DNA of 64,000 nt, from positions 682,001-746,000 of the forward strand of contig JAUWGH010000001.1 in the NCBI GenBank assembly GCA_030606485.1, in the 5' to 3' direction. The first letter of the stretch is position 1. Each line of letters begins with the position of its first letter. The position numbers and the translations under genes are program-made. Shown here piece by piece: positions 1-64,000 of this stretch. The DNA is from Promethearchaeota archaeon. Lineage in GTDB: Archaea > Asgardarchaeota > Lokiarchaeia > Sigyniarchaeales > SOKP01. The notes below the pieces were generated by a model. That model was given only the letters and a program-made list of their open reading frames with translations. It was not told the DNA's origin and made no database searches.

Positions 1-27
1 TTGTAAGCCATTTTGTTTTAAATCCAT
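1..27 (-). CDS. Possible 5' end of a gene running off the left edge
   Basis: Read on the minus strand, an ATG at 25-27 opens a frame (Met-Asp-Leu-Lys-Gln-Asn-Gly-Leu-Gln) that continues past the window edge. It would be divergent from the Lsm gene, with about 170 bases of AT-rich promoter DNA between them. Nine codons are too few to identify a product, and the frame may be chance. Confidence 0.25.
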
Positions 28-197
28 AAATTATTATTTAATTTAACCAAGGTTTAGTTAAATTATGTGATTAAATATTATAAGCTTTTTATTAATCACG
101 AGAATATTCGCTTGAAATCAACACTTAAAATAAAAAAATATTTAAGTTTTAAAACAAAATACAACTTATAATCTAATCAAATTCAGTCGAAGATATT

Positions 198-524
198 TTG
201 GACCACGTACAGAATATTCATAATTATTTAGAAAAAGCGACGCATCAGCCAAGTGTAAGGATAAAAATTAAAATCTGGAACACTTACATAGTTGGAAAGA
301 TAATTGAATTTGATAATCATTTGAATCTTTTATTATCTGATGCAAGAGAAATTTATTTGGGACCAGGGGGACATCGAGAAAAAGAACTTGGAAATATTAT
401 GATACGTGGTGCAAGCATTATACTAATTGGACAAAAATATGAAACCATAAATCTAAGTGAAGAAAAGATTTCCCAATTGATGGTAGATGAAGATATAAGT
501 GACAATGGAGGAGCGGAAGATTAA
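198..524 (+). CDS. Sm-like (Lsm) RNA-binding protein
   Basis: This is a 108-aa Sm-fold protein, expected to form a ring that binds U-rich RNA. An Sm1-like strand pattern is visible around residues 33-48 (GKIIEFDNHLNLLL then D), and an Sm2-like stretch around 65-78 contains the IMIRGASI segment, close to the canonical (V/I)(F/I)IRG. Between them lies a Gly-rich, charged loop. The C-terminal 25 residues form an acidic tail beyond the Sm core. The start is TTG; no earlier in-frame ATG is available. The gene is followed after 21 bases by eL37, the conserved archaeal Lsm-L37e pairing, so the two are probably co-transcribed. Confidence 0.85.
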   Translation: MDHVQNIHNYLEKATHQPSVRIKIKIWNTYIVGKIIEFDNHLNLLLSDAREIYLGPGGHREKELGNIMIRGASIILIGQKYETINLSEEKISQLMVDEDISDNGGAED

Positions 525-545
525 ATTAAAAGGAGTGAATAAATA

Positions 546-746
546 ATGACAAAAGGAACACCAAGTTTTGGAAAACATAACAAAAGAGCCAGCCACAGAA
601 TATGCCGTAGATGTGGAAATAGATCTTATCATAGACAGAAAAAAGTTTGTGCAAGTTGTGGCTTCGGAGCGAGCGCTAAATTAAGAAAATTTAATTGGAG
701 CCGTCACGTAAGAGCTTTTAACGACCAAAAGGCATATCATAAGTGA
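546..746 (+). CDS. rpl37e: 50S ribosomal protein eL37 (L37e)
   Basis: This is a 66-aa, strongly basic ribosomal protein of the large subunit. It has the family N-terminus ([12 protein letters not shown]), a C4 zinc ribbon (CRRCG near residues 20-24 and CASCG near 35-39) and the conserved basic C-terminus. The length matches archaeal eL37. A good Shine-Dalgarno sequence (AAAGGAGTG) lies about 8 bases before the ATG. It is the second gene of the Lsm operon. Confidence 0.96.
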
Positions 747-811
747 TTTATTAACTAATTTTTTATTATATTAGACTTTTTATGTTTTATTAAATTCATA
801 GTGAATATATT

Positions 812-1345
812 ATGATAATTGAGAGTCCTCATAGTGGAAAAAAGCCAATTATTCATGAATCGGTATTCATCGCCCCAACTGCAGTAATTATAGGTGATGT
901 TGAGATTGGAGAGGGATCAAATATATGGTTTGGCGTAGTGTTGCGTGGAGATTGGGGTAGAATTCGAATAGGAAAATTTACTTCAATTCAAGAGAATGTA
1001 ACTGTTCATACCGAAGTCGATAAAGAAGCAATAATTGGAGATAATTGTATTGTTGGACATCATGCGATGATTCATGGACCGTGTGTTATTGAAAATGGAT
1101 GTTTAATAGGAATAGGTTCTAATGTCCTTAATAATTCAAAATTAGGCGAGGGTTGTTTATTAGCTGGTGGGGCGGTTTTAACAAATAAGGAAATACCTCC
1201 AAGAAAATTAGTTGTTGGTATACCTGCTGAGATTAAAAAAGATTTAAAAAGTACTGGAAAGGCATTGGGAGTAATTAATTCAATGGGTTATTATAGAAAC
1301 GGTCAGGAATTCAAAAAATTATTTGAAAAGTTAAGTAAGAAATAA
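812..1345 (+). CDS. Gamma-carbonic anhydrase-like hexapeptide protein
   Basis: This 177-aa left-handed beta-helix protein belongs to the gamma-carbonic anhydrase/YrdA group. Hexapeptide repeats run through residues 20-135 (IIGDVEIGEGSNIW and similar). The trimer-interface zinc-binding histidines appear present: one His in TVHTEVD and two in the segment GHHAMIHG. The glutamate residues used for proton transfer in Cam are not obvious, so it may be a Cam-like or purely structural homologue. It ends 33 bases before the SDR gene on the same strand. Substrate and activity are inferred only from the family. Confidence 0.8.
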   Translation: MIIESPHSGKKPIIHESVFIAPTAVIIGDVEIGEGSNIWFGVVLRGDWGRIRIGKFTSIQENVTVHTEVDKEAIIGDNCIVGHHAMIHGPCVIENGCLIGIGSNVLNNSKLGEGCLLAGGAVLTNKEIPPRKLVVGIPAEIKKDLKSTGKALGVINSMGYYRNGQEFKKLFEKLSKK

Positions 1346-1378
1346 TTATAATATTGAATTAACATAAGTTGAAATTTT

Positions 1379-2260
1379 ATGTTATTAAAAGGAAAAAATA
1401 TCGTTATAACAGGTTCAGGGCGGGGTATTGGAAAGGAAGTTGCATTGGCTTGTGCAAGGGAAGGAGCCAATATGGGATTGACATCAAGAACTAGAGAAGA
1501 ATTAGACAATACGAAAAAAGAAATAGAAGATTTAGGAACTGGAGTAAAGGTTGTTATAGTGACTGGGGATATTTCAAAATATGAAGATACTGAGAATATT
1601 TTTAAAAACTTACATAATGAACTTGGTCCATTAGATGGCGTTATTGCAAATGCAGGATATTCGCGTAGAGGTTCTTCAGATACATTTGAAATTATGAAAT
1701 TTCGGCAAATTCTTGATGTAAATATTCTTGGCGTCTATTTTACATTTAGAGCTGCCTTACCACATTTAAGAAAGGATGATAAAAAAAACAAAGCTAGGTT
1801 TATTGTGACTGGGAGTGGTGCTTATCAAACAATAATGCCCTTGTTTGCATCTTATACCGCTAGTAAATGGGGTGTAGTCGGTTTAGTTAAAGCGTTAGCA
1901 GCGGAATATAAAAAAGAGAACATCACCTTTAATATAATATTACCAACAATGGTAGATACACGATTGTTACGTGGAAGAAAAGCGGGGGATGGAAAAAAAG
2001 ATGATTTTATAATGAATCCTTGGGATTTAAATGAATATTATCTGTTTTTGTTATCAGATGAAGCGAATAGAATAAATGATGAAATGATTTATACTCAAGA
2101 TTTTCAACAAGTAAAAAAAATTATAAATGAAGCCCCAACCGATAAAAAGGAAAATTGGGAAATATTTCAAGAATATTTAGAGGAAAAGAATCCTAAACTA
2201 TTTAATTCTGTAAAAAAATTAAGAAAATTTATTGAATTTCTTTTATTGCGAAGAAAATAA
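1379..2260 (+). CDS. Short-chain dehydrogenase/reductase (SDR)
   Basis: This is a 293-aa NAD(P)-dependent oxidoreductase. The N-terminal Rossmann motif (TGSGRGIG, about residues 11-18), the NAG motif near residue 90, a catalytic serine in TGSGAY and the YTASKWG active site (YxxxK) are all visible. The classical SDR core ends around residue 215. The C-terminal 75 residues are charged, lysine-rich and not typical of the family. The substrate is not predictable. It follows the hexapeptide protein closely and may be its operon partner. Confidence 0.85.
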   Translation: MLLKGKNIVITGSGRGIGKEVALACAREGANMGLTSRTREELDNTKKEIEDLGTGVKVVIVTGDISKYEDTENIFKNLHNELGPLDGVIANAGYSRRGSSDTFEIMKFRQILDVNILGVYFTFRAALPHLRKDDKKNKARFIVTGSGAYQTIMPLFASYTASKWGVVGLVKALAAEYKKENITFNIILPTMVDTRLLRGRKAGDGKKDDFIMNPWDLNEYYLFLLSDEANRINDEMIYTQDFQQVKKIINEAPTDKKENWEIFQEYLEEKNPKLFNSVKKLRKFIEFLLLRRK

Positions 2261-2417
2261 GTTTTTATTTCTGTTTTTTTTTTTTCAATTTATTATTTAT
2301 TAACATAGAGATTTTATACAATCTAGACTTTAAATGTGCTAAAGATTGGTCTAAAAATATTTTATTATATAGCGAAATCTTATTTTTTTTAACAATTATT
2401 AGGAGTTTTAAAAAAAA

Positions 2418-3650
2418 ATGTATTGTTCAAATTGTGGAAAACAGATATCTGATGATGTAAAATTTTGTACCGAATGTGGTGCTGATATTAAGACAGGAAT
2501 AATACCCATAAAAGCAAAATCTGTCGCTCCAACCCCATATCAGGCTCGAAGTCATACAGGGAGAAATATAGCAATAATCATCATACTTGTAACCATTCTT
2601 ATTATGGTGCCTGTTACTATTTTTGTAATTGTTCCTAATGCAACATGGGGGAAATATGAAGAATCTTTTGATTACTATTATACGCCAGCATCTCCATCGG
2701 GTTTAGAGTCAATGGACTTCAATCTCGATATAGGTGAGATGATTATTAAATACAATCAAACACCCACCCCACATGTTGCAAAAATTGATGTTGATTTCGA
2801 TATTGAAGGTCCATTTGTAGCTGATAAAACTTATACAGATTATTTTAAGCCAATTTCTTGGGTAAATAATAGCACCCCCATAACATTTACTTTAGAGTCT
2901 AAACCAGACGCTTGGATTTTTCCTATAAATTGGTTCTCTTTTCATGATATTATTACTGTGACCGTAACTCTTAGAACAGATGTCATTTACGAGATCAATG
3001 CAACAACTACTACTGGAGGTGTAGAAATGACAGTTCCAAGCGGTGTTACTCTTGGAAATCTCCAACTTATATCTACTACGGGTGGTGTTTCCCTATCTAC
3101 GGCGAAAAATTCTATTTTCCAAGGAGATTTAATAGCTCAAACAACAACAGGTGGAGTTTCGATATTAGCAAATGGCGCAAATTTTAATGCGAGTGTAAAT
3201 GGACAAACTACTACGGGGGGTCTTGCAATGAATTTTACCAATTGTATTTTTGGAGGAAATATATTGGGGGATGTCACTACAGGTGGAATAGATTTTAAAA
3301 TCTATAATCCAGAATTTACACAAGCCAGTCAATGGACCCTTACTTCTACAACAGGTAGTATTGATATTGAGATTTACCAATATAACCCAATAGGTGCAAA
3401 TATAACTGGGTATGTAACAGTAACTACTGGTGGCATTGACTTACTTTATGAGGATAATCAGGCTTCAGTTGGTGCTAGATTTATTGGAACAACTACTACT
3501 GGAGGAGTTGATCTCGCAAATCTTGGAGGATTTACTCAAATTGGCAATGAAATATTAGAATCCAATGATTATGACACTGCCAATTATAAATATACTTTTG
3601 ATTTGCATACAACCACCGGCGGTATTGAAATTAATGCCCAAAGTGCTTAA
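2418..3650 (+). CDS. Zinc-ribbon membrane protein with TTTGG-repeat solenoid (DUF4097-like)
   Basis: This 410-aa protein has three visible parts. A cytoplasmic zinc ribbon uses Cys3, Cys6, Cys17 and Cys20. One transmembrane helix spans about residues 49-73. A long, probably extracellular region ends in nine repeats whose hallmark is T(T)TGG followed by a hydrophobic beta strand (near residues 200, 222, 245, 267, 289, 312, 338, 362 and 401). The 22-26-residue spacing resembles DUF4097/putative-adhesin beta-solenoids. An AGGAG ribosome-binding site precedes the ATG. The function is unknown; a surface or adhesin-like role is inferred from topology. The gene stands alone with T-rich DNA after it. 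Confidence 0.75.
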   Translation: MYCSNCGKQISDDVKFCTECGADIKTGIIPIKAKSVAPTPYQARSHTGRNIAIIIILVTILIMVPVTIFVIVPNATWGKYEESFDYYYTPASPSGLESMDFNLDIGEMIIKYNQTPTPHVAKIDVDFDIEGPFVADKTYTDYFKPISWVNNSTPITFTLESKPDAWIFPINWFSFHDIITVTVTLRTDVIYEINATTTTGGVEMTVPSGVTLGNLQLISTTGGVSLSTAKNSIFQGDLIAQTTTGGVSILANGANFNASVNGQTTTGGLAMNFTNCIFGGNILGDVTTGGIDFKIYNPEFTQASQWTLTSTTGSIDIEIYQYNPIGANITGYVTVTTGGIDLLYEDNQASVGARFIGTTTTGGVDLANLGGFTQIGNEILESNDYDTANYKYTFDLHTTTGGIEINAQSA

Positions 3651-3659
3651 ATAATAATT

Positions 3660-3705
3660 TTTAATTTCTTTTTTTTTTTGATTTTTTTTCTTTTAGTAAA
3701 TGTTA
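3660..3705 (+). terminator. T-rich termination region
   Basis: Several T tracts (an 11-T run then an 8-T run) directly follow the stop of the solenoid protein gene. This is the usual form of intrinsic termination in archaea. No hairpin is needed or seen. Confidence 0.4.
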
Positions 3706-3800
3706 TCAAGATTTTTTAATTTAAAAAGCTAAACTACAAATTTCCTTATTTATTTTCTATAGTATTTAAGGTATTCAATCATTTGGTTCAAAGTCTTCAT

Positions 3801-4820
3801 ATGTATAAGTCTGAATTTAGTAAAATTGAAGGGGTTTATCGATTTAAAATAGATGTTCCATTTGAGGTTAAATTTGTGTGTATATATCTATTAAAAATTG
3901 ATGATAAGAATGTTCTGATTGATGCAGGTTTAAATTTAGGGGATTGGAGTAAGGTTTTTTTTTCTGTATTAAATGATGCAAAATTAAATATCAAAGATAT
4001 CGATTATTGTATTATTTCACATGCCCATTTAGACCATGTTGGCTTATTAAAAAAATTTAAACGTAAAAATCCTAATCTGCAGATATTAATGCATGATATT
4101 ACTAATGAAATACTTAAGTGGAGCACTGATCCTGAAAACTTTAAAGAGATTGAAATTTCAGCAGAGAAAATGGCTCAAGAGATGATAAAATATGGAATTA
4201 GTGATAAACAGGGAAAAAGAATAAGTCAATTTTTTACTTCTTGGCCAAAAATGATAAGATATCAAAAACCAGACATGCTTTTACACGATGGTGATGAAAT
4301 CACTTTTGGGACTAATAAATTAAAAATTATTTGGACCCCAGGGCATAGTTTTGGACATATTTGCGTTTTTGATCAAAACAAACAGCATCTCTTCTCAGGT
4401 GATCACATTCTTTCGGAAATAACCCCACATATCGGAGTTTTCAATATATCTCCTGCTCTTAAAGATAAATATAATTTCAATAATATTTTAGGAAATTATT
4501 TGGAATCATTAGATCGTATTGATAAATTAAACCCTAAAATTATTTTTCCTGGACATCAAAAAATTATTTATAACCCTCATCGACGTATTCTGGATATTAA
4601 AGAACATCACAAAAACCGGCTGAAAGAAATTTTTGACCTAATTGTAGATAAACCATTAACACCGCATAGGATTTCACAAATTCATTTTGGAGAAGATTTA
4701 GATGAGATGAATGGATTTTTAGCGTTAAATGAAGTATTAAGTCATTTGATTTATTTAGAACATCAAGATAGAGTTAAAAAAATCGAAAAGAATGATAAAA
4801 TTTTATTTATAGCCAATTAA
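3801..4820 (+). CDS. Metallo-beta-lactamase-fold hydrolase
   Basis: This MBL-fold metal hydrolase is about 339 aa. The metal-binding motif HAHLDH (in ISHAHLDHVG), a later GHSFGH histidine, the SGDH aspartate and a C-terminal PGH motif give a full set of two-metal ligands. A C-terminal winged-helix-like region (LTPHRISQIHFG onward) resembles LACTB2-type hydrolases. I start at the ATG at 3801; a TTG at 3783 would add six residues. Substrates of this subgroup include thioesters and nucleic acids, so the precise reaction is unknown. No operon partner is visible. Confidence 0.85.
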   Translation: MYKSEFSKIEGVYRFKIDVPFEVKFVCIYLLKIDDKNVLIDAGLNLGDWSKVFFSVLNDAKLNIKDIDYCIISHAHLDHVGLLKKFKRKNPNLQILMHDITNEILKWSTDPENFKEIEISAEKMAQEMIKYGISDKQGKRISQFFTSWPKMIRYQKPDMLLHDGDEITFGTNKLKIIWTPGHSFGHICVFDQNKQHLFSGDHILSEITPHIGVFNISPALKDKYNFNNILGNYLESLDRIDKLNPKIIFPGHQKIIYNPHRRILDIKEHHKNRLKEIFDLIVDKPLTPHRISQIHFGEDLDEMNGFLALNEVLSHLIYLEHQDRVKKIEKNDKILFIAN

Positions 4821-4858
4821 TATGCAAGATTCAATATTAATTAACTAAATTATATCTA

Positions 4859-5602
4859 TTATTTTGAGCAAATACATTTTTCATGTTTTTGAACAGGAAT
4901 TTTATCAAAAGACATATTAAGTAAATTTACCATTAATAAATTATTTTCTAGAGTTTCTCCAATATTTAACAACGATTTAATTACCTCTACTGCTTCTAAA
5001 GTGCCCAATATTCCTGGAGTCACACCTATAATAGGTAAAGGGGACTCTTTTTTAGGTTGCTTTTCAGGTTCACCATAAAAAACACACCGATAACAAGCAG
5101 ATTTTTTTGGATTAATTGTTATCATTTGTCCATAAAAATCTTTAACACCAGCAATTGTGCATTTCACATTATTTCTTATGGCAGCATCATTAACCATAAA
5201 TTTAGTTTTAGCATTATCACTACAATCTACAATATAATCTTTATTCTTGATTAAATCATCAATTGATTTATCATCTACACACATCTTTTTAATAATAATC
5301 TTAGAGTCAGGATTTATATAATTCAATCTTTCCTTGGCAACCTCAACTTTCACGCGATTTAATGAACTTGAATCATATAGGATTTGTCTTTGTAAATTTG
5401 ATAAATCAACTGTATCATTATCAATTATAGTTAATTCCCCTATTCCTGCTGCAACTAAATACATTGCAAATGAAGAGCCTAAACCTCCAGCTCCTATTTG
5501 CAGTACTTTTGACTTTAATAATTTTTCTTGTCCTTTTTCTCCAATTTCTGGGCTAATTAACTGCCTTGCATATCTTAATTTTTGTTCTTCAGATAATGGC
5601 AT
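4859..5602 (-). CDS. ThiF/MoeB/HesA-family E1-like adenylyltransferase
   Basis: This 247-aa E1-like enzyme activates the C-terminal glycine of a ubiquitin-like sulfur carrier by adenylation. The RYARQ start, the nucleotide-binding GAGGLGS (37-43), DNDTVDLSNLQRQ (61-73) and DCSDN (127-130) are all present. Zinc ligands appear as CYRC (170-173) but only CIC (243-245) at the C-terminus, where MoeB has CxxC. The position of the MoeB/ThiF catalytic-loop cysteine is replaced by IIGVTPGILG. No ubiquitin-like partner lies nearby. The role could be molybdopterin or thiamine sulfur transfer, or another sulfur pathway. Confidence 0.85.
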   Translation of the reverse strand: MPLSEEQKLRYARQLISPEIGEKGQEKLLKSKVLQIGAGGLGSSFAMYLVAAGIGELTIIDNDTVDLSNLQRQILYDSSSLNRVKVEVAKERLNYINPDSKIIIKKMCVDDKSIDDLIKNKDYIVDCSDNAKTKFMVNDAAIRNNVKCTIAGVKDFYGQMITINPKKSACYRCVFYGEPEKQPKKESPLPIIGVTPGILGTLEAVEVIKSLLNIGETLENNLLMVNLLNMSFDKIPVQKHEKCICSK

Positions 5603-5718
5603 AATTTTACTACTCCTATCTTTTCTTTATTAAATATGGTTGTTTTAAAAAGATCAATATTATTGATTTAAACATTGTGATTAAAATTTATTAATTTGCT
5701 AAAAATAAAAATGATAAT

Positions 5719-6417
5719 ATGGATATTTTAAAATTTTCAGAAGATTTAGTGAATAGTGATATAAAATTATCTTTAAGTTATATTATTTTTAATGATATAC
5801 CGGTTAAAATGGAGCATTCTCAAAAATTAGATAATTATATATCTGAAATTTCAAAAAAAGTTAAGGATAGTTACACTCTTGAAACAATTAAAGATAATGA
5901 GATTATTCGAAAATATCGAGATTTTAATTGGCATTATCTAAAAATTGACCCAACGAAGATTAGACCATCTGCTGAGGCATTGATAAGAAGAATTTTGAGA
6001 GATAAGAAAATTCCTCAGATCTCTAACATTGTTGATGTGTATAATTGGGTTTCAATAGAAACGTTGATTCCCATAGGTGCCTATGATTTTGATGTTTTAA
6101 AATATCCGATTATTGTGAGATATTCTAAAGAAAATGAACAGTTTGTGCAATTAGGGGGTAAAGTAATCTTATTAAAAGGAAAAGAGATTATTCTTGTAGA
6201 TGCTTCAAATAGAGTAATTTTCCAATATCCTTATAGAGATGCAGATTTCAGTAAAGTAACAAACAAAACAAAAAATCTATTACTAATTTCTTATGGTGTA
6301 CCAGGAATATCAATAGAATTATTAGAGAATTCTTTAAAGAAATTTAATTACGTGCTTGAAATAATTTCCGATACCCAATTTTCTAGTTCAGAAATAAAAA
6401 AAATAAAAAATTATTAA
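5719..6417 (+). CDS. Free-standing B3/B4 tRNA-binding-domain protein
   Basis: This 232-aa protein resembles the B3/B4 domain that phenylalanyl-tRNA synthetase beta uses for editing, here as a stand-alone protein (COG3382-like). Family-like stretches include RPSAEALIRRILR (about residues 92-104), the NWVSIETLIPIGAYD region and LGGKVILLKGKEIILVD. Stand-alone members are generally viewed as possible trans-editing or amino-acid-binding factors. The synthetase itself is not in this window. It is convergent with the small zinc ribbon that follows. Confidence 0.75.
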   Translation: MDILKFSEDLVNSDIKLSLSYIIFNDIPVKMEHSQKLDNYISEISKKVKDSYTLETIKDNEIIRKYRDFNWHYLKIDPTKIRPSAEALIRRILRDKKIPQISNIVDVYNWVSIETLIPIGAYDFDVLKYPIIVRYSKENEQFVQLGGKVILLKGKEIILVDASNRVIFQYPYRDADFSKVTNKTKNLLLISYGVPGISIELLENSLKKFNYVLEIISDTQFSSSEIKKIKNY

Positions 6418-6477
6418 AAAAAAGTTAAGTATAACCATAAATTTAGAAAAAAAAGATTAATTTATTTAAATTAATAA

Positions 6478-6693
6478 TTATTTATTTGAAAATCCTAAAA
6501 TAGTATCACAATGTGGGCAAGTAAACATTTTTATTAGGTAAATTCTATTATTCTTGAATTGTTTTTCCGTCAATCCTGGAGAAAATTCTTCTCCGGAGAA
6601 ATCATATGATGGATATTTGAATGTACCAGTTTCAATATTCTGAAAAAAATCTTTAAGATGAACTTCTTTCTTGCAATATGGACATTTTCCCAT
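6478..6693 (-). CDS. Small zinc-ribbon protein
   Basis: This 71-aa protein has two CxxC knuckles, CPYC near the N-terminus and CPHC near residue 60. They are separated by an acidic, aromatic linker that is long for a zinc ribbon. No other domain is visible and the function is unknown. It has its own ATG and lies convergent to the B3/B4 gene. Confidence 0.6.
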   Translation of the reverse strand: MGKCPYCKKEVHLKDFFQNIETGTFKYPSYDFSGEEFSPGLTEKQFKNNRIYLIKMFTCPHCDTILGFSNK

Positions 6694-6969
6694 AGATTTT
6701 TCACTTTATTTTTCATTTTTTATCGGAATTAATATGATATCAATAAAAAATTGAGTATTTATATCCATCTGGGTTATTTTTAGTCATTTGTAGAAAAAGA
6801 TAATATATGAAAATATTTTTTTTTAAAGGTTATACCCACTTTTTTTATAAAAAAATTGATATATTACTCAGTCTTCTTTTTTAATTTACTTATTAGCATC
6901 AATATTAAAGCTATTACCAAGAAAAACTTTTAGAAATAAAAAAAAAGAGCATAGATTTCATCCATTTTC
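6694..6969. other. Intergenic AT-rich region, no gene seen
   Basis: About 276 bases between two minus-strand genes hold T tracts and scattered TATA-like stretches. I find no open frame with a credible start and no inverted repeat longer than a few bases. It probably carries the promoter of the zinc ribbon and the end of the GDPD transcript. Confidence 0.4.
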
Positions 6970-8454
6970 TTAATTATTTTCTCTCCTAATTAGATAATTT
7001 AAAAGAATAACAGAAACCAAACAGAGAGTATTAATTGTAATCCATAAACTATAATATAAATCGACAGGTAAATACCAGAGAGGTTGAGTTAAATTAGCAA
7101 ATTTATGGGGCTCATTGGTTTTAACATAATTAACACCTAAGCACCAAAGTTGGGAATAAAGTTCTATGAAATCAACAGTATATGCAACCACCGAAATATT
7201 TGCTTCCGAATACTCTTTAAATTGTGTATTACTCAAACTATAATGAGTGTTAATTACATTATAATCCGATGTTAAAAACTCATCAACAGAACAAGCACTC
7301 CTCATTTTTGTTATATTATGGGCTTTATCTTCTATCACGTTAAATAATTCATCACCAGCGGATATCCAAATCTTATCCTCAATTCCAGCAGCGACAATTA
7401 GGTCTATACAAATATTGTAAAATTGTGAACGATATGGATGACTTTCGGGAGGTCTAATAAGTTCACAATCAAAAATAAGATTGTTATCTCTAGTAAAATT
7501 TAAAGCTTCTTCAAATGTTGGAATTTTTATCCCTCGATACACTTCCGCTTGACTGGGAGTGATAAGACCTTTAGTTATAGCATAATAAGGATCTTTATCA
7601 ACAAACCATGATCCTGCATCAAGTTGTTCAAGTTCAGAAAAAGTAAAATTGCTTGCTCTTAAATCTGCACGGTCAGAAAAAACTATTTCAACATTAGTTG
7701 TACGCTTGAGTGTAGAATCGTGCATTAAAAATGGTACACCATCGTAGCTGATTCGAATATCAGATTCCCATCCAATACACTCATAATCGACGGCAACTTC
7801 TATGGCTTTAATTGTATTTTCTGGGGCAAGATGTGAAGCCCCACGATGAGCAACGATACCAGGTTTAGGAGGTAAAGGTCCTTCAATAATATTTGCAGGC
7901 ACATATAAAAAGGGCAGACTAAAGATAAATCCATAAGCCGTGATAAAACAACTTAAAATCAAAATAGATTTAGGTTGTCTTATTGAGGTCTTTATTATTG
8001 CAAGAATAGGGTCTGCAATAATTGCTATGCTAATAGCACCTCCAATAAAAATTAATATATTTATATTTTCAAAAAGATGAGATACTATTGCCGCTTCCTC
8101 ACCGAATAGATTTAACATTATAAATAAAAGTGCATTGAAAATAATAATAAGAATTATTGCAATAATTTTATGTACTATATGAGGATCAATTCGATTAATT
8201 GTAAAAATATTTTTAAGATTGATTGTTAATAAAACAGCAGAATATATTAGTGGAATTCCAATGATAATCAAAAAAATTAGAATATAATTTGCTTTGGATT
8301 CTATGAAATCTCCAAGATATTCATTAAATTCTGGCCAAAGCGGTTCTATCGCAATAAGAATCATTTCAAAAATAAATAAACTAATAAAAGCAATTATGAA
8401 TACTAGAAGCCATCTTTTACCTTGTTTTCTATAAATTGATTCATACCAACGCAT
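6970..8454 (-). CDS. Membrane glycerophosphodiester phosphodiesterase
   Basis: This 494-aa protein has about five N-terminal transmembrane helices (residues 14-195), a GDPD catalytic domain (about 200-455) and one C-terminal membrane segment. The catalytic signature is clear: AHRGASHLAPENT, then WESDIRISYDGVPFLMHD (acid pair and second histidine), with later ECE-type residues in FDCELIRPPE. The enzyme should cleave glycerophosphodiesters to sn-glycerol-phosphate and an alcohol. The topology resembles bacterial GlpQ-family membrane GDPDs. It is 36 bases downstream of the amidohydrolase gene on the same strand, so they may be co-transcribed. Confidence 0.88.
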   Translation of the reverse strand: MRWYESIYRKQGKRWLLVFIIAFISLFIFEMILIAIEPLWPEFNEYLGDFIESKANYILIFLIIIGIPLIYSAVLLTINLKNIFTINRIDPHIVHKIIAIILIIIFNALLFIMLNLFGEEAAIVSHLFENINILIFIGGAISIAIIADPILAIIKTSIRQPKSILILSCFITAYGFIFSLPFLYVPANIIEGPLPPKPGIVAHRGASHLAPENTIKAIEVAVDYECIGWESDIRISYDGVPFLMHDSTLKRTTNVEIVFSDRADLRASNFTFSELEQLDAGSWFVDKDPYYAITKGLITPSQAEVYRGIKIPTFEEALNFTRDNNLIFDCELIRPPESHPYRSQFYNICIDLIVAAGIEDKIWISAGDELFNVIEDKAHNITKMRSACSVDEFLTSDYNVINTHYSLSNTQFKEYSEANISVVAYTVDFIELYSQLWCLGVNYVKTNEPHKFANLTQPLWYLPVDLYYSLWITINTLCLVSVILLNYLIRRENN

Positions 8455-8490
8455 AATAACTAAATATTTACATCAATAATTAATAAAAAT

Positions 8491-10155
8491 TTAGTTATGA
8501 CTATTCGATTTTCTCATTTTTTTGTGTTTTAAAACTTGACCATTTAGAACGCCTAAATGTTCTCCTTTTGCAACAGTGATTTTACCGTTTACAATGACAT
8601 AATCAATACCCTCCGGATATTGACGACCATTTTCATATGTCGAATTATCTCTAATTGTTTGAGGGTCAAAAATAACTAAATCGGCTTTATAATTTTGTTT
8701 GATTATTCCTCTATCTCTAAGTCTTAAAATGCTTGCGGGTAAAGAAGTCATTTTTCGAATAGCTTCTTCTAAAGATACAATTTGCTTCTCTCTAACATAT
8801 CTTGATAAAATTCTAGGAAAAGTACCATAAGAACGGGGATGAGTATTTCCCTCAATAACCAAAAATCCATCAGAGCCTACACAAACAAAATCTTGTTTAA
8901 ATAATGATAAAATACTTTTCTCCTCACTCATCTGCCTTATGGAAATCATTATGGAGCCTTCTTCATCTCTAATGAAATCTAATACAGCATCGTAAAATGA
9001 TCTTTTTGGATAAAGATTTTTTAATGCCTCGCCTAAAAATTTTCCTTCAATATGATGGTTTTTTAAAACACTAATTATTCTTATGTCTTTCTTGAAAGAG
9101 GAAAAAATTAGTTGTTTCATTAAGAATTTTGGAATAATCCGAATAATGAAAGGAAGATCTGATAAAAAAGTCGAGAATATCAAATCTAGGATTTCTGTAA
9201 CAATTTTTTTCCTTGCTTCTGAATTGGTTAAATTTTGTTCAAAATCATCATAAACCCAAGGGTTAAGTAAAATGCCTGATAAGCTGGTTGACGATTCTTC
9301 ATATGGATATAAATCCGCATGAAGAAAAATTCCTTGCTCCTCCTTAACATTTTTAATTAGATTTATGATATCAGGAGTGTATTTCCAAGCAAATTTACTT
9401 ACAGTTTTTAAATGAGAAATATGGACGCGAACATTCGAATTTTTGGCAATCTCTATAACCTCTCTAATTCCTTGTTCTATTATCCTTGTTCCTTCATTTC
9501 TCATATGTGTATCATATAAACCTCCATAATTATTTACAACCTTACAAAGTTCAATAATTTCATATGTTGAAGTGATTGAACCCGGAGGATAAACCAATCC
9601 CGTAGATAAACCAAAGGCGCCTATTTCCATTTCCTTTTTTACTATTTCTTTCATTTCCTCAAGTTCTTCTGAGGTCGCTGAACGATCTTCCAATCCTAAA
9701 ATGCAAACTCTTACATTTCCATGAGGTATAAAAAAAACAAGATTCGTTGAAACGCCTTTTTTCTTGAGTGCTTCCATATAATCTTGAAGGGAATCATATA
9801 ATTGTGATACTGATGAACCAAAAGCCTTAGTTATAAAGTTAGAATAATATTTTCGAACTTTTTCATTTGCGGGTGCTCGCCCAATTCCACACATCCCTAC
9901 TACAAGTGTTGTAACACCCTGCATTATGGCGGCTTCTGCTTTATTTACTTCTAATATAGTTAAATCAGCATGAGAATGCATGTCAATAAATCCAGGTGCA
10001 ATTATTTTATTTGAAACATCAATTATATCATATCCATCTCCCTCCAAATTTGAACCAATCTTTAGAATTTTATTATCTTTTATTGCAATATCGGATTTAT
10101 ACCTTGAAGAACCAGTTCCGTCAATTATCCATCCATTTTTTAGTAGAATTGCCAT
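8491..10155 (-). CDS. N-acyl-D-amino-acid deacylase-like amidohydrolase
   Basis: This 554-aa amidohydrolase of the D-aminoacylase/dihydroorotase-like group has an N-terminal small beta domain (LLKNGWIIDGTG), the metal motif FIDMHSHAD (about residues 55-63), VHISHLK and HADLYPY histidines, a VGSDGF aspartate, and the family C-terminus (KADLVIFDP). The expected reaction is hydrolysis of N-acyl-D-amino acids or a related cyclic amide. The length fits the family (480-550). Its pairing with a GDPD gives no clear pathway. Confidence 0.85.
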   Translation of the reverse strand: MAILLKNGWIIDGTGSSRYKSDIAIKDNKILKIGSNLEGDGYDIIDVSNKIIAPGFIDMHSHADLTILEVNKAEAAIMQGVTTLVVGMCGIGRAPANEKVRKYYSNFITKAFGSSVSQLYDSLQDYMEALKKKGVSTNLVFFIPHGNVRVCILGLEDRSATSEELEEMKEIVKKEMEIGAFGLSTGLVYPPGSITSTYEIIELCKVVNNYGGLYDTHMRNEGTRIIEQGIREVIEIAKNSNVRVHISHLKTVSKFAWKYTPDIINLIKNVKEEQGIFLHADLYPYEESSTSLSGILLNPWVYDDFEQNLTNSEARKKIVTEILDLIFSTFLSDLPFIIRIIPKFLMKQLIFSSFKKDIRIISVLKNHHIEGKFLGEALKNLYPKRSFYDAVLDFIRDEEGSIMISIRQMSEEKSILSLFKQDFVCVGSDGFLVIEGNTHPRSYGTFPRILSRYVREKQIVSLEEAIRKMTSLPASILRLRDRGIIKQNYKADLVIFDPQTIRDNSTYENGRQYPEGIDYVIVNGKITVAKGEHLGVLNGQVLKHKKMRKSNSHN

Positions 10156-10295
10156 TAATTCTTTACCTTAATATTATTATCATCAATAAAATCTGTTGAT
10201 TAAATTTTGAATTAATTAAACATTCTTAATTTTTATTAATTATTTTCGATATCTTAAGATTTTTTTAGGTAAGAATTAATATTTATGTTAGTAAA

Positions 10296-10994
10296 TTGAC
10301 GTTTGAAAAATATGAATCCCGTTTTGAAGCGGGAATTATTTTAACGAAATTCATAGAAAAGGTAAATCCAGAATTAAATAATTCAATTGGAGAAAATCCC
10401 AAGAATTATTTTTGCTTTTGTATTCCAAATGGCGGAGTTCCGGTTGCTGAAGGATTTTGTAGTGAATTCAATATATCATATGATTTATTAATTGTAAGAA
10501 AAGTTAAGATACCGTATAATCCAGAGGCAGGATTTGGTTCAGTTACAACAGATGGAACTGTTCTATTAAACGATTATCTGTTATCTCATGTAGGATTAAG
10601 TGAGGCAGAAATAAATAAATCAATAGAAATTACTAAACAAGAGATCCAAAATAGGTTAGATTTTTATAATATTTCTTTAGATTTAGAAAATAGATATTCT
10701 CATATTAAAAATAAAACACTTTTTGTTGTTGATGATGGATTAGCCTCCGGTTTTACAATGTTAGCCGCTGTAAAAATGCTGAAGAAGTATGACCCAGCGT
10801 CTATTTATGTGCCTGTGCCAACTGCATCTAAAAGTGCAGAAAAATTGCTAATAAATGAGGTTGATGGTTTATTTTGTCCTCACATACCTAATACATGGCA
10901 TTTTGCCGTTGCAAATGCATATAAATATTGGTATGATGTACCTGAGAAAGAAGTGAAAGAGATCCTTTCAAAATCTAGATTTTACTTTATATAA
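10296..10994 (+). CDS. Phosphoribosyltransferase-family protein
   Basis: This 232-aa type I PRTase fold carries the PRPP-binding loop TLFVVDDGLASGFTMLAA (about 144-161), with the two acidic residues and the ASG turn. Upstream, a PxGGVPVA-like segment (PNGGVPVAEGF) gives the first PRTase loop. This group, often annotated as predicted phosphoribosyltransferase (COG1926-like), has no firmly assigned substrate. The start is TTG with no nearby alternative. The gene stands alone. Confidence 0.8.
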   Translation: MTFEKYESRFEAGIILTKFIEKVNPELNNSIGENPKNYFCFCIPNGGVPVAEGFCSEFNISYDLLIVRKVKIPYNPEAGFGSVTTDGTVLLNDYLLSHVGLSEAEINKSIEITKQEIQNRLDFYNISLDLENRYSHIKNKTLFVVDDGLASGFTMLAAVKMLKKYDPASIYVPVPTASKSAEKLLINEVDGLFCPHIPNTWHFAVANAYKYWYDVPEKEVKEILSKSRFYFI

Positions 10995-11032
10995 AAAACT
11001 AAAAAATTAATAAAAATTTGGACTCTTAAACC

Positions 11033-11040
11033 TTTATATA
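11033..11040 (+). promoter_or_regulatory. TATA box of the PadR operon
   Basis: The sequence TTTATATA fits the archaeal TATA-box consensus. It lies 93 bases before the PadR ATG and directly abuts the palindromic operator that follows, so transcription would begin inside or just after the operator. Confidence 0.6.
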
Positions 11041-11046
11041 TGATCG

Positions 11047-11067
11047 ATACTATGCTACTCATAGTAT
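11047..11067. promoter_or_regulatory. Palindromic operator for the PadR regulator
   Basis: ATACTATG and CATAGTAT form a perfect 8-base inverted repeat around a 5-base spacer, just downstream of the TATA box. A further half-site (ATACTATA) occurs at 11089-11096. Dimeric PadR proteins bind short interrupted palindromes over their own promoters, so autorepression is likely. The assignment to this regulator is inferred from position. Confidence 0.65.
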
Positions 11068-11125
11068 TGAAAGAATAATATAAAATAAATACTATAATAA
11101 AATAAAAAATAAAAAATACACAGAG

Positions 11126-11671
11126 ATGAGAAACATTATAAAACGAGTAAAAGAATTAGGGCCAACTGCCTTAATTGCATCTAAAGAATTCAGAAATTTC
11201 GTTGAAAAATTTGAATCTGAAATAAATCGTGGCATTAGTACATTATGCATATTATCCATTATTAATCAAGCAGGAGATGAAGGAATGTATGGTTACAAAA
11301 TTCTTAAAGAATTAGAAGAACAAACAAATAATATGTTAGTTATTGAGGAGGGTACCCTTTATCCTCTTCTACGAAAACTTGAACGAGATAAACTGATTAG
11401 ATCAGAACGGAGAGAATTTAGTGGAAGACCAAGAAAATATTATTTCATGACTGAAAATGGTCTTAAGATCTACAATCATATTAATGGCTTTTTCACCAAA
11501 CTAACTGAATCTATTTCACCATTGATGGATATGAATGTTAATTTAAAAGAGGATTATATTTATTGCCCAAATTGTGCGAATAAAATTGATATTTCTAAAG
11601 AAGATTTGTATTTTTGCGAGATCTGTGGTTTAAATATCCAAGATTTAAAAGAAAGGAGGTTAAAAAAATGA
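11126..11671 (+). CDS. PadR-family transcriptional regulator with zinc ribbon
   Basis: This 181-aa protein has a PadR winged-helix domain (about residues 30-125): YGYKILKELEEQ, then EEGTLYPLLRKLERDKLI and SGRPRKYYFMTENG, which are hallmark PadR segments. A C-terminal zinc ribbon (CPNC and CEIC, about 148-168) is an unusual addition. It should act as a dimeric repressor. Its stop overlaps the start of the HAAS-domain membrane protein (ATGA), so the two are translationally coupled. PadR regulators typically control a membrane protein in their own operon. Confidence 0.9.
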   Translation: MRNIIKRVKELGPTALIASKEFRNFVEKFESEINRGISTLCILSIINQAGDEGMYGYKILKELEEQTNNMLVIEEGTLYPLLRKLERDKLIRSERREFSGRPRKYYFMTENGLKIYNHINGFFTKLTESISPLMDMNVNLKEDYIYCPNCANKIDISKEDLYFCEICGLNIQDLKERRLKK

Positions 11672-12720
11672 GTCAAGATATGGAAGCAATGGTAAAAAAA
11701 TACTTAAAAAATGTGAAGGAAAAATTACCTGAATGGTTAAAAGACAAAAAGAAGGAAGTCAAAGATATTTTGGCTGAGCTTGAGGGACATATTTGGGAAA
11801 AAGCTGAAGAATTATCAGATATTAATCAACCTACTGAGGATTCGGTACGATTAGCAATAGCCCATATGGGAACACCAGAAAGTATAGCAAGGGAGTACAA
11901 ACGTCGAGGAACACCTAAATATTACATAACAGAGGAACTTTGGCCACTTTATACGAAAATTTTGAAAATAATACTTGTGGTAATAATTGCAATTGCTATT
12001 TTTTCTACAGTATTAAATGTAATGACAGGTAACTTAGAAGAGGCTTTAAGTTTTTTCGGTTATTTCAATTATTTCATGGGATTTTTTTCAGCATTTACAA
12101 TAGTGTCAATAATTTTTGTTGTTTTATCAATGGAAGGTTATTTTCCTGAAGATTTCAAATCAGAAAGAGAACTTAAGAAGGAGGCTCGTCGGCTTGAAAT
12201 CGCTCGAGAAAAGGGATTACCTATAGCTCCCAGGACTGGGAAACCTTTAAAACCTTTTATAAGTCCCATTGGTGAAATTATTGGAGGAATCATTGTGGTT
12301 AGTATTGGTATATTTCTTATAACACTTCCTATTCCAGGTTTATTTAATTTAATGAATCCGGAATTTCTATTAATACTTCGTATTTTTGGAATGTTTACAT
12401 TAATAGAAGGAGTATTGGATACAACTCGTGGTGTTATTGGAAATTATCAAGTAAAGACCCATCAGGTAATTCATATAATAACGATTGGAGTAAAATTAGC
12501 TGTAGTACCATTAGCTGTTATTCTTTGGAGTCGCCCTGATATAATACCTTTTCTAAATTGGGATGATTCAACAAATACTTTGATTTATATAGGAGTATCA
12601 CCAGAATTCTATGATTTTTGTAGAAATATAATGGCTGTAATAATAGTAATAACAATACTTGTTCCAATAGAAGACATATACAAAATCATAAAGTTGGAAA
12701 AATATAAAGTAAAAAATTAA
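11668..12720 (+). CDS. HAAS-domain membrane protein, PadR partner
   Basis: This 350-aa membrane protein has an N-terminal helical domain like HAAS/DUF1700 (LPEWLKDKKKEVKDILAELEGHIWEKA, then LGT-like MGTPESIAREYKRRG). About six transmembrane helices follow from residue 92 on. HAAS domains are commonly encoded right after PadR regulators and are thought to sense a signal or interact with the regulator. The true start is the ATG at 11668, preceded by a strong AAGGAGG and overlapping the PadR stop. The upstream in-frame codons before it belong to another frame of padR. Confidence 0.8.
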   Translation: MSQDMEAMVKKYLKNVKEKLPEWLKDKKKEVKDILAELEGHIWEKAEELSDINQPTEDSVRLAIAHMGTPESIAREYKRRGTPKYYITEELWPLYTKILKIILVVIIAIAIFSTVLNVMTGNLEEALSFFGYFNYFMGFFSAFTIVSIIFVVLSMEGYFPEDFKSERELKKEARRLEIAREKGLPIAPRTGKPLKPFISPIGEIIGGIIVVSIGIFLITLPIPGLFNLMNPEFLLILRIFGMFTLIEGVLDTTRGVIGNYQVKTHQVIHIITIGVKLAVVPLAVILWSRPDIIPFLNWDDSTNTLIYIGVSPEFYDFCRNIMAVIIVITILVPIEDIYKIIKLEKYKVKN

Positions 12721-12747
12721 AAATCTATTTTTTTTTTTCTTTTTTAA

Positions 12748-15279
12748 TTAAAGTTTTAATTCTGCTTTAATGTAATTCTCATTTTTCTCTTGAATGGTTA
12801 CATTTTTATCATTTATGAGAATTGATGTAATTTCTAATATAGTTGGTATAAAAACCAGAATTTTAGAAACTTTTTTGCTAATTTCTATCTTAATTGATTT
12901 GTCCTTCAGTTCTGCTTTAATATTAATGATTTCTTCATCATCTATGATAGTATATTCAATTTTGTCTGTTTCATTTCGAGGCGTTATATATAAGGTTAAA
13001 GTATCCAAAGGTTTTTCTTCAACATATTGTATCACCGGTCCAAGTGGTAGGATCGTCCCCCCTTTAATAAAGAACGGAACCTTACTAATATCACAAACAT
13101 AGTCAATCCATTTGGGACCACAATATCTCTCTAAAGACCAATAATCATACCATTCTCCAGCGGGAATGTAGATTTTTCTTGAACTTTTTTTGGTTAAAAT
13201 GGGTGCAATGAGTAAATTTCTCCCAAAGAGAAATTCATCTTCAATGTTATATGTGGTGGGATCTTTATCAAATTCAAGTATTAAAGGATATAACATAGGA
13301 AAACCGTGCTCAGATATATAATGGGCTTCTGTGTAAATATAAGGCAATAATTGATATCTTAAATTCAACATATCTCGTGTTATTTTTTGAGCTTCTTTTG
13401 AATAATTCCATGGTTCTCGATAGCGAGGAGGGTTCCCATGGAATCTTATATGTGAATTGAAAATGCTAAATTGAGTCCATCGAATGTAGGCTTCGTCTGT
13501 AGGACTTATAATAAAACCCCCTACATCTTGGCTCCAGTAAGAAAAGCCTGAAAGACCAAGACTTAAGCCACCACGTAAAATACTTAACATACCTTCAATA
13601 GCACTTGAAGAATCTCCCGACCAATGTACTGGGTATCGTTGGGAGCCAGCATATCCGCTTCTCGCCCAAATAATGCCTTTACCATAAAATTCTTTAGTTG
13701 CTTCAAATGCTGCCTTTTGATACAATAATGGAAACAAATTATGCATCTCCCTACCATTATATTTTGAAAATTCTTGATGTGGCTCAATTATCTCACCAAA
13801 ATCAGTTTTAATAACGGCCGCTCCTAACTCAAAGAGATTTTTAAGTTTGTTTTGATACCATTTGATTAGATCAGGGTTTGAGAAATCTAATACAGCAGCT
13901 GGTTGGAGAAGAAAAGAAAAGGCACCATGATTTTTTGCTAAAATACCTAGCTTTTTTGCTTCTTTATATTGATACTTGGGGGATTTAAAAATATATGGGG
14001 TTTGCCATAAGGATGTTTTAAAACCCATTTCTTTTAGGTTATCCATCATTGCTTTTGGATCAGGAAATCTTTCATTATCAAAATTCCAATCACATTCCCA
14101 ATCCCCCTTAAACCACCCTGTATCTATATGTATAACATCACATGGATATTTCATTTCTCGTAATTTTTTTGCTATTTCAAGAACTTCATCTTGTTTACGG
14201 TAACTTATTCTTGACATCCACATACCAAACGACCATTTTGGAGGTACTTCTGCCTTACCTGTTAAGTCAGTATATTTCCCAAGAATTGTTTTTAGTGAAG
14301 GACCATAAAAGAAAAAATAATCAATTAAGCTCCCCTCTATTCCCATCATTATTTTACAGGTTTCACGAGTTCCAACCCAAAATGTGATTGGTTTGCTCTC
14401 ATTTATATATACTCCATAGCCACGAGTACTCATGAAAAAAGGAATATTCTTATATGTCCTCCCCGATGAATTACCCATGCCATCCGCATGCCATAGAGTA
14501 AAAGTTTGTCCCATCTTATTAAGTGGCCCAAATCTCTCCCCAAAACCATATATTGCCTCCCCAGGATAAGTTACAAATGTTTCTATTCCATACATTCTCT
14601 TTTTCTTCTTAAAATAAACAAAACCTAAAGGATATGAATCAACTGTTCCGATAAATTCATTCTTTGAGGAACCACTCGATTCTGTAATTATATTTCCTGT
14701 TATATCAAGAATTTCTATCCGAAAAAAGGCTTTAAAAATTTTTAAAGATAATAATTCAGTCTTGATTAGATAATATTCTTCTTTATCTTCTAATTCGGTT
14801 TTCAAATTGAGATCAGTAATATCCTGATAGATCATTGGAGTTGAATGTTCTGGAATTACATCTCCTTTAATACATCGAACTCGATAAATACCATCTTGAA
14901 TAAAGTCAATTTCCAATGTAAGTATTGTTGGTTTGCTACCTAATTTTGGAACTTCATATTCTTCTAAGAAATCTTCTGGAATTTCTTTTCGTATATATAT
15001 ATTATAAGCTTTACAAGAAAAAATGAAATTGTTTCCCCGTTGTTCCTTTAACTCAACTTCTTTAATACTATATGCTTTTTTATTTAATAATTTCTTGAAA
15101 AAAGTAAAAACATCAAACGGCGGATCTGCAAAATAGTCGAGAGGATGATCTGAAAGCCCCAGATTTAGAGCTGGTTCCGAATAAAAGCTATACCTTTTTC
15201 TTTTAAAAGAAAACGGATGTTTCAATCGTTCTTTAAGATAAAAAAGAAAGAGTTTTAAAATATTAATTTGTAATGCCAA
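12748..15279 (-). CDS. Glycoside hydrolase family 31 (alpha-xylosidase/alpha-glucosidase type)
   Basis: This 843-aa GH31 retaining alpha-glycosidase has a nucleophile at Asp493 in KTDFGE, a form typical of YicI-like alpha-xylosidases, and a probable acid/base at Asp556 in WSGDSSS. Substrate-pocket segments IHIDTGWF and DFSNPD are also present. An N-terminal beta-sandwich, a GH31 barrel (about 345-670) and C-terminal beta domains fit the family length. No signal peptide is evident, so it is probably cytoplasmic. The start is TTG at 15277-15279. The first seven codons plus upstream DNA occur again at 16755-16822. No sugar transporter is adjacent. Confidence 0.92.
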   Translation of the reverse strand: MALQINILKLFLFYLKERLKHPFSFKRKRYSFYSEPALNLGLSDHPLDYFADPPFDVFTFFKKLLNKKAYSIKEVELKEQRGNNFIFSCKAYNIYIRKEIPEDFLEEYEVPKLGSKPTILTLEIDFIQDGIYRVRCIKGDVIPEHSTPMIYQDITDLNLKTELEDKEEYYLIKTELLSLKIFKAFFRIEILDITGNIITESSGSSKNEFIGTVDSYPLGFVYFKKKKRMYGIETFVTYPGEAIYGFGERFGPLNKMGQTFTLWHADGMGNSSGRTYKNIPFFMSTRGYGVYINESKPITFWVGTRETCKIMMGIEGSLIDYFFFYGPSLKTILGKYTDLTGKAEVPPKWSFGMWMSRISYRKQDEVLEIAKKLREMKYPCDVIHIDTGWFKGDWECDWNFDNERFPDPKAMMDNLKEMGFKTSLWQTPYIFKSPKYQYKEAKKLGILAKNHGAFSFLLQPAAVLDFSNPDLIKWYQNKLKNLFELGAAVIKTDFGEIIEPHQEFSKYNGREMHNLFPLLYQKAAFEATKEFYGKGIIWARSGYAGSQRYPVHWSGDSSSAIEGMLSILRGGLSLGLSGFSYWSQDVGGFIISPTDEAYIRWTQFSIFNSHIRFHGNPPRYREPWNYSKEAQKITRDMLNLRYQLLPYIYTEAHYISEHGFPMLYPLILEFDKDPTTYNIEDEFLFGRNLLIAPILTKKSSRKIYIPAGEWYDYWSLERYCGPKWIDYVCDISKVPFFIKGGTILPLGPVIQYVEEKPLDTLTLYITPRNETDKIEYTIIDDEEIINIKAELKDKSIKIEISKKVSKILVFIPTILEITSILINDKNVTIQEKNENYIKAELKL

Positions 15280-15324
15280 TTTCTTTTACCCCAATTATTT
15301 TATTGAATTCATCTATTCTTTACT
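15257..15324. repeat. 68-bp direct repeat, copy 1 (GH31 5' edge)
   Basis: This segment covers the first codons of the GH31 gene and its upstream DNA. It recurs at 16755-16822 in the same orientation, with about 64 of 68 bases identical. Only this copy is attached to a full gene. The two copies frame the CopD-like gene and its HTH_10 regulator. Confidence 0.85.
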
Positions 15325-15442
15325 ATCAACTATTATGTTTTTTTAAGATTAATTAATAACCCCTTTTCAATTTTTTTAGAAAAAAGAATAACTCAGTATA
15401 GAACGGTTTAATTAGAATAATTAAATGGAGAAAAGAGTTTCC

Positions 15443-15456
15443 CTTTACGGGTAAAG
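15443..15456. promoter_or_regulatory. Shared upstream motif before the CopD-like gene (CTTTAC-GG-GTAAAG)
   Basis: This is a 14-base near-palindrome with 6-base arms and a GG centre. The first 12 bases recur exactly at 16055-16066 before the HTH_10 regulator gene. It lies just upstream of a TATA-like ATTATATTA at 15462-15470. The position suits an upstream activator or regulator site, probably recognised by the HTH_10 protein. Confidence 0.6.
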
Positions 15457-15526
15457 TAATAATTATATTACTTAATTATCCATACTAATTAACTATACAT
15501 TTTAATTGACTATAGATGTGATCCTT

Positions 15527-16033
15527 ATGGCTCCTATATCTGCTATAATTGCTCCAGTGATGATTAACTTCCTCCACAATATATTTACTGTTTTGTGGAT
15601 TGGGGGTATGTTGACGCTTGCATTTACCGTTTTACCTGCAATCAGGAAAGTTCTTGGTAAATCCAAAGAAACTCAAGCATTGAATTCTTTGATAAAGAAA
15701 AAACTTAGTGTGTTAACCTACATCAGTATAGTTGGATTGATAATTACCGGGTTACTTATGTCTAATAAAGCCGTATTATCTGGGTTATCCACGGGCTTCT
15801 TAAGCTTTGGAAATGAATACTCGACCCTTATGAGTATCAAACATTTGTTATACTTCGTGATGATATTCTTAAGTTTGTTCCGCAGTCAGTTTGTGGATAA
15901 AGTTAAGAAATTTGCTCCAGAACAGAAACAGAAGCTTAATATGCTCACTCTAATGCTGAATATTCTTGCGGGATTAGCGGTTCTGTTCCTCAGTTCATAT
16001 GTTAGCGTACTTGCAGCATTACCAACACCTTAA
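15527..16033 (+). CDS. CopD-like four-helix membrane protein
   Basis: This protein of about 168 aa has four transmembrane helices (roughly residues 10-35, 55-80, 100-120 and 135-162). The first helix carries HNIFTVLWIGGM, resembling CopD/DUF4149-type membrane domains in which a histidine precedes a W-x-GG motif. A second His (IKHLLYF) sits at the start of helix three. These histidines could bind heme or copper, which is inference. I use the ATG at 15527; a TTG at 15506 would add seven residues. It is paired with an HTH_10 regulator and shares an upstream 12-mer with it. Its codon use looks richer in G+C than its neighbours. Confidence 0.65.
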   Translation: MAPISAIIAPVMINFLHNIFTVLWIGGMLTLAFTVLPAIRKVLGKSKETQALNSLIKKKLSVLTYISIVGLIITGLLMSNKAVLSGLSTGFLSFGNEYSTLMSIKHLLYFVMIFLSLFRSQFVDKVKKFAPEQKQKLNMLTLMLNILAGLAVLFLSSYVSVLAALPTP

Positions 16034-16054
16034 AAATTTTTTTTTATTTTTTCA

Positions 16055-16068
16055 CTTTACGGGTAAGG
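16055..16068. promoter_or_regulatory. Shared upstream motif before the HTH_10 regulator
   Basis: CTTTACGGGTAA repeats exactly the 12-mer found at 15443-15454, about 30 bases before the regulator's ATG. Its occurrence before both genes of the module suggests a common binding site and autoregulation. Confidence 0.6.
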
Positions 16069-16097
16069 TTTTTCTAAAAAGATAATTTTCTTTTATT

Positions 16098-16739
16098 ATG
16101 CCTCAAGATATTGTTCAAATTAGGCTTGAAATAGACATCCCTCATGATAAATGGCTATTTAAATTTGTCGAAAAATATCCCGAATTAAATTTTTATATCC
16201 TATCTAAGTTTCTTATAGAGGATAATGCTGGGATAACTTTATTCCAAATAAGGGGGCTATCTGTTAAACAATTTATTTCAGATTTTAAGGAACAATTAAC
16301 TAAGAATTCTTCCCAAATCTTATTTGAAGGAAATGATCTTGTAATTATGAATATTAGAGTGATTGATCCATGGATTTTAAACACATTGATAAAAACTGAG
16401 CTTTTAATATTATATCCAATACTAGTAAAAGAAGGTAAAATAAGAATAGAAACTATTACTAATCGTTCTAAAGTTGATGATTTCTTAACAGAATTAGAAA
16501 AAAAAGGCATAAAAGCATCCATAGGAAGAATAGGATACAGCTTTAAATCTACTTTACTCACCCAAAGACAAAATGAAATATTAAATATTGCTTATAAAAA
16601 CGGATATTTTGACATTCCAAGAAAAATTTCATTAAGCGAATTTGCTAATAATCTAAATATATCTAAATCTGCTCTTTCTGAAACTTTGAGACGAATTTTT
16701 AAAAGACTTTCTAATAATTATCTTAAATCTAACAATTGA
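16098..16739 (+). CDS. HTH_10 (Bat-like) transcriptional regulator
   Basis: This 213-aa regulator has a C-terminal helix-turn-helix of the bacterio-opsin-activator type (about residues 155-205). Its diagnostic order is LTQRQNEILNIAYKNGYFDIP, then LSEFANNLNISKSALSETLRR. The N-terminal 150 residues form an alpha/beta region without a recognisable PAS or GAF domain, possibly a ligand-binding domain. It is likely an activator or repressor of the preceding CopD-like gene and of itself, given the shared 12-mer. Only 64 bases separate the two genes. Confidence 0.85.
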   Translation: MPQDIVQIRLEIDIPHDKWLFKFVEKYPELNFYILSKFLIEDNAGITLFQIRGLSVKQFISDFKEQLTKNSSQILFEGNDLVIMNIRVIDPWILNTLIKTELLILYPILVKEGKIRIETITNRSKVDDFLTELEKKGIKASIGRIGYSFKSTLLTQRQNEILNIAYKNGYFDIPRKISLSEFANNLNISKSALSETLRRIFKRLSNNYLKSNN

Positions 16740-16754
16740 ACCACAATACAATAT

Positions 16755-16822
16755 AAAATATTAATTTGTAATGCCAATTTCTTTTACCTTAATTATTTTA
16801 TTGAATTCAATTATTCTTTACT
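16755..16822. repeat. 68-bp direct repeat, copy 2 (orphan GH31 5' edge)
   Basis: This copy matches 15257-15324 at about 64 of 68 positions. On the minus strand it would encode only the first seven residues of the GH31 protein before homology ends, so it is a detached gene-edge fragment lying upstream of nadA. Confidence 0.85.
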
Positions 16823-16897
16823 TAATTATAAATATTACATTTAAATTTAGTAGAAATTGTAATTATAATAAGAAAGATTTGATTATTAAAATGTATT

Positions 16898-17860
16898 ATG
16901 ATGATTCAGACTAATCAAGAGATACAAGAGAGCCAAAAGTTAATATTAAATCTTAAAAAAGAGAAAGATGTTACAATTCTTGCTCATTATTATCAAACCT
17001 TGGAAATTCAAGAGATCGCAGATTATGTAGGAGATTCTTTGGGACTTTCAAAAATTGCCCGAGATCATACCAATACAAAGAATATCATTTTTGCTGGAGT
17101 TCTTTTTATGGCAGAAACGGCTTCCATTTTAAATCCCGCAAAAAGAGTGCTAATGCCAGATAAACAAGCCGGTTGTCCTTTAGCATCATTTCTTGATGGA
17201 AATACAGTGAATACGTATAAGGAAAAATATCCAGGGGTGCCAACAGTTGTTTATATTAATTCTACGGCTGAAACAAAAGCAGAAACCGATGTTGTATGTA
17301 CATCTTCAAATGCAATTAAGGTAGTACAGGGAATACAAAATGAATTTAAATCTAATAAAGTTTTATTTGGACCAGATGAGAATCTTGCTGATTATGTGAA
17401 ACAAAAAACAAGGATAAATATCATCAATTTGCCAGATGAAGGATTTTGCTATGTTCATAATGTCATTAAAGATTTGGATGTTATTAAAGTTAAAAATGAA
17501 CATCCAAATGCATTAATCACGGTACATCCAGAATGTAAAAGGGAGGTAAGAGAGCTTTCTGATCATATAGGTTCCACTAAGGGAATGTATGATTACGTTA
17601 AAAAAAATGCTTCAAAGAAAAATGAATTTATAATTGGTACTGAGCTTGGATTCGTCCAACGAGTTCAAAAAGATTTTCCAAATAATAAAATTTATCCCAT
17701 AAACGAAAATTTTATTTGTAGAAATATGAAACTTTCTACTTTAGAAAAAATATTTAATTTGCTAAATAATTTGAATAATGATAAATATAAAGTCACAGTA
17801 CCAGATAATATTGCAAATAAAGCAAGAATCAGTCTTGAAAAAATGTTAAAATATTCCTAA
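16898..17860 (+). CDS. nadA: Quinolinate synthase
   Basis: This 320-aa quinolinate synthase condenses iminoaspartate with dihydroxyacetone phosphate in NAD biosynthesis. Three 4Fe-4S cluster cysteines are visible at about Cys93 (AGCPLASF), Cys184 (GFCYVH) and Cys274 (FICRNMK). Other conserved segments are ILAHYYQ, GDSLGLS and VYINSTAETKA. The length is typical. The second ATG of an ATGATG pair could also be the start. No aspartate oxidase/dehydrogenase or nadC gene is adjacent. Confidence 0.95.
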   Translation: MMIQTNQEIQESQKLILNLKKEKDVTILAHYYQTLEIQEIADYVGDSLGLSKIARDHTNTKNIIFAGVLFMAETASILNPAKRVLMPDKQAGCPLASFLDGNTVNTYKEKYPGVPTVVYINSTAETKAETDVVCTSSNAIKVVQGIQNEFKSNKVLFGPDENLADYVKQKTRINIINLPDEGFCYVHNVIKDLDVIKVKNEHPNALITVHPECKREVRELSDHIGSTKGMYDYVKKNASKKNEFIIGTELGFVQRVQKDFPNNKIYPINENFICRNMKLSTLEKIFNLLNNLNNDKYKVTVPDNIANKARISLEKMLKYS

Positions 17861-18024
17861 ATTTCTACTTGATTAATCTGGAAAATTTAAATTAATAAAT
17901 TATTAAATAAAATATAGCAAAAATATTTTAAACAAAATTTAGATATTAGAATTATAAAAATATTGAAATAAAAATCAAATTAATAATAATATAAATCTAA
18001 AAATCACTTAAAACTTAATCGAGG

Positions 18025-18411
18025 TTGTATAAAATTCCGATAGGTATAATTATCATTAGATGGGATAACGAGATCGGCCCAATTAGCGAGGCTTTTTATC
18101 CAGAGAATCTAAAAATCACAAATAATCTATTAACTCAAGTTTACAGCTCCCACAGATATCAATCATTGAACCCCGGGTTTGCCTCCATTTCACTAAAGAA
18201 CAATAAAGTAGTATCCTTTTTCTCTGGCGTTGGCGATAATTTTGTGGAGATTGAGAATTACGTTGTAGCATTAGTATTACGTAGAGATGAGCAAACCCAT
18301 AAGTATAGAGAAATTCTTAAAAAAATTGCTGCTGAAATTTTAGGAAAAGTAAGGGAGGGGGATTACAAAAAAGCACTCCCATCGTTATATAAAGAACTTG
18401 CTAAAATTTGA
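18025..18411 (+). CDS. Small longin/roadblock-like protein
   Basis: This is a 128-aa alpha/beta protein. A hydrophobic first strand ends in WDNEIGPI (GIIIIRWDNEIGPISEAF), then come a central beta pattern (FASISL, KVVSFF) and two C-terminal helices. The strand-helix order and the N-terminal signature resemble longin-like domains common in Asgard archaea, where they may work with small GTPases. I cannot assign a family firmly. It begins with TTG and has no internal Met to use. It converges with the coiled-coil gene. Confidence 0.5.
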   Translation: MYKIPIGIIIIRWDNEIGPISEAFYPENLKITNNLLTQVYSSHRYQSLNPGFASISLKNNKVVSFFSGVGDNFVEIENYVVALVLRRDEQTHKYREILKKIAAEILGKVREGDYKKALPSLYKELAKI

Positions 18412-18427
18412 GATAGGAGGAAAAAAC

Positions 18428-19435
18428 CTATTCCTCCAAAAAATCCATTTTTAATACTACTTCTCCAAGATCGTTATATTCAAAAATATTTGCGGCAATT
18501 AATTTTTCTACGTATTTTTGAATAGTTACAGTAGGTATCCCCAATGCATTCTTCAAATCTGATAAAGATATGTGTTTTATTTGTCTGACAATTACAAATG
18601 CCTTGAATAGCGGTTCTTCTTCAAAAAGAGGTTGTAGTCGATTAAAAAATTCAATAACTTCAATATTCTTATTTTTAAAATCAGTTAGTTCTGTTATTTG
18701 GTTGGTCCGGCGTTTTACTTCTTCCTGCATCTCTTTATTTTCTTGATCTCGTTTATCATATTTAGTGATCAAATCATCATATTTCTTAACCATATCCTCG
18801 TGTAATTTTTGAGCAGTTTCTTTTGCTGATATAGACTCTTTTGTGGTAAGTTTATCTTCTAAAATCTTCGACTCTAACGATTTAACCTTATCTTTCAACT
18901 CCATCTTCTCTGTTGAAGCCTTTTCCCGTATAGTTTTAATCTGCTCTTCATATCCTTCTCTAATATTTTTCTCTACAGTTTCTAATTCCTGGATTCGAAT
19001 TTTTAAATTATTTATTTCTTCGGTTTTAAATCTAAATTTCGTGTCGATCTCTGCAATTGTAGTTTTTAGATCTCCAACAGTTTCAGATTTAACTTCCATC
19101 ATCTCTTGTAAAGGTTTGAATTGTTCTTTAAGTAATTCCATTTCTTTTTGCACTTCTGCAACCGTTGCGTTAGCAAGTTCAAGTTGAATAGACTTCTCAG
19201 AGATTTCTGCTCTTTGTTCACCAATCAATGTTTTCAGCTCAATTACATCTTCTGGGACATCATACATTGAATCAATTTTCTGTTTTTGCTGATCAATAAC
19301 TGCACTCTGATCTGCAATTACATTTTTTTGTTTTTCAACTATTTCAGTAAGCCGGTCAATTTTTGCTTGAGCACGTGCGCTTTCTTTTTCTTGACCTTCT
19401 ATTGAGTCAATTAAATTTTTAATATCTTTAGACAT
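18428..19435 (-). CDS. Coiled-coil protein with C-terminal winged helix
   Basis: This 335-aa protein has a heptad-rich coiled coil over about residues 5-255 (long runs of E, K, I, L, with almost no Pro or Gly). A short winged-helix-like domain follows (about 265-333) with HISLSDLKNALGIPTVTIQKYVEKL as the probable helix-turn-helix. It could be a DNA-associated structural protein or a scaffold. No SMC ATPase motifs are present. It is convergent with the longin-like gene, 16 bases away. Confidence 0.65.
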   Translation of the reverse strand: MSKDIKNLIDSIEGQEKESARAQAKIDRLTEIVEKQKNVIADQSAVIDQQKQKIDSMYDVPEDVIELKTLIGEQRAEISEKSIQLELANATVAEVQKEMELLKEQFKPLQEMMEVKSETVGDLKTTIAEIDTKFRFKTEEINNLKIRIQELETVEKNIREGYEEQIKTIREKASTEKMELKDKVKSLESKILEDKLTTKESISAKETAQKLHEDMVKKYDDLITKYDKRDQENKEMQEEVKRRTNQITELTDFKNKNIEVIEFFNRLQPLFEEEPLFKAFVIVRQIKHISLSDLKNALGIPTVTIQKYVEKLIAANIFEYNDLGEVVLKMDFLEE

Positions 19436-19547
19436 TTTTAAAATTCATTCCGACTTGAGTTATTAATTATTAAAGCTAGTGAGAATTAAATCTTATATTT
19501 CTTTTTGATTATTTAAAAATTAAATAATTTTTATTACTTTTAATAAT

Positions 19548-20117
19548 ATGCTGACTAAAGGTTTTTACTTTTATTCTTCTGAGTTAGAAAAAAACATTAT
19601 TATTTTATATCGTTTAAAAAGTTCTAAAGTTTTTCTTGAAAGTTTGAATTTGATAGAAAGTAAAAATCTCTCGAATTTCATTTCAGAGAATAATTTAATT
19701 GTTGAAAAATTTCAAAGTATTAATAATACCTCGTTAATAAAGTTGGTTAAAATTATTAATTCATATCTTAAAGGGCAAAGAGTTAATCTATATGATAGTA
19801 TTCGTAAATTAGGAATAATTATTGATTATAAAAAAACTTTTAAAACAGATTTTGCTTCGAGTGTAATAAGAGAATTATTAAAAGTGAAATATGGTGAAAC
19901 CATTTCCTATTCAGAATTGGCTTCTAAATTAAACTCAAAGGCATACAGAGCTGTCGGAAATATAATGCATAAAAATCCGTACCCAATAATAATTCCTTGC
20001 CACCGAGTGATTAACAAAAATGGGAAGATTGGAGGATTTATGGGATCAAATAATGATGAATCAACAATAAACCTTAAAAGAAAATTAATTAAACTAGAAA
20101 AAAATAGTAGAATGTGA
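19548..20117 (+). CDS. ogt: Methylated-DNA--protein-cysteine methyltransferase
   Basis: This 189-aa O6-alkylguanine-DNA alkyltransferase has an active-site IPCHRV (with PIIIPCHRVINKNG) and a helix-turn-helix-like YSELASKLNSKAYRAVG region with the arginine finger. The acceptor cysteine takes the alkyl group irreversibly and repairs O6-methylguanine. The N-terminal domain is AT-rich and divergent, as is usual. The gene is monocistronic. Confidence 0.93.
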   Translation: MLTKGFYFYSSELEKNIIILYRLKSSKVFLESLNLIESKNLSNFISENNLIVEKFQSINNTSLIKLVKIINSYLKGQRVNLYDSIRKLGIIIDYKKTFKTDFASSVIRELLKVKYGETISYSELASKLNSKAYRAVGNIMHKNPYPIIIPCHRVINKNGKIGGFMGSNNDESTINLKRKLIKLEKNSRM

Positions 20118-20133
20118 AAAAATAATCATAAAT

Positions 20134-20466
20134 TTATTTAGTATTTTTTAAATCGGGAAATCTCTCAAAAACTAAATCTAAACCTTTTTTACATAAAGCA
20201 ACAATGCCTTTATTTTCATTTTTTACATGCTTCTGGAAAAAAGGTATCAAAGGTTTAGCAAAATTCCTATAATTAGTTATGTTATCTCTTTTTATATGCT
20301 TTGCCATATTATTAAATTGAATATCCAACTCCTTCAAAAGCCATAAAAGAGATTCATTTTGAGATCTTCTTAGTTCCAATGTCAATTTATCTGGATCTGC
20401 AACTTTTTGTAAATCAATATATTCAAACGTGTATTTACCTTTTTTATTATTTTCCCAAGCACTCAT
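20134..20466 (-). CDS. Hypothetical protein, 110 aa
   Basis: This is a mostly helical, charged protein with no recognised family. The N-terminus has Trp and aromatic residues (SAWENNKKGKYTFEY) and the C-terminal half is a predicted amphipathic helical region containing one Cys. It has its own upstream TATA-like element (TTTATAAA near 20563-20572) and a GC-rich 10-base palindrome just beyond it. It converges with ogt. Confidence 0.55.
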   Translation of the reverse strand: MSAWENNKKGKYTFEYIDLQKVADPDKLTLELRRSQNESLLWLLKELDIQFNNMAKHIKRDNITNYRNFAKPLIPFFQKHVKNENKGIVALCKKGLDLVFERFPDLKNTK

Positions 20467-20580
20467 TCTTTTATACCAGATTTTAAGTAATTTTAAGTCG
20501 TTGTTTATTATCTGAACTTACTAACAAACTTCAATTAATGTAAAGTAAAATGACTATTAAAAGTTTATAAATTTTAAGTA

Positions 20581-20590
20581 AGCACGTGCT
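20581..20590. promoter_or_regulatory. GC-rich palindrome AGCACGTGCT upstream of a TATA-like box
   Basis: This is a perfect 10-base inverted repeat in otherwise very AT-rich DNA, about 115 bases upstream of the 110-aa hypothetical gene and adjacent to its TATA-like element. It could be an operator; a chance origin is possible. Confidence 0.3.
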
Positions 20591-20742
20591 AAACGTTAAA
20601 ATTATAAAGATTCATGAGATATTTAAAAATAAATATTACCGTAATATGATAAAAAATAGTTTCTTAATAATTAGAAAAAAAAGAAAATGTTAAAAAAAAA
20701 CATTCAATTTAAATTTTGAAATAAAATTATAAAGGAAGATCT

Positions 20743-20976
20743 TTACGTCAATTGTTTCATATCATCTTTCATAATTGTCTTTCTTTTTAATTCTCCCTTT
20801 GACTTCCCTTTCGATTTCTTTGGTAGTATATCAATAATTTGTTGAATATTGGCTTCGACTTGTTTATCAAGCCATTTAATAACATCATCTTTGACGTCTC
20901 CAGCCCTTCTTATCCCTAATTTACTAAAATACTCATCTACACGGCTTTTCATTAAAAATTTACTTTTATATGCCAT
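20743..20976 (-). CDS. Histone-fold DNA-binding protein
   Basis: This 77-aa basic protein fits the histone fold. It has a short first helix (KSRVDEYFSKLG), a long middle helix (about residues 28-52) and a last loop-helix with RKTIMKDDMKQL, close to the RKT-x-x-x-(E/D)D motif of archaeal histones. The opening MAYKSKFL resembles a histone-like family whose members begin KSxFLxKS. Unusually, a lysine/glycine-rich insert (KKSKGKSKGELK) lies between helices two and three. It would bind or package DNA as a dimer. Low sequence similarity leaves some doubt. Confidence 0.65.
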   Translation of the reverse strand: MAYKSKFLMKSRVDEYFSKLGIRRAGDVKDDVIKWLDKQVEANIQQIIDILPKKSKGKSKGELKRKTIMKDDMKQLT

Positions 20977-21376
20977 TTTTTTTCCCTCTTTTTTTCTAGG
21001 TTAAAATTAATAAAATGAAGAAAATCATTTTTCTATTGATATAATTATTTTCTTTCTTAGTTTTTAAATGTTTTATTTTTACCTTATCTAGATATTGATA
21101 TTTTTGATTTTTTTGAATAATAATTTAAATGTTTTTAATAGGACTATAGAAAAATTTAGAAGAATTTTGTTCTTGTAATTGGCAATATTTTTATCTAATC
21201 AGTTTTTCAAGGGATTTGTAGAGAATCTGGCATTTTTAAACACCTATTGAGAGATTTATTTAAATTATGACTATTAGTTCATTATATTTGAAGAAATTAA
21301 CTATTTCAGAAATAATATTTAAATTAAAATTGTTATACATTATTTATCAATTAGAATAAAAAATGGTTATGAGTAA
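20977..21376. other. 400-bp divergent promoter region
   Basis: This AT-rich gap separates the divergent histone-like gene and the glycogen phosphorylase gene. It holds T tracts and several TATA-like stretches near both starts, plus a trivial 10-base palindrome (TATCTAGATA, 21085-21094). I see no ORF with a credible start and no RNA gene. Confidence 0.4.
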
Positions 21377-23089
21377 ATGTCTTTAAAGGAGATTAAACCA
21401 AAAACTTCTGTTGCGTATTTCAGTATGGAAATTGCACTTGACTCAAATATTCCTACATATAGCGGTGGTCTTGGGGTTCTATCAGGAGATACTCTTCGGT
21501 CTGCTGCAGATTTAGAAATCCCAATGGTTGCTATGTGTTTATGCTACTCATCTGGTTATTTTTATCAGATGTTCGATAAAGAGGGTAATCAAGAGGAGAA
21601 GGATATAAAGTGGAATTTCTATTATGAATTCGAAAAAATTCTTAATCCTATTAAGATACGGATTCAAGGAAAGGAGATCGCAATTTCCGCTTGGAAATAT
21701 AATGTTGTAGGACAGAGTGGTCACATAATTCCGGTTTATTTACTGGAAACAGATGTAAAAGAGAATGAACCTTGGCAGAGAGATCTTACACATGTTTTAT
21801 ATGATTCGACCAGTAGATTTCATAGAATTGTTCAAGAGATGATTTTAGGGATTGGAGGTATTAGATTACTTAAGTCGCTTAATTATGATAACCTTCAAGT
21901 ATATCATATGAATGAGGGTCATGCGGCTTTCATCACTTTAGAATTATTGAAAGAATTTAATGGCAATTTAGATAAAGTGAAAGAAAAATGCGTTTTTACA
22001 ACTCATACACCTGTTCCTGCAGGACATGATAAATTTGACTATAATTTAGTAAATGATGTATTTAGGGATAATTTACCAGCTAATATCAAGAAGTTGGGAG
22101 GAAAAAGTGAACTAAATATGACCATTCTTGCAGCAAATTGTTCGAGATACATTAATGGAGTTTCTAAAAAGCACGGTCAAATAGCACAAAAGATGATGCC
22201 ACAATATAAAATTGATTATATTACAAATGGCATTCATTTGCCTTATTGGGTTTCAGCACCATTTGACGAGATTTTCACAGAAAAGTGGCCTAGATGGAAG
22301 ATGAGGCCAGATTTTCTACAGAATGCAATAGAACTTGAAGATTTAGACTTATTTGATGCGCATAATGAAAACAAGTTTAAATTGATATCTTATCAAAAAG
22401 CCCATTCTTGGAATTTATTGGATGAAGAATTAATAACAATTGGATTTGCTCGTCGTTTTGCAACTTACAAGAGAGCCACTTTACCATTTCATGATATCGA
22501 TCGATTAGGAAAAATCTGTAGAGATAGAGTTCAATTTATTTTTGCTGGGAAAGCTCATCCGAAGGATCAAATGGGTAAGGATTATATTAAAAAGATATAT
22601 GATAACAGTATTTATTTATTTGATAATTATGGAGTAAAAGTTGTCTTAATGGAAAACTATAACATGGATTTAGCCCATTTAATAACGGCAGGAGTTGATG
22701 TTTGGCTAAATTGTCCTGATAGATATAGAGAGGCTTCAGGGACTAGTGGAATGAAAGCAGCCTTAAATGGTGCGTTGAACTTTAGTGTTTTAGATGGGTG
22801 GTGGCTTGAAGGATATAAAAAGAATCGGTTGGCTGGATGGGCAATCGGTCCAGATGATTCCGATCCAAAAGCAATAGAAAATAATTGGGATAGAGATGCT
22901 GAATCACTTTACACGGTATTAGAAAATGAGATTATTCCCACTTACATGGACCAGGATGAGTGGCTTTGGCGGATGAAGAACGCCATTGCACTTTCTGCGT
23001 ATTTCAATACTCACAGAATGATCCAGGATTATGCTGAAAAATCTTGGAATTTAATTAAACAAGATCCTTGGAAATTTATCCCAAAATAA
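21377..23089 (+). CDS. glgP: Alpha-glucan (glycogen/starch) phosphorylase, short archaeal form
   Basis: This 570-aa GT35 enzyme releases glucose-1-phosphate from alpha-1,4-glucans. The N-terminal AYFSMEIALDSNIPTYSGGLGVL is diagnostic, and the pyridoxal-phosphate lysine lies in GTSGMKAALNG near residue 460. Other conserved parts are NEGHAAF, TTHTPVPAGHDKF and the FARRFATYKR phosphate-binding region. The short length and lack of an N-terminal regulatory extension match the archaeal/bacterial GlgP subgroup. No other glycogen gene is adjacent. Confidence 0.93.
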   Translation: MSLKEIKPKTSVAYFSMEIALDSNIPTYSGGLGVLSGDTLRSAADLEIPMVAMCLCYSSGYFYQMFDKEGNQEEKDIKWNFYYEFEKILNPIKIRIQGKEIAISAWKYNVVGQSGHIIPVYLLETDVKENEPWQRDLTHVLYDSTSRFHRIVQEMILGIGGIRLLKSLNYDNLQVYHMNEGHAAFITLELLKEFNGNLDKVKEKCVFTTHTPVPAGHDKFDYNLVNDVFRDNLPANIKKLGGKSELNMTILAANCSRYINGVSKKHGQIAQKMMPQYKIDYITNGIHLPYWVSAPFDEIFTEKWPRWKMRPDFLQNAIELEDLDLFDAHNENKFKLISYQKAHSWNLLDEELITIGFARRFATYKRATLPFHDIDRLGKICRDRVQFIFAGKAHPKDQMGKDYIKKIYDNSIYLFDNYGVKVVLMENYNMDLAHLITAGVDVWLNCPDRYREASGTSGMKAALNGALNFSVLDGWWLEGYKKNRLAGWAIGPDDSDPKAIENNWDRDAESLYTVLENEIIPTYMDQDEWLWRMKNAIALSAYFNTHRMIQDYAEKSWNLIKQDPWKFIPK

Positions 23090-23149
23090 GTGATTTTTTT
23101 CCTATTATATTTTTTAATTATTTTTTTTATGGAAATAATTTAAATCATT

Positions 23150-23632
23150 CTATATCTCATCTAAAATTGATAAAGAAGGAATTTGTATATACTTTTCAAA
23201 TTCATTTTCTTTAAAATAGTTAGAGAAGGTTTGCTCTAAAATGATTTTTAATGTATTAACTCCCTTTTCAAAACCCTTAAAATCAATTGCTTTAAGTAGA
23301 GTGAATTCCTTGGTTACTTCTATTTCGTAGGCTCCACTTTTTAATTGGGTATTTTCATATTTATCAATTATTTTTTCTAATTCCTTTTCTTTTTCTAATT
23401 CGGCACATAGTAAAATTAGATATTTATCAAAATATTTCTTTTTAAGATAACTATCTCTAATAGCAGTAGCGTCTAAAGGTATTCCAACCCTTTCTTTAAA
23501 CAAAATTTGCAAATCCGTTATTAACCTGCGAATTCTCGATTTATTATGTAATAAAATTAGATTTTTATGTAAAGCAAAGGATTGATTTTCATGGTATTTG
23601 AGAGATTTTAGTTTTTTCGGAAACTCATACAT
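23150..23632 (-). CDS. Hypothetical protein, 160 aa
   Basis: No family is recognised. The protein is helical and charged, with a basic central stretch (RIRRLITDLQILFKERVG) and an alternating Glu/Lys region. There are no Cys clusters, signal peptide or membrane segments. It lies convergent to glgP and divergent from the Dus gene. Confidence 0.55.
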   Translation of the reverse strand: MYEFPKKLKSLKYHENQSFALHKNLILLHNKSRIRRLITDLQILFKERVGIPLDATAIRDSYLKKKYFDKYLILLCAELEKEKELEKIIDKYENTQLKSGAYEIEVTKEFTLLKAIDFKGFEKGVNTLKIILEQTFSNYFKENEFEKYIQIPSLSILDEI

Positions 23633-23708
23633 ATTAATTAATCAAGAAGGAAAACTATTAAATTTTTTTTAATATTAAATGAAATATAATTAAAAACTGT
23701 TAATATTC

Positions 23709-24698
23709 ATGCAAATGCAATTAGGAAAATTAAAACTCGAAAATAATTTAATTTTAGCACCTTTATTAAATATTTCAACAGGGCCTTATAGAAGGTTTTG
23801 CCGCCATTTTGGAGCCATTGGATTGGTTTCAGTGCCCATGTTATATTCAAAAAGATTTGTAGGCAAGCCAGAATCCGTTGAGCATGAACTTTTTAAAATT
23901 GAAAAAGAGAAACCAATTAGTGTCCAATTAATAGGTCCTGATACCGAATCAGTTAAAATGAGTATTGATTTTCTTAATAGTTATGGTTTTAATATTTTGG
24001 ATTTTAATGCAGGGTGCCCTTCCAGGAGAGCTATTAATTCAAAAGAGGGAGGTTATCTATTAAAGGACATTGATTTATTAAAAGTAATCTTGAATACGAT
24101 AATAAAATATTCAAATAAACCAGTTTCACTAAAATTGAGAACGGGATTTTATAAATCTAATGGGTATTTGGAGATAGGGAAGATAGCAGAAGATTTAGGT
24201 CTTGAATTTATTACATTACATGGGAGAACTGTAACAAAGCGATTTCAAAGTACAACTGTAGAATTAGATACAATAAAAAAATTAAAAGAATCGATATCAA
24301 TTCCGGTTGTTGGCAATGGAGATATATTTGATCCGGAGTCTGCCAAAAAAATGTTAGACTATACAGGAGCTGATGCAATAATGATTGGAAGAGGGTCCAT
24401 GGGGAATCCACAAATTTTTTCGGCTATTGAAAAATATTTAAAAACGGGAAAGAAAGAAACTTACAAAGTCCAAAAGGATTCATTGAAAAATATGATAGAA
24501 ATTTATGAAAATTGTATTGATACCTTTCTTTCCGGGATTGATTATCCTCATGATGATTTTAAATTTGTTGAGTTAAAAAGAAATTCTTTATGGTTATCCA
24601 AATTTATGAAAAATGCAACAGTATTTAGAAATAATATTAGTAAAATTAAGACCCTATATGACTTTAAGAGAGAATTAGACAATTTTCTTAGTAATTAG
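23709..24698 (+). CDS. dus: tRNA-dihydrouridine synthase
   Basis: This 329-aa FMN TIM-barrel enzyme reduces uridine to dihydrouridine in tRNA. The catalytic cysteine lies in FNAGCPSRRA (about residue 101). PVSLKLRTGF, LHGRTVTKRFQ, VVGNGDIFD and IGRGSMGNP form the FMN-binding and catalytic pockets. The C-terminal tRNA-binding helical domain is present. The length is normal for archaeal Dus. Which tRNA positions it modifies cannot be told. Confidence 0.92.
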   Translation: MQMQLGKLKLENNLILAPLLNISTGPYRRFCRHFGAIGLVSVPMLYSKRFVGKPESVEHELFKIEKEKPISVQLIGPDTESVKMSIDFLNSYGFNILDFNAGCPSRRAINSKEGGYLLKDIDLLKVILNTIIKYSNKPVSLKLRTGFYKSNGYLEIGKIAEDLGLEFITLHGRTVTKRFQSTTVELDTIKKLKESISIPVVGNGDIFDPESAKKMLDYTGADAIMIGRGSMGNPQIFSAIEKYLKTGKKETYKVQKDSLKNMIEIYENCIDTFLSGIDYPHDDFKFVELKRNSLWLSKFMKNATVFRNNISKIKTLYDFKRELDNFLSN

Positions 24699-24719
24699 GG
24701 TAAACTCCTTAATAATAAT

Positions 24720-25127
24720 TTAAATTTTCTCACAATCAACATGCTCCAATTCATTATGTTGATATATTCTCTTACCCCCCTGTTTTTTTAAAGCAATGAA
24801 TGAAAAATGGAATACTATTGCGGCACTCAAGAAAATAAGGGGGATAAAAAGATAATAAAGGAAGTTAAATAGAAGACAAATTACAAGCGAAATTATTCCT
24901 ATTAAATAAGTAATTATTACTTCAAATTTATTAGGTCTTTCTGGTTCGTCATCCTGAATTGATTCTAGTATAAACATAAAAATACCAAATAACGCAAGGG
25001 TTCCACATATAATAAAACTATTTGTATCTAAACTAAGAAATAATTCAAAAATACTCCACCAGATTATACTAATGATAAAGGTTATTCCAGATGATATTCG
25101 AACTGCATTTTTATAAGTTAATTCCAT
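24720..25127 (-). CDS. Four-helix membrane protein of unknown function
   Basis: This 135-aa protein has four predicted membrane helices (about residues 10-30, 35-55, 68-88 and 92-112) and a polar C-terminal tail with His/Glu/Cys residues. No family is recognised. It converges with dus. Confidence 0.6.
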   Translation of the reverse strand: MELTYKNAVRISSGITFIISIIWWSIFELFLSLDTNSFIICGTLALFGIFMFILESIQDDEPERPNKFEVIITYLIGIISLVICLLFNFLYYLFIPLIFLSAAIVFHFSFIALKKQGGKRIYQHNELEHVDCEKI

Positions 25128-25261
25128 TAAATAATTTATTTAATAATAATGTTAAAAAATTTTGGGTTTCTTTGGATGTAGATTAATACTTCGCATTTTG
25201 TTATCGAAATCACTTAGTCATTTCAATGATGATATACTTAAAAGTTTACTTTCATCGCTGT

Positions 25262-26281
25262 TTAGGTATATTTTTCCACCAAATCTTTAGGTGGAAAGAC
25301 ACCATCCTCAGTAATTACTGCCGAGACTAATTCAAATGGTGTAAAATCAAAAGCATAATTAATACAATTAACCCCTTCTGGAACAATTTGAACTTTTCCT
25401 AACACATAACTTACTTCTTTAGAATCTCTTTGTTCAATTTTCACATCTTCAAATGATTCGCTCATTGATAAAGTTGATACGGGAGCTGCTACATAAAATG
25501 GGATTTTATTATCTTGAGCAGCTAAAGCGACCATATATGTCCCAATTTTATTAAAAACACCATCTGATGTAATTCGATCTGCTCCAACTATGACTTTTTG
25601 GATTTTTCCTAATCTCATCATTAAACCTGAGGAACCATCTGAAATGACGCTTACTGGAATCTTATCATATTGCAATTCAAAAGCAGTTAATCGTGCACCT
25701 TGTAATCTTGGTCTGGTTTCGTCAGCAACTACTGAAATTTTTTTACCTTGTTCAATAGCAACTCTTACCGGAGCTAGTGCAGTACCATATTGAACGGTTG
25801 CAAGGGAGCCTGCATTGCAATGTGTTTGGACTGTATCTCCATCATCTAGTAATTCTGCTCCATATTTACCAATACTCTTGTTCGTGTCAATATCTTCCTG
25901 CCACATTTTTTTTGCTTCATCTATTATGATTTCAGAAAGCTCACTAGATTTTTTATCAACTCCCTCAATCTTATTTAAAATCCGATCTACTGCCCAAAAT
26001 AAATTTACAGCCGTAGGTCTTGTCTGTTTTATTAATTCTCCTGCTTCTTTTAATGAGCTCAGAAACTCTTCTTTATTTTTATTTTTAAATTCAATAGAAG
26101 CTAGGGCCATTCCCATCGCAGCTGCAACACCTATAGCAGGAGCACCCCTTATATTCATTATTTTTATAGCATTCGCAACATCTCTGTAATCTTCAAATTC
26201 CAAAAATTCAAGTTTCTGCGGTAGAATTGTTTGGTCGATCATTTTGACTTTATTTTCAATCCATTCAATAGAAGGAATCAT
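25262..26281 (-). CDS. mtnA: S-methyl-5-thioribose-1-phosphate isomerase (eIF2B-like family)
   Basis: This 339-aa enzyme isomerises methylthioribose-1-phosphate to the ribulose form in methionine salvage. It has GAPAIGVAAAMG, the catalytic cysteine in THCNAGSLAT, ADETRPRLQGARLTAFEL and the catalytic aspartate in VGADRIT. The full-length match favours MtnA over the archaeal ribose-1,5-bisphosphate isomerase or eIF2B subunits. No other salvage gene is adjacent. Confidence 0.9.
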   Translation of the reverse strand: MIPSIEWIENKVKMIDQTILPQKLEFLEFEDYRDVANAIKIMNIRGAPAIGVAAAMGMALASIEFKNKNKEEFLSSLKEAGELIKQTRPTAVNLFWAVDRILNKIEGVDKKSSELSEIIIDEAKKMWQEDIDTNKSIGKYGAELLDDGDTVQTHCNAGSLATVQYGTALAPVRVAIEQGKKISVVADETRPRLQGARLTAFELQYDKIPVSVISDGSSGLMMRLGKIQKVIVGADRITSDGVFNKIGTYMVALAAQDNKIPFYVAAPVSTLSMSESFEDVKIEQRDSKEVSYVLGKVQIVPEGVNCINYAFDFTPFELVSAVITEDGVFPPKDLVEKYT

Positions 26282-26372
26282 AATCTTAACTAATATAATG
26301 CTTATTTAAAATTTAATAAAGAATAAGGAATTAAAGATTCAATCATTAATATTGATTTTTAATTAAAGTGTT

Positions 26373-26555
26373 TTGAATATCTTTTTTTCTATGATATATA
26401 TCTACATATCACTTCCTTTCATAAAAGTTTTTCATTCATTTGATTTCATGATAGCACTCATCCGAGCTTTAAGGCGCAAGAACAACTCCGGGTATATTAG
26501 GTCTTTATTTAACAAAAGAAAATATTTATATGAAGAACTCCTAATGGAGGAATAG
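26373..26555 (+). pseudogene. Short ORF or gene remnant with duplicated C-terminus
   Basis: This 60-codon frame has a hydrophobic start and a charged end. Its last 18 codons (SLFNKRKYLYEELLMEE, stop) are echoed at 27744-27800 as SLFHEEKYLDEEIIIEV and stop, with about 80% DNA identity. The match is in frame and ends at the same stop, so both look like the 3' end of a once-coding sequence. Whether this copy is expressed is doubtful. Confidence 0.4.
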
Positions 26556-26575
26556 AAAAACACTTTAATAAGATC
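26495..26575. repeat. Direct repeat, copy A, flanking the ICMT/AMP-ligase segment
   Basis: About 65 bases match 27739-27803 at roughly 80%, and a shared AAAACACTTTAATA follows the stop codon in both. In copy B that tail is the 3' end of the 4-hydroxybutyryl-CoA dehydratase-like gene. The two copies bracket about 1.2 kb. Confidence 0.65.
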
Positions 26576-26592
26576 GCATCAGACTTTTTATC

Positions 26593-27276
26593 ATGACAGA
26601 TGAAGGGAAAGAAGTATCAAAAGGGAAGTTTATTGGTGTAGTAACCTTTGTAACGTTCTTGCTTGGATTAGGAATGTTCATACCCGCTAATGATTTTCTA
26701 TGGGTTGAGGCTTGGATTGTACTCATTTTATTTTACGTGTTTTTTATAAATAATATCTTATATTTCAGCAAACACGACCCCGATTTAATCCAGAAACGCT
26801 CCAAACCAGAATTTAAAGAAAAATGGGATAAAATCGTGACTTTTTTTACATCCATCGGATTCATTCCGATTTTCTTCGTTCCCGGCTTAGATAGACAATT
26901 TGGATGGTCAAACGTACCCATTATAGTTGAAATAATTGGTTTTATCGCGTTTATTATGGGTGTCATTATTATTTTCTTAACAATGAAGGAGAATTCCTTT
27001 TTATCGAAGGCAGTGGAAATCCAAGAAGGACATACAGTTATTACCACGGGTCCTTATAAAATTGTTCGCCATCCAATGTATCTAGGCCTGATAATTTTTA
27101 TGACGGGGTGGTGCTTAGCCCTCGGATCGCTGTTTTCACTCATATTCGTGGCGTTCATAGTAATAGGTTTAATTATTCGCATTGTATTTGAAGATAAAAT
27201 GCTTCATGAAGAACTTGAAGGGTATAAAGAGTATGTTCAAAAAACTAAGAAGAAGTTAATACCCTTTATATGGTAA
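26593..27276 (+). CDS. Isoprenylcysteine carboxyl methyltransferase-like membrane protein
   Basis: This 227-aa membrane protein has about five transmembrane helices and the ICMT/PEMT SAM-binding signature GPYKIVRHPMYLG (about 158-170). A terminal motif of an acidic pair followed by GYKEYVQKTKKKLIPF also fits. Such enzymes methylate prenylcysteine, phospholipids or other membrane amphiphiles; the substrate here is unknown. The gene sits in a segment bounded by direct repeats, next to a dead AMP-ligase fragment, and reads slightly richer in G+C than the flanking genes. Confidence 0.82.
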   Translation: MTDEGKEVSKGKFIGVVTFVTFLLGLGMFIPANDFLWVEAWIVLILFYVFFINNILYFSKHDPDLIQKRSKPEFKEKWDKIVTFFTSIGFIPIFFVPGLDRQFGWSNVPIIVEIIGFIAFIMGVIIIFLTMKENSFLSKAVEIQEGHTVITTGPYKIVRHPMYLGLIIFMTGWCLALGSLFSLIFVAFIVIGLIIRIVFEDKMLHEELEGYKEYVQKTKKKLIPFIW

Positions 27277-27297
27277 AAAGGGTCTATTTTTATTTTT

Positions 27298-27741
27298 TTA
27301 TGTATCCCAGCCGCCCTTGGCTCTCGCTTCCTCGATATCCTTATCCACGACCAATGAAGGGCGCTTATATGCCGCCATCCCCTTGCAATGTTCCAGTACC
27401 TTCTCTTCCATCAGGGTCATCCCTTCATGAACTTTGATGTATGCAACGATCCCATTGGTAAAGATTTTATGCTCTGCGCCGATGACTCCTACAAATTCTA
27501 CCTCGGGCATTTCGGCGATGAAATCCTCCACCTCGGGAGGAAATACTTGAAATCCTTTTGGTTTTATTATGAATTTTCTCCTACCGGAGAGATGCAAGCC
27601 TTTTTCATCCATGTACCCCAAATCTCCCGTGTATAAAATTCCCTCGGTGGATAGAACCGCTTTCGTGGCTTCCTCATTTCCAAAATACCCCTTGAACACT
27701 TGAGGACCTCCCACGCAGACTTCGCCGATCTCCCCGTTTGT
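27298..27741 (-). pseudogene. Truncated AMP-dependent acyl-CoA synthetase fragment
   Basis: This is the C-terminal part of an acyl-adenylate-forming enzyme: GEIGEVCVGGPQVFKGY, then YTGDLGYMDEKG and SGRRKFIIKPKGFQVFP. The N-terminal 350 or so residues are absent, and an in-frame stop lies just upstream. The end also looks damaged: after AYKRPSLVV the usual catalytic-lysine segment is missing and only a tail resembling EEARAKGGWD remains. The G+C content is about half, far above the surroundings. It appears to be a horizontally acquired, decayed gene. Confidence 0.8.
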
Positions 27742-27826
27742 TAGTTCTTTATTTCACGAAGAAAAATATTTAGATGAAGAAATCATTATAGAGGTATAGA
27801 AAAAAAGATATTCAAAACACTTTAAT
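27739..27826. repeat. Direct repeat, copy B
   Basis: This is the partner of 26495-26575. The plus strand carries an 18-codon C-terminal coding relic. The end of the repeat overlaps the last codons of the convergent dehydratase-like gene, including the ACACTTTAATA block. Confidence 0.65.
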
Positions 27827-29275
27827 ATCTAGAATCTCCTTAATTAGTTTCTTTTTACTTTCAAAATTTGCTTGTCTTCTTATCATTATTCTCTGAGCTT
27901 GAGGGGAACCTGCCCCATGCATTGACTCTGTTCTATAACTCACGGAAGCAACACCCATAGTTAAATTCTCTATGAAGCGTAAGACTTTATATCGATCTTC
28001 AACAGAAACTTCATTGCAAGTACTGAGATATTTTTTTAATAAAGATCCGACCACTTCAGAATTAAAATCTGCCTCAGATGGTAATGTACAAATAATCCCT
28101 CCTGCAATATCTTCCGCTAATCTGCCAATTTCATACGGAAAACGAGTAACGTTTTGTTTACATACATTTGCTAAAAGCATGTCCATTTCATAATTCCCAG
28201 CTTCTCTCTGAAATCCTAATGAACTACAAGCAATTCCACAACTATAAAGGGTTTCATTTAAATGTACCATCTCAACTAATTTATCTTGAATGTGACTGGC
28301 TTTTTCTACTCCATTATATTCTGAAATCAAAGATGTTGCACCAATAAGAACATCTCCTACACCTACTTTGCAACCACCATATGATTGACGATGAAATCCA
28401 GCAAACCGATTAACTAATTCTCCCGAAAATTTAATCTCTCTCTTCATAAAAATGCGATCATTTGGGATAAATACATCTTCAAAAATTACAAATATTTCTT
28501 GACCACCATATTTATAATTTCCAATATCTAATTTTCCTTTTTCCATTTTTCGAGTATCACAGGATTGTCTTCCATATATTAATGTTATTCCCTTTTCGTT
28601 TGTATCAACTCCAAAACTAACAGCATATTCCTCTTCACCAGGTCGTAAAGATAAAGTTGGCATAATGATGGCTCTGTGTGAGTTTAAGAATCCTGTCTGA
28701 TGGATTTTTGCACCCCTTACTATAATTCCATCATCATTCTCATCCACAATATGTAAAAATGCATCCGGATCTGTTTGTTTGTTCGGTCTTTTACTACGAT
28801 CTCCCTTTGTATCTGTCATTGCGCCGTCAACGGTCAAATCTTGATTCTGGACCTCAATCCAGTATTTCTTGAATCGTTCATGATAATTGGTTCCATATTC
28901 CTTATCCATTTCATAAGTTACACTATATAATGCATTTGCAGTATCAAAGCCTACACAACGTTGGAAACAACAAGCTGTTTTTTGCCCCATTAATCTCTGC
29001 ATTTTTACTTTTTTTATCAAGTCATCTACTGATTGATGGATATGGGTAAATCGATTTATTGTTTCACCTGTTAAATGAGAAGTTGCTGTCAATAAATCTT
29101 TATATTCATCGATTTGAGCTAATTCATAAATTTTTTTAACTGAATTGATCGAAGGCGATATTACCGGATGATTCCAGAAGTCCTTAATTTTCTCCCCAAA
29201 CATGTACAAATTAACAGGTCTCTTTATACTTTCTAAATATTCTTCTGGACTTTTCAGTACCATTTTCATTTTCAC
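27812..29275 (-). CDS. abfD: 4-hydroxybutyryl-CoA dehydratase/vinylacetyl-CoA isomerase-like (HpaB fold)
   Basis: This 487-aa flavoprotein of the HpaB/acyl-CoA dehydrogenase fold retains the 4Fe-4S ligand set of AbfD: Cys103 and Cys107 (CFQRC), His295 and Cys302 (HRQSYGGC). The spacing matches the known Cys-x3-Cys and His-x6-Cys pattern. AbfD converts 4-hydroxybutyryl-CoA to crotonyl-CoA, used in aminobutyrate fermentation and in 4-hydroxybutyrate carbon-fixation cycles. A 3-hydroxyacyl-CoA dehydrogenase elsewhere in the window could act downstream, but no CoA-ligase or reductase is adjacent. Its 3' end overlaps the direct repeat. Confidence 0.88.
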   Translation of the reverse strand: MKMKMVLKSPEEYLESIKRPVNLYMFGEKIKDFWNHPVISPSINSVKKIYELAQIDEYKDLLTATSHLTGETINRFTHIHQSVDDLIKKVKMQRLMGQKTACCFQRCVGFDTANALYSVTYEMDKEYGTNYHERFKKYWIEVQNQDLTVDGAMTDTKGDRSKRPNKQTDPDAFLHIVDENDDGIIVRGAKIHQTGFLNSHRAIIMPTLSLRPGEEEYAVSFGVDTNEKGITLIYGRQSCDTRKMEKGKLDIGNYKYGGQEIFVIFEDVFIPNDRIFMKREIKFSGELVNRFAGFHRQSYGGCKVGVGDVLIGATSLISEYNGVEKASHIQDKLVEMVHLNETLYSCGIACSSLGFQREAGNYEMDMLLANVCKQNVTRFPYEIGRLAEDIAGGIICTLPSEADFNSEVVGSLLKKYLSTCNEVSVEDRYKVLRFIENLTMGVASVSYRTESMHGAGSPQAQRIMIRRQANFESKKKLIKEILDIKVF

Positions 29276-29381
29276 CTAAAAATTGTGATAATATAATAAA
29301 ACAATAGCATTTATGATTTTATATTTAAAATAATATTTATAATAATATTCTCTTGATATAAACTCAATATAAAACTTTGGA

Positions 29382-29846
29382 TTAATTTGCATTGATTAAA
29401 CTTTTTCTCATAACAAAATGTTCAATTTCATTAAAAAGCGTATGACCTTTTCTAATTACTTTATAATCGAGTTTTTCAAAAAAGTTTTCGGCTGTTTTTC
29501 TAGCGTTTAATATAATAGATTCTAATCCAAGATTTATTGCTTGCATTTCAATTTTTTTCATTAAATTTTTTCCAATATCCATTTTTTGATATTCTTTTTC
29601 AACTGCTAAGAACCTTATTTGCCCTTCTTTTTCGTTATTTTTATGAAGACGTGCTGTTCCAATAATTTTGTTATCCAAAATCGCGATGAATGAATAAGAT
29701 TCGTCTTCTCTTTCATCTCTTTCGGATCCTTTTGGTTGATTCCATGGTTTTCTTAATAATCTCCATCTTAAATCGTATAATGCCTCAAGTTCTTCTTTTG
29801 AAGCCGCCTTCCGAATTATTAATTTTTCCTCCATTATATTAACCAT
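29382..29846 (-). CDS. GNAT-family N-acetyltransferase
   Basis: This 154-aa protein has the GNAT fold. LRWRLLRKPW (motif C/D region) comes first, then AVEKEYQKMDIGKNLMKKIE, a degenerate acetyl-CoA pyrophosphate loop in which MDIGKNL replaces GxGxGxL. It resembles the ElaA/YjcF-like group. The substrate is unknown. A second ATG four codons in (29834) is a possible start. Confidence 0.8.
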   Translation of the reverse strand: MVNIMEEKLIIRKAASKEELEALYDLRWRLLRKPWNQPKGSERDEREDESYSFIAILDNKIIGTARLHKNNEKEGQIRFLAVEKEYQKMDIGKNLMKKIEMQAINLGLESIILNARKTAENFFEKLDYKVIRKGHTLFNEIEHFVMRKSLINAN

Positions 29847-29900
29847 CTTTTAATTTATAAAAATTAATTAATTTTGATTTGATTTTAATTATATAAAAAC

Positions 29901-30788
29901 ATGGCTAAAAATACAAATATCCCCAAATTAGTTAAATCTCCAATCATTTCTTGTTCTCGAAGAACAGATATCCCTGCTTTCCTTATGGATTGGGTTATTG
30001 ACAAAATAAAACAAGGCTATGTTGATGTTGTAAATCCTTTTAATCGAAAACAAGTTTATAGAGTATCTTTAAGTCCTAAAGATGTGAAATGCTTTGTTTG
30101 GTGGAGTAAGAATTTTAGTACCTGGATTAAATACTATAAAAACTACAATAATTTATTCAAATCCTATAAAGGGCACTATTTCCAATTCACAATTAATACA
30201 CCCTCAGAGTTGGAATCAAATCTAAAAATATCATTAGAAAAAAGATTTAAGCAATTTGAATGGTTGGTCAATGAATTCGGAACTCTTGCGGTCAATTTCA
30301 GGTATGACCCAATAATATTTTATAAATCAATGGATTCAGATAAAGTTAAACATAATTTACAACAATTTGATTATATTATGGAGAATATTGCAAGTTTTGG
30401 AATAAAAGAAATGATATTTAGTTTCGCAAATATTTATCCAAAGGTAAAAAAGCGAATGTTGGCAAGAGGAAATGTACCTCTTGAACTCTCTTTTAAAAAG
30501 AAACAAGAAACTCTCAGAAAATTAAAAAAAGTATGTGATAAGTTCCAAATGAAAATGATGGCTTGCTGTCAGCCGGATTTACTCAAAATCGATGGAATAG
30601 AACAAGCACATTGCATTGATGCTATAAAAATCCAAAAAATAGTTAAAGAAGAGATACCCTCACTTAAAGACACCGGACAAAGAAAAGATTGTGGGTGTCA
30701 TAAGTCAAAAGATATAGGAGGATATACAGGTATTTTTAAGTGTATTCATAATTGCGATTATTGCTATGCTTCTCCAGCTAAAAGATAA
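29901..30788 (+). CDS. DUF1848-family protein
   Basis: This 295-aa protein of the DUF1848 family has an N-terminal ISCSRRTDIPAF, a central YFQFTINT region and a Cys-rich C-terminus (CGCHKSKDIG then CIHNCDYCYAS). The cysteines probably bind a metal or an iron-sulfur cluster in a radical-SAM-like fold. The biochemical function is not established. It is divergent from the GNAT gene. Confidence 0.85.
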   Translation: MAKNTNIPKLVKSPIISCSRRTDIPAFLMDWVIDKIKQGYVDVVNPFNRKQVYRVSLSPKDVKCFVWWSKNFSTWIKYYKNYNNLFKSYKGHYFQFTINTPSELESNLKISLEKRFKQFEWLVNEFGTLAVNFRYDPIIFYKSMDSDKVKHNLQQFDYIMENIASFGIKEMIFSFANIYPKVKKRMLARGNVPLELSFKKKQETLRKLKKVCDKFQMKMMACCQPDLLKIDGIEQAHCIDAIKIQKIVKEEIPSLKDTGQRKDCGCHKSKDIGGYTGIFKCIHNCDYCYASPAKR

Positions 30789-30866
30789 GATTTTTAATAA
30801 TTTTTTCTTATTCAATTATTTAATAATTTTTTATTGGATCATTCAGAAAATGTCCCTAAGATTTTA

Positions 30867-31490
30867 TTATTCCTTTATAGACCTTTTTCCTATTCTAAAT
30901 GGAAGATATCTTCCTACTTTTTGCCTATAATCTTCGTAAATATCGCCAAATCTAGTTGATAAAAATTTCTCCTCGTCCCTAACTTTTGAATTGAATGTAA
31001 TTATATTAAAAATTGAAATTATTAGTGTAAAGAGATTTGGAATGATCAAAAAATTTCCAATAAATAGTATAAATATGCCAAAAACAATGGGATGCCTCAT
31101 AAATCTATATATTCCTGATGTAATTAGCTCTGTTTCCTCTAATGGAAACTCGATTCTGAAGTTTAATCCAAGCGCTTTAATTCCTAGAGATTCTATAATA
31201 AACGAGATTATAATAACAATTATTCCGATAATAATATAAATATCAAAGGAGAGAAATGCAAAACTCCAGAGATTTCTAATGTAATCGTCAAAGATAACAT
31301 ATAAAATAATATAAATTAACCAAATCATAATCGAAACTGAGGTTAGTCTGGTCAATAATGAACCTCCTTCGTGGGTTCCATGAGGATTCATACCTTTCCT
31401 CCTTACTGCAACCACAGGAACAATAACTCCAATTAAAAACAAGATTAATACAGTTATTAAAAATATCTTTATGAACAATGGCTCAATCAT
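30867..31490 (-). CDS. ICMT-like membrane methyltransferase (1 of tandem pair)
   Basis: This 207-aa protein has about five membrane helices and the ICMT/PEMT motif SGIYRFMRHPIVFG (about 130-143). A terminal acidic segment ends DIYEDYRQKVGRYLPF. It is related to the next gene and to the one at 26.6 kb. The substrate is unknown; these enzymes methylate at the membrane using SAM. It lies 53 bases downstream of the other member of the pair. Confidence 0.8.
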   Translation of the reverse strand: MIEPLFIKIFLITVLILFLIGVIVPVVAVRRKGMNPHGTHEGGSLLTRLTSVSIMIWLIYIILYVIFDDYIRNLWSFAFLSFDIYIIIGIIVIIISFIIESLGIKALGLNFRIEFPLEETELITSGIYRFMRHPIVFGIFILFIGNFLIIPNLFTLIISIFNIITFNSKVRDEEKFLSTRFGDIYEDYRQKVGRYLPFRIGKRSIKE

Positions 31491-31543
31491 TTCAATTCAT
31501 TATGGGTATGTAATTAGTGGCTACATCTTACATTATCTTAACA

Positions 31544-32104
31544 TTAAAAAAATAAAAAATATCTTGGCACTTTTCTCTTATATTCCTCGTATGATTCCCC
31601 ATACTGCTCTAAAAGCCTTTTTTCTTCACCTAATATACTAAAATGTGAGCAAAATATAGAAATTATAAGAATGATCATCGAAAACCACGAACCTATAACT
31701 AAGGAATATCCAAGAAATATAATATATATCAAGACTTGTTGTGGATTGCGAGATATTTTATACAATCCTGTAGTAATCGGTTTATTAAAAGATGCATTTT
31801 TAAAATTAATTGTTGCTATACTCATTCCAATCAAACCTACTGAAAATAATATAATCCCAACTATAAATTCGATGGAGCCAATTTTAAGTGGCGTTAAAAT
31901 TATTAAAATTAAATTGATGAGAGTAAATAATTTTCCCACTACAGTAAAAGCTCTTTGTAGTTTGGTCCAATTTTTTCTATCAAGAAGTCTCGTAGATGCA
32001 TCTCTTGAAGAAGTTTTAAAAAGAATGACTAATATCAGAACATGAATTGTTAAGAATACCCATCCATTAATGCAACCTATTTCTAAATTTGGAAAAAATT
32101 CCAT
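31544..32104 (-). CDS. ICMT-like membrane methyltransferase (2 of tandem pair)
   Basis: This 186-aa protein has four or five membrane helices. The central motif is TGLYKISRNPQQVL, where ICMT enzymes have RHP, so Asn replaces the usual His. It ends EEYKRKVPRYFLFF. It probably shares a transcript with the downstream 30.9-31.5 kb paralogue. The His-to-Asn change may alter activity. Confidence 0.75.
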   Translation of the reverse strand: MEFFPNLEIGCINGWVFLTIHVLILVILFKTSSRDASTRLLDRKNWTKLQRAFTVVGKLFTLINLILIILTPLKIGSIEFIVGIILFSVGLIGMSIATINFKNASFNKPITTGLYKISRNPQQVLIYIIFLGYSLVIGSWFSMIILIISIFCSHFSILGEEKRLLEQYGESYEEYKRKVPRYFLFF

Positions 32105-32213
32105 CTTAAAATCATTATTTTTGATTAGATTCTTTTATATTTTTTAATATAGTTTAGGGAGCTTTTTTTTTTATCCTTAATTATATAAAATATTCATTGA
32201 AATATTTAAATAT

Positions 32214-32227
32214 TTAGATTAATCTAA
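32214..32227. promoter_or_regulatory. 14-bp perfect palindrome TTAGATTAATCTAA
   Basis: This is a perfect inverted repeat about 110 bases upstream of the tandem ICMT-like pair, with TATA-like DNA around it. The site is AT-rich, so significance is modest, but the position suits an operator. Confidence 0.3.
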
Positions 32228-32371
32228 TTTCAAAAAAGTAAGATTGGATTTTCTTTATAGATTTTTTGAATTTGAATAAAATCTTAGGACTATTTTATAT
32301 TTAATTATTTTTTTTTAATAGAAAATTGCAGCTAAGAAGGAAAATATAAGTCAGAGAATTTAAATGGTATA

Positions 32372-33100
32372 TTATATATCCTTTAATTTTAAAATTAATA
32401 ATTGAAAATTATCCTCTAAATCATACTCAATAATTTTTTCTAATGGTTCTTTAATATTAGCTAGATAATGTAAAGAATGAGAGTCTGAACCAATACCTAC
32501 AGGAATTTTATGTTCTTTTAATTTATTAAAAAATAATCTGTATTCCGATGAGTAATATTTTGAATAACTATAGTTAAACTCAAAATATATGTTATATTCC
32601 TTCATAAATTCAATCAAATCTTCTAAATAATTATAAATTAAATATCCCGGATCAAAATGTGCTAATCCCAAAATCGGAAAATTGGAATCCGAGTTAATTG
32701 AGACTTTCCAATATTTAATTATCCTTTCAATTTTAACAGCATCTTTCATATTTTGAAGATGCTCAAATAAAATCAATTGGAATTTATCTATCTCAATATT
32801 ATTCTTTATATAATCGATCGAGCTTCTTAAATCAATTTCGACACCACTCAATAATTTCAGAGGTAATTTTTTTGACCTCAAGAATTCTTGATACTCTGAA
32901 ATTTCATCTAAATACCTTGAAATTTTTCTCCTACTGTTTAAAGTTTTAATAATATTTGCCTTCCAAGTATTTGTAAAATGATCTGTAATTGCAATATAAT
33001 CTAATCCTAATCTCAAAGATTCTAATACAATTTCTTCAATTGTTTTTGCCCCATCCGAAAAATTAGAGTGAATATGTAGATTTACTCTCGGAAACTCCAT
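32372..33100 (-). CDS. PHP-domain phosphoesterase
   Basis: This 242-aa PHP hydrolase has metal-binding motifs HIHSNFSDG at the start, AITDHF, a central glutamate (GVEIDL), GLAHFD and a C-terminal GSDSH. It resembles the histidinol-phosphatase/nucleoside-phosphatase PHP group. No histidine-biosynthesis gene is nearby, so a general phosphoesterase call is safest. Confidence 0.85.
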   Translation of the reverse strand: MEFPRVNLHIHSNFSDGAKTIEEIVLESLRLGLDYIAITDHFTNTWKANIIKTLNSRRKISRYLDEISEYQEFLRSKKLPLKLLSGVEIDLRSSIDYIKNNIEIDKFQLILFEHLQNMKDAVKIERIIKYWKVSINSDSNFPILGLAHFDPGYLIYNYLEDLIEFMKEYNIYFEFNYSYSKYYSSEYRLFFNKLKEHKIPVGIGSDSHSLHYLANIKEPLEKIIEYDLEDNFQLLILKLKDI

Positions 33101-33179
33101 GTTCTTTAATTCTACAATAATCCATAGTTTTTAAAAATATTTATAAAGTTTTTCAATATTAAAATATGTAAAATATTAA

Positions 33180-33359
33180 ATTTTTGAAACCCAAATTAAA
33201 AGACCAAGCAAATTTTTAATAAAAGAAAAGAATCCCAGATTTCACTCTCGTTTGGAAAAAATATTAGGTAAAAATTATGTATTATACTTCGATGAGAAAA
33301 GAAATAGATTAGTAAAACCTATAAAAAAGATTCTTTTTCGAAAAATCCATAATTATTAA
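33180..33359 (+). pseudogene. Possible coding relic without a start codon
   Basis: An open frame of about 59 codons ends at a TAA (33357-33359). It reads NPRFHSRLEKILGKNYVLYF near its middle and is basic at its end. It has no ATG or GTG; a TTG would leave only about 36 residues. The protein-like composition suggests a gene remnant, but chance cannot be excluded. Confidence 0.25.
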
Positions 33360-33385
33360 ATATCAGATAATTATAAATTGTAATT

Positions 33386-34015
33386 ATGAAGATAAAATGG
33401 ATATCCCATGCATGTTTTCAAATTATAACAGAATCTGGTAAGGTTATATATTTAGATCCTTATGAAATTCCTACTGGCTTAGAAAAGGCAGATATTGTCA
33501 TTTCAAGTCATTCTCATGGAGATCATATGGATAGTTCATCGATTAGAAAAATATCAAAAGACTCTACAATTGTAATTGGACCTGAAAGTGAATCAGATAA
33601 TTTAACAAAATTTAATGGCAAAGGTTTAAAATTAGGAGTAATTTTTGAGGTAGAAGACATTAAGATACAACTTGTTCCCGCATATACTATCAAAAAGAGT
33701 ACTCATCCAAAAAATAGAGGGTGGGCAGGTATAATAATTGAAGCAGAAGGAAAGAGAACTTATCACGCCGGAGATACAGAACGAATTCCGGAAATGAAGG
33801 ACTTAAAAGATATTGATGTTGCGATGCTTCCATGTGGGGGAACTTACACCATGGATTTTGACGAATCTACTGATGCTGCGTGTGATATTAACCCAAAAAT
33901 CGCAATTCCCATGCATAATTGGGGTAAGGATTTAAACCAATTTAAGGACATGTTGAAAAATAAAAATCCAGATATAATAGTTGAGATTTTAGAAGATAAA
34001 GATCTTCAACTATAG
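33386..34015 (+). CDS. UPF0173-type metal-dependent hydrolase
   Basis: This 209-aa metallo-beta-lactamase-fold protein has SSHSHGDHMD (metal motif), YHAGDTER and PMHNW near the end, the usual pattern of the UPF0173/UlaG-like group. The product's last residues VEILEDKD are repeated as a C-terminal relic at 35386-35421. The physiological substrate is unknown. Confidence 0.88.
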   Translation: MKIKWISHACFQIITESGKVIYLDPYEIPTGLEKADIVISSHSHGDHMDSSSIRKISKDSTIVIGPESESDNLTKFNGKGLKLGVIFEVEDIKIQLVPAYTIKKSTHPKNRGWAGIIIEAEGKRTYHAGDTERIPEMKDLKDIDVAMLPCGGTYTMDFDESTDAACDINPKIAIPMHNWGKDLNQFKDMLKNKNPDIIVEILEDKDLQL

Positions 34016-34031
34016 TCTTTTTTTTATTAAT

Positions 34032-35258
34032 TTAACTTTGCTTGTTTGTTTTTAGATTTAATTTTTTAAATGCCATGAAAAATGCAACAAGAGAAAAAAT
34101 GGACATAATAATTCCCAACCAATAAGGTTCAAGCGCCCATAATATAAAACCACCAAGCAAAGGTCCTATTATTTGAGCAAAATTATCCAAAGCAGAGGAA
34201 TAACCATTTATTTTTCCTTGTTCTTTAGGAGTTACCGATTGAGTTATTTTACTACTGAGAGTACCCCTGGTGCAAGAAGCTGCAAAGCTAACAAATAATA
34301 ATAAAATTAAAGCTTGTTGCCAATATTGAGTAAATCCAATGAGAAAAAATATAACAGTAAATATACCTAACCCAAGTTTTAACATTTTGTTAAGACCTAA
34401 TTTATTTAGAGTAGGCTTAAAAAGAGTAAATCTTATAATTGCTCTAAATATGCCTGAGATCATCAATAACATTCCGATCTGAAATCCATCTAAACCAAGA
34501 ACGCTAGCTGCAAATAATGAAAAAGTAGATACATATATAATGAAAGACACCGTGTGGAACCCCCATTGAGTTAATAAGAACATTGCATTTTTATTTTTTC
34601 TAATTTTAATTTTTACTTTATCTTTGTCTTTTTTCACTCGATTATGTTTTGGCCAAGTTTCTTTTAATAAAAAGATAGTTAAAATAATTGTGAATAGCGA
34701 TAATCCCGCAGCAACTATTCCAGGTGCCATGATACCCCATATTGATAAAACTCCTCCTAGACCAGGACCAATAAGTGAAGATAAAACATGGCATACTCCT
34801 ACATTTGTCATTTGAATTGGTCTATCTTTCGGAGGCACGCTATCGCTAATAATAGCTTTAGCAATAGGATAATTCCCTCCGAAAATTCCATCAACAATAC
34901 GTGAAAGAAAAAGCATTTCTAAAGACGTTGAAAAAGCAAGCATTAAAAAGCCAACCATTGTTCCAATCTGAGATATTAATAATAATGGTCTTCGACCAAA
35001 TTTATCACTTAATTTTCCCAAAATGATTGCAAAAAAAAAAGAAAACATCGCATTTGTTGCCAAGAGGAGACCAATAATAAATTCATTAGTTTCAAATACT
35101 TCTACGAAAATTGGTAAAAATGGAATTAATATCGAAAATCCTAGAATATCGATAAAAATTGCTATCCATAAAGGGATTAAATTTGGATATTTAATTTTTT
35201 CTGACTTTTCAAAAGACCCTTGAAACCCATTAGAACTATTATTTTTTTCTTTTTGCAA
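34032..35258 (-). CDS. Major facilitator superfamily transporter
   Basis: This 408-aa MFS carrier has twelve predicted helices from about residue 27 on. The loop 2-3 signature is GKLSDKFGRRPLL, and a second motif copy is degenerate. It resembles drug/sugar efflux members of the family. The start is TTG and the first 25 residues are polar and Ser/Lys-rich, so the true start could be slightly downstream. It converges on the MBL gene, and a relic of that gene's 3' end follows on the far side. Confidence 0.85.
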   Translation of the reverse strand: MQKEKNNSSNGFQGSFEKSEKIKYPNLIPLWIAIFIDILGFSILIPFLPIFVEVFETNEFIIGLLLATNAMFSFFFAIILGKLSDKFGRRPLLLISQIGTMVGFLMLAFSTSLEMLFLSRIVDGIFGGNYPIAKAIISDSVPPKDRPIQMTNVGVCHVLSSLIGPGLGGVLSIWGIMAPGIVAAGLSLFTIILTIFLLKETWPKHNRVKKDKDKVKIKIRKNKNAMFLLTQWGFHTVSFIIYVSTFSLFAASVLGLDGFQIGMLLMISGIFRAIIRFTLFKPTLNKLGLNKMLKLGLGIFTVIFFLIGFTQYWQQALILLLFVSFAASCTRGTLSSKITQSVTPKEQGKINGYSSALDNFAQIIGPLLGGFILWALEPYWLGIIMSIFSLVAFFMAFKKLNLKTNKQS

Positions 35259-35340
35259 TAGGTTTTACAATAATCCAAAATTTTTAAAAATAATTATTAG
35301 ATTATATAACCTAGAATTCCTTAAAATATTAGAATTATGA

Positions 35341-35421
35341 AATCTATATTCAAAAAAAAGTGTAGACCAGGATTTCAAGTTAAAGTGGAGATTTTAGAGG
35401 ATAAAAATTTAATAGACTAAA
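35341..35421 (+). pseudogene. C-terminal relic of an MBL (UPF0173-like) gene
   Basis: A frame ends KVEILEDKNLID and stop. VEILEDK is identical to the C-terminus of the complete MBL protein (33980 on), with 21 of 24 bases matching and the stop a few codons later in both. The upstream part (KKKCRPGF) only loosely resembles the parent. No start codon is present. Confidence 0.5.
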
Positions 35422-35464
35422 TTAAAATTTCTTCCATTTATTTCTTATAAAAAATGAATAGATC

Positions 35465-36721
35465 TTATTTTGAATTATAATATTCTGAATCCAAATTTGG
35501 AAATAGTTGTTTTTTCCTTCCGATTTTTTTTGAATATATAATCCCCAAATCGAATAGTTTTTTCAAGTGGTAGTGTATTGTTTTATGATCAACTCGAAAT
35601 TTTTTTGTGATCAAATTATTATATATTCCAGGATTTCTTTCAATCATTTCTAGAACCTCTAGTGTAAATTTACTCTTTTGGAGTTTTAAATCAATGTTGC
35701 TAATAGGATTTTTATTATAATATGGAAAATATGCAATATAGTTTCCAATTCTTTTTTTTCCAATAATTTTATAAGTTTCTAAGATATCTAAATGCCAAAC
35801 TAAATTTCCTGCAGCAATTCCAGTTTGTCGTAGTAATTCATTAAAATGAACCCCTGGGTTAGATAAGATTAGATCTATTATTTTATTTCGATTTTCATTT
35901 TCTAAGACTTCTTCTATGGTTAATCGATGAGCTCCTTTATCAATATTTATTAATCTATTTTTTAAGTAATTGATATAATCTGTTTTTGTGATAGCTAAAC
36001 CTAATGTAGCTATAACTACAATGATAATGATAATTAAGATCCATGGCCAAATATCTGAAGAAACGGAAACTTCATAAAGTGTAATATAATATTCAGTATT
36101 TCTTTCAAGATTTAGAATAGTTGTTTCTAAATAACTCTCAGAAGATGATTCATTAATTAATTCTTCTGTTGGAATAATCTGCCAAGATTCATTACTTAAC
36201 TCAAAAACTGCGATAAAATATGTCTTATTTGGATTTATTCCAAAATTTGAGGTCTTATTAAATTGAATAGTTAAATTTTGGATTGAATCATTTGAAATGA
36301 ATTGATATATACAATTAAACCGATATTCAAACCGATTATTTTTATAATTAGGATTACCTGGTTGTTTAGATAATCCAAAATTCATCATATTAGTCTTTGT
36401 ATTTATTTGAAACGATATTGATTGATTATTTTTTATCTTTATATAGAGCTCCCGATTTTGAATTTTATTATCATATTGGATATCGAAATCTATACTGACA
36501 TTTGTATTAATTCCAAATTGAATCCCATTTGAAAAATAATATGTAATTGATTCATTAGGATTGAGAAAATCATGAGTTGAGAAACCTGTAATGTTTTTCT
36601 TTTTAGCTAAAGTTGGAAGTATTGATAGATTGATTTGAATTAAAATGAAAAATATAATTAAAAAAGTGATTTTTATAAGTTTCTCCCGTGATTTAACATT
36701 TTGGGGATATTTTCCAACCAT
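35465..36721 (-). CDS. Membrane-tethered winged-helix transcriptional regulator
   Basis: This 418-aa protein has an N-terminal membrane anchor or signal (about 18-36), an extracellular beta-rich domain (about 40-220) and a second transmembrane helix (about 225-246). Two cytoplasmic winged helices follow: GVHFNELLRQTGIAAGNLVWHL near 290-310 and PGIYNNLITKKFRVDHKTIHYHL near 364-386. It looks like a one-component sensor that couples an external signal to DNA binding. The ectodomain shares a pattern (W-x-IP, then a T-x-L-x-x-F/N-T-x-Y-x-I stretch) with its neighbour. The targets are unknown. Confidence 0.8.
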   Translation of the reverse strand: MVGKYPQNVKSREKLIKITFLIIFFILIQINLSILPTLAKKKNITGFSTHDFLNPNESITYYFSNGIQFGINTNVSIDFDIQYDNKIQNRELYIKIKNNQSISFQINTKTNMMNFGLSKQPGNPNYKNNRFEYRFNCIYQFISNDSIQNLTIQFNKTSNFGINPNKTYFIAVFELSNESWQIIPTEELINESSSESYLETTILNLERNTEYYITLYEVSVSSDIWPWILIIIIIVVIATLGLAITKTDYINYLKNRLINIDKGAHRLTIEEVLENENRNKIIDLILSNPGVHFNELLRQTGIAAGNLVWHLDILETYKIIGKKRIGNYIAYFPYYNKNPISNIDLKLQKSKFTLEVLEMIERNPGIYNNLITKKFRVDHKTIHYHLKKLFDLGIIYSKKIGRKKQLFPNLDSEYYNSK

Positions 36722-36819
36722 ATTAATCCAATTTGTTTTTAATCAATATTTTTTTAAGAGTTCATTAAAAATTCAGAATAAATTAAAAAAAAAATTATTT
36801 AATATAGATTTTCTTAGTT

Positions 36820-37497
36820 TTACTTTCTTTTCTTTTTCCATATGATTAATCCTGTTATAGCTAAAACCGATACAATTCCTAATCCGATAATCCATGTAAT
36901 TGTGAAATCTTGTTCAAGATTTATTATAGTCCATGTTGAAAAATGATTTGTTTCAGTCACTAAAAACCCATCTTCAAGAACAGTCTCCACCGGAATCCAT
37001 GTTTGTGAATCCTCATCATAATAAGCCCAAGTGCCATGCTTATATTCATCTTCAATGTGCAATTTTAATTTCGCTTGAATGCTTCCATTAACTTGTAAAG
37101 CTACAACAAACCCTGCTTGATAGCGAAATCTATTCCGATTTCTGTTTTGATGTATTTCTCCCTTTAAGAGTCCAAGTTCAGCTTGTTCCTCAGTACATGT
37201 CATATTCATTTTAAGATCTTTAATTGTATTAATTTCAATCTCAAATATCTTATTCCCAATATTTAAGGCATCACACGATATATCTAAATCGAGATTAGCC
37301 GAACAATTGATTCTTAATTGTGTTCTCTGCCGAAAGCGATAATTAACTCTATTATGAGCCATTAGATGGATCTGTGTTGAGTCTCCATTGACATCAACTG
37401 TATTCTGGTTATCTGCTATCACATTTTGGGTACTATCGATGGAAAAAATTATTAAAAACAATAATACACCAAATAAAATCATTTTATTTTTTTTCAT
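36820..37497 (-). CDS. Secreted single-pass membrane protein
   Basis: This 225-aa protein has an N-terminal signal peptide (about 5-25), a beta-rich ectodomain ending QTWIPVETV then TNHFSTWTI, and a C-terminal membrane anchor (about 200-219) with a basic tail. The ectodomain end resembles that of the adjacent membrane regulator. It may be an antagonist, co-receptor or paralogue that lost the DNA-binding part. It ends 98 bases upstream of the regulator on the same strand, so it is probably transcribed first. Confidence 0.65.
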   Translation of the reverse strand: MKKNKMILFGVLLFLIIFSIDSTQNVIADNQNTVDVNGDSTQIHLMAHNRVNYRFRQRTQLRINCSANLDLDISCDALNIGNKIFEIEINTIKDLKMNMTCTEEQAELGLLKGEIHQNRNRNRFRYQAGFVVALQVNGSIQAKLKLHIEDEYKHGTWAYYDEDSQTWIPVETVLEDGFLVTETNHFSTWTIINLEQDFTITWIIGLGIVSVLAITGLIIWKKKRK

Positions 37498-37684
37498 ACT
37501 TTTAAACCTACTAATATGTTTCTAATAGAAAAGTTTGAATTTTGATTATAAAGGATTGAGGAATAAATTTCCCCATTTAAAAAACTGTAGGTTTAAGGAT
37601 TTTTTTTTAATTGAAAAAAATAAAAATATCAACTAAATATTAAAAATATACGAACTATTATGTAAATAAAGCGATTACCAATAA

Positions 37685-38227
37685 ATGAACAATAAAAAGA
37701 CAATAAAAAGGATTTTAATTTTTGGAATCATAATTATTGGATCAATTTTTTTTGGATTTTTAGGATTTTTATATCCTCCAATTCCCACTAAATGGAATAA
37801 AGACCCTTATTGTATAAATATTTACGAGTTATATAAATTCGCTAATGTCGTAGAAAATGAGCAAGTTGTAATAAATCAAGGAATAAACGATTATAATTAT
37901 AATGAATCATCGGATATTCTTTCAATATTCATAAACGATACTTTTCACAATATTCAAATCACTATTCAATTTAATAATTGGTCGAAACATGAAAAATACA
38001 ACATTATCGATATAAGAATAGGAAGTTCTTATTGCATTAAGGGAAAATCACTTCTTATTTCCGAAGGTATTGTATTAGGCATAGATATCGTGGAAATACG
38101 AAGCTATATAACAAATATTCTCTCATTGGCAGGATTAGCAATTATAGTTCCCTTGATTTTTTATTATTTCAAAGTAGATTTTAAAAAATTAAAAATAAGA
38201 AAAAAGGAATCGAGTAGAGGTTCTTAG
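37685..38227 (+). CDS. Hypothetical two-helix membrane protein
   Basis: This 180-aa protein has an N-terminal membrane segment (about 10-30), an extracellular region of about 105 residues with no Cys pairs, and a C-terminal helix (about 142-160) with a basic tail. No family is recognised. The next gene starts one base after the stop, so the two form an operon. Confidence 0.6.
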   Translation: MNNKKTIKRILIFGIIIIGSIFFGFLGFLYPPIPTKWNKDPYCINIYELYKFANVVENEQVVINQGINDYNYNESSDILSIFINDTFHNIQITIQFNNWSKHEKYNIIDIRIGSSYCIKGKSLLISEGIVLGIDIVEIRSYITNILSLAGLAIIVPLIFYYFKVDFKKLKIRKKESSRGS

Positions 38228-38228
38228 T

Positions 38229-38837
38229 ATGCCAGATTGGATTGCTCATTTAATGTTTGGAACAATTTTATCCTTCATATTGGGAATCAAAAAGGAGAAA
38301 AGGATAATTTTTTTAATTGGAAATATAATGCCAGATTTTTTAAGATTTCCTGTCTTTATTACAGAATTTCTAAATCTAGATTTACTTTCTGAATTTTTTA
38401 GTTACCCAATAAATGAATCCTCTCATTCTATTATAGGGGTTCTTGCTCTTGCGAGTCTCATTTCAATTTTTTTCGAGGAATCCCTTGAATCTTTAGAATA
38501 TGGAGAAATAAAGCACAATTTAAACACAAATAAAAATAACTATAAATTTAAATTGAACAAATTTCAATCGTTCTGGCAAACAAAAATAAAGAGCCCTTTT
38601 TTCTTGCTTTTTATTGGAGGTTTATTTCATATTTTTTTAGACAGCTTTATGTGGCCTTGGGCAGGAGGAATAAATTGGCTATATCCTTTTGATTTTGCAA
38701 TATTTCGGTGGAGTTTTAAATTATGGTGGCCCTCAAGTTTTGACGCAATAATTCTTTTATTTCCTATTTTTATCATTTCTTTGATTATAAAAAAAGTTTT
38801 AAATATCTATAAAGTTAAAAATCATTCAGAGCTTTAA
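38229..38837 (+). CDS. Membrane-bound metal-dependent hydrolase-like protein
   Basis: This 202-aa protein has about four membrane helices and conserved polar residues in MPDWIAHLMFGTI, NIMPDFLRFP, ESSHSIIG and HIFLDSFMWPWAGG. The pattern of intramembrane His/Asp pairs resembles the YdjM/DUF457-like family of predicted metal-dependent membrane hydrolases. It is tightly linked to the preceding membrane protein. Confidence 0.65.
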   Translation: MPDWIAHLMFGTILSFILGIKKEKRIIFLIGNIMPDFLRFPVFITEFLNLDLLSEFFSYPINESSHSIIGVLALASLISIFFEESLESLEYGEIKHNLNTNKNNYKFKLNKFQSFWQTKIKSPFFLLFIGGLFHIFLDSFMWPWAGGINWLYPFDFAIFRWSFKLWWPSSFDAIILLFPIFIISLIIKKVLNIYKVKNHSEL

Positions 38838-38903
38838 TGAGAAGGAAGTAAAATCGCTAAATAGATTTTATTTAAAAAAAGAAAAGTTATTTTGAAGGTT
38901 TTA

Positions 38904-40070
38904 TTAATCAGCAGTTATTTCTATATCCAACTGATCCAGAATCTCTATTAAATCTATTACTTCAAAACCCATATTGAACTTATCATTTGCATCAGATAAA
39001 TTCGTTCTGCAAAATGGACAAGTCGAAGACACAACTGTAGCTCCCGTTTCTTTAGCTTCTTCTAATCTCTCCTTCGAAATTTCTACAGACCAGTCGGGAT
39101 ATCCAATTTTAACGCCTCCTCCTGCTCCGCAACAATATGCGTCTTCTCTGTTTCTCTTCATTTCAACAAAATTAATACCCGGAATCTTCTTATAAACTTC
39201 TCTAGGAATCTCATATATACCAGAGTGCCTACCTAAATGGCAAGGATCATGATAAGTTACAGTTTTATCATAATTTGATTTGAATTTTAATTTCCCTTCA
39301 TCTAAAAGTTGTTTAACTAATTCGGCTGTATGATATAGTTTAAAATCGTATTCAACTCCAAATTTCTCAAAATCATTCTTTAATGTTCGATAACACCCAG
39401 CACAAGAAGTAATCACTTTAGTAGCTCCTGTTTCTTTAATTTTTTCAACATTATAATTCATAAAATCCTTTACGGGACTAATTTGCCCGGTTCTTATAAT
39501 TGGGCTGCAACAACAATGTTCATCGATTAAGGTAAAATCTATGTGGGCTTTTTTAAGAAATCTTAGAGTAGAATCTCTTAAATCTTTTTGACGATAATTT
39601 GATGTGCACCCTATATAATAGACCCATTCTGCTTTATCTAGTAAATTATATTCCTTTTTTAACTCTTCATTATCTGAATTTGGTTCGGCGTAAGGATTAA
39701 ACATTTCTGGGTTCGTAGTGCGTTCCAATAAATTTTTCTGCTTTTCAGGACAAAAACCGTTTTTAACCGCTTCAGCTCGGGCTGCTTCGATAATATCTAC
39801 CCAAAATTCATTAAATTTTACAAATCTGCAATTTTCAACACAATTTCCGCATGTACTACATGCATATAGAATATTAGCTAAATTATCACTCCATTGAAGT
39901 TCATTATTTATTAGACCAAAAATAAGCCACATCCGACCACCAGCACTATACGTTTCGAATCTATACTTGTTATAACTTGGACAATTAAAATCGGAATAAC
40001 TATGATTGAATTTACAATAACCGCATCTAAAACATCTATGTATTATATGTTTAACATCATCTAACGCCAT
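38904..40070 (-). CDS. CCG-domain iron-sulfur oxidoreductase subunit (GlcF/HdrD-like)
   Basis: This protein of about 388 aa has N-terminal ferredoxin-like Cys motifs (CFRCGYC and CSTCGNC) and two CCG domains (DEHCCCSP and YCCGAGGG) that bind 4Fe-4S or related clusters. It belongs to the HdrD/GlcF/LutA group and would accept electrons from the flavin subunit encoded just upstream. I start at the ATG at 40070; an AGGAGGAG sits before it and the ATG overlaps the end of the partner gene. A start at 40088 would give six extra basic residues. Confidence 0.88.
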   Translation of the reverse strand: MALDDVKHIIHRCFRCGYCKFNHSYSDFNCPSYNKYRFETYSAGGRMWLIFGLINNELQWSDNLANILYACSTCGNCVENCRFVKFNEFWVDIIEAARAEAVKNGFCPEKQKNLLERTTNPEMFNPYAEPNSDNEELKKEYNLLDKAEWVYYIGCTSNYRQKDLRDSTLRFLKKAHIDFTLIDEHCCCSPIIRTGQISPVKDFMNYNVEKIKETGATKVITSCAGCYRTLKNDFEKFGVEYDFKLYHTAELVKQLLDEGKLKFKSNYDKTVTYHDPCHLGRHSGIYEIPREVYKKIPGINFVEMKRNREDAYCCGAGGGVKIGYPDWSVEISKERLEEAKETGATVVSSTCPFCRTNLSDANDKFNMGFEVIDLIEILDQLDIEITAD

Positions 40071-40071
40071 T

Positions 40072-41448
40072 TTAATTCTCCTCCTCACTCCAATTTCCTG
40101 GATTCATAATACCATTTGGATCTAACATCTGGCGAATATTAAAAAACATTTTCTTATAATTGGGATCCATTTTTTGAAGAGTTAGTTTCTGTGCACCCAA
40201 TTCTCCTTTCCAAGGAATGCCACCAAGCTCTAATGCTAAATGATTTGTTTCTTCAAGTGCATTTCTTGCATTCTGCATGTCGTCTGGATCAGCTCTATTG
40301 AAAGAATAAGAAAAGAACATTACGATATTATGAGTCTGTCCAATAAGTCTAGAACCTAATGTAGGAGGTATCCCATATTTTATTGAAATTTCAGCCCCTC
40401 TACGATATGCTTCAGGAATTTTTTCTAATGGCATGTTAGCACCAACATATTCGAAGCCACCTCCTTTTCGGAAATCTGCAGCTCCTGATGCAAATATTGG
40501 TTTTTCTATATAAAGATCTATCATTTTCTGAGTTGCCTTCATATATCTCGCTCCATTTTTACGATATGTTTTTTTAAGTATCTTTATTTTAGTATCAATA
40601 TCTTCTTGACTATCTCCCGTAATATAGACCATAAAAAAGATATATCCTTTCATCCACTCGGGCTTGTCTTGTTTGCCAAGGATTACATCTTCAATGAACT
40701 CCTTGGTTGTAATTTCCAGTAGAAGTTTTGGAATATTTTCTTCATCTTTCATCAATCCAAACACGATTTCCCTAAATTTCGGTTTTGGAAATATTTGAAC
40801 AGAAAGTTTTGTTACGATTCCCATAGTTCCAAATGAACTTAGGAATAATCCTACTAAATCAGGGATGGGCCCTCTTGCAAACCAATAATCGGAAACTGCA
40901 CAAGATCCGAGTTTAACCACTTCACCACTTGCCAAAACAACTTCCAATCCATTAACAATTGCACCGTGATCCCCATATTTCTGTGATAAATAGCCTGACC
41001 CATGAATTAATACATTGCCAGCAATAGTTGCAGAGGGAGGTGCATCAGGGATCGCAGGTTGCAGATCAGGATGATGCTCATTTAAATATGCAAGCAATTG
41101 TCCTGTAGAAACTCCTGCTTCTATTAGTGCATAACGACTTAATTCATTAATTTCAAGTATTTGATTCATTCTTTTCATATCCACCACAATTCCACCTTTT
41201 ACGGGTAGTACCAATCCACTAAGTGTCATTCCTCCACCCATGGGAACCAAAGGTATTTTTTCCTCGTTAGCTAATTTTACAATATTTTGAACTTCCTCGG
41301 TTGTTTTAGGCATTACAACAAAATCAACGGGGCGAGGTAAAGAAGCTCCAGGATCTTGGGAATAAATATAGAGATCTTCGGGGCTATTGGTTGCAAATTC
41401 TTTACCTACAATGTTTTGCAAATCTTTTAATATTTGATCGGTATTCAT
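40072..41448 (-). CDS. FAD-linked 2-hydroxyacid oxidase subunit (GlcD-like)
   Basis: This 458-aa flavoprotein of the FAD-binding PCMH type has VPMGGGMTLSGL (FAD loop) and PPSATIAGNVLIHGSG near residue 140, with the oxidase C-terminal domain and NPGNW end. With the overlapping iron-sulfur subunit it should form a D-lactate/glycolate-type dehydrogenase. The substrate is not settled by sequence. It is near larEBC and an Ldh2-type dehydrogenase, which supports lactate as a candidate. Confidence 0.88.
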   Translation of the reverse strand: MNTDQILKDLQNIVGKEFATNSPEDLYIYSQDPGASLPRPVDFVVMPKTTEEVQNIVKLANEEKIPLVPMGGGMTLSGLVLPVKGGIVVDMKRMNQILEINELSRYALIEAGVSTGQLLAYLNEHHPDLQPAIPDAPPSATIAGNVLIHGSGYLSQKYGDHGAIVNGLEVVLASGEVVKLGSCAVSDYWFARGPIPDLVGLFLSSFGTMGIVTKLSVQIFPKPKFREIVFGLMKDEENIPKLLLEITTKEFIEDVILGKQDKPEWMKGYIFFMVYITGDSQEDIDTKIKILKKTYRKNGARYMKATQKMIDLYIEKPIFASGAADFRKGGGFEYVGANMPLEKIPEAYRRGAEISIKYGIPPTLGSRLIGQTHNIVMFFSYSFNRADPDDMQNARNALEETNHLALELGGIPWKGELGAQKLTLQKMDPNYKKMFFNIRQMLDPNGIMNPGNWSEEEN

Positions 41449-41591
41449 TTATATCGACTCTATTATTAATTTAAGATTCTCTGTTTTAACTTAAATAAAT
41501 ATATTTTTTTAGATTTGACAAATAGTTTAAAATTGAGAAAATAAAAATAAATATAAAATTAAAAAAAAAAAAATAATAGAAATCATCTGGG

Positions 41592-42263
41592 TTGGTGAAG
41601 AATATGATAATTGATTTATGGCTTTTATTTAGATGGATTCTCTTGATCATTATGGTTATTTTAATAATATTTTTCGTATTTGTGATGATAATTTTAAGAA
41701 TTATTCGTAGATATCATAAATTTCCAATTCCAGCTTTTGCAACCCGTTTAATTGATAATCCTTGGCGGAGATTCATACAAAAACCTAAAATTATTGCTGA
41801 GCGAATCCATCTTGAGCCTGGAATGATAGTCGTTGAGATTGGCCCGGGTAAGGGATCTTACACCAAAGCAGTAGCGGAAAAAGTTATGCCCAATGGAAAA
41901 GTATATGCCCTTGATATCCAAGAATCCGTAATAGAATCTTTAAAGAAGCGAATTGAAAAGGAAGATATATCTAACATTATCCCAATGATTGGAGATGCCT
42001 ATAATTTTCCCTTTGATGATGAAAGCGTTGATAGGATTTTTGCTAATACATGTCTACCTGAGATTCCGGATCCCGTTAGAGTTTTAAATGATTGCAAGCG
42101 AATTTTAAAAAATGATGGATTAATATCTCTCTGTGAACTACTTCCAGATCCCGATTATCCTCGAAGAAAAACTGAAATAGGCTGGGCTAAAGAAGCAGGA
42201 TTAGAGTTAAAAGAAAAATTTGGCAATTTTTTTTCATACCAACTCAATTTTGGAAAGAAATAA
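41592..42263 (+). CDS. Membrane-anchored SAM-dependent methyltransferase
   Basis: This 223-aa protein has a long N-terminal transmembrane helix (about 8-35) followed by a class I methyltransferase fold. Motif I is VVEIGPGKGSYTKAVAE (about 85-100), with YALDIQESVIE and IPMIGDAYNFPFDD as further SAM-binding segments. The methylated substrate is unknown; a membrane-proximal one is likely. Confidence 0.82.
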   Translation: MVKNMIIDLWLLFRWILLIIMVILIIFFVFVMIILRIIRRYHKFPIPAFATRLIDNPWRRFIQKPKIIAERIHLEPGMIVVEIGPGKGSYTKAVAEKVMPNGKVYALDIQESVIESLKKRIEKEDISNIIPMIGDAYNFPFDDESVDRIFANTCLPEIPDPVRVLNDCKRILKNDGLISLCELLPDPDYPRRKTEIGWAKEAGLELKEKFGNFFSYQLNFGKK

Positions 42264-42389
42264 ATAATAAATACTTTAATTTAATATTTGATTATTCAGC
42301 TTTGTTTTTAATGGATTCACAAATTTTTATGATACGTTTATAAATATAAATTGAATTATCATGGAAAAAATTGCGTAGGTAGGTAAATT

Positions 42390-43706
42390 ATGTTATGGTT
42401 AAGTATATTATTGACAATTCTTATTATCTCCGCCATTGTTTTTTTGATTTTCTTATATCGGAAAAAGAAATGTGCTGAAAGCGAAATAGGAATTTGTACT
42501 AAACTAAAATTTAAAGGAAAACATATTAGGCTTAAAAGATTTTTTGCTATTTTATTAATTATTCTTATTGGAGCCTGGATTCTTCTGGGATCGGGTTATA
42601 TTGCTAATCATATTGCTTATATAAGGCCTGTCTCAGGCTATTGGGAATGGCAGGAGTCAAACGGTCAGAAGTATTTATATGTTGAAGCCGATAACTCTTA
42701 TGATCTCGGATATCATACGGGAGTGGCAATGGCTTCAGATATTGTGAAAATGAAACTTGTATTAAACGCATTCGCACTTTTTATGGGTTCCAACATTTGG
42801 GAAATGGAACAAGTTAGTAATCAATATATCGAATATATACCTGAATGGTATATACAAGAATTGCAGGGCATGGCAGATGGTGCCAGTTTTTCTTCAGGAA
42901 CATGGATATCATTTACAGATACATTAGTTCAAGCTGTTTTTATTGAGGCAATGTATGGAAGAATTATTCCTTTACATGAAAATCCAATAGAACCTCATCA
43001 GGTGGGCTGTACAGATTTTGGGGCTGTAAATAACAATGGCTCGATAACAATTGGTCAAACATGGGATTTTTCGATATTATTCTCATGGACTCATCAATTT
43101 GTATTACATAAACTTCCGGGTAAGCCATTGGTATTTACTTACCGAATGGGTGCGTGTCCAGCATTACCTCTTGGAAAAAATGAATATGGACTTACATTGG
43201 TTATGAATTTGGTAATGACTGATGCGATTGCCCCAATCATGACACCTACCTTTGTGTATATTAGAGAGGGATTGGAAAATAATGTAACAGCCGAGGATCT
43301 ATGTAAAACTCTTTTACCCGATAATAAAAGCTCCTATAGCCACAACTTTTTAATGGCTGATAACGATACATTAATTGCAGTTCAATGCTTACCCGAAAAT
43401 GTAACAAAAAAAGTTAATCCACCTACAATTGTTCAAAGCAATACTTATTCAGATTTGTATTGGCAACAATATCTTGTACATCCAGAATATTCAAAACAAC
43501 GCCAGCAATATGCAGAAATACAAATAGTTTCCAATTATACAGATGGAGATTTAACAGAACAAGAATTATTGGCGATGATGGGTGATAATCCAATTATTTG
43601 CCGACCATTTCAAGGTCTTACAGAAAGCTTTACAATTGCATTTATGACTAAAACGCATTTTGGTATTGGAACCGTAAATGATCTAATCGGTGTTATACCA
43701 ATATAA
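42390..43706 (+). CDS. C45-like acyltransferase/Ntn-hydrolase, membrane-anchored
   Basis: This 438-aa protein has two N-terminal membrane helices (1-23 and 50-73) and an Ntn-hydrolase domain of the C45/acyl-CoA:6-APA acyltransferase type. The probable autocatalytic nucleophile is Cys207 in VGCTDFGAVN, the GCT of the family. The segment ITIGQTWDF (about 220-228) is characteristic. The active site would lie outside the cell. The substrate is unknown; an acyl-amide or ester is expected. Confidence 0.78.
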   Translation: MLWLSILLTILIISAIVFLIFLYRKKKCAESEIGICTKLKFKGKHIRLKRFFAILLIILIGAWILLGSGYIANHIAYIRPVSGYWEWQESNGQKYLYVEADNSYDLGYHTGVAMASDIVKMKLVLNAFALFMGSNIWEMEQVSNQYIEYIPEWYIQELQGMADGASFSSGTWISFTDTLVQAVFIEAMYGRIIPLHENPIEPHQVGCTDFGAVNNNGSITIGQTWDFSILFSWTHQFVLHKLPGKPLVFTYRMGACPALPLGKNEYGLTLVMNLVMTDAIAPIMTPTFVYIREGLENNVTAEDLCKTLLPDNKSSYSHNFLMADNDTLIAVQCLPENVTKKVNPPTIVQSNTYSDLYWQQYLVHPEYSKQRQQYAEIQIVSNYTDGDLTEQELLAMMGDNPIICRPFQGLTESFTIAFMTKTHFGIGTVNDLIGVIPI

Positions 43707-43769
43707 TTCAATCAATATAACTTAGAAATATAGGAAACAACTTAGGATAAATCTTAAAAATTTAAAAAA

Positions 43770-45212
43770 TTATAATGCCCTTTCTTTTTTCATTGGAGCG
43801 TTATCGCTTGTTTCAATATACCATCTTAAAAGTTCCTCTTTCAATTTTGCCTTGGTTTCTTTATAATTGTGTACATCTATTAAATTAATTAATTCTTGAG
43901 GGTCTGATTTTAGATTGTAAAGTTCTTCTTTGCCTTCAATCCTATCCACATATTTCCATTCTTTAGTTCTAATCATTGCAGATCTACTCACTGTGCTTGG
44001 GTCATCATAGGAGATCCTAATTTTATCGTAATAGATACCAAGAAGTGGTAAATCTGGTGATTTAATTTTCACTTCAAAACATTGGGGTTCTCTAGGTAAA
44101 TAACCCCCTACGGCAAACACTGAATCACGATGTTCATTAGTTTCACCCTTAATTAGAGGGATTAAAGACTTTCCAAAATGGGTATATTCCGGCTTTAAAT
44201 CTGCAATTTCTAACATAGTTGGAAATAAATCTATTGTTTCTACTAAGTTGCTAATTGAATCTTTATGAGATTTTATTCCAGGAATTTTTATAATTAAAGG
44301 AACTTTTATCAGGCAATCTTGGAAACCCGTGGGCCATTTTTCTGTTAAACCATAGTCAGTTGTATAGTCGCCATGATCTCCAAAGAAAAAAACTGCTGTG
44401 TGATTATAATAATTTTTTTCCTTGAATTTCTCAATAATTGTCCCAAATTGGTCGTCCACCCTCGAAACCATCCCATAATAAGTGGCAATTATTTCTTTTT
44501 TATCTTCTTCTGATAAAAGGTTTAAGTTATAAGATTCATACATTTCTTTCATAAAATGTGGTTTATCATCCAACTTGGGTGGAATTGGGGCAGGAATTTT
44601 CTGTCGATCATACATTGAAAAATAAGGTTCCTCAACGGAATATGGTGGATGTGGATAGACTAAAGCAAGGAATAAACAGAAAGGTTCTGGCGGATTAGAA
44701 TCTAAAAACTCAAGCGCTTCTTGAATAATACTGTAATCTAAATCTTTAACAAGTTTTTCTCCTTTTTTTCCTGAATAAAATGATTTTTTAAATCGCTCTT
44801 CAACAGGAGGTGAATCTAAAAAAGCTTTTAGGTCAACTTTCGAAAAACCTCCAGTTCTTTTAGATACACTTGTTTTAAAAGCTTTTTTGGAAAACAAATC
44901 ATTCCTTCCAATCATTCGAACATAATATCCGGAGTTTTTTAGGAATTTAAATAAATTTTCTTCATGAGGTTGTAAAAGATAATATAGAGAACGATGTCCT
45001 GAACAATGAGGATAAAGTCCTGTGAAAGTAGAACATCTTGAGGGGGCGCATACTGGATTTACAGCAAAACAATTTGTAAATACTACACCTTCTTTACCAA
45101 CTTTATCGAGATTTGGAGTTTTAATTATTGGATTTCCCACACATGCAAGAGAGTCTGCACGCATCTCATCCGGCATAAATATTAAAATATTAGGTTTTTT
45201 TTCAGATGACAT
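43770..45212 (-). CDS. Sulfatase (arylsulfatase family)
   Basis: This 480-aa sulfatase has the formylglycine signature CAPSRCSTFTG (Cys55, fitting C-x-P-S-R and a later TG). Metal-binding MPDEMRAD and FFGDHGD are also visible. The family hydrolyses sulfate esters after Cys55 is converted to formylglycine. No maturase or anSME gene is in the window, and no signal peptide is visible. It is divergent from larE. Confidence 0.92.
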   Translation of the reverse strand: MSSEKKPNILIFMPDEMRADSLACVGNPIIKTPNLDKVGKEGVVFTNCFAVNPVCAPSRCSTFTGLYPHCSGHRSLYYLLQPHEENLFKFLKNSGYYVRMIGRNDLFSKKAFKTSVSKRTGGFSKVDLKAFLDSPPVEERFKKSFYSGKKGEKLVKDLDYSIIQEALEFLDSNPPEPFCLFLALVYPHPPYSVEEPYFSMYDRQKIPAPIPPKLDDKPHFMKEMYESYNLNLLSEEDKKEIIATYYGMVSRVDDQFGTIIEKFKEKNYYNHTAVFFFGDHGDYTTDYGLTEKWPTGFQDCLIKVPLIIKIPGIKSHKDSISNLVETIDLFPTMLEIADLKPEYTHFGKSLIPLIKGETNEHRDSVFAVGGYLPREPQCFEVKIKSPDLPLLGIYYDKIRISYDDPSTVSRSAMIRTKEWKYVDRIEGKEELYNLKSDPQELINLIDVHNYKETKAKLKEELLRWYIETSDNAPMKKERAL

Positions 45213-45287
45213 TATTATCTCAAATATTTATAGATGCTAAGGCATTTATTTGTTATAGATGGATATAATATTTAAATTAATATAAGG

Positions 45288-46097
45288 ATGCAACAACTGA
45301 TCTTGGAAAAACTTGAAGATTTGAAACAAATTTTAAAAAAGATGGAAAACGTAGCTATAGCCTTTTCAGGAGGGGTTGATAGTACTTTTCTTGTTAAAAT
45401 AGCGAATGATGTTTTAAGAGACAAGGTTTTAGCAATAACAGCAACCTCATCAATCCACCCAGAGTTTGAAAAAAAAGATGCAAAAATATTTGCAGAACAA
45501 AATAGTATTAGACACGTTATTTTTAAATCTGAAGAATTAAAAAATGAGAATTTTAGGGCAAATCCTCCAAATAGATGTTATCTTTGTAAAAAAGAATTAT
45601 TCTCTGCAATTAAAAGTATCGCCAATAAGGAGAATATTAAATATATCTTAGACGCAACAAATTTTGATGATTTGAGCGAGTATAGACCCGGTATTAAAGC
45701 TTTAGAAGAACTTGAGATAATAAGTCCTTTAAAGGATGTAAAATTAATGAAAGAAGAGATAAGAGCGTTATCAAAAGAAATGAATTTAAAGTCGTGGAAT
45801 AAACCAGCATTCGCTTGTTTAGTATCAAGGATTCCGTATGGTATTGAAATAACTGAAAAAAGATTAAAAATGATCGAAAGGGCTGAAGAATATATAATGA
45901 ATTTAGGTATCAGCCAAATTCGTGTAAGATATCACGACAAAATTGCGAGAATTGAAATAAATAAAAACGATATTCCATTATTGTTAAAACATTCAGATGA
46001 AATAAATGCAGAATTAAAAAAATTAGGATTCATTTATATAACATTAGATTTAGAGGGATATAGAACAGGGAGCCTAAATGAGGTTTTAGATATTTGA
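45288..46097 (+). CDS. larE: LarE-type sulfur transferase (nickel-pincer cofactor synthesis)
   Basis: This 269-aa PP-loop ATPase (SGGVDS, residues 27-32) has CYLC near 97-100 and Cys177 in AFACLVSR, the position of the sacrificial cysteine in LarE. It transfers sulfur to the biscarboxylated precursor of the nickel-pincer nucleotide. It is the first gene of a larE-larB-larC operon with overlapping ends. Confidence 0.93.
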   Translation: MQQLILEKLEDLKQILKKMENVAIAFSGGVDSTFLVKIANDVLRDKVLAITATSSIHPEFEKKDAKIFAEQNSIRHVIFKSEELKNENFRANPPNRCYLCKKELFSAIKSIANKENIKYILDATNFDDLSEYRPGIKALEELEIISPLKDVKLMKEEIRALSKEMNLKSWNKPAFACLVSRIPYGIEITEKRLKMIERAEEYIMNLGISQIRVRYHDKIARIEINKNDIPLLLKHSDEINAELKKLGFIYITLDLEGYRTGSLNEVLDI

Positions 46098-46822
46098 AAA
46101 GGATATTGGAAGATTATAAGGAGGGAAAAATATCATTGGAAGAGGTTTTAGAAAAATTGAAAACTCTGCCTTACGAAGATTTAGAATTTGCAAAAGTAGA
46201 TACTCATAGAGCTCTCAGGAAGGGCTTTCCGGAAATTCTTTATTGTCCGGGAAAAACTATTCCACAGATAATGAAAATAGTTGAGAGTATGATGAAGCTT
46301 AAACATACGGTTTTAGCAACGAAATCTAATAAAGAAATTTTTGATACAATCAAAAAAGTTCATAATGAAGCAGAATATTATGAAAAAGCTAGAATTATTG
46401 TTGTACAAAAGGAACCAGTAAAACTTAAGGAAGGCAAGATATTAATTTTAACAGGTGGGACGTCAGATATTCCCATTGCAGAAGAAGCTGCTGTTATAGC
46501 TGAAATTATGGGCAATAAAGTGGAGAAAGCTTATGATGTAGGTGTAGCTGGTATTCATCGTTTATTTGATATTAAAGATAAAATTTTTGAGGCAAATGTA
46601 ATTATTGTAATAGCCGGAATGGATGGAGCATTGCCAAGTGTTGTGGGTGGATTATCATCAAAACCGATAATTGCAGTTCCAACAAGTGTGGGATATGGTG
46701 CAAGTTTTGAAGGAGTTGGTCCTCTTTTAACAATGCTTAATTCTTGTGCATTCGGAGTCACCGTTGTAAATATTGATAATGGTGTTGGTGCAGGTTATTT
46801 TGCTAATTTAATAAATAGGTGA
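46094..46822 (+). CDS. larB: LarB-type pyridinium dicarboxylic acid synthase
   Basis: This 242-aa protein resembles LarB, the AIR-carboxylase-like enzyme that carboxylates nicotinic acid adenine dinucleotide in pincer cofactor synthesis. The C-terminal half carries LTGGTSDIPIAEEAA and GMDGALPSVVGGLSS. The start is TTG overlapping the larE stop (TTGA). A GAGGT sequence lies about nine bases before it. Confidence 0.92.
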   Translation: MKRILEDYKEGKISLEEVLEKLKTLPYEDLEFAKVDTHRALRKGFPEILYCPGKTIPQIMKIVESMMKLKHTVLATKSNKEIFDTIKKVHNEAEYYEKARIIVVQKEPVKLKEGKILILTGGTSDIPIAEEAAVIAEIMGNKVEKAYDVGVAGIHRLFDIKDKIFEANVIIVIAGMDGALPSVVGGLSSKPIIAVPTSVGYGASFEGVGPLLTMLNSCAFGVTVVNIDNGVGAGYFANLINR

Positions 46823-46827
46823 ATCAA

Positions 46828-48003
46828 ATGGAAATTGCATATTTTGATTGTTTCTCAGGCATCAGCGGCGATATGATACTCGGGTCCTTAATTGATTTGG
46901 GTTTGGATATTGAATATTTAAAAAACGAATTTAAAAAAATTAATCTCTCTGGATATGAAATAAATGCTGAAAAAATTAAAAAAAGGGATATTTCATGCAT
47001 AAAAGTAAATATTACTGTAAAGGATAAGCAAAAACATCGGAGTTTAAAAGAAATTAATGCTTTAATCGATAAGAGCGAATTAAATCCAGAAGTAAAGAAA
47101 AAAAGTAAAGATATATTTCTAAAACTCGCTAAAGCAGAGTCAAAAGTTCACAATATTGACATTGATAAAATCCACTTTCATGAAATTGGGGCGATTGATT
47201 CGATTTTAGATATTATAGGAGCCGTTATTGGTCTTGATAAACTTAATCTTAAAAAAATATATTGCTCTACTATTCCTGTTGGGAGAGGTTTTGTTAAATC
47301 AGCACATGGAAAATTACCAATCCCAGCACCAGCAACAAGTGAATTATTAAAAGGAATTCCAACATATTCTACTAAAGTTGAGGGGGAATTAACTACCCCA
47401 ACCGGTGCAGCAATAATTACTTCATTAACAAATAATTTCGGTGAAATGCCATTAATACAAATCGAAAAGATTGGATACGGGGCGGGTAAATCCGATTTTG
47501 ATCATCCAAATTTATTAAGAATTTTTGTTGGCGAGTCTTTAGAGAACTATGACACAGACGTTGTGAATGTGATTGAAGTCAATATTGATGATATGAATCC
47601 AGAATATTATGAAGTTGTTTTTGAAAAATTATTAAAAAATGGCGCTTTAGATGTCTATCTTACAAATATTCAAATGAAAAAAAATAGACCTGGAATAAAA
47701 CTTAGTATTATTACACCATTGGAAATTACTAATCAACTTACAGATATTATCTTTAATGAAACCACTACTTTTGGTATAAGAATTTATAAAACTCATAGAA
47801 AAAAATTGTTTGTTGAGAAGGTAAAAGTAAAAACAAAATATGGTGAAATAACCATTAAAATTGGAAAAACAAAAGATGAAATAAAATTAATATCTCCTGA
47901 ATATGAAGATTGTAAAAAATTGGCACAAGAGAACAATGTTTCTTTGAAGGAGATTTATGAATTAGCTAAATTAAGTTATTTCTCTAAAAAAAAGAAAATT
48001 TAA
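46828..48003 (+). CDS. larC: LarC-type nickel insertion protein
   Basis: This protein of about 391 aa matches LarC, the nickel insertase that completes the pincer cofactor. It has FDCFSGISGDM at the start, then KIHFHEIGAIDSILDIIG and TPTGAA. It is one uninterrupted frame; in Lactobacillus the gene is split and needs ribosomal frameshifting. I favour the ATG at 46828 with AGGTGA before it; a GTG at 46819 overlapping larB is also possible. Confidence 0.92.
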   Translation: MEIAYFDCFSGISGDMILGSLIDLGLDIEYLKNEFKKINLSGYEINAEKIKKRDISCIKVNITVKDKQKHRSLKEINALIDKSELNPEVKKKSKDIFLKLAKAESKVHNIDIDKIHFHEIGAIDSILDIIGAVIGLDKLNLKKIYCSTIPVGRGFVKSAHGKLPIPAPATSELLKGIPTYSTKVEGELTTPTGAAIITSLTNNFGEMPLIQIEKIGYGAGKSDFDHPNLLRIFVGESLENYDTDVVNVIEVNIDDMNPEYYEVVFEKLLKNGALDVYLTNIQMKKNRPGIKLSIITPLEITNQLTDIIFNETTTFGIRIYKTHRKKLFVEKVKVKTKYGEITIKIGKTKDEIKLISPEYEDCKKLAQENNVSLKEIYELAKLSYFSKKKKI

Positions 48004-48059
48004 TCTCTGTCTGCTCTTTTTGTTGGACTTTATGAATTAGATATTTCTTAGATTTTGTC

Positions 48060-48221
48060 CTATCTAAACCGATATCTCGTTATGATTTTAGAAAGATTCC
48101 AAATCGTTTCTTCATCATTTTCTTTTATTGCTTGGTATAATTTCTTGAAAATATTCGATGCAATTGCACGATCTAAATCCTTCGAGATATCATCCTCAAT
48201 ATTCTTAATTGGTTCAACCAT
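48060..48221 (-). CDS. Small charged protein, 53 aa
   Basis: The minus-strand frame starts at an ATG (48219-48221) and encodes a 53-aa acidic/helical peptide (MVEPIKNIEDDISKDL, then LYQAIKENDEETIW). Its balanced charge and amphipathic pattern look coding, whereas the opposite strand is hydrophobic and Phe/Ser-rich, as expected of a shadow. No family is recognised. It stands between larC and the CDF transporter. Confidence 0.5.
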   Translation of the reverse strand: MVEPIKNIEDDISKDLDRAIASNIFKKLYQAIKENDEETIWNLSKIITRYRFR

Positions 48222-48370
48222 AACTTGGTTTGAACTATTTTAAATCAAAAAGATATATACCATCTCAATATTACTATGCATGAAAATTTAGGAATAAAAT
48301 TTCAAAATTATAAAGACGGTTTTAGGAGAATAGATTAGATTAAAATAATTAATTAATTCTATAAGCTTAT

Positions 48371-49810
48371 ATGGAGATTAAAATTAGGTTTGGATTTGCT
48401 ACACTTATTATTATTTTATTTCAATCTACATTAAAAATATCTGGAGTGATTCTAACAAATAGTTTAGCTTTATTATCCGAAACATTGGATACAATAACGG
48501 ATATAGGATTTGTTTCTTTGACGATTTATTGTTTATTCCATAGTTCAAAACCTCCTGATTACGAACATATGTATGGACATGCTAAAATTGAACCAATTGG
48601 AGCATTACTTCAAGGTATCATCTTAATAAATTTATATGGTTTATTGATCTTTTTCACAATTCAAATCTTTATTGAGGGAAGTTTTTTGCCTTCTAATCCA
48701 GATATCGGTTTAATTATAACAATCATTTCTTTCTCAGTGAATTTAATATTTTCTCGAATTCTTATTTGGCAGGGTAGACGTCGTATGAGTCTTATTTTAG
48801 AGATTCAGGGATTAAACTTGTTCCAAGACTCAATACGTTCAATTTTTATATTTGTAAATTTTTTATTTGTGATATTTGGTATCTTATTTACTGATCCATT
48901 ATTCAGTATCGCTCTTTCTCTCTGGATTATTTTAAGTGCTCTGAAATTATCCAAGAAGAGTATAAAAGAGATTTCAGATACAAATCCAATTAATTACCAA
49001 GATATAGAAGAAATACGCCTAAAAATTTTTAATTTAGAGCATGTTAAAGCTGTTGAAGATTTACGCATACGTTCAATCGGAAAGGAATTATTTTTAGAAG
49101 TTAGTCTATTAGTAGAAGATCATATTTCCCTTATTCACGCCCATGAAATAAATATTGCTATTAATGAAATGGCTAAAAATTTTTTTCCTAATTATGATTT
49201 GAAATGTATCATTGAAATGAATCCCGTCGCTGGGGAAGGATCATTAATCGAGAAGATCATAAACTTAGTACCTTCAATGATCTTAGAATTTCTCGGTATC
49301 ATCGATGTTAAAGATTATGCCCTTTTTACTTTAAAAGAAGAAAATTATCTTTCTATTACATTAGTTATTGATGATAAACTTACTCTCAATAAAGCTCATG
49401 AATTATCTTCAGAATTTGAAAAAGTACTAAAAAATCGTGTTCCATTTTTAACTAGAATTACAACCCATATTGAAGCTAAACCTCTGGTTAGACAATATTC
49501 TTTCATTCAAATTGCTCAGTTAGAAATAAACTCTCAGAAAATACAGGAAATAAAAGAATTAATCGAATCCATTTTAAAAGATTGTCCATATGTCAAAGGT
49601 TATCATGGATTTGAATTTTTTACCACTGGCCAAAATTATATACTAGAATTACATGTATTTTTTGAAGGATTATTGAATATTTCTCTTGTTCACGGTTATC
49701 TTACAAATCTAGAACAAAAAATCCGAAATAATATTAAAATTAAAAATCTTCAAGATATTATTCTCCATTCTGAGCCTCTAAGCGGACGAACGGATGGAAT
49801 AATTTTTTAA
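48371..49810 (+). CDS. Cation diffusion facilitator (CDF) transporter
   Basis: This 479-aa CDF transporter has an N-terminal six-helix membrane domain. The first-helix NSLALLSETLDTITD region and the HSSKPPDYEHMYGHAKIEP loop carry the family's Asp/His metal residues. A long C-terminal region contains two or three cytoplasmic CDF-type metal-sensing modules, longer than the usual 300 aa. The expected role is export of Zn, Fe, Mn or Ni. Its position beside larEBC raises nickel handling as a possibility, but only by proximity. Confidence 0.85.
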   Translation: MEIKIRFGFATLIIILFQSTLKISGVILTNSLALLSETLDTITDIGFVSLTIYCLFHSSKPPDYEHMYGHAKIEPIGALLQGIILINLYGLLIFFTIQIFIEGSFLPSNPDIGLIITIISFSVNLIFSRILIWQGRRRMSLILEIQGLNLFQDSIRSIFIFVNFLFVIFGILFTDPLFSIALSLWIILSALKLSKKSIKEISDTNPINYQDIEEIRLKIFNLEHVKAVEDLRIRSIGKELFLEVSLLVEDHISLIHAHEINIAINEMAKNFFPNYDLKCIIEMNPVAGEGSLIEKIINLVPSMILEFLGIIDVKDYALFTLKEENYLSITLVIDDKLTLNKAHELSSEFEKVLKNRVPFLTRITTHIEAKPLVRQYSFIQIAQLEINSQKIQEIKELIESILKDCPYVKGYHGFEFFTTGQNYILELHVFFEGLLNISLVHGYLTNLEQKIRNNIKIKNLQDIILHSEPLSGRTDGIIF

Positions 49811-49843
49811 ATCTTATTTTAAAAAAAGATTTTATAGATTAAT

Positions 49844-50947
49844 TTAAAATGGAAATTTATATTGAATTAAACCTATTTCTTTTTGCATTATTTTGATATC
49901 TTGTTGAATGCTCTCATTAATTGGAATTCCTACTTTAACTCTCTCCTTTTCAGCTTCAAATTCTTTTTCTCCTGCTGTATAAATTCTTTCTTGACCCGGA
50001 ACCTTTTTTGCGCTTCTTAACCCTCTCATAATATTTCCAGCGGTTTTATTGAAGGTTTTTAAAGGAATAAAATTTTCGATATTAATTGCTAAAAAGAAAT
50101 GTCCGACTTTTAGAAATGTCTTTCCACCTTCTTCGATCCCAATTGTGTCTCTTAAATAAATTCCATCTTGTAGTGCAGCTGAAAGTATTTCTACTAATGT
50201 TGCATATCCATATCCCTTGTATCCACTAGTTTCTTCTCCCTTTCCACCTAAGGGCAATAAAGCCGCAGTTTTATTTGCTAGATCTTTTAATACTTTAGTT
50301 GCATCTGTTTCAGAATTCCCTTCACTATTAATCACCACACCTTCCGGAAGTGGTTTCTTAATTCTATCATATACCTCTACTTTGCCTCTTTGAACGATTG
50401 AAGTTGCGCAATCAATAAGGAATGGAAATTCTTCATCAGTTGGTGCACCAGCAGTTAATGGATTTGTACCTAACATAGGTTCTACTCCAAAAGTTGGGGG
50501 AATTGAAGGTCTAGCATTTGTAACAGCAATTCCAATCATGCCTTCTGCTATTGCCATTAGAGAATAATATCCAGCGATTCCAAAATGAGTAGAATTCCTA
50601 ACCGCTACTGCTCCGAGTCCATATTTTTTTGCCTTTTCTATAGCTAATTTCATAGCATTATAGGCAATAACATGACCCATTCCCACTCCTCCATCTATAA
50701 GAGCTGTTGTAGGACCATCTTTAATAATTTCAAACTCCGTTTTTGGATTATAAATTCCCAACTTTATCCGATCATAATACATCTTCATTCTTTGAATTCC
50801 ATGTGATTCAATTCCTCTTAAATCAGATGTTATCAACACATCTGCACAAATTTCTGCATCATCCTCAGGAACCCCTAACCCAATAAATACATCTTTCATA
50901 AAATTCTTGAGTGTGACTGCGTCGATATACTTAATATTATCTGTCAT
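49844..50947 (-). CDS. Ldh2-family malate/L-lactate/sulfolactate-type dehydrogenase
   Basis: This 367-aa NAD(P)-dependent dehydrogenase of the Ldh2/YlbC family has DLRGIESHGIQRM (about 51-63), RNSTHFGIAGYY and GTNPLTAGAPT. Members oxidise 2-hydroxyacids such as malate, L-lactate, sulfolactate or ureidoglycolate. The substrate is not resolved. With the GlcD/GlcF pair it makes two lactate-type oxidations near the lar genes. Confidence 0.9.
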   Translation of the reverse strand: MTDNIKYIDAVTLKNFMKDVFIGLGVPEDDAEICADVLITSDLRGIESHGIQRMKMYYDRIKLGIYNPKTEFEIIKDGPTTALIDGGVGMGHVIAYNAMKLAIEKAKKYGLGAVAVRNSTHFGIAGYYSLMAIAEGMIGIAVTNARPSIPPTFGVEPMLGTNPLTAGAPTDEEFPFLIDCATSIVQRGKVEVYDRIKKPLPEGVVINSEGNSETDATKVLKDLANKTAALLPLGGKGEETSGYKGYGYATLVEILSAALQDGIYLRDTIGIEEGGKTFLKVGHFFLAINIENFIPLKTFNKTAGNIMRGLRSAKKVPGQERIYTAGEKEFEAEKERVKVGIPINESIQQDIKIMQKEIGLIQYKFPF

Positions 50948-51044
50948 AATAATCCACTTTCTTAAAAATCGTTATTAATTAAATTGATCGCCTTCAATAA
51001 AAAGGTTTGATATTTTAAATTCTTTTTATAATAATAACAACACT

Positions 51045-52139
51045 TTAGGGCATCAGACGTGATTGAATAAGTTTAATTTTTGGCTTAAATTCAAATTTTT
51101 CATAATCAACAATAAATTCATTATCCATCTCACCATATTTCTTTATCGAATACAATAATATACCTATCTCTTGTTTTGTAATTACTGGAAATTTATAGTT
51201 AATTGCATTGTATTTAACTTCTTTATCTTGCTTCTTATATCTTTTAATAAATTCAATATGTTGTTGCAATCTATTCTCATTAATTAAATCAACTAATTTC
51301 TTAATTTTTTTGATATTTTGTTTAAATATTGCCATAAATTCTGAGTTAATCTCGTACCCTATTGAGTTTCTTGTTGAAATCATGGCAGCCAATGAAGTTG
51401 TTCCGGTTCCCCAAAATGGATCTAAAACAGTATCCCCATAAATAGAAAACATATTAATCAATCTATATGGAAGATCTATTGGAAATGCTGCTGATCGCTC
51501 TCGTAACTTTTTCTCATTATAATCATTGTTTAGACTTTGAGATACCCCTCTAATATCTACCCATAGATCTGAAAACCATTTATTCCTTTCTTCCCAGAAA
51601 TATGCACTATTATATCTATATTCCGACTTAGGTGGGATTTTTCTTTTATTTTCCCCCTTTCTAAGAATTAAAATATATTCATGTTCGAGAGTGATATAGG
51701 CGTTAGGGGGTAGCATTCCAGATCCTAAGAATTTTGTAGGACTATTTGTAGGTTTTTTCCACAGAATGCAAGGTAACTCAATAAATCCATTATTTTGAAA
51801 AAAATTGACTATTTTAACATGATTAGGAAATAGTTGGAAATTTCTGTTTATATTTCTTGTTGCATCTCCAATATTTATACAAGCGATCCCACCTAATTTT
51901 AAAACTCTTGCAGTTTCTTTCCAAACTTTATTTAATTCATAATGCATTAAGTTAAATGCTTTTTTACCTCTCTCTTCTTTTAATGCTTCTCCAATCTCTT
52001 CATTTAAGGATGAAAATAATGAATCCCACATTTCTATCATGGGATAAGGTGGAGAAGTTATTAATAAATCTACTGTGTCTGATTCTACTTCGCACATATC
52101 AGAAGAGTTTTTAAAAAATATTTTATGAGTAGTTTCCAT
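51045..52139 (-). CDS. DNA methyltransferase (beta class, N4-cytosine or N6-adenine)
   Basis: This 364-aa DNA methyltransferase has motif IV as TSPPYP near the N-terminus (about residues 29-34), followed much later by the SAM motif DPFWGTGTT (about 236-244). This is the beta-class order. SPPY favours N4-cytosine methylation. No restriction endonuclease is adjacent, so it may be an orphan. The recognition site cannot be read from sequence. Confidence 0.88.
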   Translation of the reverse strand: METTHKIFFKNSSDMCEVESDTVDLLITSPPYPMIEMWDSLFSSLNEEIGEALKEERGKKAFNLMHYELNKVWKETARVLKLGGIACINIGDATRNINRNFQLFPNHVKIVNFFQNNGFIELPCILWKKPTNSPTKFLGSGMLPPNAYITLEHEYILILRKGENKRKIPPKSEYRYNSAYFWEERNKWFSDLWVDIRGVSQSLNNDYNEKKLRERSAAFPIDLPYRLINMFSIYGDTVLDPFWGTGTTSLAAMISTRNSIGYEINSEFMAIFKQNIKKIKKLVDLINENRLQQHIEFIKRYKKQDKEVKYNAINYKFPVITKQEIGILLYSIKKYGEMDNEFIVDYEKFEFKPKIKLIQSRLMP

Positions 52140-52237
52140 TATCGATTCTGAAGTTGAAAAGATTAAAATTTATTAATATAATTAAATTTCTTCCAATTAT
52201 TCATAAATAAATTTCTATTAAATTGTTATTATTATTA

Positions 52238-52561
52238 ATGTCCATTTTATTATCAGAAAAATCTAAAGAGTTTGTTAATAAAAATAATATTTCTTATTTA
52301 TTGATTGATATAATTTTTATTGAGGAACCTTGCACTCAAATTTATGACCCGAAAATAGAAATTATAAAAAACGATGATATAGAAAAATTTGAGAACCTCG
52401 AAAAGGTTTCTGGAAATAAAATTACCTTATACTTATCAAAGCAGTTTATTGAAATTTATGGAAAACTGAACGAATACCAATTGGATATTGGTGGATTTTT
52501 CAAAAAAGTGTTAATTCTTAAAAATATTGACCCAATTATTAAAAATACCTGTAAAATTTAA
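52238..52561 (+). CDS. Small protein, possibly CC/Se-motif-like
   Basis: This protein of about 107 aa begins SILLSEKSKEFVNKNN and has one Cys in EEPCTQIYDPKIEI, followed by an alpha/beta pattern. The layout resembles the CC/Se-motif (seleno)protein family, although this one has a single Cys where that family has a Cys-Cys or Cys-Sec pair. The likeness is weak and the function unknown. I use the ATG at 52238 rather than the TTG at 52223. Confidence 0.45.
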   Translation: MSILLSEKSKEFVNKNNISYLLIDIIFIEEPCTQIYDPKIEIIKNDDIEKFENLEKVSGNKITLYLSKQFIEIYGKLNEYQLDIGGFFKKVLILKNIDPIIKNTCKI

Positions 52562-52610
52562 TTGATAAGGAAAAATAAAATATTTAATAACAAGTAAGCA
52601 TCTTTAAAAA

Positions 52611-53249
52611 ATGCCAAAATATAATCCAAAAGAAGCAAGAGATGTAAAAGCGAGGAAACAAAAAAGAATCGCAGCTAGTAAAAAGAAAAGACATTTTAGG
52701 CAATTCATGCCATATATTCTTATAATTGGAGTAATTATTATTGTTGGGAGTATGGCAATTTACTTTTATTTATCTGACTATAATAACGGTGAAGATGGTG
52801 GCGAAAATGGTGGAAATGGGGATAATAATCAATATGAAACACCCATGACTTTCACAACAATTGATGAAGATACAATTAAATTAGCAGACAATCAAGGAAA
52901 AGTTATTATTCTATATTTCTTTGATTTAGATTGTCCTCCTTGTGGTCCACAAGCAGAGATTTTGGCAGAAATTGATAAGAATTATTCAAGCAGCCAATTA
53001 TTAATCATTCCTATTACGGTTCATTATTGGGATTCGACTAATGATTTAATTATTTGGAAACAAAATTATAATCAAAATTGGGATATTGTTCGTGATGATG
53101 CTTCTTATTCATACAGTACACCATTTAATATTGCTTATACACCTACTACGATTATTTTAGATCAAAATGGTAATATTGTAAAAAAAATGGTTGGTTCTGA
53201 ACAAGGAAGCTACGTTAATATTAAAGCAGAAATAGATTCATTATTATAA
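52611..53249 (+). CDS. Exported thioredoxin-like protein (TlpA type)
   Basis: This 212-aa protein has a basic N-terminus, one membrane helix (about 33-53), a Gly/Asn-rich linker and a thioredoxin domain with the active site CPPC (108-111). A cis-proline segment (YTPTTII) is also present. The catalytic part would lie outside the membrane. It is 50 bases upstream of a CcdA-like gene, which would supply reducing power. Confidence 0.85.
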   Translation: MPKYNPKEARDVKARKQKRIAASKKKRHFRQFMPYILIIGVIIIVGSMAIYFYLSDYNNGEDGGENGGNGDNNQYETPMTFTTIDEDTIKLADNQGKVIILYFFDLDCPPCGPQAEILAEIDKNYSSSQLLIIPITVHYWDSTNDLIIWKQNYNQNWDIVRDDASYSYSTPFNIAYTPTTIILDQNGNIVKKMVGSEQGSYVNIKAEIDSLL

Positions 53250-53299
53250 ATTTAATGCAAATTAGAACTGCATATTAAAATTGTTTAATTATTAAAAAA

Positions 53300-54064
53300 A
53301 TGGTTGATTTTATTCTATTTTTTTTAGCTATTGGTGGAGGAATAGTTTCTTTTTTAACTCCTTGCAATATTGTAACATTACCATCTTTTATAAGTTTCCT
53401 TGGAAGTCAAGCAACTACAACTAAGAAGAGTACGTTAATGAGTCTAACTTTTTCATTAGGTTTCTGTTTGATGTTTGCAATAATTGCTGTATTATTCATA
53501 ATTATTACGGGATTTATTAGATATACATTATTATTAAAATTGTTTTCAGGCATTGTAATAATATGTTTATCAATATATCTTTTTTTTACAAAACAGATTA
53601 CTCGAAAAACTCCATTTTTTGAATCTTTTAAAAATTCAGAAGGTATAGAAAGCAATTCAAATTCATATATTGATGATGAAAATAATGAACCAATTGATGC
53701 ATCAACATTAGAAAATAAAACGATAAAATATAAAGGATATAGTGGGTCATTTATTCTTGGTTTTTCATTGGGGTCTGCATGGATTGGATGTATTACACCT
53801 ATTTATTTAGTAATTGTCACAATTGCTTCAAATCAAGAAGATTTTATTGGAGGATTAATTCTGTTTTTTCTTTACGCTTTAGGGATTATGATTCCTTATA
53901 TAATTATTGGAGCTACAATTGGGAAATTAAATCAAAGATTTTTCGTAAAATTAATTAAATTTGGCTCAAAACTTCAAAAAATATTTGCAATAATTTTGTT
54001 ATATATCGGAATTGAATTAACTTTATCAGCATTTGGGATTACTGGTTTATTACCGTTTATTTAA
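53300..54064 (+). CDS. ccdA: CcdA-like transmembrane thiol reductant transporter
   Basis: This 254-aa protein has about six membrane helices with the paired transmembrane cysteines in SFLTPCNIV (helix 1) and AWIGCITPIY (helix 4), the signature of CcdA/DsbD beta domains. It carries electrons from cytoplasmic thioredoxin to the exported thioredoxin just upstream. A 50-residue polar loop in the middle is longer than usual. Confidence 0.88.
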   Translation: MVDFILFFLAIGGGIVSFLTPCNIVTLPSFISFLGSQATTTKKSTLMSLTFSLGFCLMFAIIAVLFIIITGFIRYTLLLKLFSGIVIICLSIYLFFTKQITRKTPFFESFKNSEGIESNSNSYIDDENNEPIDASTLENKTIKYKGYSGSFILGFSLGSAWIGCITPIYLVIVTIASNQEDFIGGLILFFLYALGIMIPYIIIGATIGKLNQRFFVKLIKFGSKLQKIFAIILLYIGIELTLSAFGITGLLPFI

Positions 54065-54088
54065 AATGAATAAAATTTTTAAATATTT

Positions 54089-54829
54089 TTATAATTCCAA
54101 AAGGTTTTCTAATTTCAACATAACATCAGATGCTTTTCCTTTTAATAAAATGTCTACAATTGTATATGTATATTTAGATGGTTCAATATTTATTTCGATA
54201 AATTTGGCTCCATTTTCTTTTGCGATATATGGAATGGAGGACGCAGGCATAATTTCTCCAGTAGTGCCTATTAAAATAAATAGATCTGCATTTTTTGCTG
54301 CCATTATTGAATCACTGTGAGTTTTTTGAGGAATTGGTTCTCCAAAAAACACAAAATCTGGCTTTAGTAAACCACCACAATCAGGACAATGTGGAGGTAA
54401 TTTCTTTATAAACTTATGACTTTTAAATGTTTTTTTACATTTAATACAAGTTAAGGTTTGTGCTGTTCCATGAAATTCTAAAACATTTTTACTCCCTGCT
54501 TCTTGATGTAAATTGTCTATATTTTGCGTAATTATCGTTTTGATCAATCCTTTTTTCTCCATTTTTGCAATTATATAATGAGCTTTATTCGGTTTTGCTT
54601 GTCCAAAAAAATCATAAAAGATCTCCTTAATTAAGGACCAAGATTTATACGGGTTTTTCAAAAAATAACTGGTTTCCAAAAAGATAGGATTATATTTACT
54701 CCATAATCCGTTTGCACCTCGAAATGGAGGTATTCCACTTTCAACAGAAATACCTGCTCCAGAAAAGACAACAACATATTTTGATTCTAAAATCCATTTA
54801 GTAGCAAGTTGATAAGTATCTTCTTTCAA
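54089..54829 (-). CDS. Sir2-family NAD-dependent protein deacylase
   Basis: This 246-aa sirtuin has GAGISVESGIPPFRG, the catalytic TQNIDNLHQEAG, and a Cys4 zinc module (CIKCKK and CPDCGG). IIGTTGEIMPASS-type NAD-binding residues follow. The enzyme removes acyl groups from lysines; archaeal substrates include Alba. The length is typical. It converges with ccdA. Confidence 0.93.
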   Translation of the reverse strand: MKEDTYQLATKWILESKYVVVFSGAGISVESGIPPFRGANGLWSKYNPIFLETSYFLKNPYKSWSLIKEIFYDFFGQAKPNKAHYIIAKMEKKGLIKTIITQNIDNLHQEAGSKNVLEFHGTAQTLTCIKCKKTFKSHKFIKKLPPHCPDCGGLLKPDFVFFGEPIPQKTHSDSIMAAKNADLFILIGTTGEIMPASSIPYIAKENGAKFIEINIEPSKYTYTIVDILLKGKASDVMLKLENLLEL

Positions 54830-54940
54830 GTTGAAAAACTTTTTCCAATGGAGTTTATAATTTTTATTGATTAAATAATTGTTATTATTTTAAAAAAGAT
54901 ATAAATTAATTAATATCTTGAAAAAGTATCTAATAGAATT

Positions 54941-55153
54941 ATGAATGTGAAAAAAAATCTATGCCGTTGGTATAATGAGAGTTCCGCAATGAAACGTGCC
55001 TATGATAAAGGGTTAATTGATAAGAAATGGGTTGAAAATTATTGTTTGGTTGGTGGAAAAAATTGTGTTCGAAAAAAAAGATTTGAAGAAGAGGGATATA
55101 TATCACCTGATTATGTTCTTCCAGATGGGAGCGAGGATTCTAAATTAAAATAG
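54941..55153 (+). CDS. Conserved small Cys-containing protein, 70 aa
   Basis: This is a compact protein with three cysteines (LCRWYNES, ENYCLVGG and NCVRKKRF), followed by YISPDYVLPDG. The pattern looks like a conserved archaeal family of unknown function and may bind a metal. I recognise no activity. Confidence 0.65.
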   Translation: MNVKKNLCRWYNESSAMKRAYDKGLIDKKWVENYCLVGGKNCVRKKRFEEEGYISPDYVLPDGSEDSKLK

Positions 55154-55163
55154 TTTTCTAAGA

Positions 55164-55391
55164 TTAATTAATTGTTCCAGAGTATGTAAATGTATGATGG
55201 TTCATTTTAATATAATATCCTCGATCAGTTCCTATTACTTTTCCACAATTAGGGCATTTTATTTCTTTATTATTTAGTAGCACGTAATATTTTTGAATAC
55301 GGCTTTTATAACAACGATGGACATTTCCTTTTCCTAATTTCACGTATTTAATAATTTTCTCTTTACATTTAGCACATTTAATGATAATCAT
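55164..55391 (-). CDS. Small zinc-ribbon protein, 75 aa
   Basis: Two knuckles, CAKC near the start and CPNCG near residue 48, form a likely zinc ribbon, with one extra Cys between them. It is basic at the N-terminus. The function is unknown. It converges with the 70-aa gene. Confidence 0.6.
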   Translation of the reverse strand: MIIIKCAKCKEKIIKYVKLGKGNVHRCYKSRIQKYYVLLNNKEIKCPNCGKVIGTDRGYYIKMNHHTFTYSGTIN

Positions 55392-55552
55392 TCTTCTTCT
55401 ATTCTTTCCCTCATTTATTTTTATGAGTATCCATCAAATTATTTATAGATTCAAAAGTATAAATACTCAATCCACTAATAGAAGGAAAGAGTTTTCTTAA
55501 ATTTGATATTTTCACTATTACTATTGCAATCATTATGATATCAACTAATAAA

Positions 55553-56128
55553 TCATCTCATTTTTCGATTACCTACATAGCTACCAAGAGTAAAATATGA
55601 TTTTCCTTCATAAAATAATGGTTTCATTAATCCTTTTTGTTTACAGAGATTTTTTATAAAGATATCTTCGTCAAGTGATAATGCAACTACTTTTGCAGTT
55701 ATTATAACTCTATTTTCAGCATCATTTGAAACTTCTTTTATCCAAATTGTTTCACATTCCAAATGAGCCTTGCATTCTTCGATTCTTGGAGGTTTAACAA
55801 CTAAAGATTTAATAGGGGTTAAATTAGCGTGTATAAATTCATCTTCTTCAGATGGGATTGGATCAGCTGTTTTATTAACTTTTCTCAAAAGTTCTATACC
55901 TGGAATATTTAGGACAAACTCATTAGTCTCTAAGATATTTCTATATGTATCTCGATTTTTAGCTGACCCAACACTAATAATTAAAGGATTATAAGAAACA
56001 GGTATAACCATTCCATAAGGGGCAATATTATAAGTATCATTATTATCCATTGTTGAAATAAGATAAACAGGCACTGGTATAAGACATAAAGAGTAATGCT
56101 GTAATTCCAGATCTTTTTTATTTTTCAT
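55553..56128 (-). CDS. Flavin reductase-like FMN-binding split-barrel protein
   Basis: This 191-aa protein resembles flavoredoxin/flavin-reductase-like FMN-binding proteins: PVPVYLISTMD, NIAPYGMVIPVSYNPLIISVG, then TNEFVLNIPG. It would bind FMN and pass electrons to a partner; no oxygenase is nearby. It lies downstream of the MttB-like gene on the same strand and might be part of that redox system. Confidence 0.82.
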   Translation of the reverse strand: MKNKKDLELQHYSLCLIPVPVYLISTMDNNDTYNIAPYGMVIPVSYNPLIISVGSAKNRDTYRNILETNEFVLNIPGIELLRKVNKTADPIPSEEDEFIHANLTPIKSLVVKPPRIEECKAHLECETIWIKEVSNDAENRVIITAKVVALSLDEDIFIKNLCKQKGLMKPLFYEGKSYFTLGSYVGNRKMR

Positions 56129-56225
56129 AATTCTAAAATAAGTTAAGAAAAAATAAAAAAGAATTAGAATTATTGAGCTTTAATTATTTTAATTATTGAT
56201 TTCTTAATCCTTTTTTTCTGTAGGT

Positions 56226-57752
56226 TTATTTCTCATCGATTTTAATTTCAGTTCCTGCGATGGAAATGCTGCTAGCTGATATCCCTTCAGCATTTTTATA
56301 ATATTCTAATGAACGTGTTTCCACCTTTTTGATATAATCTTGCAATTGTGTTTCAATTTCAACTGGAATCTCGGGAGGAATGTAATTTTGAAGAATTTGA
56401 TCAACTTTTTCTCTAGCTGTTGTAATGATATCCTTAGACCCTTTCTTACGCCAAGTTGTTCTCCTATTACGGTCGATTAACTTTGGTATATACAATTCAT
56501 TCTTCATATGTTCCCGGGTGTGTTTTTCACCTAAGAAATTTGCGCCCGGTTTCCTTTCGGTGGCAACCTTTTTGATAGTATCTAATCCAATTGTATCCTC
56601 ATTTACGGTAATACCATCAAGTACTCTTTTTACTACTCCTGCTAACTCATCATCAATAATAAGTAGTTCTAATGCCTCTGCTAATGTGGATTCATATGTC
56701 CCCGCGCATGTAATATAATTTATACCTGCTTGAGCTGCTAACATCAATGTTTGTAAACGTTCGAATCCATTCTGGAGATCAAAACATTTAGATTCAGTGA
56801 CCGAACCTGGACCTCTTGATGGTATGTTATAAAATCTTGCTATTTGAGCAACTCCAGTAGTAATTAGCGTGGTTTCAATTGATCCTAACGCAGAATTACC
56901 AGATCGCATATCTGTAATACAAGAAACCGTTCCAAAAAATACTGGAGCTCCTGGATTAAATAATTGGGCAAGAACTATACCTCCAAGTATTTCTGCACTG
57001 GTTTGAGTTAATAATCCAGCTAATGTAACAGGAGCAGAACTCCCAGCAAGTGCTTCAGGAGCAATAATTGTGGGTTGTTTATATTTTGCAAATACGGAAA
57101 GACCATTTGTCATAATCTGCGGAAAGTGAAGCGGACTAGTAGGGTTAAAAAAACCTACAAGACGAGGTTTATTAATTAACTCCTTTTCTCCACCTACGAC
57201 AATTGACGCCATATTAATCATATCTTGGCTTGCTACTTTTCCATAACATCCAAGACCGTAAGGTTTCCGAGTATTTTTCACCCATTGATACATTGCATGG
57301 GCATGAATAGCCGTATACTTAACATCATTCGGCCAGACATCTACATGGGAATTATTAATATGTTCTAAACTATCTACAACACGAATTTGTTGAATCATAT
57401 CTTCAAGTAAGGATTTACGTACATTGTTTTTATTATTAGGATCGTAGATTTTAATAGGCGTTCCTATAGTAGCAAACTGAGTACTTGTTGTATTCACTTC
57501 AAAATTAAACGTGCCATCCGGTCCATGTAATTTAAAGGAATTAGGTACCTTTTTTAATTGTTCTTTAACGAGTGTTTCAGGAAATTTTACAAATGTAGTT
57601 TCTTGGTCGACTTCTGCTCCATGTTTTTCAAGGAGATCTCGAGTGTCTTGAGCATCAATCTTGATTCCCACGGTTGAAAGTAATTCTATTGCTGCTGAAT
57701 GAATAGTTAGAATTTCATCCTTTGAAAGAACATTAATACGGTTTAATTTCAT
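56226..57752 (-). CDS. MttB-family methyltransferase (non-pyrrolysine)
   Basis: This 508-aa protein belongs to the trimethylamine methyltransferase superfamily. It has RDLLEKHGAEVD near the start and GSVTESKCFDLQNGFERL and AAQAGINYITCAG in the second half. No in-frame TAG interrupts it, so it lacks the pyrrolysine of true MttB and belongs with homologues such as glycine-betaine methyltransferases (MtgB). It would move a methyl group from a quaternary amine to the corrinoid protein encoded just upstream. Substrate uncertain. Confidence 0.9.
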   Translation of the reverse strand: MKLNRINVLSKDEILTIHSAAIELLSTVGIKIDAQDTRDLLEKHGAEVDQETTFVKFPETLVKEQLKKVPNSFKLHGPDGTFNFEVNTTSTQFATIGTPIKIYDPNNKNNVRKSLLEDMIQQIRVVDSLEHINNSHVDVWPNDVKYTAIHAHAMYQWVKNTRKPYGLGCYGKVASQDMINMASIVVGGEKELINKPRLVGFFNPTSPLHFPQIMTNGLSVFAKYKQPTIIAPEALAGSSAPVTLAGLLTQTSAEILGGIVLAQLFNPGAPVFFGTVSCITDMRSGNSALGSIETTLITTGVAQIARFYNIPSRGPGSVTESKCFDLQNGFERLQTLMLAAQAGINYITCAGTYESTLAEALELLIIDDELAGVVKRVLDGITVNEDTIGLDTIKKVATERKPGANFLGEKHTREHMKNELYIPKLIDRNRRTTWRKKGSKDIITTAREKVDQILQNYIPPEIPVEIETQLQDYIKKVETRSLEYYKNAEGISASSISIAGTEIKIDEK

Positions 57753-57785
57753 AATATAATTTATCTCTTTTTTTTTTTAATTTAA

Positions 57786-58424
57786 TTAAGTTAATAATTT
57801 CTTCATTAGGGAAACTGCCTCGATTGCATCATCCGCCCAACCATCAGCACCAATTTGTTCCGCCCATTCTTCCGAGGTAGGACTTCCACCTACGATAACT
57901 TTATATTTATTCCTTAACCCCCTATCTTCCAACTCTTGAATTAATTGGCGCTGAAAATCCATTGACATTGTTAGCAGAGATGAAAGTGCTATCACTTGAG
58001 CCCCAACTTCTTCTGCTTTTTCAATAAATTTAACAGCAGGCACTTCTTCTCCCAAATTATAAACTTCAAATCCATTAGAAAAGAGGAAGGAGCCAACAAG
58101 ATCTTTTCCAATACTATGGACGTCAGTTTCCACGGTACCAATCACAATTTTGCCACGAGTTTCTCTCTCTTCCCCTATTGCCTTGATGGCTGGATCAAGT
58201 ACTTCATCAATAACAGCCTTTACAGTGTTAGCTGAGCCTACTAAATCCGGAAGGAAAATTTCTTCTTGTTCAAAACGCTTTCCTACAAATTGCATGATCT
58301 TTCCAATTGATTTTATAATTTCAGCTGGAGTTGCTTCCTTATTTTCAATTGTGGACTGGCATATTTTTTTTAATCCATCTTCATCCCATTCCAAGATGGC
58401 TTTTTTCATGCTTTCTTCAAACAT
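57786..58424 (-). CDS. Methyltransferase corrinoid protein (MtbC/MttC-like)
   Basis: This 212-aa protein has an N-terminal helical cap (about 1-85) and a B12-binding Rossmann domain. The lower-ligand motif DVHSIG (101-106, His103) is present, followed by LSSLLTMSM and VGGSPTSEEWA. It carries the methyl-corrinoid between the MttB-like enzyme and an acceptor. It is 33 bases upstream of the methyltransferase gene. No reductive-activase (RamA-like) or acceptor methyltransferase gene is in this window. Confidence 0.93.
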   Translation of the reverse strand: MFEESMKKAILEWDEDGLKKICQSTIENKEATPAEIIKSIGKIMQFVGKRFEQEEIFLPDLVGSANTVKAVIDEVLDPAIKAIGEERETRGKIVIGTVETDVHSIGKDLVGSFLFSNGFEVYNLGEEVPAVKFIEKAEEVGAQVIALSSLLTMSMDFQRQLIQELEDRGLRNKYKVIVGGSPTSEEWAEQIGADGWADDAIEAVSLMKKLLT

Positions 58425-58601
58425 TACACTGCTTTCCTCTTCTAAAAATACTGGAATATTTTTATTTAATTAATTATCTACTAAGATTTGTAAAAAAGGT
58501 TTTTAAAAAGTTCATAAATTAATTAGTAATGATATTAGTAGATATAATAAGAATTAAATCAATAAAATTCAATAAATAAAATAAAATTACTGCGATTTAA
58601 G

Positions 58602-59876
58602 ATGGCAGAAAAAAAAAAAGACATTAGGCAAATTGATCAAGAAAATCAAGAAAAATGGGAGAAACAGAAATTTGATACACAATTAATTAGGGCTGGCGAG
58701 GATCCATATCCCGAAACGTCACATAGTATACGCACGCCAATTTATGCAACAAAGTCTTATACATACTCATCTCTATCTGAATTGATTAAAAATCGTTATT
58801 TTTATTCCCGAACAGAAAATCCAACCTTATTTGCTCTTGAAAAAAAACTTGCAACACTTCATGGAGGAGAGAAAGCAATTTCACTCGCATCTGGGATGGC
58901 TGCAGTCCACCTTGCCTGCTCAAGCGTATTACAAAAACGTATAGAGCGATTGCGTCCTAATAGAATTAAAAATTTTTTTCCGCAAACCAACCCAGATAAG
59001 ATTCCTAATATTATAATTCACACAAATCAATATATAGGCTCCTATCGACTATTTACGAGAATTTATCCTCAAATGGGTATTGAAACCAAACGTATCAATA
59101 TGTGTGATTTAAGTGAAGTCAAAAAAGCTATTAATAGCCAAACAAAACTCATCTTTCTCGAAACACCAGCCAATCCAACATTAAACATCCTAGATATCCA
59201 AGAATGTGCAAATTTGATACATGAAGTAGGAGGTAAATGTATTGTTGATAACACTTGGGCATCTCCTGCGCTTCAACACCCTCTTGAATTGGGAGCTGAT
59301 CTTGTTGTTGAAAGCCTAACAAAATATATTAATGGCCATGGAGACTGCCTGGGAGGGGCAATTATTGGACCTAAAAATGAAATTTTGAATATTCGTTACT
59401 TTTGGTTAGAAACACAAGGTCCAGTTCTCAGTCCTTTCAATGCTTGGTTAATACTTCGAGGTGTCAGAACACTTGGTATTCGAATGACTCAGCATTCCTC
59501 AATTGCTATGAAAATTGCGCAGTTCTTAGAGAAGCATCCAAAAATTACAAAAGTTACTTATCCTGGATTGGAATCACACCCAAATCACGAACTTGCAAAA
59601 AAACAAATGTCTGATTTTGGAGGTATGATTGGATTTGAATTGAAATCTGAAGAAGCAAGTAAAAAGTTCATAGAAATCTTAAAATTGATAAAGATTGGAG
59701 TATCACTGGGAGATACGACCTCTCTTGTGATAAATTCATCATTCATGATCCTCGATCTTGCTAAATGGGAGCGAGAATCTATGAATATTTCAAATTCATA
59801 TTTTCGATTCTCAGCAGGATTGGAAGACCCAGATGATTTAATTGATGATCTATCTCAAGCATTAGCCCAATTATAA
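58602..59876 (+). CDS. Trans-sulfuration PLP enzyme (cystathionine gamma-synthase/lyase family)
   Basis: This 424-aa PLP enzyme has the Schiff-base lysine in ESLTKYINGHGD and YSRTENPTLFALEKKLA near residue 70, with FLETPANPTLNI and DNTWASP. An insertion around residues 110-135 (KRIERLRPNRIKNFF) is longer than in typical members. Reactions in this family include cystathionine synthesis or cleavage and methionine gamma-lyase, which cannot be told apart here. It is divergent from the corrinoid operon. Confidence 0.87.
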   Translation: MAEKKKDIRQIDQENQEKWEKQKFDTQLIRAGEDPYPETSHSIRTPIYATKSYTYSSLSELIKNRYFYSRTENPTLFALEKKLATLHGGEKAISLASGMAAVHLACSSVLQKRIERLRPNRIKNFFPQTNPDKIPNIIIHTNQYIGSYRLFTRIYPQMGIETKRINMCDLSEVKKAINSQTKLIFLETPANPTLNILDIQECANLIHEVGGKCIVDNTWASPALQHPLELGADLVVESLTKYINGHGDCLGGAIIGPKNEILNIRYFWLETQGPVLSPFNAWLILRGVRTLGIRMTQHSSIAMKIAQFLEKHPKITKVTYPGLESHPNHELAKKQMSDFGGMIGFELKSEEASKKFIEILKLIKIGVSLGDTTSLVINSSFMILDLAKWERESMNISNSYFRFSAGLEDPDDLIDDLSQALAQL

Positions 59877-59968
59877 TCCAAAAACCTTTTCCTTAAATGG
59901 AAAATTTTTTTAAAAAAAAAGAATAAAAAAATTATTTTAAAATAGACATAATTACTTTAATCTCAAGT

Positions 59969-61360
59969 TTATTGAACACGCTCTTTCTTTTTCTGATGTA
60001 GTTCAATCAATTGACTCTTAATTTCTTCAACACGATTTTTAGGAAAAGGATAGAAATAAAGGCATAAAAGTGAGATACCAAGTGCGATACCGGGGAAAAC
60101 AACAACCAATAATCGCAATCCAAATATTACATCCACTCCTGGGTTTTTTACATATTCTTCCCATCCTGTTGTTGAAAACACTATTCCTACTGTTACAATA
60201 GATAGAACCATTGCGAGTCGCATGAAAAAATTTGTAATTCCAAAGAAGGCTCCTTCACGTCGCACACCGGTTTTTAACTCATCTTCATCAATAACATCTG
60301 CAATAATAAGGTATATGAAGTATAACATACCACCAAAACCAAAGCCCATAAAGATCACTGTAATAAGTGCACTAATATAGGTATCTACGAATAATAAAGG
60401 AAGCGTTGCAGCGAAATACAAAATCATTGAAACTGCATATATATTTTTACTCCCATACTTAACATCTAATTTTCTCCAGATCATAACTGTGATGATGCCA
60501 ACGATAAACATTAATCCCAATAAAATTCCCGTTTCGAAAGTGCTTTCCACATGTAAAATATGTTCACCGAACAGGGGGACAACTGTGGCAAGAACTAACA
60601 GAATATATTCATATAAGAAAAACATTATTGTATACAAAACAAATCCTTTGTTTTTTAATGTATATTTCAGACCTTGGAAAAATTTGAACTCATGTTTATA
60701 GTCTAATTTAAACTCTTCCCGTTCTAATACACCCCATTTTATTGAGAATAGTAGGGATAATCCCACAATAATAGACGTGATAATTCCATTAATTAGATAA
60801 CCACTCATCTCAGTAAGTTCACCAATAAAGAATCCGGGTACTAAAAAAGCTAAAATTAACCCAACTGTAGCAAGAATTTGCTTAATTGTATTAACTTCAG
60901 CTCTTTCCTTCACTGAAGTGTAAAGTTCCGGGAAGAGAGAATCGTATGGGAGTGCAATCATAGTATAGAATGTATCATAGCAAAAAAGCATAATAAGTAG
61001 ATAAAAGAACCCTAATACATGATTACCTGTAGGTGGCATCCAAAGGATTATCTCAATGATAAGAACCGGTATGGTCCCCAGCATAATATAAGGTTTTCTG
61101 CGTCCCCACCTGGTCTTTGTCCGATCTGAAATTATACCGATTAAAGGATCGTTAATTGCGTTCCAAATTGTCCATAAAACATAGGCTAGTATGATATAAT
61201 AAACTGGTAAACCTACTGCAGTAAAATAAAATGAAAAAACCCAAGTATTAAACGCGCTATTAATGAAAAATTGCGCAAAACTTCCCATTCCAAAACTCCA
61301 TTTTTGCAATTTCCCAAATCGTTGAATTTCCACTTCTTGCTGATTTTTTAAATCACTCAT
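59969..61360 (-). CDS. GPH-family sugar:cation symporter
   Basis: This 463-aa carrier has twelve helices and the GPH signature DPLIGIISDRTKTRWGRRKPYIMLG near residue 75. The GPH (glycoside-pentoside-hexuronide) family takes up oligosaccharides or related solutes with Na+ or H+. The closest glycosidase, GH31, is 45 kb away, so a direct partnership is not supported. It converges with the PLP enzyme. Confidence 0.88.
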   Translation of the reverse strand: MSDLKNQQEVEIQRFGKLQKWSFGMGSFAQFFINSAFNTWVFSFYFTAVGLPVYYIILAYVLWTIWNAINDPLIGIISDRTKTRWGRRKPYIMLGTIPVLIIEIILWMPPTGNHVLGFFYLLIMLFCYDTFYTMIALPYDSLFPELYTSVKERAEVNTIKQILATVGLILAFLVPGFFIGELTEMSGYLINGIITSIIVGLSLLFSIKWGVLEREEFKLDYKHEFKFFQGLKYTLKNKGFVLYTIMFFLYEYILLVLATVVPLFGEHILHVESTFETGILLGLMFIVGIITVMIWRKLDVKYGSKNIYAVSMILYFAATLPLLFVDTYISALITVIFMGFGFGGMLYFIYLIIADVIDEDELKTGVRREGAFFGITNFFMRLAMVLSIVTVGIVFSTTGWEEYVKNPGVDVIFGLRLLVVVFPGIALGISLLCLYFYPFPKNRVEEIKSQLIELHQKKKERVQ

Positions 61361-61490
61361 AAAAGTATCACTATATTTTATTCTAAATTTATTATTTGAA
61401 GTTTTTTATTACATTAATTTATGAACTTATATATTCTTGACATAAATTAAATATAGAATAAAAAGTAAGAAAAAAAGAAATGCTTTTTTT

Positions 61491-62312
61491 TCAATAGGAA
61501 TAAAAACCTTTTTGAGTTTTTAATCCTAATTCACCCTTTTCAACCTTTTCCTTAAGAAGTTGTGGTGGTTTGTCTCTTGGATCTCCGCTTTCTTTATAGT
61601 ATGACATCTCTATATCATAAACAACATCAAGTCCAATAGCATCCATTAATCTAAAAGGTCCAACTCCCATTTTGGTATATATTTTCCATGCTTTATCTAC
61701 TTCTTCAATATCTGCATAACCACCTGCCCAAATTTCCAAACATTCTTTTTTTACGGCTCTCCATACTCTATTAAATACAAAACCAAAACATTCTCTTTTT
61801 ACAATAAGAGGTGTAATTTCTATACTCTCAAGCCATCTTTTTCCTTTTTCGAAAGTATCATCGCTTGTTTTAGAACCTTTCATTATATCCGCCATTGGGA
61901 TTGAAGTTAAGTTATAAAAGTGAATATTTAACACTTTATCCTTTCTTTCAACAGCATCCTCAATCCTTGAAACTGCAATCGATGAGCTATTAGTAGCAAT
62001 TATTGCATTAGGTGGAGCTGTTTTATCAATTTGTGAAAATATGTCCTTTTTTAATTCTAACTTTTCAGGTACTGCTTCAATGATAAGATCTGCGTCTGCT
62101 ACAGCTTCATTAAGATTTTCGTGAAAAGTAACTTCTCCTTCTATTTGATTACGTTTTTTCTTTCTTGTTAATGAATTTGCTAATTTTTCACATCCTTTAG
62201 GATTCACATCATAGAAACGTACAGTATAATCTTTTAATGCTGTTTTTCGTATAATCTGATCCCCCATAAATCCAGCTCCTATTACCGCAACAACATTTAT
62301 ATTTTTATTCAT
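61491..62312 (-). CDS. 3-hydroxyacyl-CoA dehydrogenase
   Basis: This 273-aa NAD-dependent enzyme has VIGAGFMGDQI (NAD loop), IIEAVPEKLELK, the catalytic HFYN segment and a C-terminal dimerisation domain ending GLKTQKGFYSY. It oxidises 3-hydroxyacyl-CoA, for instance in butyrate/crotonate metabolism, and could complement the AbfD-like enzyme. The length fits stand-alone Hbd-type proteins. Confidence 0.9.
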   Translation of the reverse strand: MNKNINVVAVIGAGFMGDQIIRKTALKDYTVRFYDVNPKGCEKLANSLTRKKKRNQIEGEVTFHENLNEAVADADLIIEAVPEKLELKKDIFSQIDKTAPPNAIIATNSSSIAVSRIEDAVERKDKVLNIHFYNLTSIPMADIMKGSKTSDDTFEKGKRWLESIEITPLIVKRECFGFVFNRVWRAVKKECLEIWAGGYADIEEVDKAWKIYTKMGVGPFRLMDAIGLDVVYDIEMSYYKESGDPRDKPPQLLKEKVEKGELGLKTQKGFYSY

Positions 62313-62449
62313 ATTTTATTTTCACTAAAAATTTATTTGTGTTTTTAATAATTAGTAATTTGATTAGAGTCTTAAAAAATATATTTTAAAAAAATTATGA
62401 TAAAAAAATATTTTAAAATGATTAAGATAAAACTAAATAAACAATTCAA

Positions 62450-63424
62450 TTAAGATTTAGTTAATTGTTCAATATATCTTAAAAAATAATCATTTTCTTT
62501 TTCAGTTCCTATTGTAACTCTTATGTATTCTGAACTTAATTGCTCAGAAACGTCGTGAACATAAATTTTTTGTTTTAATAATTTTTGAGAAATGTTTTCA
62601 ATACCAGTTTTCATTAAAATAAAATTAGTATAACTTGGAAAAACTGTAATTCCCATTTTTGAAACTGAAGTTACTATTCTTTTTTTTTCTTGTTCAATTT
62701 CTTTAATATATTTTTTCATGTAATCCAAATTATGTAATGCATTAATAGCAGCTACGACACTAGGATAAGGTAACATAATTTCTAAACCAATAAATTTCCT
62801 TTTTATAACATCTCCGCAAAGTATATACCCAATTCCAGAACCCGCTAAACCAAAAGATTTACTTAATGTCCTTACAATGGCTAAGTTAGGAAAATCAATT
62901 AATAAATTTACATAAGATATCTTTGAAAATTCGAAATATGCCTCATCTATTAGAAATATCACATTTTCATTTTCCAAAACTGTCTTTACATCTTTTTTAT
63001 TTAATAGCAGACTTCCAGTGGTATTATTAGGGTTGTCAAACACAATCATAGTTGGTTTATTAATTTCATCAATAAATTGTTCTAAAGAAATTTTAAATTC
63101 GGGTTCTCTTAGTCTGATTTTTAACAGCGGTGAAGAGGTTTTTTGAGCGGTATTTGTGATCAAAATAAATGTTGGATCTGCAATAATTATCTGCCGATTT
63201 CTTGCAAAAAGATAAATGAATTCTTTTATCAATATATCTGAAGCTGAACTTAAAATTATGGAATCTTGAGGAACTTTTGTATAATCAGAGATTAATCCAA
63301 TTAATTCTTCTACTTTTACTTGGGGAGTATAACGATTTATATTTTCAATACTTTCCTTTACAGGGTCAATAATTTCTTTTGGAGGGGGTTTAAACATTTC
63401 ATTTTTATCTAATCTAATTCTCAT
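62450..63424 (-). CDS. Histidinol-phosphate aminotransferase-like PLP enzyme
   Basis: This 324-aa fold-type I aminotransferase resembles HisC/CobD-type enzymes: IRLDKNEMFKPPP, FDNPNNTTGSLL, IDEAYFEF and the PLP lysine in TLSKSFGLAGSGIGY. It could serve histidine synthesis or a related amino-acid or cobamide step. It is 25 bases downstream of the ATP-NAD-kinase-like gene on the same strand. Confidence 0.82.
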   Translation of the reverse strand: MRIRLDKNEMFKPPPKEIIDPVKESIENINRYTPQVKVEELIGLISDYTKVPQDSIILSSASDILIKEFIYLFARNRQIIIADPTFILITNTAQKTSSPLLKIRLREPEFKISLEQFIDEINKPTMIVFDNPNNTTGSLLLNKKDVKTVLENENVIFLIDEAYFEFSKISYVNLLIDFPNLAIVRTLSKSFGLAGSGIGYILCGDVIKRKFIGLEIMLPYPSVVAAINALHNLDYMKKYIKEIEQEKKRIVTSVSKMGITVFPSYTNFILMKTGIENISQKLLKQKIYVHDVSEQLSSEYIRVTIGTEKENDYFLRYIEQLTKS

Positions 63425-63449
63425 ATTTTAATGTCCTTCAATAATAAAT

Positions 63450-64000
63450 TTAACATTCTATTTGCGTTATGAGTTCTTCTTTATATCCAATAATTACTTT
63501 GGTATAACCTTTTAGGATATCATCAACTTTAATATCCCCCGTGTCAACTCTCAAACACATTAATCCTTTCATCTTATCTGCCGTTGCTACAATTTTTATG
63601 TTTTCCTTTCCGACTTTTGAAATGATTTTTGGTGTTAATTGTTTATTTCCTCTTCCAAAAATGAACCCCTGCCCTCCGATAGGGGAAACAATTATTTCCA
63701 CATTATTATATTTATCAAGTAATCTTAGAATACCTTCTTCATTTAAATCTTCTCCAACTCGTTTGTTATTATGTATAGCATCGATACCAAGTAGAGTCTT
63801 GGGTAAGTTTAACGCATCTGTAATTGCTTTAACAGTTGTACCGGGTCCCATTAAATATAAAATATCATCTTTCATGTTTTCAATTACATGATCGGCAATT
63901 TCAACTTTATTTTCCGCTGCAGTCTTATTGATTTTTGAACCTATTTTTCCTGATTGCAATAAGCGCTTGACATTTGGTACCTTTAAATAACCATATAATC
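63450..64000 (-). CDS. ATP-NAD kinase-like protein (COG3199 type), cut by the window edge
   Basis: The frame runs unbroken to the right edge (LYGYLKVPNVKRLL then SGKIG), so about 182 C-terminal residues are seen and the start is outside. The C-terminal segments LYLMGPGTTVKAI, LGIDAI, SPIGGQGFIFGRGN and ATADKMKGL match ATP-NAD/polyphosphate kinase-like proteins. The upstream glycine-rich GGD motif would lie outside the window. A TTG at 63957-63959 should not be taken as the start. Confidence 0.8.
   Translation of the reverse strand, partial: LYGYLKVPNVKRLLQSGKIGSKINKTAAENKVEIADHVIENMKDDILYLMGPGTTVKAITDALNLPKTLLGIDAIHNNKRVGEDLNEEGILRLLDKYNNVEIIVSPIGGQGFIFGRGNKQLTPKIISKVGKENIKIVATADKMKGLMCLRVDTGDIKVDDILKGYTKVIIGYKEELITQIEC

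Follow-up and report, generated by a model that had tools for sequence, protein, structure and literature searches.

A CopD-like/HTH_10 gene pair between two copies of a GH31 gene edge in a Lokiarchaeal genome, and a second insert that begins with the same leader

Target-primed copying by non-LTR elements gives target duplications that are long and variable in length. Insertions of non-LTR retrotransposons resemble the ones described here in these duplications and in possible template switching at microhomology, but the inserts described here lack an RNA-type 3' tail, have kept their promoters and encode no element protein. A second point of reference is the DNA that fills double-strand breaks. 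Repair-mediated duplications and filler DNA at such breaks were described in vertebrates, where the donors lie nearby on the chromosome (PMC2671141). Eukaryotic filler DNA (PMC2671141) shares with the present case, as we read it, foreign or distant DNA at a break, composite inserts, joints with possible microhomology and the absence of an element-encoded enzyme, whereas here the setting is archaeal, the donor is another genus, whole genes were inserted and one leader is common to two inserts. Among Asgard archaea, Aloposons and other mobile elements of Heimdallarchaea use tRNA genes as integration sites and code for giant proteins (PMC8813620). They have gene mobility in Asgard archaea in common with our case, but the insert described below has neither a tRNA gene nor a giant protein.

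Gene gain in Asgard archaea bears on ideas about the origin of eukaryotes, and such gains are rarely caught with the empty site and the donor lineage together. We describe two gains of apparently functional genes at almost base resolution: three relatives show the empty sites, the donor genus is at hand, and the target duplications measure 69 and 33 bp. What is new is that a separate FprA insertion from the same donor neighbourhood has its own 33-bp duplication and the same leader. This common leader makes a specific hypothesis on the mechanism testable.

The duplicated GH31 edge and its empty sites

Positions given without a contig are those of the window, the whole stretch of 64,000 nucleotides that was analysed. 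The module lies between two native genes, with the following arrangement:

12748-15279, minus strand: GH31 glycoside hydrolase, 843 aa, intact here and decayed in congeners
15256-15324, plus strand: left copy of the target duplication, native here as the 5' edge of GH31 (the first 8 codons, MALQINIL, and the 45 bp before them)
16754-16822, plus strand: right copy of the target duplication, native sequence upstream of nadA
16898-17860, plus strand: nadA, right neighbour of the insert

By repeat search, the two copies of this 69-bp direct repeat are identical at 65 of 69 positions (94%) with a spacing of 1498. The repeat had already been recognised in a sequence-only reading of this DNA, one base short (68 bp, about 64 of 68 matching). 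That reading took the first copy for the live 5' edge of GH31, as the intact gene bears out, and the second for an orphan edge of seven codons. The orphan edge stands, with eight codons rather than seven; resemblance to GH31 then stops, and the copy ends 75 bp before nadA. Full copies of the 69-bp sequence number two in the 3.75-Mb genome (E values of 6e-30 and 2e-24), and the next match is 23 bp long (E 8e-4). A scan of 905 kb of the same contig, with thresholds of 25 bp for length, 88% for identity and 12 kb for distance, returned only about 13 comparable direct-repeat pairs, several of them coding or tandem paralogues, and the 69-bp pair is therefore not attributable to chance.

The insert proper spans the 1,429 bp that separate the copies (15325-16753), to which one duplicated stretch of 69 bp is added, in agreement with the earlier estimate that about 1.4 kb had been placed between a gene and a duplicate of its edge. 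Also in line with that reading, there is no recombinase gene within or adjoining the module. A tRNA or RNA element that could have served as target was not found at the module, nor were terminal repeats (terminal inverted repeats were checked by eye), and neither the 69-bp repeat nor the leader forms a stable hairpin beyond what shuffled sequences give.

Three genomes of the same genus (G001, G002 and G003) have the GH31 edge, a single 69-bp copy and nadA, with the module absent, which is exactly the empty site that the sequence-only reading had predicted. In flank alignments, the congeners' left flank continues like the left copy here and their right flank like the right copy, so that the insert is bounded exactly by both copies. 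These relatives do not carry the module. Moreover, the relatives' single copy is GH31 edge and upstream sequence of nadA at once, which argues against the second copy being a conserved promoter element of nadA. The same three genomes have no CopD-like gene, and for HTH_10 they have at most a distant paralogue (36%). In a fourth congener, G004, which is 69% complete, the locus was not matched.

The copies also give an indication of age. Compared with the relatives, copy 1 carries three private differences and copy 2 carries one, and none is shared. Because the copies differ by about 6% in this manner, the insertion is old and probably dates from early on the branch of this species. Synonymous divergence of nadA is 0.04 from G003 and 0.07 from G002, comparable with the divergence between the copies. 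As a rough estimate from few sites, the age of the duplication is probably close to that of the species split. The four private differences likewise make active excision, and with it the excised circles that the earlier reading had proposed to look for, unlikely. The 69-bp repeats look like a fossil rather than an active excision site.

Several other changes were seen around this locus. The GH31 gene has decayed through three different deletions in the three congeners (L117, L118, L119): about 50 codons are left in G001, two end fragments in G002 and a broken copy in G003, and the G001 deletion has a 3-bp microhomology. The nadA gene of G001 (L117 7358-8317) is strongly divergent from the one here (dS 0.53) between flanks of about 91% identity, a pattern that suggests that the allele was replaced in one lineage. 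Elsewhere on the contig, about 36 kb of this genome (G000:C10:75859-112215) are missing at the matching place in G001.

The gene pair and its donor lineage

From left to right, the insert contains the following features:

15325-15390, plus strand: insert leader; positions 15339-15390 match the beginning of the FprA insert (C10:147773-147824, minus strand) at 94%
15391-16753, plus strand: stretch of donor origin, with 91-96% DNA identity over nearly its full length to Lokiarchaeota of genus g2
15443-15456, no strand: perfect inverted repeat CTTTAC-GG-GTAAAG before the CopD-like gene, a probable operator
15527-16033, plus strand: CopD-like four-helix membrane protein, start uncertain (ATG 15527 or GTG 15518; the longest reading frame begins at TTG 15506)
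16055-16068, no strand: second palindrome, CTTTACGGGTAAGG, one mismatch from symmetry, before HTH_10
16098-16739, plus strand: HTH_10 regulator, 213 aa (PF04967, 65.9 bits, above the gathering cut-off of 23.1)

The membrane protein stays below the family threshold for CopD (33.9 bits with NF033808, cut-off 195). PF05425 was matched in four of eight relatives of the protein (best E value 7.9e-9), not in the window protein itself, and we call it CopD-like by resemblance only. Each of the two genes has CTTTAC-GG-GTAAAG, or a copy with one mismatch, in front of it, from which it is a natural inference that the two form a predicted autoregulated pair. HTH_10 would bind CTTTACGGGTAAAG at both promoters and control the CopD-like protein in a redox or NO/O2-stress response. 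The operator core CTTTACGGGTAAR has three occurrences in the genome, two of which are in this insert. The third, at C8:264614, was set aside as an operator, as it lies inside a coding frame of 215 aa and is uninformative. In genome G023, the promoter of a related HTH_10 gene also contains the operator core. To judge from the neighbours FprA, cupin and NapH-like, the cassette is probably redox-related. Relatives of HTH_10 are also found divergent beside a gene for a NapH-like 4Fe-4S membrane protein (L123 6286-7880 in G023; L127, L128), and a cupin gene adjoins HTH_10 in G023 and G010; the arrangement of HTH_10, NapH-like and cupin genes suggests a redox-stress regulon.

The closest relatives of the pair belong to another genus of the same family, g2, and the named metagenome-assembled genomes (MAGs) that have it are 33X4, HM4_B22, CSMAG_2258 and ABR02. 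Depending on the genome, identity to g2 starts between 15381 and 15439, and it ends at 16743-16763, shortly past the HTH_10 stop. In the g2 locus the two genes follow each other in the order found here, and the same palindrome precedes CopD. The locus differs in that the pair stands there in a conserved chromosomal array, ordered nfi - FprA flavodiiron - CopD-like - HTH_10 - cupin with variable genes interspersed, whereas here it stands alone between GH31 and nadA. The insert differs by at least 4% from every sampled donor, and dN/dS against the g2 relatives is 0.2-0.4, which fits a pair that has been kept functional.

Because the congeners have empty sites and the g2 relatives are so close in DNA sequence, the module is one that came by horizontal transfer and duplicated 69 bp of its target site. 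A viral origin was also considered and rejected, with no relatives of either protein and no leader match in viral contigs. The module might instead be ancestral and have been lost from the relatives by recombination between the 69-bp repeats, and direct repeats do permit such a clean loss. Loss would nevertheless have to have occurred independently at least twice among G001, G002 and G003, the FprA insert described below included, and it would leave unexplained why the closest relatives of the module are in another genus and in another context. We regard ancestral presence as very unlikely.

A second insert behind the same leader

The genome contains a second insert on the same contig, about 550 kb from the module, at G000:C10:146437-147878 (L170 6438-7879). 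It encodes an FprA-type flavodiiron protein (NF008887, 722 bits, cut-off 635), whose gene in the donors stands next to CopD-HTH_10 on the upstream side. A direct repeat of 33 bp, identical at 32 of 33 positions, flanks the insert, and the empty site is clean, with one copy, in G001, G002 and G003.

For a MAG with an estimated contamination of 4.65%, an artefact of assembly has to be considered. The locus lies inside a contig of 912 kb, the distance of the insert from every sampled donor and the four differing sites between the repeat copies argue against it, and a second insert of the same architecture is found elsewhere on the contig. An artefact is very improbable.

Both inserts begin with the same leader of 52 bp, and the copy at the FprA insert is the sole other match in the genome. 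It has the same position in both, between target duplication and cargo, and the outermost bases, 14 in one insert and 22 in the other, are less similar. A family-wide search gave no other convincing copy of comparable strength. At the corresponding position the leader is absent from the sampled donors, in which FprA is preceded by the end of nfi and CopD by the FprA-CopD spacer. That it is an ordinary donor spacer was rejected, as the plus-strand alignment was not clearly above shuffles. In the FprA insert, the outermost 20-22 bp of the leader do match the donors' spacer downstream of FprA, in reverse orientation. Part of the leader may for this reason be inverted donor spacer, and the leader would then be, at least in part, rearranged donor DNA. 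At the joints, leader and donor sequence have in common an A-rich AGAAAAA-GAATA, in DNA that is very rich in A+T. That another gene of this donor neighbourhood stands behind the same leader hints at a shared insertion route.

The two inserts also bear on classical modes of integration. A site-specific integrase or a DNA transposon, with the 69-bp repeats as att sites or target duplication, would account for a defined insert between direct repeats. The 69- and 33-bp duplications are, however, unrelated in sequence and length, and the cargo has no tRNA, recombinase or transposase. No terminal inverted repeats were seen by eye, no viral relatives in a scan for close relatives, and none of the inserts observed was a longer form that contained an integrase or a transposase. 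Such explanations fail on the unrelated, unequal duplications and the absent enzyme, and we give them very little chance. A circle that carried the pair and 69 bp of homology could have entered by a single homologous crossover (Campbell type), and this would leave the homologous stretch duplicated exactly once, in direct orientation. This circle must already have carried the GH31 edge of this genus, but at donor-type loci nothing of the kind adjoins the pair, and for the FprA insert a second circle with a different matching stretch would be needed. Such a crossover is, if anything, slightly less probable still.

Probable break repair, a possible mobile unit and other relocations of FprA

We consider it rather probable that donor DNA was captured at a staggered break whose overhangs were filled in, with break, fill-in and microhomology joining reconstructed from the sequences. 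A fragment from a g2-like Lokiarchaeon, carrying CopD-like and HTH_10 genes with their own promoters, would have been captured between GH31 and nadA. With two nicks 69 bp apart, joining of the fragment and fill-in of the overhangs would duplicate 69 bp, and through this duplication both GH31 and nadA would have kept their start regions. A fragment with FprA, from the same nfi-FprA-CopD-HTH_10 neighbourhood, would have been captured at the distant site with a 33-bp duplication. The leader would have been common to both fragments but linked, through the possible A-rich microhomology, to a different donor sequence in each, which would imply that the incoming DNA was rearranged beforehand or that templates were switched during repair.

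Target outcomes in the genus are not uniform: 69 bp gained, 33 bp gained, none, and about 430 bp replaced. The last is the FprA site of G002 (L210, G002:C104), where an FprA of 98% DNA identity sits at the spot matching window positions 5735-6164; no flanking repeat was found at this site. This variation favours repair over a transposase with a fixed stagger, and together with the possible A-rich microhomology and the composite insert it argues for capture during break repair. That long duplications are a rule of the genus was not supported. Clean indels against G001, over about 250 kb compared, mostly have little or no target duplication, a few having 19-23 bp of overlap, and the longest alignment overlaps (37 and 69 bp) are those of the two donor-derived inserts. 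A third candidate insert at C10:309375/311738 (to 311796), with 59-bp repeats of 93% identity around a 714-aa gene, was dropped because the site lacks a resolvable single-copy empty site in the relatives and is rearranged in G002 and G003.

The shared leader beside the duplication in both inserts is poorly explained by random capture, which does not predict it. It was either part of incoming DNA that had been rearranged before or added by a dedicated process. In the latter sense, the leader could mark one terminus of a mobile unit or machinery that has so far escaped recognition. Such a system, working for example by target-primed reverse-transcription copying with template switching, would move the genes next to it and produce target duplications that are long and vary in length. 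The same leader adjoining the duplication in two inserts with different cargo would agree with this, as would duplications of 69 and 33 bp, which fit target-primed copying, the presence of FprA at different places in several genomes and the one group-II-intron-type reverse transcriptase that the genome encodes, which is not linked to the inserts. Set against these points, only two copies of the leader exist in the family, the promoters and operators upstream of the genes are retained, other FprA relocations lack the leader or a flanking duplication, and the inserts encode no enzyme. A mobile unit is unlikely, though less so than the classical modes above. We give slightly less weight still to a dedicated route in Lokiarchaeota that moves single genes or small groups between and within genomes, with the leader, varying cargo, duplications of 33-69 bp and possibly a reverse transcriptase or repair polymerase acting at staggered nicks. 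The sole RVT_1 match of the genome (L296, G000:C2 near 277890) has RVT_N, RVT_1 and GIIM fused to treble-clef/CapR-like zinc-finger repeats.

Whichever way the leader arose, FprA is often relocated in the family, with varied junctions, as its different sites in this genome, G002 and G023 show. In G023 it is at yet another site, with direct repeats of 152 bp and 99% identity at its 3' end (L211 5959-6110 and 8103-8254), about 2 kb apart. These repeats enclose a gene for a 332-aa membrane protein, possibly another insert with a long duplication. G001 also has unrelated extra sequence at its counterpart of window 5735-6164, and the two cases make this spot an insertion hotspot. All FprA copies (L133 2327-4346; L170, L210, L211, L212) start at or near one common point, the tail of nfi, after which comes a strong hairpin (GATCGTTTCTAACTAAAAT...ATTTTAGAGAAACG) with a z-score of about -4.
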